IMG/VR virus record: IMGVR_UViG_3300009593_000063
Coordinates: 1-33,638 of that record
Source of the DNA: a virus
Strand: one strand, 5' to 3'
DNA length: 33,638 nt
Shown here piece after piece: positions 1 through 33,638 of this stretch (position 1 is its first letter; every line of letters begins with the position of its first letter). Position numbers and translations under genes: made by a program. The notes below the pieces were generated by a model, which ran no database searches, had not been told where the DNA came from, and worked only from the letters and a program-made list of their open reading frames with translations.

Positions 1-304
1 CGTGACTATCTGGAATTTCTTCAAAAGAAATCTCGTTAAATATTTTTTGGTATTCATCCACAATATCTTGTGGTGCTTTCTTAATACCATTCATAACAGT
101 AGAGTGGTCTTTGTTAAACAGTCTGCCTATCTCTCCGTAACTTAATCCAGAATTTTTTCTGATTAGTTTCCACATAACCCATCGTGGTTCTGTTACTTGT
201 TTGGTTCTTTGGTTGCCTTTGATTTCTTCTACAGTTAAATCATAATCCTCCATAATCTTATGGACTATATGTGTAAGTTTTTTATTTTTGAATTTCATTT
301 GCAT
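1..304 (-). CDS. DnaA domain IV-like DNA-binding protein (partial, cut by window edge)
   Basis: Translated by hand from ATG at 304-302, preceded by a good ribosome site (AAGGAGAG, 2-3 bases from ATG); open to base 1, so 101 residues are visible and the C-terminus is missing. Residues about 10-76 match the C-terminal DNA-binding domain of bacterial DnaA. There is a helix ending in a basic stretch (QRTKQVTEPR, residues 32-41), then a helix-turn-helix with GLSYGEIGRLF (53-63), and the DnaA signature DHSTV (66-70; DHTTV in E. coli). The arginine after the proline (R41) and the DH[S/T]TV block are the residues that contact the DnaA box in E. coli DnaA. No AAA+ ATPase domain precedes it, so it cannot act as a full initiator; it could bind DnaA boxes as a regulator, competitor or origin-binding factor. 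The gene sits directly behind the ssb terminator, with a DnaA-box-like site in its leader. Confidence 0.85.
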   Translation of the reverse strand, partial: MQMKFKNKKLTHIVHKIMEDYDLTVEEIKGNQRTKQVTEPRWVMWKLIRKNSGLSYGEIGRLFNKDHSTVMNGIKKAPQDIVDEYQKIFNEISFEEIPDSH

Positions 305-334
305 AGCTCTCCTTTATAGCAATTACTTATCTCC

Positions 335-346
335 TTATCCACGCAC
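335..346 (-). promoter_or_regulatory. DnaA-box-like site plus GTGCGT element in leader of the DnaA-like gene
   Basis: Plus-strand 335-343 reads TTATCCACG, one mismatch from the E. coli R1 DnaA box (TTATCCACA), 31 bases upstream of the start of the DnaA-domain gene. Read on the minus strand the same place gives GTGCGTGGATAAGG, starting directly after the T-run of the ssb terminator. A related sequence stands behind the other strong leftward terminator (7172-7186). It may be an autoregulatory operator or a promoter element; function is inferred only. Confidence 0.4.
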
Positions 347-385
347 AAAAAAAATAGGCACAGCTCCAATGCTACTGTGCCTATT
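347..385 (-). terminator. Rho-independent terminator after ssb
   Basis: A perfect 11-bp inverted repeat (AATAGGCACAG at 353-363, CTGTGCCTATT at 375-385) with an 11-base loop is followed, in leftward direction, by eight T residues (A-run 347-354 on the plus strand, two of which belong to the stem). This is a classic intrinsic terminator closing the long leftward recombination operon before the DnaA-like gene. Confidence 0.85.
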
Positions 386-389
386 AATC

Positions 390-458
390 ATTCGTTTGCG
401 CCTTTGAATACTAACCTATTGATACACAAACGAATTAGGAAAGGAGAATCAATAGGTT
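390..458 (-). repeat. Two interleaved perfect inverted repeats after ssb (pseudoknot topology)
   Basis: ATTCGTTTG (390-398) pairs with CAAACGAAT (427-435), and AACCTATTGAT (413-423) pairs with ATCAATAGGTT (448-458). The arms alternate, so both stems can form together only as an H-type pseudoknot: 11 bp and 9 bp, with 12-, 3- and 14-base connectors. The first arm overlaps the ssb stop codon (459-457). In the leftward mRNA the element lies between the ssb stop and the terminator. It could be a 3' end stabiliser, a protein-binding RNA or, as DNA, a binding-site cluster. Confidence 0.6.
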
Positions 459-864
459 AAAATGGTATATCATCATCCGCTCCGCCTGTTGTGGGCTTCG
501 CTCCTGACTCTGATGATTTAGAATCTAGCATGGTAAATGTAGAATTGAATCCTTGAAGTACAACTTCGGTAGTATATTTTTCTACTCCGTCTTTGTCCTC
601 ATACTTTCTTGTCTGCAATTTACCCTCAATAAATACATTACTTCCTTTCGTAACATATTGTTCTATAACAGGAATCAATCCCTCTTGGAATACTACTACT
701 CTATTCCATTCGGTTCTTTCCTGTTGATCTCCGCTCTTGTCTTTCCATCGTTCAGATGTTGCAAGACTAAAGGTTGCGAATCTCCCTCCTGTCTTTGTAT
801 CTCTGATCTCTGGGTCTGCTCCTAGTCTACCTATGAGCATTACTTTATTTAAACTTCCTGACAT
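457..864 (-). CDS. ssb: Single-stranded DNA-binding protein (SSB)
   Basis: 135-residue bacterial-type SSB. The OB-fold spans about residues 5-110 with the family pattern MLIGRLGADPEIR near the start, a WNRVVVF strand and the YVTKGSNVFIEGKLQTRKY segment. A short, flexible linker leads to the acidic tip DDDIPF at 130-135, the tail by which SSB recruits replication and repair enzymes. It coats single-stranded DNA during phage replication and recombination. The ATG directly follows the stop of the upstream gene (TAA-ATG) and has a GGAGG ribosome site, so translation is coupled. It is the last gene of the operon before a terminator. A tetramer is expected from the family. Confidence 0.95.
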   Translation of the reverse strand: MSGSLNKVMLIGRLGADPEIRDTKTGGRFATFSLATSERWKDKSGDQQERTEWNRVVVFQEGLIPVIEQYVTKGSNVFIEGKLQTRKYEDKDGVEKYTTEVVLQGFNSTFTMLDSKSSESGAKPTTGGADDDIPF

Positions 865-1263
865 TTATTCCTCCTTATCTTGTTTAAATGAATCAGCTTC
901 TACATCACTATAAAAGTCTGAGTATACATCAACACATTTAAGAACAACTCTATCGTGTCCTCTTTTCTCTGCCATAGCTAGAGGGTATGCGTTGTGTGTA
1001 TTCTTACTGCTTGTTTCTCCAAAGGATTCTATCTGCAATCCTGTAACAGTATTCTTAGCAGTAGCTTTAATATATATATTACCCATGATTTCTTTTGGTT
1101 CTCCATAGGTAACAATAATATTATTGTATGCTGCGATTCTTTGCACAGCTTGGTTACTTAATATCCATTGTTTGTTTTGTTTTAATTGCCAAGCAAGTTT
1201 ATCGTTTGGCTCTATGTCTGGGCAAAGTTTTTGTATCTTAGCCCATGCTTCTTGTTTATCCAT
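865..1263 (-). CDS. Conserved phage protein, possible single-strand annealing/recombination partner
   Basis: 132 residues, start ATG 1263-1261. It lies exactly between the exonuclease and ssb, where phages often carry an annealing protein. The segment around residues 88-110 (NTHNAYPLAMAEKRGHDRVVL) resembles the conserved helix (YP..MAEKRA..R) in small phage proteins and in Erf/Rad52-like annealing proteins, but the protein is shorter than a typical annealase and I see no other diagnostic motif. The tail is acidic. The assignment rests mainly on context plus this one motif; a general accessory DNA-binding protein is equally possible. Its stop codon abuts the ssb start. Confidence 0.6.
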   Translation of the reverse strand: MDKQEAWAKIQKLCPDIEPNDKLAWQLKQNKQWILSNQAVQRIAAYNNIIVTYGEPKEIMGNIYIKATAKNTVTGLQIESFGETSSKNTHNAYPLAMAEKRGHDRVVLKCVDVYSDFYSDVEADSFKQDKEE

Positions 1264-1272
1264 TGGTTGCTC

Positions 1273-2268
1273 CTATTTAATCCTTATAGATACTATGCCA
1301 TTTTTATTTCGGCTGGCAGTAATACCGTTGTATGTTACAGACTTGGCATCATCTGGTATCAGTTTCTTGAGGTGATTCTTATTGTGTTCATTCTCCTCTT
1401 TAGACTTACTGAATCCAGTATTGCTTACTGATGTTTCTAATGCTTTATCAATAAACTCTTTAGCCCAATTCCAATCTGCACATTCGTTAAGATTATACAC
1501 CTTACCGCTCTCACATACAATATCTTTTTCTATTGGTATACCAGTAACCCAGTCTAATTCTTGTGATACTTTCCACCATTCATCTCTGTTTGGTTTCTCT
1601 CCATCTTCATAGAACCTTGCTTGGTCATGCCAATAGTCATAGATTAATGCTCCTAATTCCATAGCTCTTTCCATGTAATCTGCAAGAAAGTTATTATCTC
1701 TTTTAACTATGTCATGCTGTTGTCTTTTGTTTCCAAAGATAGCTGAGATCATTATCTCATGTGTACCCCAGACATACATGTGATGTTGTAACTGTGGATA
1801 GTAGTTCTCAATTACTTTATCTAAGTTACTGTACTCTCCAGTATGTTTAAGTTCTACTAAGCTAATACTTTTTATATTATCATTCGGATGATTAATAGGT
1901 TCATTTGAATAAGCTATGTCAATAGTAGATGCTAATATAAATGGATGAGATGTGCTATCAGATTCAACAACACAATGCGCTTGTTCATACATTAAGTTAT
2001 GTTCATGTCCGTAACCAATTACATTGTTTCTTGTTAACTGTTTGTTAAGCCAACTCGTATGGAAATATTCAGTAGCTAATCCTAATTGAACAGGGAATAC
2101 ATTAGACAAATCATCTTTGAGGTGATCTATCTTTTGTTCCCAAAGTTTTTCTAAATCATAGTAGTCGCCACTAGCTATTGCTCTTGCATCACTACTGCTT
2201 ATCTTATCCTGATAGTATTCTTCTCTCGTACCAGTATAGGTTGCACATTTATATATTTTAATTGTCAT
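1273..2268 (-). CDS. YqaJ/lambda-type exonuclease (PD-(D/E)XK nuclease)
   Basis: 331 residues from ATG 2268, chosen over an upstream in-frame ATG (2319) because it has a GGAG ribosome site and the upstream stretch lies inside a different small gene. The N-terminus (SSSDARAIASGDYYDLEKLWEQK, residues 24-46, split as SSSDARAIASG and YYDLEKLWEQK) matches the YqaJ domain opening. Candidate catalytic residues are E67 (GLATE), D117 (STID), and E139-L-K141 (VELK), followed by the PQLQHHMYVWG helix (158-168) typical of the family. The enzyme would digest one strand of double-stranded DNA ends to give single-stranded tails for annealing. SSB and a possible annealing protein follow immediately, forming a recombination cassette. 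Confidence 0.85.
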   Translation of the reverse strand: MTIKIYKCATYTGTREEYYQDKISSSDARAIASGDYYDLEKLWEQKIDHLKDDLSNVFPVQLGLATEYFHTSWLNKQLTRNNVIGYGHEHNLMYEQAHCVVESDSTSHPFILASTIDIAYSNEPINHPNDNIKSISLVELKHTGEYSNLDKVIENYYPQLQHHMYVWGTHEIMISAIFGNKRQQHDIVKRDNNFLADYMERAMELGALIYDYWHDQARFYEDGEKPNRDEWWKVSQELDWVTGIPIEKDIVCESGKVYNLNECADWNWAKEFIDKALETSVSNTGFSKSKEENEHNKNHLKKLIPDDAKSVTYNGITASRNKNGIVSIRIK

Positions 2269-2270
2269 GT

Positions 2271-2390
2271 TTAAACTCCAAAAATAAATGCAAGACCATT
2301 CAACAATACAATTCCACATAGAATTGCTGTCATCATAATCTTAAGGTATTGTTTAACTGCGTATTGTAGTTCTTTCTTTTGAGTACTCAT
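2271..2390 (-). CDS. Small single-span membrane protein (39 aa)
   Basis: Read by hand: ATG 2390-2388, stop TAA 2273-2271, 39 residues. A basic/polar N-terminus (MSTQKKELQYAVKQYLK) is followed by one hydrophobic segment, residues 18-38, long enough to span a membrane. The start directly follows the stop of the upstream gene and has a strong GGAGG ribosome site at the end of that gene; the stop lies 2 bases before the exonuclease start. This tight packing supports a real gene. I do not recognise the family. A membrane-anchoring or host-modifying role is only a guess. Confidence 0.7.
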   Translation of the reverse strand: MSTQKKELQYAVKQYLKIMMTAILCGIVLLNGLAFIFGV

Positions 2391-2960
2391 TTACTCCTCC
2401 TCTAATTGTTCAGCAATTTTTTTATGAGCATGCTGTAATAACTCAAACACTTCCACTCGTGGAATGTATATCTTGTTAGCATGTGTTCTAATATTTTTTA
2501 TGCTAGGGTATTCAGATTCTTTAACCATCTTAGATACTGCATATTGAATAGCATCAGCTGGAAATATTTTTAATTCATTAGAGTACACAGCATAGAAGTC
2601 TTTCTTCTCTTGCTCTGTATCTGGTAACACATGCTTGTTAACTAAGAACAATAGATACAAACACTCAGACATTTGTTCTAATGTAATAGGTTGCAGTCTA
2701 TCTATCATAAACTGTAAGTCTATATCCAATTCATCAAGTGCTGCGTTTATTTCTTTCTGGGATTTGTAAGACTTTACTTCCATCTGTGCTTTGTATTGCA
2801 CCCCTGTCAACAATTCCTTGCTGAATGGTGTTTGCAGATGTGCTATTGGTTTCGTATCTATTATAGTAGTGTCCTTCTCGTAACCAGTTACTTGGGTACT
2901 TGATGTATCTTTGTTCGATTTTATTTTGTTGGACATATTTTCTGTACTCTCTTGCTCCAT
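2391..2960 (-). CDS. Phage replication protein, possibly helicase-loader-like
   Basis: 189 residues from ATG 2960, which has a good ribosome site (AGGAGA, 6 bases upstream of ATG) inside the preceding gene. Residues 1-60 are polar and low in hydrophobics, probably disordered. From about residue 60 the protein is helical, with KIFPADAIQYAVSKM and SEYPSIKNIRTHANK near the C-terminus. This resembles the 'adequate ageing of rows' layout of phage P/DnaC-type loader or replisome-organiser proteins (PADA..A...... followed by a [W/Y]PS...I element). The N-terminal 227 bases overlap the upstream gene in another frame. A shorter form starting at M60 (2783) lacks a ribosome site. Function is inferred from resemblance and neighbours. 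Confidence 0.6.
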   Translation of the reverse strand: MEQESTENMSNKIKSNKDTSSTQVTGYEKDTTIIDTKPIAHLQTPFSKELLTGVQYKAQMEVKSYKSQKEINAALDELDIDLQFMIDRLQPITLEQMSECLYLLFLVNKHVLPDTEQEKKDFYAVYSNELKIFPADAIQYAVSKMVKESEYPSIKNIRTHANKIYIPRVEVFELLQHAHKKIAEQLEEE

Positions 2961-3120
2961 CTATTATCTCCTGTTCTTTTGCGCCATCATCCCTTATCGC
3001 ATTTACATACGCAGTCATAGCTGGAAATATTCCTTGAGCATTTGGATATGCTTCCCAGAATAATTTAAATCCATCCATGAGTTTAAGTTTAATGAGGTCT
3101 TTCTGTTTGTATACTTTCAT
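2734..3120 (-). CDS. Phage replication-initiator-like protein (FWEAYP / PSNWL motifs)
   Basis: 128 residues from ATG 3120 (GGAG, 7 bases upstream), overlapping the end of the HTH gene by 32 bases. It contains FKLFWEAYPNAQG (residues 19-31) and RYIKYPSNWLREGHYYNRYE further on. This pair (F..FW.AYP then [F/Y]IK.P..WL..G.W) is common in the C-terminal parts of phage O-type initiator and primosomal proteins, where it is thought to contact the helicase or DNA. There is no separate N-terminal DNA-binding domain in the same frame, but a HTH protein is encoded just upstream. The last 227 bases also encode the start of the next protein in another frame. Confidence 0.65.
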   Translation of the reverse strand: MKVYKQKDLIKLKLMDGFKLFWEAYPNAQGIFPAMTAYVNAIRDDGAKEQEIIDGAREYRKYVQQNKIEQRYIKYPSNWLREGHYYNRYETNSTSANTIQQGIVDRGAIQSTDGSKVLQIPERNKRST

Positions 3121-3376
3121 TAGTAGTCTCCAATTTAATATCGCAGTCAAGGGCCATAGCCCATGAAGTTAAATTGAAAGCACCTGGACTTCTAATACCA
3201 CATTCCCATTTACCTACCAACCCATCGGCATTACCCATGCGTTGATCCAATTCTAATTGAGATATATTCAAACTCTCTCTCCTTAGTTTGAATTGATATA
3301 TCAGTTCCCAATACCATGATGGTTTGTAACCTACACGATTAGACCTTGATGCTATCCATTCATTCTTATCTGCCAT
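3089..3376 (-). CDS. XRE-family helix-turn-helix protein
   Basis: 95 residues. A helix-turn-helix of the XRE/Cro type covers about residues 29-80: LRRESLNISQLELDQRMG (first helices), then a turn, GKWECGIRSPG and a last helix LTSWAMALDCDI. It most likely binds DNA as a transcription regulator, or forms a DNA-targeting part for the replication protein encoded directly downstream (32-base overlap). No Shine-Dalgarno sequence precedes the ATG at 3376. Instead a promoter-like pair lies 9-36 bases upstream, so the mRNA may be leaderless. It is the only gene of the operon lacking a ribosome site. Confidence 0.75.
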   Translation of the reverse strand: MADKNEWIASRSNRVGYKPSWYWELIYQFKLRRESLNISQLELDQRMGNADGLVGKWECGIRSPGAFNLTSWAMALDCDIKLETTNESIQTERPH

Positions 3377-3377
3377 A

Positions 3378-3412
3378 ACAGTATAGCATAGGTGCTTTCG
3401 TTATTAAATCAA
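3378..3412 (-). promoter_or_regulatory. Candidate leftward promoter before the HTH gene
   Basis: On the minus strand TTGATT (3412-3407), a 16-base spacer and TATGCT (3390-3385) approximate sigma70 elements. A start near 3378 would place the ATG (3376) at the very 5' end of the mRNA, in keeping with the missing ribosome site. The -35 overlaps the stop codon of the preceding gene. Hits of this quality are frequent in AT-rich DNA. Confidence 0.3.
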
Positions 3413-3843
3413 GAAAGTTTTTCTATTACATTTTGTAATACTTTTTCTTCTAGCATACCTAATGATGTAACAGCTGGATCATCCTCTGCTCTAAACATAG
3501 TAGTATCATGTACTAATGACCATAGCTTATAGTTATGCCAATCAACTTTAATCTTACCCTCAGAATTATATCTACTGTTTTCAACAGAATAAGATTCTCC
3601 ATATTCAGTATCTTTTAACCATTCGCCAAACTCTTTAGCATCAGCATCTATTGCTTCTTCTATTTGATAAAGTTTTTCTCTTTGTTGTTTAACTTTATCT
3701 TTCCTAAGATTTAAATCTCTTAGCTTATTGATAACAAGTTTATCACTTTCTATTAGCTTTAGAAAATGTTTACGAACAGCTTCTTTAACTCTTGATTCTA
3801 TTCGTTCCCTATCTTTTACTCTTACATTAAATTTTTTTGCCAT
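3409..3843 (-). CDS. Unrecognised charged, mostly helical protein (144 aa)
   Basis: Start ATG 3843 with ribosome site AAAGGAG; stop TGA at 3411-3409. Residues 1-75 are rich in Lys, Arg and Glu in a pattern suggesting long amphipathic helices or a coiled coil; the middle holds WLKDTEYGESYSVENSRY and the last third has LWSLVHDTTMF. I recognise no family, catalytic motif, signal peptide or membrane segment. Position upstream of the HTH and replication genes suggests an early function. Real gene by ribosome site, codon use and packing. Confidence 0.75.
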   Translation of the reverse strand: MAKKFNVRVKDRERIESRVKEAVRKHFLKLIESDKLVINKLRDLNLRKDKVKQQREKLYQIEEAIDADAKEFGEWLKDTEYGESYSVENSRYNSEGKIKVDWHNYKLWSLVHDTTMFRAEDDPAVTSLGMLEEKVLQNVIEKLS

Positions 3844-3855
3844 GTTATTTCTCCT

Positions 3856-3963
3856 TTATATGACATTAATAAAATCACTAGCATCTTGTTCAGATGTAGT
3901 GACAACGATACGCCTCACAGTCCTACGACCGTGAACGATTTGCATGGGCATAGGTTCGCCCAT
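3856..3963 (-). CDS. Possible small basic protein (35 aa)
   Basis: Open frame from ATG 3963 to TAA 3856, 35 residues, with a basic middle (HGRRTVRRIVV) and acidic end. Its stop lies within the TAAAGGAG that serves as ribosome site of the next gene, as for other genes of this operon. Against it: no ribosome site of its own, and the DNA is unusually GC-rich (33 G or C in bases 3901-3960) and can fold into two hairpins, so it may be a structured leader instead. Confidence 0.3.
   Translation of the reverse strand: MGEPMPMQIVHGRRTVRRIVVTTSEQDASDFINVI
3916..3963 (-). other. GC-rich block with two hairpins (possible RNA leader)
   Basis: ATGGGC (3944-3949) pairs with GCCCAT (3958-3963) around an 8-base loop. 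CACAGTC (3916-3922) pairs with GACCGTG (3927-3933) around a 4-base loop; the central mismatch becomes a G-U pair only in minus-strand RNA, giving a 7-bp stem. The block is about 55% GC in a roughly one-third GC genome. A leftward transcript would carry both hairpins ahead of the 144-aa gene. Confidence 0.4.
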
Positions 3964-4096
3964 CAAATTCAATGTGATAGTGTATATAATGAATACTAAA
4001 TTACATACTAATAGCTTTCAATCCGTAGACATAATGCCCTCCAACTATCTGTTAGAGGAATTATCCTAAGATAAAATACTAATTACTATCTTGACA
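3964..4096. other. Short non-coding gap
   Basis: No supported gene. Contains an imperfect hairpin (CCTCCAAC 4038-4045 with GTTAGAGG 4051-4058, one mismatch). The minus strand reads CTTAGGATAATT near 4061-4073, the same 12 bases found on the plus strand ahead of the capsid gene (15030-15041). Confidence 0.4.
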
Positions 4097-4300
4097 TTAA
4101 GGTATTTTTTTCAACCAACATTTATATAATGGTCCACCAAAATCATCTAAGCATTGTCCACCTTTAGCTGATGTTCCACAGTACATACAGATACCAGCTT
4201 GAATAGCTATCTGTCTTTCTCTTTCTGTTTCTGCTTGTTCAGCTAATGCGTCCATCATCTGGTCCATCGCCTCATCTACATAATGTTTTTCTTTTGCCAT
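4097..4300 (-). CDS. Small cysteine-motif protein (67 aa, zinc-ribbon-like)
   Basis: ATG 4300 has GGAG nine bases upstream. The first 33 residues form an acidic/basic amphipathic helix (MDQMMDALAEQAETERERQ). The C-terminal half has CMYCG (residues 38-42), then C50 and C61: a CxxC pair plus two further cysteines, compatible with a single zinc site. Such minimal zinc-ribbon proteins are common in phage early regions and often modulate host enzymes, but no family can be named. Its start overlaps the upstream gene by 25 bases. Confidence 0.7.
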   Translation of the reverse strand: MAKEKHYVDEAMDQMMDALAEQAETERERQIAIQAGICMYCGTSAKGGQCLDDFGGPLYKCWLKKIP

Positions 4301-4560
4301 TCGTGTTTCTCCATATATAATCTGTTAATAATAATTGCAGCTGCGTCATTTCTGCTACATAAATATTTACGCATTGTCATTATTACATCATAGTAATATT
4401 CCTCATTGACTTGATAAGAATAAGGTCCAATGAATCCACCTCTGGTTTGTAATATTTCAATAGAATGTTCTACTGCCATTCTACTTCGTGTTCTAATTTT
4501 TCTACCCATAGAAGCAAACTCATGATTGACTTGTTCTCTAATCCATTCTTGACTGTACAT
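4276..4560 (-). CDS. Unrecognised protein (94 aa)
   Basis: Start set at ATG 4560 because AGGAGATTAAT gives a good ribosome site; an upstream in-frame ATG at 4623 has none. The sequence has charged helices (WIREQVNHEFASMGRKIRTRS) and a Tyr-rich stretch VNEEYYYDVIMTMRKYL. No recognisable domain. The first 15 coding bases are repeated almost exactly 26 bases upstream, in the leader (see repeat entry). It is the first gene downstream of the 4590-5018 non-coding block in leftward direction. Confidence 0.7.
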   Translation of the reverse strand: MYSQEWIREQVNHEFASMGRKIRTRSRMAVEHSIEILQTRGGFIGPYSYQVNEEYYYDVIMTMRKYLCSRNDAAAIIINRLYMEKHEWQKKNIM

Positions 4561-4589
4561 ATTAATCTCCTTTCTTGACTGTACATATT
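4546..4589. repeat. 18-bp tandem direct repeat over a gene start
   Basis: Two copies of an 18-base sequence (TTCTTGACTGTACATATT) at 4546-4563 and 4572-4589, 26 bases apart. The first copy covers the start codon and first codons of the 94-aa gene on the minus strand; the second lies in its leader, upstream of the ribosome site. Could be a recent small duplication or a repeated operator for feedback control. Confidence 0.7.
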
Positions 4590-5018
4590 TATAACTCCCA
4601 GTAGTGTAGTAAATTGCATACAAGTGCTACTTGATAGGGTATATTTTTAAGCACATTACCCTCGTTTATGTTTCGCGCCCTTACTACTGGGTATCCTATC
4701 TAAAAACCTCTGCAACTCCACAACTGAGGTGTATACCGCCCATGTTTGCATTGCTGAATATCCTAGATAGAATAATTCTTTGGTTGCGTGATGAGTATAC
4801 TAAGCAGTTCGTGAGGCCTTTCTAACTAAGGTTTCCCAGATGGTTACACCATTCGACAGGTTACCTACTCTGATTGACTTGCATTACATTCAATCAAGTG
4901 TGCAGTCTAACGATACTTGGATATGATATTTGTAGCACTAATCATACCGCCTCTGTGCGTAATACTCATCACGACTTTATCATATAATGTTGGTTCGTGT
5001 GCGACACGCTAAAGATAC
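4590..5018. other. 430-base non-coding block, GC-richer and able to form many stems
   Basis: No convincing gene on either strand. Hand counts give 27/60 G+C at 4681-4740, 28/60 at 4801-4860 and 23/60 at 4861-4920, against 18/60 in adjacent coding DNA (5161-5220). Possible stems: GATAGGGTA (4633-4641) with TATCCTATC (4692-4700, one G-T); competing CTATCTA (4696-4702) with TAGATAG (4764-4770); ATGGT/ACCAT (4840-4852, 3-base loop); TATGAT/ATCATA (4922-4946); CGTGT/ACACG (4996-5008). Raised GC with local stems suggests a structured RNA, strand unclear. No tRNA, tmRNA or known riboswitch core was recognised. Confidence 0.5.
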
Positions 5019-5105
5019 TTACGATGTCGTATTTTCTTCGTCTGATTTTTGGTTACTCATCCTAGTATTTGTAACTCCGCTCATCAGCATTGCAATCCCA
5101 CCCAT
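5019..5105 (-). CDS. Possible translationally coupled mini-protein (28 aa)
   Basis: ATG 5105-5103 overlaps the stop of the preceding gene by one base (TAATG), the standard coupling arrangement in this genome. It encodes 28 residues: a short hydrophobic start (MGGIAMLMSGV) and a polar Ser/Thr/Glu-rich end. Support is limited to the coupling and the open frame; it ends inside a small palindromic sequence (TACGA/TCGTA). Confidence 0.4.
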   Translation of the reverse strand: MGGIAMLMSGVTNTRMSNQKSDEENTTS

Positions 5106-5305
5106 TATATAAATTCATTTAACTTTTCTAACTTTAAGTTATGCTTTTGTTCTGCTGCAAAAGCACATTCTTCTATTTCAGTTCTCCAAAAATTTTTTTG
5201 TTCTGGATACTTACTATTCCTATAGTGTTGTAGTGCATAGATGTACCTTTGTTTTAATTCATTAGCATCTAAATCTAATGTTGAATATCTATTGGTTACT
5301 GTCAT
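5105..5305 (-). CDS. Unrecognised small protein (66 aa)
   Basis: ATG 5305-5303 has AGGAG at suitable distance; a TTG one codon upstream (5308) is a less likely start. The sequence is mostly helical and charged (LDANELKQRYIYALQHYRNS, then WRTEIEECAFAAEQKHNLKLEKLNEF). No membrane segment or known motif. It overlaps the upstream winged-helix gene by 17 bases and is coupled by TAATG to a possible mini-gene. Probably a small early effector or regulator, function unknown. Confidence 0.7.
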   Translation of the reverse strand: MTVTNRYSTLDLDANELKQRYIYALQHYRNSKYPEQKNFWRTEIEECAFAAEQKHNLKLEKLNEFI

Positions 5306-5666
5306 CAAATATATCTCCTAATAATTTGTTACCTTGATGGCTAATCTGATATACTAATCGCTCTACTTTAGTATCCTTACTTGGTCTTGTTACTTGTAAT
5401 ACATCAAGCAATATCCCATATCCGTGCATGGTAGTATTCTTTGCCATGTCTGATACTCTTGATGATACAGATGTTTCTTTAAAGCCAGACTTAATAGCAA
5501 TCTCATCAACAGTCATACCTCTTGCATTGTCTTTGATTGCTTTGAGAATTTTGTAGTCCATTCTCTTTGTGTATTTGTTTCGGCTGGTCTTTGGATCGGT
5601 GTGTCTGTATCTTGTAGGATATTTTTTAGCCAGGTCTATTACATTTATATCAGTTGGTATCGCCAT
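5289..5666 (-). CDS. Winged-helix-like DNA-binding protein (125 aa)
   Basis: ATG 5666 with a GGAGG ribosome site; overlaps the previous gene by 17 bases. After a basic N-terminal stretch (SRNKYTKRMDYKILKAIKD) the region of about residues 38-75 reads as a helix-turn-helix: ILKAIKDNARGMTVDEIA, IKSGFKETSVSSRVSDMAK, followed by a strand-like wing (YGILLDVLQV and VERLVYQIS). This order of three helices plus beta wing fits a winged helix of the MarR/helix-turn-helix-39 kind that controls transcription or serves in replication. Whether it is a repressor or activator cannot be read. Confidence 0.65.
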   Translation of the reverse strand: MAIPTDINVIDLAKKYPTRYRHTDPKTSRNKYTKRMDYKILKAIKDNARGMTVDEIAIKSGFKETSVSSRVSDMAKNTTMHGYGILLDVLQVTRPSKDTKVERLVYQISHQGNKLLGDIFDDSNQ

Positions 5667-5937
5667 CTGTACCTCCGTATGATTGTACTAAACTATCTTC
5701 AATAAGTTTATTAACTGCATGTTGTAATGTATATGTAATCATAAACTTTCTTTGTTCATCACTTAGTTCTGGGTGTTGACTCATCATTATCTGATCAGTA
5801 ATAAACTTAATATATTTTTCATCACTATCATCAAATGTTATTTTAATATTAGGATGCTGTCTTTTAATAGCTTTTATTATTTGGTTTCGTATGTTAGTAC
5901 GAAATGATGTATCAACATCAGGTATTTCTTTAGTCAT
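5650..5937 (-). CDS. Unrecognised protein (95 aa)
   Basis: ATG 5937 with AAGGAG ribosome site; 17-base overlap with the following gene. Helical, mixed charge: FRTNIRNQIIKAIKRQHPNI, then a middle YIKFITDQIMMSQHPELSDEQRKFMITYTLQHAVNKLIED. The C-terminal Gly/Asp tail looks flexible. No recognisable domain, signal or membrane segment. Sits between the ArdC-like gene and the winged-helix gene in one continuous transcript. Confidence 0.75.
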   Translation of the reverse strand: MTKEIPDVDTSFRTNIRNQIIKAIKRQHPNIKITFDDSDEKYIKFITDQIMMSQHPELSDEQRKFMITYTLQHAVNKLIEDSLVQSYGGTDGDTN

Positions 5938-5973
5938 GTTTATCTCCTTATAATATTATTAACATAATCCACA

Positions 5974-6951
5974 TTAATTCACAACAACTTTAGGTTCTTT
6001 GTTATCCAATATCCAAGTTGCTGCCTTACTCGCTTGAGCAATACACTTAATAAGATACTGGCTGTCATCTTTAATAGCTCTATCCCATGATGCTATGTAT
6101 TTAAGATGATTAGGTTGTGCTTTAGCAATCACACCTAACTCTGTGCATACCATTATACTACACATCTCAGCTATTAATTCTTCTTTAGCTCTGCTCTCTT
6201 TGCATTTGTGGTATGAATCCATATCTCTATTAAGTCTTGATGGGTGGCCTGTAAGATGACCAGCCTCATGGAATATAACAGATAGATACTCTTGAGTAGC
6301 GTCTGATTCTCCATCAATACCAAAGAACTTCCATTCTTCTGGCATTACAATAGTATCAGTACTTGACTTGTAGTATGCAGCACTACCTTGATGCTTAAGT
6401 GTAGCTCCTTGTTTCTTCATGAACTTAGATATTAATTCTTCACAATCTTTATTCATATCAACAGCATTAGCTTTAGATTCATCATTAAAGATAGCATAGT
6501 CATGGTCATTCCATTCTTTATCTTCTTCTTTAGGTGGTACAACTTGGTCGCCATTATAAGCTGGTACTGTTTTCCATCTGTGTACATATTCTTGTCCAGT
6601 TTCTTGATGAATTTTAAAGATAGGTTTTATAATTCCACAATTACTTTTCTCTCCTCGTTTTACCCAGTAACCTTTGTATTTCCATGTATCAAATGTACCC
6701 CAGAATTTAGATTTATATCCATACATTTCAGATACCATACTCATTAACATATTGTTAACTCCTTTGTATCTATTAAGTTTATTATCCTTTGATTCTAAAT
6801 CTATATCATACACTTTGTATTGATCTTCAAAGGTAAGCTGCCATGTTCTTTGCCACTTACCCTCCTCATTACCAGCATCTTTTATTATAGATAAAAACTT
6901 AGAGTTAAATTTTTCTGTGTTAAACTCATACACTTTATTTGTTTTACTCAT
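5974..6951 (-). CDS. ArdC-like anti-restriction protein (N-terminal ssDNA-binding domain plus zincin)
   Basis: 325 residues in two parts. Residues about 10-130 match the ArdC N-terminal domain, with NRYKGVNNMLM (60-70), FWGTFDTW (83-90) and GYWVKRGEK (94-102). Residues about 180-315 form a zincin-type metallopeptidase domain: YYKSSTDTIVMPE (193-205), the zinc motif HEAGH (228-232; H228, E229, H232), then EELIAE (257-262, likely third ligand) and YIASWDRAIKDD (285-296). Plasmid ArdC binds single-stranded DNA and protects entering DNA from restriction, while phage and plasmid relatives are often carried on polyvalent proteins. Here it is a stand-alone early gene, overlapping its upstream neighbour by 8 bases. 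Whether its protease function is active is unknown; the motif is intact. Confidence 0.85.
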   Translation of the reverse strand: MSKTNKVYEFNTEKFNSKFLSIIKDAGNEEGKWQRTWQLTFEDQYKVYDIDLESKDNKLNRYKGVNNMLMSMVSEMYGYKSKFWGTFDTWKYKGYWVKRGEKSNCGIIKPIFKIHQETGQEYVHRWKTVPAYNGDQVVPPKEEDKEWNDHDYAIFNDESKANAVDMNKDCEELISKFMKKQGATLKHQGSAAYYKSSTDTIVMPEEWKFFGIDGESDATQEYLSVIFHEAGHLTGHPSRLNRDMDSYHKCKESRAKEELIAEMCSIMVCTELGVIAKAQPNHLKYIASWDRAIKDDSQYLIKCIAQASKAATWILDNKEPKVVVN

Positions 6952-7135
6952 TTAGTTTCTCCTTTCTAATAAATTTAGTGTTCATAATTTTAATATCATT
7001 AACTCCATAGTCTATATCTTCAAGCCATGATTTGATTTCACTAGCTATGTATTCTTCATCATACCATGTGTCATCATCATCATTTGAATCATCTCTTGAT
7101 AGAGTAAATGATACATTAAATATTTCTATTGCCAT
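6944..7135 (-). CDS. Small acidic protein (63 aa)
   Basis: ATG 7135 with AAAGGAG ribosome site; 8-base overlap with the ArdC-like gene. The chain is strongly acidic (SRDDSNDDDDTWYDEEY, residues 13-29) and ends in a basic patch. Small acidic phage proteins often mimic DNA and block host enzymes, and this one is co-transcribed with an anti-restriction gene, which makes DNA mimicry an attractive but unproven idea. It is the first gene after the 7197-7248 terminator. Confidence 0.75.
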   Translation of the reverse strand: MAIEIFNVSFTLSRDDSNDDDDTWYDEEYIASEIKSWLEDIDYGVNDIKIMNTKFIRKEKLNE

Positions 7136-7171
7136 TAGTTTCTCCTTTACTAAAATGTTTCAGCACAATCC

Positions 7172-7186
7172 CTTATACTCACGCAC
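7172..7186 (-). promoter_or_regulatory. GTGCGTG element behind a leftward terminator
   Basis: On the minus strand GTGCGTGAGTATAAGG starts at 7186. It closely resembles GTGCGTGGATAAGG at 346, and both lie just behind a leftward terminator and ahead of a ribosome site. A leftward phage promoter or regulatory box is possible; no -10/-35 pair of host type is evident here. Confidence 0.35.
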
Positions 7187-7196
7187 CTCATCAATT

Positions 7197-7248
7197 AAAA
7201 AAAAATTTTATTCCTAACCCAGAGTAGGTTTATCTACTCCGGGTTAGG
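7197..7248 (-). terminator. Strong Rho-independent terminator, leftward
   Basis: CCTAACCC, a mismatch, GAGTAG (7213-7227) pairs with CTACTC, a mismatch, GGGTTAGG (7234-7248) around a 6-base loop: 14 bp with one mismatch. In leftward direction it is followed by AATAAAA and then nine T residues (A-run at 7197-7205). It closes the transcript of the 326-aa gene and the 37-aa membrane peptide. Confidence 0.85.
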
Positions 7249-7273
7249 TCTACTCTCTCAGTAGTTTGAGATT

Positions 7274-7310
7274 CTATTACTTAAGCCAACGCTTAGTAAA
7301 TGAGTAATAG
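7274..7310. repeat. Inverted repeat over the stop of the 37-aa gene
   Basis: CTATTACT (7274-7281) pairs with AGTAATAG (7303-7310) and, nested, TAAGC (7282-7286) with GCTTA (7291-7295). It covers the last codons and stop of the small membrane gene and lies 26 bases before the terminator hairpin, so the transcript would end in two consecutive hairpins. Confidence 0.55.
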
Positions 7311-7390
7311 AATAATTGTATTAATAAAAGTAATAACCCTACAGCAGAGCTGATTACTAATATAAAGATAAGTAAGTCTAAGTATATCAT
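7277..7390 (-). CDS. Small single-span membrane protein (37 aa)
   Basis: Read by hand: ATG 7390-7388 with AGGAGATAATC ribosome site, stop TAA 7279-7277. MIYLDLLIFILVISSAVG begins an uninterrupted hydrophobic stretch over residues 2-30, ended by the basic YSFTKRWLK. This is one transmembrane helix with a positive C-terminal tail, so the N-terminus probably faces outward. A hairpin with a UUCG loop separates it from the upstream gene and a terminator follows. Unknown family; phage early membrane peptides often act on host cell functions, and a holin-like peptide cannot be excluded. Confidence 0.7.
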   Translation of the reverse strand: MIYLDLLIFILVISSAVGLLLLLIQLFYYSFTKRWLK

Positions 7391-7408
7391 GATTATCTCC
7401 TATGATTT

Positions 7409-7434
7409 GAGGGCTAAGCCGAAGCTCAGCCCTC
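7409..7434 (-). other. UUCG-tetraloop hairpin between two leftward genes
   Basis: In minus-strand RNA GAGGGCUGAGC pairs with GCUUAGCCCUC around a UUCG loop: an 11-bp stem with one G-U pair, closed by C-G as in the extra-stable cUUCGg tetraloop. No T-run follows, so it is not an intrinsic terminator. It lies between the stop of the 326-aa gene and the ribosome site of the 37-aa gene. It could be an mRNA-stabilising or processing element. Confidence 0.75.
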
Positions 7435-7443
7435 GTGGGGAAG

Positions 7444-8424
7444 TTACAGGACTAAAGCAGTTTTAGTTTGGTAAGAATTTGTATTTCTTTTCCAACAAAC
7501 TGCTTCAGCTAATGAAGAAACACCAGTATAAGTTTCACTATTTAATGTTTCAGAGCCAATTAATAACTGATATAAAGCTATTAAAGATGACAGTCTTTCA
7601 AATGATTTTCTTAATCTAAAAGGATTAAGTTCCTTAAAGATTTCTTCATTTGTTTTAAGACCGAAAGCTTGGAACATCATATTAGCTGATATTCTTTCTT
7701 CATCGTTCCATTCACTATATTTATTTCCAGTTCTGTTATCACTAAAGGTATCAATAGTAGTCTTTGATTCTTGGAATTGATTATATAAATTTAAAGCCCA
7801 CTCTCTAGCTTTATCTTTTCCAATACCTTTAAGTGAGGCGACCTTTTCAAGATAATCCAAAGCTTCTTCCTGTTCTTTATCTGCTATATCATTAGCTAAT
7901 TGAACATAAGAATTTGCTTTATCTACATTAAAGCTTGGGATTTCTTTATATGCTTTGCCTCCTTGATTCCATTTAACAGACTTGCTTCCATTCTTATTTG
8001 TTTTGACTACACATCTTGAAGGATGCACATTTATCAAAGCATATTCATGAGCTTCTTGTTTCTTAAATGGCTCCCATTTTCCAGAGTTACTGTTCCAAAA
8101 ATGTTTAGTCAGTCTGTTGATTTGATTCTTGTATTCTTCAACGACATCATCTCTGGTATCTCTGGAAAATTTAGATGTTAGGAAGCTAGTAGCCTGATGA
8201 TATTCTATTACAGTTAAATGACCTTGTTCTTTTTGCCAATTAATCTGTTCTAAATACTCATCTAAGATACCAGAAACAAGATGTGAATCCCTTACTTTAA
8301 TCTCAAGGTCATCATTCTTGACTCCTACAATGTTGTATTCCTCAGGATTAATAAACATTCCTGAGTCCATTTGAGTTATTGTTGTTTTAATCATATCTTC
8401 GTTAGTTCTATTTTCGTTATTCAT
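7444..8424 (-). CDS. Unrecognised protein, first gene of the leftward arm (326 aa)
   Basis: ATG 8424 with AAAGGAG ribosome site, 6 bases before ATG. Soluble, no signal peptide, no membrane segment. Readable segments: EEYNIVGVKNDDLEIKVRDS near the start, FWNSNSGKWEPFKKQEAHEYALINVHPS in the middle, then the helical LEKVASLKGIGKDKAREWALNLY and NPFRLRKSFERLSSLIALYQLL. The KGIGKDKA stretch (about 198-206) resembles a helix-hairpin-helix-like turn but is not sufficient to claim one. As the promoter-proximal gene of the leftward arm it should be expressed first after infection, typical for host takeover proteins. No function assigned. Confidence 0.75.
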   Translation of the reverse strand: MNNENRTNEDMIKTTITQMDSGMFINPEEYNIVGVKNDDLEIKVRDSHLVSGILDEYLEQINWQKEQGHLTVIEYHQATSFLTSKFSRDTRDDVVEEYKNQINRLTKHFWNSNSGKWEPFKKQEAHEYALINVHPSRCVVKTNKNGSKSVKWNQGGKAYKEIPSFNVDKANSYVQLANDIADKEQEEALDYLEKVASLKGIGKDKAREWALNLYNQFQESKTTIDTFSDNRTGNKYSEWNDEERISANMMFQAFGLKTNEEIFKELNPFRLRKSFERLSSLIALYQLLIGSETLNSETYTGVSSLAEAVCWKRNTNSYQTKTALVL

Positions 8425-8467
8425 TTTTATCTCCTTTGTGTTATTGAATAATGTTAATAAAAATTTA

Positions 8468-8514
8468 AAGAATGTCTTTGTCTAAAGACTGAATATCTAC
8501 TTATGTATATTCTT
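8468..8514. repeat. Inverted repeat 1, with alternative pairing
   Basis: GTCTTT (8474-8479) pairs with AAAGAC (8484-8489) across a 4-base loop. AAGAAT (8468-8473) can pair with ATTCTT (8509-8514), while GAATAT (8491-8496) competes by pairing with ATATTC (8507-8512). Confidence 0.5.
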
Positions 8515-8557
8515 CTCTAAATCTACCCTCCACCCAATAGAAGTTGTGGATTAAAAA

Positions 8558-8649
8558 TCAATAGACATTAACATAAATCTAAATAGACTCTACAATCACA
8601 CCGCTCTATAGGGGGGATTGTAGAATAGATTTATTTTCATGTCTATTGA
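8558..8649. repeat. Inverted repeat 2: 92-base nested hairpin, 29 paired bases
   Basis: Three collinear perfect arms: TCAATAGACAT (8558-8568) with ATGTCTATTGA (8639-8649); ATAAATCTA (8573-8581) with TAGATTTAT (8626-8634); TCTACAATC (8589-8597) with GATTGTAGA (8616-8624). They are separated by small internal loops, with an 18-base apical loop that contains five Gs (8611-8615) and then the paired G8616. Confidence 0.85.
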
Positions 8650-8656
8650 CAAGGAT

Positions 8657-8680
8657 TAGAAGCCAACAATTTGGCTTCTA
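8657..8680. repeat. Inverted repeat 3: perfect 10-bp hairpin
   Basis: TAGAAGCCAA (8657-8666) and TTGGCTTCTA (8671-8680) with loop CAAT. No T-run on either side, so not an intrinsic terminator. Confidence 0.8.
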
Positions 8681-8781
8681 CGAAACCCCAGAATTATTAT
8701 TTCTGCGTGCATAGCGAGAGCCACTAAGAAATAAAATTATGGTGGTGTAGTCCGACTGTTCTTATCGTTTCAGCCATATCG

Positions 8782-8859
8782 AAAAAATTACATGGATGCG
8801 TCAGAGCAAAGATGTTTTTTAGATACCTCTAAAAAACAACAATCCATGTAATGTTTTTT
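8782..8859. repeat. Inverted repeat 4: long two-stage hairpin
   Basis: Outer stem: six A residues plus TTACATGGAT (8782-8797) with ATCCATGTAAT, one bulged G, then six T residues (8842-8859). Inner stem: GTTTTTTAGA (8814-8823) with TCTAAAAAAC (8828-8837), loop TACC. Unpaired material lies mainly on the 5' side (8798-8813). Confidence 0.85.
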
Positions 8860-8906
8860 GGGCGACTCTATCTCGAAAAGGACATTTTTAAGACCAACTT
8901 CTATCT

Positions 8907-8946
8907 AGCTATGCTTATCTTTGCACTTGCAAAGCTTAGCTTAGCT
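8907..8946. repeat. Inverted repeat 5
   Basis: CTTTGC (8919-8924) with GCAAAG (8929-8934), loop ACTT, inside AGCTA (8907-8911) with TAGCT (8942-8946) and GCT with AGC; a small internal loop separates the parts. Confidence 0.6.
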
Positions 8947-8974
8947 AATGCCGGGTAGATTGATGAGAGAAAGT

Positions 8975-9070
8975 GTAAATGGTGCCGACAGAAAGCATTT
9001 TCATGTATTATAGTAGTGGAACACTACGCATATGAAAATACTACTATACAATGTCGATAGCATCATTTAC
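8975..9070. repeat. Inverted repeat 6: 96-base hairpin with a competing fold
   Basis: GTAAATGGTGC (8975-8985) with GCATCATTTAC (9060-9070), one pair being G-U only in plus-strand RNA; CGACA (8986-8990) with TGTCG (9052-9056); ATTTTCAT (8997-9004) with ATGAAAAT (9032-9039); GTAGTG (9013-9018) with CACTAC (9022-9027), loop GAA. TAGTAGT (9011-9017) can instead pair with ACTACTA (9040-9046). Confidence 0.8.
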
Positions 9071-9080
9071 TCTATACTGT

Positions 9081-9096
9081 ATCGGTGTCCACCGAT
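9081..9096. repeat. Inverted repeat 7: short hairpin
   Basis: ATCGGT (9081-9086) and ACCGAT (9091-9096) with loop GTCC, 14 bases before the first DnaA box. Confidence 0.55.
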
Positions 9097-9109
9097 TTAA
9101 TTGAATGTA

Positions 9110-9118
9110 TGTGTATAA
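9110..9118 (-). promoter_or_regulatory. Perfect DnaA box 1 (TTATACACA on minus strand)
   Basis: TGTGTATAA on the plus strand equals TTATACACA, a full match to the DnaA box consensus TTATNCACA. It ends 5 bases before the -35 element of the rightward promoter. Same orientation as box 2, 34 bases away. Confidence 0.6.
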
Positions 9119-9123
9119 CTGTA

Positions 9124-9153
9124 TTGACATAAAACGAATCAGTTGTGTATAAT
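9124..9153 (+). promoter_or_regulatory. Consensus sigma70-type promoter for the structural arm
   Basis: TTGACA (9124-9129), 18-base spacer, TATAAT (9148-9153): both hexamers are perfect consensus. Transcription would start near 9160, leaving a leader of about 10 bases with the GAGG ribosome site of the small terminase gene. It means the rightward arm can be read by host RNA polymerase. The -10 overlaps a DnaA box, so occupation of that box should block the promoter. Confidence 0.85.
9144..9152 (-). promoter_or_regulatory. Perfect DnaA box 2, overlapping the -10 element
   Basis: A second TGTGTATAA on the plus strand (TTATACACA on minus). It shares five bases with TATAAT of the promoter. Part of the match is therefore explained by the -10 hexamer, but the TGTG before it is not. 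Confidence 0.55.
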
Positions 9154-9169
9154 CTATATAGAGGTATAA

Positions 9170-9532
9170 ATGAAAACTGCACTAACAAGTAAACAACAGA
9201 ATTTTGTCCTTAACTTTATAAGTACTGGTGGAAACGCTACTGAATCAGCCAAAATGGCAGGATATAGCGAAAAGACAGCCTCAGTTCAGGGTAGTCAACT
9301 CCTTAAGTTACCCCATATACAGCAAGAGCTGATTCGATTAACAAGTGAGCAGTTTTCTATATCCGCAGTACAGGCACTAGGTAAGATCATAAGTCTAAGT
9401 GATTCAGCTAAGTCAGAGTATGTTCAGTTAGAAGCTTCTAAGGATATATTAGATAGAGCTGGATTTAAACCACCAGACAAAGCAATCAATGTTCTTGCTG
9501 GTGATGTGAAGATAAGTATAGACTTGGACTAG
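9170..9532 (+). CDS. terS: Terminase small subunit
   Basis: 120 residues, ATG 9170 with GAGG ribosome site. The N-terminal helix-turn-helix region LTSKQQNFVLNFISTGGNATESAKMAGYS (segments at residues 5-33) is the hallmark of the terminase_2 family: K.Q.FV..Y...GNAT.AA..AGYS. Next come KTASVQGSQLLKLPHIQQEL and a helical oligomerisation part. The protein recognises the packaging site on phage DNA and feeds it to the large terminase. It is the first gene of the rightward arm, behind the consensus promoter; the large subunit follows two small genes later. Confidence 0.88.
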   Translation: MKTALTSKQQNFVLNFISTGGNATESAKMAGYSEKTASVQGSQLLKLPHIQQELIRLTSEQFSISAVQALGKIISLSDSAKSEYVQLEASKDILDRAGFKPPDKAINVLAGDVKISIDLD

Positions 9533-9596
9533 GTAGTGGGGGGTCAAAAGTCGTGGTTTCAATCGTGTAATAGGTGCTGCTCAAACATTATTTTCT

Positions 9597-9618
9597 AAAA
9601 AGGTTCTTCTTTTTTTTT
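9597..9618 (+). terminator. Weak terminator-like hairpin with T-run
   Basis: AAAAAG (9597-9602) pairs with CTTTTT (9609-9614) around a 6-base loop and runs into ten T residues in all (9609-9618 after one C). The stem holds a single G-C pair, so termination would be inefficient. It stands directly ahead of a GTGCGTT element. Confidence 0.3.
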
Positions 9619-9625
9619 GTGCGTT
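9619..9625 (+). promoter_or_regulatory. GTGCGTT motif, copy 1
   Basis: GTGCGTT directly after a T-run, 36 bases before the 86-aa gene and the large terminase gene. One of four plus-strand copies, all at block boundaries; possible core of a phage-specific promoter. Confidence 0.4.
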
Positions 9626-9660
9626 AGGGTTCGTCAATACTGGTGTATAGTTACAACATC

Positions 9661-9921
9661 ATGTCAAATGATAACAACATAATAGAGTTTACACTAAATG
9701 ATGATAACACAAGGCATACAACTGATTCTGTACTGGATCACCTTATCAAGTATAGGGATGACATTATATCTCTCACTTGTGTTGTTGAGCATGGCGATGG
9801 TAGGGTTGGAGTATATGCGGAGGATAAGGACATCTATACTCTCTTATTCCAGAAAAATTTTTTGGATCATTTTGTCCGAAAAGCATTTAGCGATAGGGTG
9901 GAACACTACACGGAGGAATAG
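9661..9921 (+). CDS. Unrecognised small protein (86 aa)
   Basis: ATG at 9661 chosen; a GTG six codons upstream (9643) is possible, and neither start has a ribosome site. The chain is acidic: MSNDNNIIEFTLNDDN, then helix SVLDHLIKYRDDI, strand LTCVVEHGDGRVGVYA and a helical C-terminus YTLLFQKNFLDHFVRKAF. The alternating alpha/beta pattern suggests a small globular fold, but no family is recognised. Its stop overlaps the start of the next gene by one base. Confidence 0.6.
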   Translation: MSNDNNIIEFTLNDDNTRHTTDSVLDHLIKYRDDIISLTCVVEHGDGRVGVYAEDKDIYTLLFQKNFLDHFVRKAFSDRVEHYTEE

Positions 9922-10121
9922 TGGTAGGAGTAAAGAAGAAGAAGTTAAAGAGGGATATGACACCTCAGGAGCTATACCAAAACAAAAGGGGAGGACTTAT
10001 CGGGCCGTGTCGTATATGCGAAAGGTCTGTGCATCAAGGCGATAGCTTTATTATTACTGGTGGTGATATAATACTTTGTACACCATGTTACGAGAAAAGG
10101 ATCAGTAAGCGTGCAACTTAA
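9921..10121 (+). CDS. Zinc-ribbon protein (66 aa)
   Basis: GTG start at 9921 overlapping the previous stop (TAGTG) with GGAGG just before; an ATG at 9957 lacks a properly spaced site. A lysine-rich start (KKKKLKRD) precedes CRIC (residues 30-33) and CTPC (53-56), two CxxC knuckles 19 residues apart that should bind one zinc ion, as in short phage zinc fingers of the DksA/HNH-adjunct type. Overlaps the large terminase start by 11 bases. Location between the terminase genes suggests DNA binding or packaging help, but this is context only. Confidence 0.7.
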   Translation: MVGVKKKKLKRDMTPQELYQNKRGGLIGPCRICERSVHQGDSFIITGGDIILCTPCYEKRISKRAT

Positions 10122-11631
10122 ATACAAACCAGATGGTGACACCTTGAAAACCTTTATGAAAGATGATTCGTTCTTTCGTGGGCTTCGTGGTCCAGTAGGT
10201 TCTGGCAAATCTGTAGCATGTTGCATAGAAATTTTTAGGCGTGCATTAATGCAAAAGCCCAATGAAGATGGTATTAAGAAAAGTCGCTGGGCAGTTATAA
10301 GAAACACCAATCCACAGCTTAGAACAACAACAATAAAGACTTGGCTTGACTGGTTTCCTGAGAATGACTGGGGAAATTTTCGCTGGTCTGTACCTTTTAC
10401 ACACCATATCAAGAAAGGTAATATAGATGTTGAGGTAATTTTTTTAGCCCTAGATAGACCAGAAGATGTGAAGAAGCTGCTATCATTAGAGCTAACTGGT
10501 ATATGGGTGAACGAGGCAAGAGAGATTCCTAAGTCTATTATTGATGCGTGTACTATGAGGGTAGGTAGATTCCCCTCTATGAAAGATGGAGGACCTACTT
10601 GGTATGGAGTTATATGTGATACCAATGCACCAGAAGAAGATCATTGGTGGGCTATTATGTCAGGAGATTCTGTAGTACCAGAACATATATCACGAGAAGA
10701 AGCATTGATGTTAGTGAAGCCTGATAACTGGATGTTTTGGAATCAGCCAGGAGGTATGGTAGAAAATAGAAACAATGAGAATGAAATAATAGGATATAAG
10801 TCTAATGATAAAGCAGAAAACAAAAAGCATTTAACCCCAGAATACTACAAGAATATAGTTAATGGTAAGACTAAATCTTGGATAGACATCTATGTTATGA
10901 ACCGATTAGGTAGATTAGATGATGGTAAGCCAGTATATCCAGACTTTAATAAGCTTATTCATGTAGCTGATGAGCATATACCAGTAGCAAATGGCAATAC
11001 AGTCTATGTAGGTATGGACTTTGGATTAACTCCAGCTGCCGTATTTGCCCAAAAAATTCGCGGAAGATGGCACATCTTAAAGGAAGTTGTGTGTATTGAC
11101 ATGGGTATCGTACGCTTTGCTGAGCTAATGCGACAAGAGATTGCACAGAATTATCAGGGTTGTGACCTACAAATGTGGGGTGATCCAGCTGGTGATTTCA
11201 GAGCGCAGACTGATGAGAGTACACCATTCCAGATAATGAGAGGAGCTGGAGTACAAGTCTACCCAGCACCTAGTAATGATGTAAGTCTAAGGTTAGAGTC
11301 TGTTAATGCTGGACTAACTCGTATGCTTGAGGGCCAGTCTGGAGTATTGATAGATAAAAGATGTAAAGAACTTATAGCTGGGTTTGAGGGTGGCTATCAC
11401 TATAGAAGATTGCAAGTAACAGGACAGGAAAGATACCAAGAAACACCAAACAAAAACAGATTCTCCCATGTGCATGATGCCCTACAATACTTGATGCTAG
11501 GTTCTGGTGAGGGCAGAGGTATAACACATGGGAACGCATTAAGGGATGCTTTTCAAGTAAAGGCATCCTTTAATCCATTTGATAAGCAAAGAGCTAGGAA
11601 AAAAGAAAAAAGTTTTTGGAGCAAGTTATAA
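10111..11631 (+). CDS. terL: Terminase large subunit (packaging ATPase and nuclease)
   Basis: 506 residues from GTG 10111. ATPase domain: Walker A GPVGSGKS (27-34), Walker B LTGIWVNEA (128-136, catalytic E135) and motif C-like ICDTNAP (168-174). Nuclease domain: acidic residues at D303 (VGMDFGL), D358 (WGDPAGD) and D456 (HVHDALQY), the expected RNase-H-like triad. The motor pumps DNA into the procapsid through the portal and cuts it. Length is typical for podovirus large terminases. It overlaps the zinc-ribbon gene by 11 bases and is coupled (TAATG) to a membrane mini-gene. The sequence type is of the Terminase_6 kind. Confidence 0.95.
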   Translation: MQLKYKPDGDTLKTFMKDDSFFRGLRGPVGSGKSVACCIEIFRRALMQKPNEDGIKKSRWAVIRNTNPQLRTTTIKTWLDWFPENDWGNFRWSVPFTHHIKKGNIDVEVIFLALDRPEDVKKLLSLELTGIWVNEAREIPKSIIDACTMRVGRFPSMKDGGPTWYGVICDTNAPEEDHWWAIMSGDSVVPEHISREEALMLVKPDNWMFWNQPGGMVENRNNENEIIGYKSNDKAENKKHLTPEYYKNIVNGKTKSWIDIYVMNRLGRLDDGKPVYPDFNKLIHVADEHIPVANGNTVYVGMDFGLTPAAVFAQKIRGRWHILKEVVCIDMGIVRFAELMRQEIAQNYQGCDLQMWGDPAGDFRAQTDESTPFQIMRGAGVQVYPAPSNDVSLRLESVNAGLTRMLEGQSGVLIDKRCKELIAGFEGGYHYRRLQVTGQERYQETPNKNRFSHVHDALQYLMLGSGEGRGITHGNALRDAFQVKASFNPFDKQRARKKEKSFWSKL

Positions 11632-11708
11632 TGACACTTACTTATTTTGATATATTTGGTATTGCAGCACTCCTAGTATTGCTGTTAAACTTCTGGATGA
11701 AAAAGTAA
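11631..11708 (+). CDS. Single-span membrane mini-protein (25 aa)
   Basis: Read by hand: ATG 11631 overlaps the terminase stop by one base (TAATG), with GGAG nine bases upstream; stop 11706-11708. The 25 residues are MTLTYFDIFGIAALLVLLLNFWMKK: one hydrophobic helix with a basic end. The same design (one helix, positive C-terminus) recurs in the 37-aa leftward gene. Could be a minimal holin-like or membrane-targeting peptide; no family match is known to me. Confidence 0.55.
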   Translation: MTLTYFDIFGIAALLVLLLNFWMKK

Positions 11709-11709
11709 T

Positions 11710-11716
11710 GTGCGTT
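11710..11716 (+). promoter_or_regulatory. GTGCGTT motif, copy 2
   Basis: GTGCGTTGC in the 54-base gap before the 67-aa gene and portal gene. The extended form GTGCGTTGC is shared with copies 3 and 4. Confidence 0.45.
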
Positions 11717-11762
11717 GCTCAATTTCTAATTGTTACTACCAATGCTTAAAGGATGAAAAAAT

Positions 11763-11966
11763 ATGTGTATAAAAACACCAAAACCGCCAAAGGAAAGTCA
11801 AGACGCAAAAGCAGCAAGAGCAGCTCAACTAAAGGGAGAGCTAGACGAGCGTACTAGACTTAAGACTGAGTCAACAGAAGCAGAAAGATTATTGCAATCT
11901 GGGTTCGGTAGGCGATCGCTTATTAGTGGATTGAGTGGGGGTAGAGGTTATCCTCTAGGCTCATAG
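11763..11966 (+). CDS. Unrecognised small protein before the portal (67 aa)
   Basis: ATG 11763 with AAAGGATG ribosome site. Lys/Pro-rich start (MCIKTPKPPKE), then an Ala/Arg/Glu helix (QDAKAARAAQLKGELDERTRLKTE) and a Gly/Arg-rich end (SGFGRRSLISGLSGGRGYPLGS). Small proteins with such a start and Gly-rich tail occur in podovirus structural regions next to the portal or internal proteins, but I can name none. No signal peptide, no membrane segment. A perfect DnaA-box sequence (TGTGTATAA, 11764-11772) lies in the first codons, perhaps by chance. Confidence 0.7.
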   Translation: MCIKTPKPPKESQDAKAARAAQLKGELDERTRLKTESTEAERLLQSGFGRRSLISGLSGGRGYPLGS

Positions 11967-11969
11967 ACT

Positions 11970-13505
11970 ATGGAAGATGATGTAAAACAAATACTCGAAA
12001 GGTATACTAAAGCGGAGGCTACTAAACAATTATGGACTCCTACCTTTGAAGAATGTTATGAATATGCACTACCACAAAGAGAAAGCTTCTTTCAAGAATC
12101 TCAAGGTGCAAATAGACATGACAAAATTTTTGATGAAACAGCTGTAGTAGGAGTACAAGAATTTGCATCAAGACTACAAGCTGGAATTGTTCCCAACTTT
12201 GCCAGATGGGCTGACTTAGTAGGAGGACAAGAAGTTCCTGAGGAGGAAAGATTAGATGTTAACAAAGCTCTCGATGATGTTACAGAATATGTATTTGAGG
12301 TTCTGCAAAATTCCAACTTTAATCAAGAAGTACATGAAAGCTTCTTGGACTTGGCTGTTGGAACAGGTTGCTTACTTGTGGAAGAAGGTGACGCAATTAA
12401 CCCTGTCAATTTTACAGCAATTCCGCTCCCTCATATCTGCTTGGACACAGGACCTCAAGACGATATTGACACGATATATCGGAAAAGATTAGTACGATAT
12501 AGAGATATACCTATTGCATATCCTGATGCTGATGTATCAGAAGATATGAAAATGAATATCGAAAGAAACCCTGATAGAAAAGTTACAATAGTAGAAACAG
12601 TATACAGAGATTATTCTGTTTTACCTGATGAGAAATATCATTTCTGTGTTATAGTAAAAGAAGAAAAGCGCAAGATAGTCCATAGAGAAATGGATGGTAA
12701 TGGTTCTAATCCATACATTTGTTTCCGTTGGGGTAAATGTGCTGGAGAAGTATACGGTCGTGGACCATTGATGAACGCTATGGCAGCAATCAAGACTACG
12801 AATCTAACTGTGGAGATGATATTAGAAAATGCGCAGATGGCTATCTCAGGTATATACCAACTGGAAGATGATGGTATTGTTAATACAGATACAATACAGT
12901 TATTGCCGGGTACAGTCATACCAAAAGCTCCAGGCTCGTCTGGACTCCAACCAATACAAAATGCTGGTGATTTTAGAATATCCGATATTATATTATCAGA
13001 TATGCGTAACAATATTAAAAGAGCTTTATACAATGATATGCTTGGTGATCCCAACAGAACCCCAGCCTCTGCAACAGAAATTGCAGAAAGAATGGCAGAC
13101 CTTTCAAGAAGAATTGGATCAGCCTTTGGAAGATTACAAGCAGAGTTGGTTACTCCAATCCTACGCAGAGTTATACATATACTTAAAAAACAGGGTAGAA
13201 TAGAAGTACCACAGATTAATGGCAGAGAAATTAAAGTAGTAAGTATCTCTCCATTAGCACAAGCACAGATGCAAACAGATATTGCATCAGTAGATAGATT
13301 TTTAGAATTGGTCATGGCTAGGTTTGGACCACAGATGTTACCTATGTTAGTTAAAGGTGATGAGGTTGCTAAATTCTTAGCTAAAAAATTCTCCGTGCCA
13401 GAGGATTTGTTAATGACTGATGCTGATAGACAGCAAGTTTTACAACAGGCACAACAGATGGGAGCTATACCAAATGACGAAACAACAGAAGATATTGGGT
13501 CCTGA
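11970..13505 (+). CDS. Portal / head-tail connector protein (T7 gp8-like)
   Basis: 511 residues, near the 536 of T7 gp8. The opening LERYTKAEATKQLWTPTFEECYEYALP followed by FFQESQGANRHDKIFDETAVVGVQEFASRLQAGI (read in shorter pieces, residues about 8-70) is the classic start of the head-to-tail connecting protein family; PYICFRWGKCAGEVYGRGP (about 236-254) and NPDRTPASATEIAERM-like NRTPASATEIAERM further on are also typical. Twelve copies form the ring through which DNA enters and leaves the capsid. No strong ribosome site: GTGGGGG lies before a 16-base hairpin (11942-11957), so the start may use a folded leader. It overlaps the next gene by 32 bases. Confidence 0.93.
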   Translation: MEDDVKQILERYTKAEATKQLWTPTFEECYEYALPQRESFFQESQGANRHDKIFDETAVVGVQEFASRLQAGIVPNFARWADLVGGQEVPEEERLDVNKALDDVTEYVFEVLQNSNFNQEVHESFLDLAVGTGCLLVEEGDAINPVNFTAIPLPHICLDTGPQDDIDTIYRKRLVRYRDIPIAYPDADVSEDMKMNIERNPDRKVTIVETVYRDYSVLPDEKYHFCVIVKEEKRKIVHREMDGNGSNPYICFRWGKCAGEVYGRGPLMNAMAAIKTTNLTVEMILENAQMAISGIYQLEDDGIVNTDTIQLLPGTVIPKAPGSSGLQPIQNAGDFRISDIILSDMRNNIKRALYNDMLGDPNRTPASATEIAERMADLSRRIGSAFGRLQAELVTPILRRVIHILKKQGRIEVPQINGREIKVVSISPLAQAQMQTDIASVDRFLELVMARFGPQMLPMLVKGDEVAKFLAKKFSVPEDLLMTDADRQQVLQQAQQMGAIPNDETTEDIGS

Positions 13506-13746
13506 TGGATATGAAAGAAGTAAGAAAGATAATGAATTGTTAAATGATTTATTGACTACTACTTTCGGAACACCACATGGAATCGAAACACTTAAATATT
13601 TAAAATCAATAACAACAGAAAGAGTAGCTGGACCAGAAATAAAAGCTGATGCTTTGTTTCATTTAGAGGGCCAGAGGTTTTTAGTTGGTGTTATTGAAAC
13701 AAGAATAAGACAACATCAAGCAACACAGGAGCAAACAAATGAATGA
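13474..13746 (+). CDS. Bbp19-like small structural-region protein (90 aa)
   Basis: ATG 13474 selected (GGAG nine bases upstream, within the portal gene). The chain contains LLTTTFGTPHGIETLKYLK (about residues 25-43) and ALFHLEGQRFLVGVIETRI (about 60-78). This pattern, F.T..G...L..L then F.EG.R.....I...I, is that of the Bbp19 family found beside portals in many podoviruses; its role in the virion is not established. Overlaps the portal by 32 bases and the scaffold by 8, so translation is coupled along the whole module. Confidence 0.7.
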   Translation: MTKQQKILGPDGYERSKKDNELLNDLLTTTFGTPHGIETLKYLKSITTERVAGPEIKADALFHLEGQRFLVGVIETRIRQHQATQEQTNE

Positions 13747-14515
13747 TGAATCTTTAGTAGAACCACAAGAAGTAGAAGAAACAACGGAGTCTGGCGATCT
13801 CCCTCCCACCCAATCTGCACCAACCGAAAGCCAGACTCCAACCAAACCTGAGCATGTACCAGAAAAGTTTTGGAAAGATGGAAAGCTCGATGACTTAGCT
13901 TTAGCTAAATCATATACAGAATTAGAGGGTATGATTGGTAAAAGAAAAGATGACTTTAAGGAAGAACTGGTAGGTGAACTTAAAGCAGAGCAAATGAAAG
14001 ATAGACCAGAAGATGAAAATGCTTATACAATTCCAGAGATAGAGGGATTCACACAAGAAGATATACTTGCTAATCCTATGTTAGACTGGTGGAAAAAGAC
14101 AGCATTTGAACAGGGATTTAATGATGAACAATTCCATGAGGGTATAAAACAATTTGCTCAGTCTACTGTTGTCGAACAAGACTTAGATTCTGAAAAGAAA
14201 AAGCTAGGCGATAATGCTGATGCAAGAATAGATAGCGTAACAAATTGGGCATCTAAGAATTTTCAGAATGAAGAATTAGATATTGTTGTTCAGCTAGGTC
14301 AATCTGCTACTGGTATTCGTTTCCTTGAAAGAGTTATGAATATGGGAGTAGCTAGTGTTAATACTGCTGATGGAGTAGATAAAGGCACAGGCCAATTAAC
14401 TATAGATGATCTAAGAGCTAAGATGAACGATCCAAGATACTGGGATCAGAATAGGCGAGATGAAAACTTTGTTAATGAAGTTAATCAAGGTTTTCAGAAA
14501 CTAGGTGGTAATTAG
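13739..14515 (+). CDS. Capsid assembly scaffolding protein
   Basis: 258 residues, ATG 13739 with AGGAG. The N-terminal 45 residues are acidic and Pro/Thr-rich, then HVPEKFWKDGKLDDLALAKSY (39-59), the typical scaffold opening, and a helical acidic centre. The C-terminus LRAKMNDPRYWDQNRRDENF is also frequent in podovirus scaffolds and probably touches the capsid protein. T7 gp9 has the same role: it assembles procapsids and leaves before DNA enters. Located between portal and capsid genes, as expected. Its last bases contain the GTG start of the next gene. Confidence 0.88.
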   Translation: MNDESLVEPQEVEETTESGDLPPTQSAPTESQTPTKPEHVPEKFWKDGKLDDLALAKSYTELEGMIGKRKDDFKEELVGELKAEQMKDRPEDENAYTIPEIEGFTQEDILANPMLDWWKKTAFEQGFNDEQFHEGIKQFAQSTVVEQDLDSEKKKLGDNADARIDSVTNWASKNFQNEELDIVVQLGQSATGIRFLERVMNMGVASVNTADGVDKGTGQLTIDDLRAKMNDPRYWDQNRRDENFVNEVNQGFQKLGGN

Positions 14516-14993
14516 TATATTCAGACCTGACCTACAGCTAGTCACAGCACTAGCTGAGAATCTAACTAACGAAGATGTTGCAGAATGTGAGTTACTTGGA
14601 TGCACACCTTTAGAAGCGTGTGTCCAGGCATTAGACGAACACCAACAAGACATATCATGGGTAGCTGTAAACAAGCATGGACCTATGATGATGTGGGGAA
14701 TCTTTAGAGATACACCCCCTGTTAACAACAAGATGTATAAAAATGCTGGTAGAATATGGCTTTTAATGTCTAACAACATGAATAAAAAAGAAAAGTTTAT
14801 ATTCTTAAGAGAGTCAAAAGCATGGGTAGAAGTCTTTAATACACACTTTGATTTGATATTTAACATAGCAGATTCAAGGAGAAAAGGTCTAAAGAAGTTT
14901 TTACTCTACCATAAGTTTGATATTATAGACCTAGAAGATGACAACCGTATGTATTTTGTGCGTTGCGTGAACAATCAAGAAATAATTAATTAG
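14505..14993 (+). CDS. T7 gp13-like internal/virion protein (DUF2833-type)
   Basis: 162 residues from GTG 14505, inside the end of the scaffold gene. DVAECELLGCTPLEACVQAL, WVAVNKHGPMMMWGIF, GRIWLLMSN and FLRESKAWVEVF..HFDLIFNIAD form an acetyltransferase-like order of strands and helices matching the T7 gp13 family (needed for virion assembly in T7, later lost from the particle). The fold resembles GNAT enzymes, but activity is unproven. In T7 this gene follows the tail tube genes; here it lies between scaffold and capsid. A GTGCGTT motif sits in its last 36 bases. Confidence 0.75.
   Translation: MVISIFRPDLQLVTALAENLTNEDVAECELLGCTPLEACVQALDEHQQDISWVAVNKHGPMMMWGIFRDTPPVNNKMYKNAGRIWLLMSNNMNKKEKFIFLRESKAWVEVFNTHFDLIFNIADSRRKGLKKFLLYHKFDIIDLEDDNRMYFVRCVNNQEIIN
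14958..14964 (+). promoter_or_regulatory. GTGCGTT motif, copy 3 (before the capsid gene)
   Basis: GTGCGTTGC within the last codons of the gp13-like gene, 140 bases before the major capsid start. It would serve the same place as the strong T7 late promoter before gene 10. Confidence 0.45.
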
Positions 14994-15030
14994 TGTTAAC
15001 TGCCCAAAGGTAGATGACCAACCCTATTCC

Positions 15031-15062
15031 TTAGGATAATTGGAACCAGTACATTAGGATAA
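15031..15062. repeat. Direct repeat TTAGGATAA in the capsid leader
   Basis: TTAGGATAA at 15031-15039 and 15054-15062, 23 bases apart, within the 110-base leader of the capsid gene. The leader also holds an unused AGGAGGT (15064-15070), too far from the ATG at 15104, in addition to the functional AAAGGAG. Confidence 0.5.
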
Positions 15063-15103
15063 CAGGAGGTATTTTATTAACTCTAACTTAAAGGAGAGTA
15101 TCT

Positions 15104-15931
15104 ATGGCATTAACTATAGATCAAGCGTTTATTACGCAGTTCGAGAGTGAAGTCCACCTTGCTTATCAAAGAGCTGGTTCTAAACTCAGAAACACAACTC
15201 GCCAAGTGAACAATGTAACTGGCTCAACAGCTCGATTCCAAAAAGTCGGCAAAGGTGAGGCAGTCACTAAGTCAAGACATGCAGAAGTGTCAAGCATGGA
15301 CCTCGTACATACTAATGTAGATGTCACATTGTCTGATTACTATGCAGCTGACTACATTGATACACTAGACCTACTCAAGACAAACATTGATGAAAGACAA
15401 GTAGTCGCTACTAATGCTGCAAACGCATTAGGAAGAAAGACTGATGACCTTATCATTTCTGCTCTTGACGCTGGTAACGGTTCAACTATTGCAGCTGGTT
15501 CAGCTGGTCTTACAAAAGCTAAAGTATTATCTACTTTTGTAGCCATGAACGAAGCTGACATCCCTGATGATGGAAACAGATACTTTATCGTATCTCCAGA
15601 GGGATGGGCTGACCTACTAGGTATCGATGAGTTTGTTAACACAGACTACATTGGCGCTGGCGGTTTACCTTTCCCAAGTGGTGTCACAGCTAAAAACTGG
15701 CTAGGCTTTACATTCTTTATGCACTCTGCATTACCTATCTCAACTAATGATAGAAAATGTTTTGCTTACCACAAATCAGCTATTGGTACTGCTACAGGAT
15801 CGGATGTTAGAACGGAAGTAAACTACATTCCAGAAAAAGTTAGTAACCTTGTAACCTCTTATATGTCAATGGGATCGATCGCTGTCGATACTGCTGGTAT
15901 ATGGGAAGTCGTTATAGACGAATCGGTATAG
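15104..15931 (+). CDS. Major capsid protein
   Basis: 275 residues, ATG 15104 with AAAGGAG eight bases upstream. Begins MALTIDQAFITQFESEVHLAYQ, a typical podovirus capsid opening, followed by GSTARFQKVGKGEA, the SDYYAADYIDTLDLLKTN region and the late IPEKVSNLVTSYMSMGSIAVD strand, all common in the HK97-fold capsid family of T7-like and related marine phages. Hundreds of copies form the icosahedral shell around the scaffold. Shorter than T7 gp10A (345). Codon use is more GC-rich and regular than in early genes, as expected for the most abundant protein. A small structural gene follows 9 bases later. Confidence 0.92.
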   Translation: MALTIDQAFITQFESEVHLAYQRAGSKLRNTTRQVNNVTGSTARFQKVGKGEAVTKSRHAEVSSMDLVHTNVDVTLSDYYAADYIDTLDLLKTNIDERQVVATNAANALGRKTDDLIISALDAGNGSTIAAGSAGLTKAKVLSTFVAMNEADIPDDGNRYFIVSPEGWADLLGIDEFVNTDYIGAGGLPFPSGVTAKNWLGFTFFMHSALPISTNDRKCFAYHKSAIGTATGSDVRTEVNYIPEKVSNLVTSYMSMGSIAVDTAGIWEVVIDESV

Positions 15932-15940
15932 GAGTAAAAC

Positions 15941-16186
15941 ATGGCTTTATCAGACTCAGAATTGAAAAAAGTCGGTGGTACTTCACCAGCTATTTGGTAT
16001 TACAAATCAGCTGATGCCGTTGGTACTATAACTGGCTCTGGTTATTTTAATGATGTTACTAACAATTTGAAACAATTTGATATTATTCTTGTTGTTTCAG
16101 CTACTGGAGGTACTGCTGCTGTTGATGTAATTACAGTTTCATCAACTACTGGCAATGCAACCGTAACAACTACTGCGTTAGCTTAA
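15941..16186 (+). CDS. Small structural protein after the capsid (81 aa)
   Basis: ATG 15941 with AGGAG. After a short polar start, SPAIWYYKSADAVGTITGSGYFNDVTNNLKQFDIILVV is followed by a Thr/Val-rich beta region (TVSSTTGNATVTTTALA). Such 70-90-residue beta proteins right behind the capsid gene are widespread in podoviruses and often appear among virion proteins, perhaps as head decoration or fibre. I cannot prove incorporation from sequence. Followed by a strong hairpin. Confidence 0.7.
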   Translation: MALSDSELKKVGGTSPAIWYYKSADAVGTITGSGYFNDVTNNLKQFDIILVVSATGGTAAVDVITVSSTTGNATVTTTALA

Positions 16187-16190
16187 CCAA

Positions 16191-16236
16191 AAAAGGATAG
16201 GGGTAGTGAGCGTTCGCAGCTACCCCTATAATTAAT
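16191..16236 (+). promoter_or_regulatory. Hairpin that may join a split ribosome binding site
   Basis: ATAGGGGTAG (16197-16206) pairs perfectly with CTACCCCTAT (16220-16229); GCG and CGC extend inside the loop. There is no T-run, so intrinsic termination is unlikely. The only Shine-Dalgarno-like sequence for the next gene, AAAAGG (16191-16196), lies before the hairpin. With the hairpin folded, only 7 bases (16230-16236) separate it from the ATG at 16237, close to ideal spacing. Confidence 0.6.
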
Positions 16237-16863
16237 ATGACAACAACAACATCAACTCCCTCAGGGAGTGACATAGACATAGCCTCAAGAGGATTAGTTC
16301 TAATCGGTGCATCACCGATTTCGTCGTTTTCTGGAACAACAACTGAATCCCAAGTAGCACAGAATCTGTATGAAGATATTGTAAGAACAGCTCTCACACA
16401 GACACGATGGAGGTTTGCCTCAAACATAACACAGTTATCAAGATTAACAGAAGCTCCAATAGATGACGATAGATATGATGCTGCTTATACAATTCCACAA
16501 GAATCAATTATGATACATGGTGTTACTGTTAATGGTAACCCAATACAATACGAAATATTTACAGAGAAGTTATTCTGTAATGCTGGTGTTAATGACAAAG
16601 TTATAGCTGAATATACATATAGACCAGACACAACTACATTTCCACCATACTTTATTACAGCATTACAATTTCATTTAGCATCTGTATTTGCTGGAGCAAT
16701 AGCAGAAGATGAAAACAAATCAGCACTCTTTGAAGAAAAAGCACAAAGACAATATTTAATAGCAAGGAATGTAGATGCTCAACAAACTACATCTGAGAGA
16801 TTAAGAATGGATAGATACGCTAAGTTTAGAGGTAACTCACGGACACTTGCTAGGAGATTCTAA
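16237..16863 (+). CDS. Tail tubular protein A / adaptor (T7 gp11-like)
   Basis: 208 residues. DIDIASRGLVLIGASPISSF near the start, LYEDIVRTALTQTRWRFA, and the Tyr/Pro-rich YTYRPDTTTFPPYFITALQFHLASVFA match the gp11/gp4-type adaptor family of podoviruses. Twelve copies bind under the portal and connect it to the nozzle. ATG 16237 has no directly adjacent ribosome site; see the hairpin entry. The stop overlaps the next start by one base (TAATG). Confidence 0.88.
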   Translation: MTTTTSTPSGSDIDIASRGLVLIGASPISSFSGTTTESQVAQNLYEDIVRTALTQTRWRFASNITQLSRLTEAPIDDDRYDAAYTIPQESIMIHGVTVNGNPIQYEIFTEKLFCNAGVNDKVIAEYTYRPDTTTFPPYFITALQFHLASVFAGAIAEDENKSALFEEKAQRQYLIARNVDAQQTTSERLRMDRYAKFRGNSRTLARRF

Positions 16864-19358
16864 TGGCTAAAAAGATAAAATTTGTACAAACAGATTTTAC
16901 TGTAGGCGAATTGGATCCTCGTATGAAAGCAAGGACAGACCAACCAGCTTATGCTGCTGGCTGTCAAAAACTTAGAAACGGATTAATAACATCACAAGGA
17001 TCAGTATTTAGGAGGCCAGGCACTCTACATTGGGATGAATTAACTGGTACTACTACTCATGCTAGAGTAGAACCATTTGTATTTAATGAAACACAAGAAT
17101 ATCTTTTCCTATTTCAGATAGGTAAGATTGTTGTATATGATGTAACAAGTCAAACTATTGTAGCAACTATTAACAATTACACAGATGGATCAACAACTCC
17201 AGCTATACCTATTGATGCAAACAACATACATGAGTTTACATACGCCCAACAAGCCGACACATTTATTTTTACCCATGAATCATTTAATCCTATTATAGTA
17301 GAGAGAGTAAGTTCATCTTCATTTACTGCAAAGAAATTAGAATTTAAGAAATCATCTAATGTGACACAATTTACATATACTGGTAATGGTGGAACAGTAG
17401 ACTTATATGAAATCTATCAACCCTACTCAAAGCTAGCAAGTAGTGATGTTACCATTAAACCTAGCTCCAATGTTGGTGACATTAGTTTACTTGCTAGTGA
17501 TTCTTTTTTTACAAGTAGCATGGCTACTAACAAGGAGTCAATACTATGGCATGGTAAGGAAATAGAGATACATACAGTAGTAGATGGTACACAAGCTAAT
17601 GGTATTGTAAAAGACAGACTTGAAATAGAGCTACCATTAAATCCATTCAGGTCTACTGCTGGAGAAAATACAGTAGAGGTTACATTAGTTAATCATGGCT
17701 TTAAAGCTGGTGAAACATTATCTTTAACTGGATTTGCTGGAGAGCCAGGTCTTATACAAAGATCAGGACTTAATGGTAACTTCCAAATACAAAGGGTTAT
17801 TGATGACGATCACTTTATGATTGGATCAGATACAACAATAAACATATCACAAGGTGTTGGTAACTTTGGATTCTTCTTACCTAGTGGCAGTACTTATAAT
17901 GTAGCAACAGGATTTAGTGTAGGTAGTAATGCTATATCTGCATGGGCAGTATACAACGCATCACATGAAGTAACTGGATATACAGGAACATCAGCTAATA
18001 CTGATCCCAATGGTAATGGGTCCAGAGATTTTGGAGGAGCTGGAGTTAAGATTACTGGAGCTAATTTACCAGCATCAAGAGAATGGAAAGAACAATCATT
18101 CTGTTCAAGAAATGGTTATCCAAGAGCAATAACATTCCATCAAAATAGATTATGGTTTGGTGGAACAACAAATCAACCAGATGCTTTATTCGGTTCACAG
18201 TCAGGAGATTACTATAACTTTGATGTGGGTACTGCTGCGGACAATGATAGTGTCCAAACTATTGTAGCATCAAATCAATTAAATGAAATATATCATATTG
18301 TGTCAAACAAAGGATTAGAAATACTTACAAGTGGTGGAGAGTTTCTTGTTATACAAGATGCTGGTACTCCTCTCACTCCAACGAATATTCAAATCGAAAG
18401 GATGACAGGATATGGATCAACACGAACTAATCCTCATATATGTAATGGTAACACTTTTTATGTACAAAGGAATGGTAGAACTGTTAGAGATTTGGAAAGA
18501 GTATCTGCTGGAGCTTTTGCACCAAGAGATGTTTCTATACGGTCTAGCCATCTTATTAATACTCCTATCGATATATGTAGCTTCGGTGGTTCTGATACCA
18601 GACCTGAGGAATATATTTTCTTTGTAAACACAGATGGTACTGTAGCTGTATGTCATACTGTTCTATCTGAATCTATACTTGGTTGGGTATTATGGGATGC
18701 GTCAGGACAAACAGCTAGTACCGATGGTCACTTAGATAAAGTTATGTCTATCTGTGCTGTTAACGAGAATATATTTTGGGTTACAGATAGAAATGGAGTT
18801 ATCTCTTTAGAGAAGTTTACAAACTTTGATGAGGTAGACTCTACAAATGAATGTCACCTAGATGACGCATACGAGGTTACTGTAGCCAATAATACAATCA
18901 TAGGTATACCAGCACATCATTATAACAAAACTGTCCATGTAATCAAAAATGACGGCTCTTACAGAGGAACACAAACTGTATCAGGTACAGGAACATTGGA
19001 TTCAAATTTGCTGAACTTATCAAATGGTGATAAAGCATATATAGGATATTCATATTTTATGAACTTGGAAACTATGCCAGTAGATTATCAATATCCGGGC
19101 TATGAACTAACTGGTAAGATGAGGAGAATAACAAGAGTGAAAGTAGAAACTGAGGGAGCATTGTCAATGTCTGTTAATGGTAAGACATTATTTAACAGGA
19201 CTACTGCATCTGGCCTTATACAACAGGACCCAGCTAGAGTAGATGGCAAACAGGATTTTAGATTGTTAGGTTATTCTCAGGACCCAACAATTCAAATAAC
19301 ACAGACATTACCAGCATCATGTGGAGTAATGCAATTAGTAAGTGAGGTAACAATATAA
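16863..19358 (+). CDS. Tail tubular protein B / nozzle (T7 gp12-like)
   Basis: 831 residues, close to T7 gp12 (794). The start FVQTDFTVGELDPRMKARTD followed by YAAGCQKLRNGLITSQGSVFRRPGT is the standard opening of the gp12/stabiliser family. The body is a long series of beta strands, as in the propeller-like nozzle, with NRLWFGGTTNQPDALFGSQSGDY near residues 425-450, also a family hallmark (.RL.F.G....P...W.S..GD). Six copies form the lower tail tube. Coupled by TAATG at both ends. Confidence 0.92.
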   Translation: MAKKIKFVQTDFTVGELDPRMKARTDQPAYAAGCQKLRNGLITSQGSVFRRPGTLHWDELTGTTTHARVEPFVFNETQEYLFLFQIGKIVVYDVTSQTIVATINNYTDGSTTPAIPIDANNIHEFTYAQQADTFIFTHESFNPIIVERVSSSSFTAKKLEFKKSSNVTQFTYTGNGGTVDLYEIYQPYSKLASSDVTIKPSSNVGDISLLASDSFFTSSMATNKESILWHGKEIEIHTVVDGTQANGIVKDRLEIELPLNPFRSTAGENTVEVTLVNHGFKAGETLSLTGFAGEPGLIQRSGLNGNFQIQRVIDDDHFMIGSDTTINISQGVGNFGFFLPSGSTYNVATGFSVGSNAISAWAVYNASHEVTGYTGTSANTDPNGNGSRDFGGAGVKITGANLPASREWKEQSFCSRNGYPRAITFHQNRLWFGGTTNQPDALFGSQSGDYYNFDVGTAADNDSVQTIVASNQLNEIYHIVSNKGLEILTSGGEFLVIQDAGTPLTPTNIQIERMTGYGSTRTNPHICNGNTFYVQRNGRTVRDLERVSAGAFAPRDVSIRSSHLINTPIDICSFGGSDTRPEEYIFFVNTDGTVAVCHTVLSESILGWVLWDASGQTASTDGHLDKVMSICAVNENIFWVTDRNGVISLEKFTNFDEVDSTNECHLDDAYEVTVANNTIIGIPAHHYNKTVHVIKNDGSYRGTQTVSGTGTLDSNLLNLSNGDKAYIGYSYFMNLETMPVDYQYPGYELTGKMRRITRVKVETEGALSMSVNGKTLFNRTTASGLIQQDPARVDGKQDFRLLGYSQDPTIQITQTLPASCGVMQLVSEVTI

Positions 19359-19840
19359 TGGTTGTAGAATCTTTATTAGGTGCGTCAACAGCATTAAGTG
19401 TATTAGGTGCTTACTTTGGATATAAATCTCAAAAGTATCAAAACAAAGCCCAACAAGAACAAGCTAGAATAAATTTTGAAAACAGTATACTTGCTACCGC
19501 AGAAGAACAAAATGCTATACTGCAAAATGAAGCTGATATAAGAAATTATAATATGACTGTATCTGCTGGAGGTGAATCTTTTGAGGCATCATTAGATGAA
19601 AATCAAAGGACTGCTGGCAGAGATATATCTGCATCTCAAACATCCCTTGCTTTAAATCAAGATGCAACAAAAAGAACAATAAGATCATTAAGAGATTCCA
19701 CAAGAATGGCTAGGACAGCAAGTCTAATACAAATGGGTAGTGCTGCTCTTGAGGGTGCTGGTTCTATTTATGCTTACAGAGGAAACAAAGAACTACTTGC
19801 ATTAAGAAAAAGTAAATTTACACCTAAGGTTGGAAGCTAA
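19358..19840 (+). CDS. Internal virion protein (T7 gp14-like)
   Basis: 160 residues. Starts with a hydrophobic segment (LLGASTALSVLGAYFGY, 5-21), then a long Gln/Glu/Ala helix (QKYQNKAQQEQARINFEN) and another hydrophobic Ala/Gly stretch (LIQMGSAALEGAGSIYAY). This is the pattern of T7 gp14, which is ejected first and forms a pore in the outer membrane. Length is a little under T7 gp14 (196). Position between nozzle and gp15-like genes is canonical; TAATG overlaps on both sides. Confidence 0.82.
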   Translation: MVVESLLGASTALSVLGAYFGYKSQKYQNKAQQEQARINFENSILATAEEQNAILQNEADIRNYNMTVSAGGESFEASLDENQRTAGRDISASQTSLALNQDATKRTIRSLRDSTRMARTASLIQMGSAALEGAGSIYAYRGNKELLALRKSKFTPKVGS

Positions 19841-22410
19841 TGGCTATTAAAAAAAATAAAAGGTATATGTCATCTGTTGGTAATATTGGCGTTGCTCAAG
19901 CGTCAAATCAAAATTATGTTTCAGAAGCATTAACAAGTGCGTCTGGTAGTGTGGCTAGGGTAGCTGGAGCTGTTATGAATCTTGAAGAAGAAAAACTTAA
20001 AGCAGCTAATGCCGAAATAGATGAACAAGATAGACAAACAGAAAACACATTAGAGAATATGTATATTGCCATGCAAGGTGATTTAGATCGAGGAAACTTA
20101 AAAGGTGCTAAAGATCACTTTAATAACATGACAAGTCTTGATTCTACAAAAGTTTCTAACTGGACAAACAAAGGAAGCGAAGCATTAACAACAGGAACAT
20201 TAGCTCATAATTCTGAAATGCTTATAGCTAATGCTAGTGTAGTTAATAATCAAAACATAGTTGATTTTCAAGATAAAATTAGTTCTGAGGAATTTTTACT
20301 TTTAAGTCCAGATGACCAAGTAAAAATAATAGGCACTATGAAAAAATCTCATTTAGATAATTTAAGAAATGCTTTTAGTATAAATGAAAAGGGAGAATAT
20401 ATTGGTGACGCAATTCCAGAAAAATTTAGACAGATACAGTTAGATGCTTATGGTAAACTTGAAAAAAGCTACAACACAAGTTTACACGCTAAAGATGGAG
20501 CTATAATAGATGAATCTATTAAAACAAGAAGAACAAGAGATGGAGAAACTAAGGTAGATGTTGTGTTATCTGCTCTACATCTTGAATTAATAAATGGTGA
20601 GGGTTTTGTAGATGATTCTGTTTTTGTTGATCAAATAGAAACATTATCATTAGCCAAAACTGTTTCAGATACAACAACAGCTGATTTCCTAATAGATAAT
20701 AATCTTTTTACAAATTCAATAGAAACAATTTTTGAAAGAAGAAATGATGTTATTACACAAAAATTTAGAAACCAACCAACAGAAATTTACTCTGCTATAT
20801 TAGACTGGGTTACGACAGATAGTATGCAAGGTGATTTTACTTATGTATCTGATGGAATAGAATATACTATTAAAGGAAATAATAGTCTTGTAGAAGAAAC
20901 AGGATTAAATAATCATCCAGAAGTTACTGCATCTCTTGAATCAATTAGGAAAAATTTAGAAACCAAACTAAAGAAAACACAGACAGATAGAGCAAACTTA
21001 AAACTTGTTGAAAACTTAAGTAAAATAGATGGACCTCCTACTGTATATAACACATCTAAAGATACTCAAAACAAAATACAAGAGCTTTCAGATGATCATA
21101 TAGCTAAAGTAACAAATACAGATTTTTTTGATCCATCCCAAGTAGGGGAAGAAACAGCAGCTATGTATCTTGCATTACTTGGTGATTCTACTGATCCTAA
21201 TCTAAAGGATATGATTCAAGCAAAAGCAAGATGGACTCAGATATATAAATCAGAGGGTAGTATATTTAATCAGCTTTTATCTGGTATGCCTTTGTCGGAT
21301 GCTAATAAAGATAATTTTTTAGAATGGTTTAAAGCAGATAAGAATAATGCTTTTGCTGCTTTAGATGATATTTTTGATGAATATAAACTATGGTTAGTAA
21401 ATAGTGATAAAGAAAATGGTAGTAAGTGGTTTGCTAGAATGTCAGATACACTTTTACCTTATATGAAAAGATACGAAAATCTTTTTAATAGAAGTGGTAT
21501 GACTGATGATGAAGTTTACAATGCAGTTTTTAATGATCCTTTTGAAAAAAGGGATTTAAGTGTTCCAATAAAAGTTCATGATGGTGTAAAAAAAATAAGC
21601 GAAATTAACTGGCGAGATGTAATATCAAATAGTAGAGGTGAACTTACAAGTTGGAATAAAATAACAAGTAGAAGCTCAATATTTTGGGAAGCAGAAGTAG
21701 AAATAGCTGGTGAGTTTATAACGCCACCTATTATGGGAGCGCATCCTGTTTGGTCGGAATACCCAGAACCAGAGTTACAATGGGTTAAAAAGTTTTTTGA
21801 TAGTGAAACCCTTGATAAGACATTTAATAGATTTCTTACACACGACAATAGAGGAAAAGGATTTTTAACTGGAACTATACAAGACTATATAGTTAACAAA
21901 GCAATGAATTTTGATGATGCTGTAGATGCAACTTGGCAAGATTTTAGAAGAATATATACTCTTGATCCAATTATGGAGGGAGGAGTAGTTGAAAAGAATT
22001 TCTCCTTACTAAATAATTTTGACTTAAATAAAGATGGTGCAGAAGCAAAACAATGGTTAACTGAAAACTCAAATTTGCGAGAAGAAGATATAAATGAAAT
22101 GGTCTTTGGTGAGGATTTAAGGTTTGCTCTTGTTGGCCCAGACTATGATCCTGAAAGAGAGGAGGATGAACCATTAGAACTTGGAACTGTATATTGGATT
22201 ACCTTTGAAAACTCAAATGGCGTGAGAGATTATATTAGAAGTAAAGATGATGTGCCTCTTGCTATGTGGTTTAGTAGAACCGAAGTTGATTGGGAGAAAA
22301 AAGATGAAGTAGATTGGGATGTACAAAAAGAAAAAATGGAACAACGACAAGAAACCGAACAGATACTTCTTTACCCTAATTTATTTATTCAAGCAACTCG
22401 CGGACTCTAA
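19840..22410 (+). CDS. Internal virion protein (T7 gp15-like)
   Basis: 856 residues (T7 gp15 747). N-terminal SVGNIGVAQASNQNYVSEAL leads into a long helical body with EEKLKAANAEIDEQDRQTENTLENM; predicted mostly helical and soluble, with acidic character toward the C-terminus (PDYDPEREEDEPLELGTVYW). In T7 gp15 forms the tube that crosses the periplasm during DNA ejection. The assignment rests on position, size and helical repeat-like pattern, as primary sequence in this family diverges strongly. Base composition is lower in GC than the capsid region. Confidence 0.78.
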   Translation: MAIKKNKRYMSSVGNIGVAQASNQNYVSEALTSASGSVARVAGAVMNLEEEKLKAANAEIDEQDRQTENTLENMYIAMQGDLDRGNLKGAKDHFNNMTSLDSTKVSNWTNKGSEALTTGTLAHNSEMLIANASVVNNQNIVDFQDKISSEEFLLLSPDDQVKIIGTMKKSHLDNLRNAFSINEKGEYIGDAIPEKFRQIQLDAYGKLEKSYNTSLHAKDGAIIDESIKTRRTRDGETKVDVVLSALHLELINGEGFVDDSVFVDQIETLSLAKTVSDTTTADFLIDNNLFTNSIETIFERRNDVITQKFRNQPTEIYSAILDWVTTDSMQGDFTYVSDGIEYTIKGNNSLVEETGLNNHPEVTASLESIRKNLETKLKKTQTDRANLKLVENLSKIDGPPTVYNTSKDTQNKIQELSDDHIAKVTNTDFFDPSQVGEETAAMYLALLGDSTDPNLKDMIQAKARWTQIYKSEGSIFNQLLSGMPLSDANKDNFLEWFKADKNNAFAALDDIFDEYKLWLVNSDKENGSKWFARMSDTLLPYMKRYENLFNRSGMTDDEVYNAVFNDPFEKRDLSVPIKVHDGVKKISEINWRDVISNSRGELTSWNKITSRSSIFWEAEVEIAGEFITPPIMGAHPVWSEYPEPELQWVKKFFDSETLDKTFNRFLTHDNRGKGFLTGTIQDYIVNKAMNFDDAVDATWQDFRRIYTLDPIMEGGVVEKNFSLLNNFDLNKDGAEAKQWLTENSNLREEDINEMVFGEDLRFALVGPDYDPEREEDEPLELGTVYWITFENSNGVRDYIRSKDDVPLAMWFSRTEVDWEKKDEVDWDVQKEKMEQRQETEQILLYPNLFIQATRGL

Positions 22411-25400
22411 TGGAAAAAAAGAAAAACATAAGTTTTTTTCAAATGGATAAAGGTTCTTGGGAAGATATAGATCATATAGCTGGTCAATATACTCCTCAAT
22501 CTTTTAATCATAGATTTTCTTTTAATCAAATGGAAGATGAGCAATGGTCTGACTGGGGTGCAGTTTGGGAAGGACATCTTTGGGATGAAATTGTAACAGA
22601 TATAGGAATGGCTGTAAGTCCAGATAATCCTGGCCTTGATACTAGCTTTGATGTTTTTGAGTATGCTAAAGAAAATAGACCTGATTTAATTCAAGATGAC
22701 TACTACATAAAAGAACTTGCTAAAGCTGGTAATAAGTTTGAGTTTGATACATTAGCACAAAATATAGATGATAATTTATCTGCTAAAGAACATAAAGCTA
22801 ACAATATGGGTTTAATGAAAACATTAGTATATGAAATGTTTGCTTATGCTTTAAATGATCCTTTGTTGTTTACACCTCTTGGTCCTCAAGCTTGGGCATC
22901 AAAAAGTTTTTTATATGCAGCACCTCGAATGGCTGGGGTAACTGCTGCAGCTATGACACCGTACGAACTTGCACGAATAAATGCTGATCCTACTGCTAAA
23001 GCAGATGAGTTACTTTACACTTTACCTACTGGAGCTGCTCTTGGTGGAATAATAGGACCACCTTTATCAAGATTACTAAGAGGAACTTTAAATAGTGCAT
23101 CTGCAAAAAGTTTAGTAAATGATATTATTGATGGAGTAGATCATACATTTAAAGGAGATTTAAAAGCACAACCAAATGTTAAAAAAGAATTAAAACATGT
23201 TGGAGCTAAAGTAAAAGGAGATGGTGAAGTACAGTATGTTGTAACAAAAGAGGGAGAAAAAATACAAGTACCTTATGGAAATAGATTAGCAAGAGGTTAT
23301 TTTACTAGACCATTCTTTTTACAGCAAAGTGAATACGAACAAATAAAAACTCTTATAAGAGATATTAGTGATGATCCAGAGTTTTCAGATAATTTAGATT
23401 TATTAAATATTATTGCAGATATGCCAGACGAAATAGCTGGTGACATGGCAACTATAATGAGAGGAAATTTTGAGGGAATAGAAACTAAACCAGCTGTTAA
23501 TACATTAGCTCAAAAAAATTGGTTTGGAGAAATGTATGAGATTAAAGATGCTGTTGATTTAGCTTATGCTAAATTAAATAAACTTGTTCACGGTAATACA
23601 AAAAAAATATCTGATGCAAAAATAAGGAGAGGTATTGAGTTTGATGGACTAAAAGAATTAGTAGGCAGAAACAAAGGGTATACTTTTGAAATGGTAAATA
23701 AAGAATTAGTAAGAGCCATTAGAAATGCTGATTATGATGCACCAGCTCCAATAAGGGAAGCCGCAGATAGAATTAATAATGTGTCTGCTAAATTTAAAGA
23801 AACAATGGATGAGCTGGAAATGTTTTTAAATAATAAAAATATTGCAAATCAAATAGAAAGACAGACAAATATATTAGCAAGAAGAAAAGAAGTATTAAAA
23901 AACCTAAGAAAAAGCAAAGCAGCTAAAGAAGAAATAGATAATGCAAAAGTAAATGTGACAACAGAAACAAACAGACTTGCTAAACTACAAGATTTTGCAG
24001 AAACAACAGGGAAAAAAAGAAAGAAAGTAGCTGGCAGAGATTCAAATTATTTTACTCGTATATGGATTTCTGGGAAATTAATTAGAAACAAAGATAAGTT
24101 TATGCACCATGCAATAAGAGATTTACAAGATGAAATACCTGACTCAGCATTAAAAAGAACTGCTGATGGTAAGTTAGCTAAAGGAGAAAAAACAGCTGCA
24201 CAAAGAGCAGAGGAAATATGGCAAGAACTTGTAGATCAAGAGGGCCATTTTCAAGGCACAGGAAATGTAAACCCTAATGCTGTTAACCAATTAAATAGAC
24301 AGTTACCATTTAAAGGAGAATGGATAGAAGAATTTATTGATTTAGATGTTACAAATGTATTTAGACAATATATTAGGAGAATGTCTACTGCTATTGAAAT
24401 GACAAGGTATGCTGGTGATAGAACAATGACTACAAAATTCCATGATATTGATGATGCCTTTGACCAGTTAATATTAAAAACAAATGATGTAGATAAAAAA
24501 CAAGTCTTAAGAGAGGGTAGAGAAGCTGCAAAAGAAAACGCTAGAGTTTTAAGAGATAGAACTTTAGGAACTTTAATATCTGGACCTCAGCTTACATCTA
24601 AATCTGCTCGTGTTGCAAGAGCATTAAAGAACGCTTCAACTGTTTTGTTAGCTGGTAAGTTTGTTATTAACGCTATTGCTGATGCTGGAACTATTGTAGC
24701 TCATCACGGATTTAAAAGATCATTTGGATTAATGTGGAAAACACATGTAGCTAAAATGGAGGGTTTAAACAAAGTAATCCAAGAGGGGAAAAGAGAATCT
24801 AAGATTCATGCAACAGCTATTGATACTGTAATGCACTCTGCTAATTTAAGATTTATACAAAATGATGGAATAGCACCTGGACAAGGAACTTGGATAGAAA
24901 ACGCATTGGAAAAAGGTGCTAACTCAATGTTTAAATTAAACATGCTTAACCAATGGACTACTGCTGCAAAAGAATATTCCACAATCTTATCTGTTGATTC
25001 TATTATTAAAGATTCTGTACGACTATCTAAAAGTTATATGGCTAATGGGAAAAAAATATTACAATCAGAACAAAAAGATTGGGCTAGATTACACTCATCA
25101 GGTTTTACATTAGAAGATATACTTGATCTTGGTTTAAAAAGAAAAGGAGTTAACTGGAAAAGGGTTTCTTTTAAAGACCAGAAACCTTTAAAAGATGGAG
25201 ATGTGGTTTCAGAAGATGATTTTATGTATACAGCTAATACAAGTGAATGGAAAGAGGGTATAAAATCAAATAAATTAAAAACAAGATTTGGTGTAGCTCT
25301 ACATAACGAAACACAGATGGCAGTTATGACTCCATCAATAGCAACAAGACCTATGTGGCTTGATGGTATGTGGAGAGGAACATCACATTCAAAAGCATAC

Positions 25401-26174
25401 CAAAAAAGAAGATTACAAATGAACAATGAGTTGGCTAGAGTAGCTGAAAAGTGGTCAAAAGCAGAAAAAGATGGAGATACATCATTAGTAATTAAGCTAC
25501 AACAAGAGTTTGAGGATATACAAGCTAACTACAGCTCTACTATGCACACATACAGACCATTAATATCATCTATATTTCAATTTAGAACATTTGGAATTGC
25601 TGCTGCTCAGAAAATTACACTAGCTATGATGCAAGGAAGAACAAAACATACTGCTGCTGGTATAGCGACACTAATACCATTAGCATATTTATCTCAATGG
25701 GCAAAAAATCCTGATGCTTGGCAATATAAATCACTTGCAGAGCAATTATTAATTTCTGCTGAGTATTCTGGTGTGTCAAACTGGCAAATGGATATGAACA
25801 ATACATTAGAAGCATTAGCACACATCTCAGAACTACCTATTGGCATAAGACCAGCTTTAGGAATGGACCCAAAATGGGAATATGAAACAGATGCGGATGC
25901 TGCGTTGTCTTTATTAGGTACTCCGTTTGTACCTATGAAATTATTACACGATATATTCTTTAAAGAGATGTCACATAAAGAAAGAGCTTTGCATTTATGG
26001 AGAGCTGTACCTTTTAATAACTTATTATGGTTTGATATGCCTATTGTTAATAATAGTGGCCTATCTGTAAAATCACAAATTAAAAATGCGGTGGACTTAT
26101 TTGGAGATGCAACTGGAGTAGATGTAGATGAGAATAGTATGTACAATAGGAGTACTACTTTTAGATTGAGATAA
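22410..26174 (+). CDS. Internal virion protein (T7 gp16-like), no visible transglycosylase domain
   Basis: 1254 residues (T7 gp16 1318). It starts with an Asp/Trp-rich segment (KGSWEDIDHIAGQYTPQS), then a hydrophobic Ala/Gly region (AAPRMAGVTAAAMTPYEL, LPTGAALGGIIGPPLSRLL), long helices including a Lys/Arg/Glu coiled stretch (TNILARRKEVLKNLRKSKAA) and another hydrophobic patch (ASTVLLAGKFVINAIADAGT). T7 gp16 inserts in the inner membrane to guide DNA. Its N-terminal lytic transglycosylase domain (catalytic Glu followed by a GA.GLMQ-type motif) is not seen here. Ends with PFNNLLWFDMP. Confidence 0.8.
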   Translation: MEKKKNISFFQMDKGSWEDIDHIAGQYTPQSFNHRFSFNQMEDEQWSDWGAVWEGHLWDEIVTDIGMAVSPDNPGLDTSFDVFEYAKENRPDLIQDDYYIKELAKAGNKFEFDTLAQNIDDNLSAKEHKANNMGLMKTLVYEMFAYALNDPLLFTPLGPQAWASKSFLYAAPRMAGVTAAAMTPYELARINADPTAKADELLYTLPTGAALGGIIGPPLSRLLRGTLNSASAKSLVNDIIDGVDHTFKGDLKAQPNVKKELKHVGAKVKGDGEVQYVVTKEGEKIQVPYGNRLARGYFTRPFFLQQSEYEQIKTLIRDISDDPEFSDNLDLLNIIADMPDEIAGDMATIMRGNFEGIETKPAVNTLAQKNWFGEMYEIKDAVDLAYAKLNKLVHGNTKKISDAKIRRGIEFDGLKELVGRNKGYTFEMVNKELVRAIRNADYDAPAPIREAADRINNVSAKFKETMDELEMFLNNKNIANQIERQTNILARRKEVLKNLRKSKAAKEEIDNAKVNVTTETNRLAKLQDFAETTGKKRKKVAGRDSNYFTRIWISGKLIRNKDKFMHHAIRDLQDEIPDSALKRTADGKLAKGEKTAAQRAEEIWQELVDQEGHFQGTGNVNPNAVNQLNRQLPFKGEWIEEFIDLDVTNVFRQYIRRMSTAIEMTRYAGDRTMTTKFHDIDDAFDQLILKTNDVDKKQVLREGREAAKENARVLRDRTLGTLISGPQLTSKSARVARALKNASTVLLAGKFVINAIADAGTIVAHHGFKRSFGLMWKTHVAKMEGLNKVIQEGKRESKIHATAIDTVMHSANLRFIQNDGIAPGQGTWIENALEKGANSMFKLNMLNQWTTAAKEYSTILSVDSIIKDSVRLSKSYMANGKKILQSEQKDWARLHSSGFTLEDILDLGLKRKGVNWKRVSFKDQKPLKDGDVVSEDDFMYTANTSEWKEGIKSNKLKTRFGVALHNETQMAVMTPSIATRPMWLDGMWRGTSHSKAYQKRRLQMNNELARVAEKWSKAEKDGDTSLVIKLQQEFEDIQANYSSTMHTYRPLISSIFQFRTFGIAAAQKITLAMMQGRTKHTAAGIATLIPLAYLSQWAKNPDAWQYKSLAEQLLISAEYSGVSNWQMDMNNTLEALAHISELPIGIRPALGMDPKWEYETDADAALSLLGTPFVPMKLLHDIFFKEMSHKERALHLWRAVPFNNLLWFDMPIVNNSGLSVKSQIKNAVDLFGDATGVDVDENSMYNRSTTFRLR

Positions 26175-26178
26175 TAAA

Positions 26179-26185
26179 GTGCGTT
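26179..26185 (+). promoter_or_regulatory. GTGCGTT motif, copy 4 (before the tail fibre)
   Basis: GTGCGTTGC in the 45-base gap before the fibre gene, the only such gap between 15941 and 28900 apart from the hairpin gap at 16187. T7 also has a late promoter ahead of its fibre gene. Confidence 0.5.
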
Positions 26186-26219
26186 GCAATAGAATAAACA
26201 TTAAGGAAAGTAGGTCATT

Positions 26220-28442
26220 ATGGCAATAAGTGTATCAGATACAAGTCCAAGAGTAGAATATACTGTTGGCACATCATCACAAACTGTATTCTCAGTACCG
26301 TTTGCTACTGAACAAGCTGCGGATATTAAGGTTTTTGTGAATGATGTAGAGGCTACACAAGTAGCTTCTTTATCAGGACAGACAGGAACAGCATACATAC
26401 TAAATAATGTAGGTACTGCTAGTTCTACTACTATTGAATTTGCCACAGCACAAAGTAATGTGACCGTTGACATAATCAGAGATACATCTATATCAAGAAC
26501 AAGTGACTACAACACAGGAGGGTATTTCGATATTGAGGACCTCAATGTTGAGTTATCAAGGGTAACAAGAAACTTACAAGACTTGGAGTTAAAAGTTGAT
26601 CAATCTATTTCAGCACCTATACAAGAGGGTACGCCAGGAGATTTACCTACTGCGACTTCAAGGGCTGGAAAGCTCTTGGCTTTTGACTCATCTGGTAATG
26701 TCACCACTAAAACATCTGCTATTACTGAGTATCTTGGAGCTTTTTCAACTGATTTAACTAACAGGCCAGACGGTACTGCATTACAAACTGGTGATTTATA
26801 TTACAATACAACCGCTTTAGAAACACGAATATGGACAGGCACAGCATGGGATTTGGTATTTGGTAGGGTTCAACCTATATCAACAACATATACTTCTTCT
26901 GGTCAAACAACACTAACTCTATCAGCAAGACCTAGTAGTGTCTTGTCCATATTAGTTATTATTGATGGTGTATTACAGAATGTTGCTAACTACACATTAT
27001 CTGATAATGTTATAACATTTACAACTGCTCCTCCTGTAGGTGCTTCTATTGAGATAAGAGATTTTTCCTCAACAGTATCATCTGGTTCAGGAACTATTAT
27101 TGATTTATCTGGTACAGAAATAACTCAAGCTAATATAGATTTAGATAAACTACTTGCTGACTTAGCTTCTGCAACAAATAAAATAGATACATCACAGTTA
27201 TCTACATCACTACAAGATCAAATATCTAATATTACTACAGTAGATGGCAGAGTCTTGGTTCTTGAAAACATTATTACACAAAACGGTGTGCAAATTATCT
27301 CTGATCAAGGAACTAAAATAACTGCGCTAGAAACATTAACATCATCGTTAGATAATACTGTTAATGGTTCTGCATCTACATCACTAACATCAAGGGTAGC
27401 TGCTTTAGAAGTATTGCAAGTACAAGGTTCTGGTAGTATAACATTAGACCTTAATAGAATTACCAATCTTGAGTCACAAGTATTTGAAGCAGACGGAACA
27501 ACAGCAAGATTAGCTACAGTTAATCAACACAACTCATTAAACGCTACTGTAAGTACACTTAATGGTACTACAACATCTCATGCTACAAGATTAAATAGTT
27601 TAGAATCTATTGTAACTGGTGGTACTGGTAACAGAGTACTGGCTACAATATCAGAATTAAATGCTGTAAGCACAACTGCTGCAAATGCAGAAACTATAGC
27701 TCAAGCCCAAGCTGCAACAGTTACACAATTAAATACAACAGTAGGAAATAATACAACATCAATAACTACTAACACTTCAAGCATTAATGGAATACAAGGC
27801 AAGTACTCTGTTAAAATTAATAATAATGGATATATTGGTGGTTTTGGATTAATTTCAAGCTCTAATGATGTAGGTGGATCGTCTACAGCTTTTGCTATTA
27901 ATGCACACGCATTTTATATGACTGATAATACAGGTAGTGCTAGTCCTAATAAAGCATTTGAGGTTGTTGGTGGACAGTTTAATATTCGTGATGCTGTTAT
28001 TGATTCATTACAAGCTAATAAAATTAGAGGAGATGTTAATAAAAACCAAGTAGCAGAAACATCTGGTTCATCAGCTTTAACATCTTCTTATGTATTAAAA
28101 CTTACTTGTGATTTACCAGCACCAGATAATACAGGATCAACATCAGAGGGCCATGCTGCTATGGCTTTTGCTAGTTTATATTTCAGCAGTGCGTCTGATG
28201 GTATACATGGAAAGTTAACTGCATGTACATTAACAGGAAGCACAGAGGGTACTGAATATGTATTACATGATATATATGAAGATTATTTTGTATCTAATAT
28301 GCACCTTAACGCTAGAATACCATCACAAATATCTGCAACAGGAAAGACAACAAGCGCAATTAGATTTAAACTATATGCTAAACATGATGGAACTGCCTGT
28401 GATTTAACTAAAGCTAACATACTTGCTTGGGGATTAAGATAA
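26220..28442 (+). CDS. Tail fibre, T7-type N-terminus joined to a J-like C-terminal domain
   Basis: 740 residues. Residues 1-125 match the T7 gp17 N-terminal domain that fixes the fibre to the tail (YTVGTSSQTVFSVPFATEQAADIKVFVND in parts, DYNTGGYFDIEDLNVELSR). Then follow a beta part (about 185-290), a coiled-coil/trimerisation region with LESQ and LNSLES heptads (300-520), and YSVKINNNGYIGGFGLIS...AFAINAHAFYM...FNIRDAVIDSLQANKI (about 527-605), which matches the C-terminal domain of lambda J-type tip proteins (DUF1983). The last 120 residues are a beta domain, perhaps the receptor-binding tip. Coupled by TAATG to the next gene. Confidence 0.85.
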   Translation: MAISVSDTSPRVEYTVGTSSQTVFSVPFATEQAADIKVFVNDVEATQVASLSGQTGTAYILNNVGTASSTTIEFATAQSNVTVDIIRDTSISRTSDYNTGGYFDIEDLNVELSRVTRNLQDLELKVDQSISAPIQEGTPGDLPTATSRAGKLLAFDSSGNVTTKTSAITEYLGAFSTDLTNRPDGTALQTGDLYYNTTALETRIWTGTAWDLVFGRVQPISTTYTSSGQTTLTLSARPSSVLSILVIIDGVLQNVANYTLSDNVITFTTAPPVGASIEIRDFSSTVSSGSGTIIDLSGTEITQANIDLDKLLADLASATNKIDTSQLSTSLQDQISNITTVDGRVLVLENIITQNGVQIISDQGTKITALETLTSSLDNTVNGSASTSLTSRVAALEVLQVQGSGSITLDLNRITNLESQVFEADGTTARLATVNQHNSLNATVSTLNGTTTSHATRLNSLESIVTGGTGNRVLATISELNAVSTTAANAETIAQAQAATVTQLNTTVGNNTTSITTNTSSINGIQGKYSVKINNNGYIGGFGLISSSNDVGGSSTAFAINAHAFYMTDNTGSASPNKAFEVVGGQFNIRDAVIDSLQANKIRGDVNKNQVAETSGSSALTSSYVLKLTCDLPAPDNTGSTSEGHAAMAFASLYFSSASDGIHGKLTACTLTGSTEGTEYVLHDIYEDYFVSNMHLNARIPSQISATGKTTSAIRFKLYAKHDGTACDLTKANILAWGLR

Positions 28443-28900
28443 TGCCAAAATATACAGAACAACAAATAAAAGAAAGAGAAGAAAAAGTAGCACAGGAAAT
28501 GGAACAAGCAGAAAAAGAAACTGCTGCTCAAGACGAAGCCTATGCTCAACTACTATTAGACCAACAGGCAAGGTCTGATTCTAAATCTGACGGTTACTAT
28601 ATACAAGTACTAGGTGATAACGAGTATGGAACACAAATGGGTCCAGATAAAATAGATGATTCTTATGAATTAATTATTCCTTTTGTTGGACAAGTAAGTA
28701 AAGGTTATGAATTATATGTAGCAAGAAATGATGCTGGTGTTCTTGAACAAAGAATAAGAGAAGCAGATTTAGATTATTCTGGTAAAAGAAGAAATGAATA
28801 TCCTAAACTAGCAGAACAATTAGATATGATATATCACGACATAGACGCATGGAGAGAAACTATAAAAGAAATAAAAGAAAGGAATCCTAAAGGAGAATAA
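28442..28900 (+). CDS. Small tail-region protein with a C-terminal [11 protein letters not shown] motif (152 aa)
   Basis: ATG 28442 overlaps the fibre stop (TAATG), preferred over an in-frame upstream ATG at 28427. Residues 1-45 form a Glu/Lys/Gln coiled helix; the middle has strands [16 protein letters not shown] and [20 protein letters not shown]; the end is [34 protein letters not shown]. This C-terminal motif (YP...EQLDM..HD...W...I...K...P) is frequent in small phage proteins encoded next to tail fibres and may act in fibre assembly. Between two fibre genes, an assembly chaperone is likely but unproven. Confidence 0.7.
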
Positions 28901-28902
28901 CA

Positions 28903-31900
28903 ATGGCTATAACTACAGTACATGGAAGAATGGTAACAGATGGTTCTATTGGAACTGCTGATTTAGATGGTAGTGGTGTAACTACTGGATTTACTGGAGT
29001 AACTAAAACAGATAATGGCGATGGTACTCTTGATATTATATTCACTGCTGTAGGTGGAGCTACATATACTATTGTAACTCCTGATTTAACTGGACCAACT
29101 GGAGCTACTGGAAGTGCTGGAGCAACTGGAAGTGCTGGATCAACTGGAGCGCAAGGACCAGCTGGACCTACTGGTCCGACTGGACCAGCTGGTACATCTG
29201 GTATTACTATTACAGGATTTTCTTCTACATCTAATAACGATTACACAGAAACCATTACTTTAACTTTCTCTGATAGTAGTACGCATAGCTTTACATCACA
29301 GAATTTAAGAGGAGCTACTGGTGCTACTGGTTCAACTGGACCTCAAGGTTCTACTGGAAACACAGGACCTACAGGACCAACTGGACCTACAGGAAATACC
29401 GGACCTCAAGGATCAACTGGTAATACTGGTGCAACTGGTACATCTATTACAGGAATTAGTTTAACTGATAATGGAAATGGAACTTATGACATAGTACATA
29501 GTATGTCTGCTGGTTCTAATATTACAGTAACAAGTCCTGACTTAACTGGACCTACTGGAGCAACTGGTCCACAAGGTGCAACAGGAAATACTGGACCTCA
29601 AGGTATTCAAGGTATTCAAGGTGAAACTGGAGCTACTGGTGCAACTGGACCTACTGGACCAGCTGGACCAATGGCAAATGTTGTTGAAGATACAACCCCA
29701 CAACTTGGTGGAAACTTAGACTTAAATGGAAATGTTATTACAGGATTAGAGCCTGGAACTACTGCAAACAAATTAGTGCAATTAGATGGTAATGCTAAAA
29801 TACCAGCTGTTGATGGATCACAATTAACTAATCTTCCAGCATCAGGTGGAGTAATAGATATAGTAGCAGATGGAGCTATAACAAATGGTAAACCAGTTTT
29901 GTTAACATCTGCTGGTAAAGCAAAAGAAATTAAATCATCACAGACTGGAGCAAATGTAACAGAAGCTGTTGGTGTTGCTCATGAAGTAGATGATACAGGA
30001 TATTATGGTACTTACCATTCTGCGTTAGTTAATATTGGAAATGATAAAGTTTTATTTTATTGGCGTAATTCTTCAAATTATTATTTACACGCTAGAGTTG
30101 GAACAGTAGATGGTACAAATAAAACAATAACTTTTGGAACTGAAACAGTAATTGCATCAGAAAACTGCAATCAAGGTGGCGTTATTGGTTATGATCCTGA
30201 TGCTGATGCTTGTTGTCTTTTTTATCACAGAGGTTCTGTTGGTGATTGGGCTATTAAAAAAATAACAATATCAGGAACAACAATAACTGTTGGTACTTCA
30301 AACAATTTAAACGCATCTAATTATCAAGCTTGGAATGCTCCAATGAAAATGAAATATGATCCTGATAATAATCAATTAATTCTTATAGCTCATTCAAGTA
30401 CATATTCAGGTGTGCAATATCCTATGGCTATGGCCTTTACTGTAACAGGAAATACTGCTGCTGCCTCACATTATAGTATGCACACAGAACAACTCTATGC
30501 TTCTGCTAGTTACGAAATTGGTTTTGATTATGATACTGTTAATAATAAGTGGGTTGGTGCTTTTATTGGTAATAGCGCTGGTAATGGTCTAGTAAAATGT
30601 ATATGTATAACAAATACTGGTTCAGCTTTTACATGGGGTGCAACTTATGAGGCTGGTGTTTCTAATTCAACTGCTCCATATTGTGTAAGTTATAATACAG
30701 ATGCTGGTAAGTTTCTTTTAACATTTACAAACACAGATGGTTCAACAGGAGCTAATGATGCTGGTGCGCAAGTTCTTAGTTTATCAGGAACAACAATTAC
30801 AGGTGGTAATATTGTACAAGTATGTCAAGATGATACCTCTCCTTTCCTATCTTCTATGTACAATGAAACAGCAAAGAAACATATTTTAGTTTGTAGAGAT
30901 AATTCAGGCGCTACAACTATGACAAATATTTATTATGGTACAATTTCTGGTACAACATCTACTTGGAGTGGAGATACTACAGCAGCAAATATACAGGTAA
31001 ACAATGTTGCTGCTATGCAAAGAGCTGCTATTACAGATGTTGAAATATCAACAGAAGATGAAGCGTCTGTTGTTATATGTTTAATGGATTCAGCAGATGT
31101 AGGTTATGATAATAAACCTTTTGATGCTTATGTATATAATCCACCACAAGTACCACAAACTGTTTATAATTTTTCAGCAACTTCAAATGATTATTTAGGT
31201 GTAGCGTCTGAGGCTATAGCTGATGCAGCATCTGGTAAAATTACTATTAATGGTGGCATTAATGGAAGTCAGAGTGGCCTTACAATCGGCTCTGAATACT
31301 ATACAGCTCAAGATGGTACTATTGGAACATCTGGAATACAACATATAGGTAAAGCTATATCAGCAACTGAAATACAATTAGGTGCTACTGTTGGTACTAA
31401 CGGAAGTAATGTTCTTCAATTAGATTCTTCTGGTGCTTTACCATCTAAGTTTGCTGCTGGTTCTATTTCCAAAACAGTTAGTCCAAAATCTTCCCTTACT
31501 GCTGGTGATCCTGTTGGTTTATATGATGATGGTAAAGTAGGTTTAGCAAAAAACTGGGTAGATACAGAAAATATAACTCATTCAGATGTAGCTGTTACTG
31601 CCATTGATGGTACTGATGGTGTTTATAATAATAACCAAAATCCTGTATACATTGAATACTCTAAACAGTATGACAAATATATATTATGTTATAGATCAGA
31701 TGAAAACTTTGGTTCTGGTTATTACCCTAAATATAGAATAGGAACTCCTAGTGCTGATAGAACAACAATTACATGGGCAAGTGCTAACAACCTATTGTCG
31801 GAAGATTGGGGTATGTGGAAGATGAATAGGTGTAAGGATTTTAATGGAAATGAAATGTTTATTGGTGTTGGTTTTGGTGGTTCTAACAATAGTCAATATT

Positions 31901-33273
31901 ATAGATGGTGTAGGTTTACATTTGATGGCTCAACTTTTACTGCTATAGGTGGATCATCTAATAATGCAACTCCTACAAATGTTAACACATCTAAAGCTAA
32001 AAATGGTAATGGTAACAGACCTATAGGAATGACAGTACCTTGTGACTGGTCTGATAATGCGTCTGTAAAAGCTAGTGGAGATGCGAATATAGCTGCTGCT
32101 GGAACTGTTGTTATGGGTGTTTGTTTCTATTATGGTGAATGGTATGAATCACAGTATCAAGGTATGTTTTATATAAGACCTAGTAATATGAGTGAAAATA
32201 ATCCTACAGCTTACAGTCTTAGTTATAATGAATTTGGATATACATCTAGCTGGGGTAGTTATTCTGCTCATCATGATTTACAACCTCATCCTACAAAACC
32301 TTATGTTTATTATATTACTGTAAATTACACAGCTCAAAGTGACAGTAGGGCTAGAATTATGAAAATATATTCTACTGGTTCTGATGTTAATGGTTTCACA
32401 CATAGCTCAAGTTACCCTTATATTGATAATACAAACCATTCTGGTACGACAAAAAATAGTGAAGATTTTGGAGGATCAAATGATTCTTCTTGGTCACTTG
32501 CTATAGGTAGTAATCATACTATAAGTGGTACAAATTATGGAAGATGGTTTGGTGTTGATGATGGCTTCTTATATACTGGATTGTTTGATCTTCATGATGA
32601 AGCTGATGACGGAACAACATCAACATGGAACGCTAGTAGCACTAGCTGTAGTAAAGCTGGTACTTGTAACAAAGCATTAACAACTAACATAACTGGTAAC
32701 ACAGCTACAACACAAGGGTACTTAGGTAATCGTTCATACTATAATGATAAAGCACAAAAGTATTATATTATGCACCAGTATGATAACAGTAATGCTTCTG
32801 ATGATGAAAGAGGTAGAATTTATTATGGTATGCTCGATCAAGACCATGCCTATAGTGCTGATGTAACTACTGAATTAACAAATTATAAATCATATCACGG
32901 TGGTACTATGGGATATTGTGCTTTACATTGGACTCGTGGTGGTAAAGATGGAAATGAAATAGCCTGGTCTGTACAGGAAAGATACAGTGACAATCCTAAT
33001 GGAGCTTATGTTGGTGTATGGGGTTTAACTCCTTATGATATAGCAGATACATATATAGGTATTTCTGAAAATACTGTTGCAGCTAATGGAACAGCAACTA
33101 TTCAGTTACAAAGTAAAGAAGATACAAATCAATCTGGTTTAACTGTAGGACAAAGGGTTCAATATTTAAAAACAACTGGTGCAATATCATCAACAAGTAG
33201 TGCAGTAGATACTACTACACATGTAGATGTTGGTATTGCAACAAGCGCAACAAGTTTTATTTTAACGAAATAG
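28903..33273 (+). CDS. Giant collagen-like tail adhesin with duplicated propeller-like halves
   Basis: 1456 residues, ATG 28903 with AGGAG. N-terminal third: three ~35-residue beta units ([51 protein letters not shown]), each followed by collagen-like Gly-X-Y runs at about residues 62-100, 136-180 and 216-257 rich in GPT, GAT and GNT. From about 316 to 750 and 862 to 1370 are two large beta regions with recurrent YDPD/YNTD..K..L.F strands, propeller-like. Each ends in a similar ~80-residue module (about 754-842 and 1376-1456: GV/GIS...A..G..TI...G...QSGLT.G...Y....G.I). The collagen part likely trimerises; the propellers likely bind host surface glycans or proteins. Confidence 0.82.
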
Positions 33274-33285
33274 GAGGTTATCAAA

Positions 33286-33638
33286 ATGGCTCAAATAATA
33301 ACATGGAATAAAGAAGATGATACTTATACTGTTGAGAGAGAAGTTCTTCTTGAAGATGGTGAAACAACCGAAGTTCAAGAATTAACTGAAACTCAACCAT
33401 TAAGTAATGTTGCTATATATTCATTTGATGATGATCTATCTATCAATATAGGTGAAACTCAAACTGTAATAACTGATGCAAATGGTGTTGATCAACTGAT
33501 CATTTCTGATGTTCGTACAGATAACTCTCATCTATATACTGGTGTTGATAATTATCCAGAAGAAAATTTTTATGGATATAAATACAGATACACATCAGAA
33601 GATGGATGGTCTGAGCAATTAGATACATGGATTGATCC
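33286..33638 (+). CDS. Unrecognised acidic tail-region protein (partial, cut by window edge)
   Basis: ATG 33286 with AGGAGG ribosome site directly after the adhesin stop; open to the end of the window, 117 complete codons. Strongly acidic, beta-rich: TWNKEDDTYTVEREVLLEDGE, AIYSFDDDLSINIGE and YGYKYRYTSEDGWSEQLD. Spacing and ribosome site place it in the same transcript as the adhesin, so it is probably another fibre, accessory or assembly protein. No family recognised. Confidence 0.75.
   Translation, partial: MAQIITWNKEDDTYTVEREVLLEDGETTEVQELTETQPLSNVAIYSFDDDLSINIGETQTVITDANGVDQLIISDVRTDNSHLYTGVDNYPEENFYGYKYRYTSEDGWSEQLDTWID

Follow-up and report, generated by a model that had tools for sequence, protein, structure and literature searches.

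The stretch of DNA analysed here, called the window, is an IMG/VR virus record of 33,638 nt, and its positions 8468-9096 very probably encode a structured RNA. Selection on the pairing, a preference for one strand and a structured sequence at the same position in relatives are directly supported by our comparisons. On the ORF map the large genes all run leftward to the left of about 8425 and all rightward to the right of 9170, and the 745-base gap between these opposing blocks is the sole divergent control region of the genome. The nearest cultured phage is the Pelagibacter phage EXVC031P Hodr (on HTCC1062), with 67% identity in the terminase, so that the window presumably belongs to a Hodr-like podovirus infecting SAR11. 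The sequence-only reading that drew attention to the region had stated that no gene explains it, and we agree: it lies between divergent ORFs, interrupts no gene, and shows among relatives indels of 1-2 nt which argue against a coding function.

Folded as RNA, the + strand of the region has a minimum free energy (MFE) of -204 kcal/mol (z -12.0 against shuffles) and the - strand one of -198 kcal/mol (z -9.4); overall the stability gained over shuffles amounts to 72-75 kcal/mol for the 629 bases, with z of -10 to -12. Among 48 tiled windows of 629 nt covering the genome, the excess over shuffles averages -8.6 kcal/mol (sd 12.4) against -75 kcal/mol at 8468, and the best tile without overlap of the region reaches -30 kcal/mol. 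The other gaps between genes are unstructured or weakly structured, with the exception of 7136-7443, which holds an intrinsic terminator.

Inverted repeats had been reported across nearly all of 630 bases; they are real, correctly placed, and fill 8474-9096, and the signal exceeds what had been described. Their description as consecutive hairpins has to be corrected: since P1 and P2 enclose about 430 and 330 nt, the layout goes beyond serial hairpins and is multi-branched. In the MFE fold, a hairpin at the 5' end is followed by domain I, which P1 and P2 close and which bears the arms P3-P6; then come another long arm and the end hairpin. The flanking ORFs and the elements of the predicted RNA are the following:

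7444-8424, - strand: flanking ORF on the left, 326 aa
9170-9532, + strand: flanking ORF on the right, terS side
8468-9097, + strand preferred: predicted large structured RNA, about 630 nt long with approximate ends (fold z -12, genome outlier, compensatory changes, strand preference)
8474-8489, + strand: 5' hairpin GTCTTT-GTCT-AAAGAC, invariant in the window, L084, L003 and L178
8513-8528, + strand: 5' arm of P1, which pairs with 8953-8969 and closes domain I; paired in 4 of 4 variants
8953-8969, + strand: 3' arm of P1, partner of 8513-8528
8537-8557, + strand: 5' arm of P2, which reaches over more than 300 nt to its partner 8885-8904; in L003 both arms are different sequences that still pair
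8885-8904, + strand: 3' arm of P2, assessed by duplex energies with 8537-8557
8558-8649, + strand: P3, a long branched hairpin with compensatory pairs in L084, L003 and L178
8650-8758, + strand: P4, the most conserved arm, with a TAGAAGCCAA/TTGGCTTCTA hairpin and a TTATTTCT/AGAAATAA stem, from five homologues
8757-8884, + strand: P5, a long arm; an unrelated larger arm stands instead in variant B
8906-8947, + strand: P6 hairpin; a different hairpin stands instead in L003
8975-9070, + strand: domain II, a long arm; an unrelated arm stands instead in variant B
9081-9096, + strand: end hairpin ATCGGT-GTCC-ACCGAT without T-run; variant B has a new stem and keeps the GTCC (GUCC) loop

The 5' hairpin gains no covariation support, because its pairs never vary; it may instead be a DNA dyad overlapping the possible leftward promoter described below.

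Relatives were gathered through the terminase and through DNA patterns. Only four variants carry the window-type RNA: the window itself, two whole-region homologues, L003 (85% identical) and L084, and variant B, a composite of two contigs joined by overlap, L178 for the 5' part and L005 for the 3' part. L084, L003 and B all keep the architecture of the window. Covariation among relatives had been suggested as a check, and compensatory pairs are indeed found. RNAalifold yields 191 consensus pairs for the window, L084 and L003, 21 of which display a both-sided change that preserves the pair; in P1 of L003 one C-G pair has become U-A through changes in both arms. For P3 and P4, with the structure fixed and four sequences only, the covariation score is 0.119 against 0.055 +/- 0.015 for shuffles, none of the 500 shuffles reaching it, and on each measure of this count the four variants exceed all 500 shuffles. 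Moreover 96.8% of the P3/P4 cells are paired in the four variants, a proportion that drops to 35-46% when the partners are slid by 1-3 columns.

The clearest evidence for kept folding is the wholesale replacement of arms with pairing maintained. In L003 both 21-nt arms of P2 are replaced, with the roughly 300 bases between them nearly unchanged; the duplex is worth -17.2 kcal/mol within the window and -19.9 kcal/mol within L003, against -5.2 and -4.2 kcal/mol when the arms are crossed between the two. Variant B (MFE -268, z -16.9) has the same core as the window and two large arms replaced: its P5 and domain II are unrelated to those of the window and still fold, the domain II duplex reaching -38.5 kcal/mol. 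What is kept is the core, that is the closing helices P1 and P2 and the arms P3, P4 and P6; what is exchanged is P5, domain II, the P6 hairpin and the stem of the end hairpin. A long-range structure is maintained here by compensatory change, as expected of a large structured phage noncoding RNA, and together with the bias towards one strand and the persistence of pairing in exchanged arms, this makes the large structured non-coding RNA proposed at the outset a supported reading.

The RNA most likely runs with terS, i.e. on the + strand, since energies, consensus folds and wobble pairs favour this direction. In each of the four variants the + strand is the more stable one, by 7-30 kcal/mol, and one-sided changes in P3 (A-U to G.U, C-G to U.G) leave a wobble on the + strand where the - strand would have a mismatch (A.C). 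Over 18 family alignments, the + strand has the better consensus energy in 14, and there are 242 wobble-type one-sided changes on it against 175 on the - strand. The excess over shuffles is larger on the + strand in 23 of 33 relatives, a modest majority; families II, IIb and VIII fold better on the - strand.

The same position is also structured in more distant relatives. Among 42 of them, with mutually dissimilar upstream DNA, the 300-nt windows upstream of terS lie on average -13.6 kcal/mol beyond shuffles, against -2.2 kcal/mol for downstream coding windows, and 27% of the former against 0% of the latter have z below -4 (Mann-Whitney p 4e-15); the controls being all coding, this contrast may partly be one between coding and non-coding DNA, and small ORFs or the first left gene fall within some of the upstream windows. 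In Hodr the gap of 337 nt is structured (z -5.0 and -5.2), and compensatory pairs recur within the families of other relatives. A covariance model of the P4 arm (CM R1), run on 59 sources, matched in the close contig group only, so that what the distant relatives have in common is a likeness of place and foldedness rather than a shown homology. MEP301 was considered as a second cultured relative and dropped, its terS lying inside a one-directional gene run which is not comparable. Most relatives keep at this spot unrelated sequences that are folded to the same degree, a pattern which points to a novel class of large phage RNA with rapid turnover.

Two other patterns were seen upstream of terS. 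In L088, L046, L089, L090, L085 and L086, a larger hairpin of about 160 nt encloses a conserved GCCGTGTTG-hairpin-CTGCCCGCACCCARACA, and the outer helix of this larger hairpin covers the Shine-Dalgarno of a small ORF on the + strand, as well as the start codon of that ORF in L088 and L046; the pattern occurs in 12 contigs, two of them (L170, L175) apparent chance matches and the rest in the L088-type group. In L032, L027, L038 and L036, different hairpins have a common loop GCGTCTATC(A/G)GC, as if one module had been copied.

How the RNA would act depends largely on the transcription signals around it, of which three can be listed:

9124-9153, + strand: sigma-70-type terS promoter TTGACA-N18-TATAAT, 12/12 to consensus, just 3' of the RNA
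8456-8484, - strand: possible weak leftward promoter TAGACA-N16-TTTTAT, picked by eye and not among the promoter-scan matches
8447-8452, + strand: possible -10 box AATAAT for the RNA, with no good -35, in a block conserved in four relatives

We lean towards an element acting in trans as its own, stand-alone noncoding RNA, because the terS promoter sits 3' of the RNA and the weak leftward candidate on its other side; this is somewhat the better supported view of its action. Against it stand the narrow sequence family and the absence of a convincing promoter at the 5' end and of a terminator at the 3' end: the promoter scan, in the window and in relatives, gave no consistent match before the 5' end, and the 3' end has no T-run. 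No intrinsic terminator (GC-rich stem followed by a T-run) was found in 8400-9200, which bears out the initial remark that the repeats are not a terminator cluster.

The main alternative, which we consider unlikely, is a cis-acting leader of a flanking operon. On the + strand it would belong to a late transcript initiated upstream and running into terS, with a role in antitermination, stability or processing; on the - strand it would lead the left operon and hide its Shine-Dalgarno. It is true that nothing terminates transcription between the RNA and terS, and that the genome has no other divergent control region. Further, in Hodr, family II and family III the complement of the Shine-Dalgarno of the left gene forms part of the outer helix (in Hodr the outermost long helix, where it pairs with a GGAGG copy), which suggests cis control in those three cases. 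In the window, however, the Shine-Dalgarno of the left gene lies outside the fold, the possible leftward promoter is placed to the left of most of the RNA, and a leftward leader runs against the + strand preference. As to the rightward version, the perfect terS promoter is situated beyond the 3' end of the RNA, so that the terS operon can do without the RNA as a leader; an equivalent TTGACA is found 37-111 nt before terS in many relatives.

Outside the region, on the - strand at about 7194-7247, a strong intrinsic terminator (15-bp GC-rich stem, then AATAAAATTTTTTTTT) comes after the left gene and an ORF of about 37 aa, hydrophobic, so that the left gene looks like a short self-contained operon. 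Relatives have - strand terminators as well, L153 among them and many others at a similar distance; that of L153 follows the first left gene, and so we rejected these as ends of a - strand RNA.

A function of the repeats as DNA, either as a pac or cos site beside terS or as a replication origin, seems to us quite improbable. In lambda-like phages the cos site adjoins terS; the GC skew changes sign at the locus; and two TTATACACA sites resembling DnaA boxes (9110-9118 and 9144-9152) stand in the same orientation 34 bases apart, the second overlapping the -10 box of terS. But the skew switch follows gene direction, and DnaA-type boxes are at chance level in the window genome (3 found against 2.8 expected) and mostly absent in relatives, for which reasons we rejected an origin with DnaA boxes. 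Local cruciforms, which had been proposed together with an origin, are unsupported because the P1 and P2 partners lie more than 300 nt apart; they would leave the compensation between these arms unexplained, as a DNA element would the wobble pairs favouring one strand. Finally, sites bound by TerS should be conserved with terS, yet between L005 and the window, whose TerS is 99% shared, about half of the 8468-9096 region is different. Weakest is the view that no RNA is selected and that template switching in phage replication creates the inverted repeats and keeps them matched: such repair is known to make quasi-palindromes perfect, one arm could be copied into the other in this way, and turnover at the locus is fast. 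But in L003 one mismatch and a 2-nt indel separate the two P2 arms from perfect complementarity, over a distance of more than 300 nt, which speaks against fresh copies; strand-biased wobble changes would not be expected; and many dissimilar relatives are structured at this one position. Together these points make the view very improbable.

The element does not fall into a known RNA family. Rfam at the gathering threshold gave no match for the window and 20 relatives, and a permissive search of the region with E-values up to 10 matched no GOLLD, ROOL, pRNA or intron model; GOLLD had been offered at first as a comparison only. Group I and group II introns were rejected, the covariance models being unmatched and the region intergenic. 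DNA similarity searches returned short chance matches only in phage records and none in plasmid records, and the P4-arm pattern was not found in bacterial and archaeal genomes. The literature on pelagiphages, terminase-linked noncoding RNA and large phage RNAs gave no description of the element, which is weak evidence as subscription coverage was incomplete; a SAR11 phage transcriptome paper, on other phages, mentions no noncoding or intergenic RNA.

Comparison with known large RNAs is nevertheless instructive. The closest in type are GOLLD and ROOL, branched phage RNAs of large size whose function is unknown and which are often encoded close to tRNA islands; GOLLD RNAs, many of them over 800 nt, are multi-branched and phage-encoded, with conserved and less conserved parts, and their level increases in the course of phage lysis and they assemble into a multimeric nanocage (PMC12286853). 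The RNA of the window resembles GOLLD in being a large, multi-branched phage RNA with one part conserved and another less so; it differs by its divergent locus next to terS and by the interleaving of core and replaced arms, whereas these parts lie 3' and 5' in GOLLD. With ROOL it has in common to be large, branched and phage-encoded, but it has neither an Rfam match nor a tRNA island. Since the models are unmatched and no tRNA gene occurs in the 33.6-kb window, we do not file it as GOLLD or ROOL. In size (about 600 nt) and ornateness it recalls OLE, an RNA of Gram-positive extremophiles with protein partners (PMC9723947), from which the lack of an Rfam match separates it. The pRNA of phi29 is likewise a podovirus RNA, tied to packaging, and the RNA of the window adjoins terS; however the pRNA covariance model is unmatched. 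The phi29 pRNA is also far smaller.

Under the stand-alone reading, the sole divergent control locus would encode a multi-branched RNA of about 630 nt, in the direction of terS and made during infection as a transcript of its own. The core could serve as a scaffold, and the arms would present loops to a partner, which might be an RNA, a protein or further copies of the RNA. Such a partner would change quickly, and the exchange of arms would mirror this change. More tentatively still, a clade of mostly marine podoviruses might reserve its divergent locus for lineage-specific large RNAs, folded on the terS strand and without recognisable homology even where TerL is 87-95% identical; these would form a fast-evolving class defined by structure, plausibly through an arms race with an RNA-directed factor of the host.

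Very few large phage RNAs (over 500 nt) are known, our literature search giving GOLLD and ROOL, both with open functions. The present case would add another one, now in a genome type infecting SAR11 relatives, at a defined locus and with evidence of selection on folding; the relatives seem each to meet the same task with a different RNA. As Hodr is cultured and has a structured locus, expression and deletion tests are possible, and if arm exchange reflects a changing partner, the locus amounts to a natural screen for the binding partners of large phage RNAs.

Some observations concern the neighbouring genes. Neither Pfam nor PHROG gave a match for the 326-aa left protein, and its gene was met only in the contigs carrying the RNA (the window, L003, L178 and, by DNA, L084), so that gene and RNA may travel as a cassette. 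The first codons of this gene in L084 contain an in-frame 15-nt insertion resembling a local duplication (GTTAGTTACATTTTCA region), which is not in the window, L003 or L178. The locus tags of the Hodr (EXVC031P) record OQ414635.1 bear another phage name, EXVC032PBaldr. Further left in the window, 5974-6951 encodes an ArdC-type anti-restriction protein, with an ArdC N-terminal domain and a zincin-like metallopeptidase.
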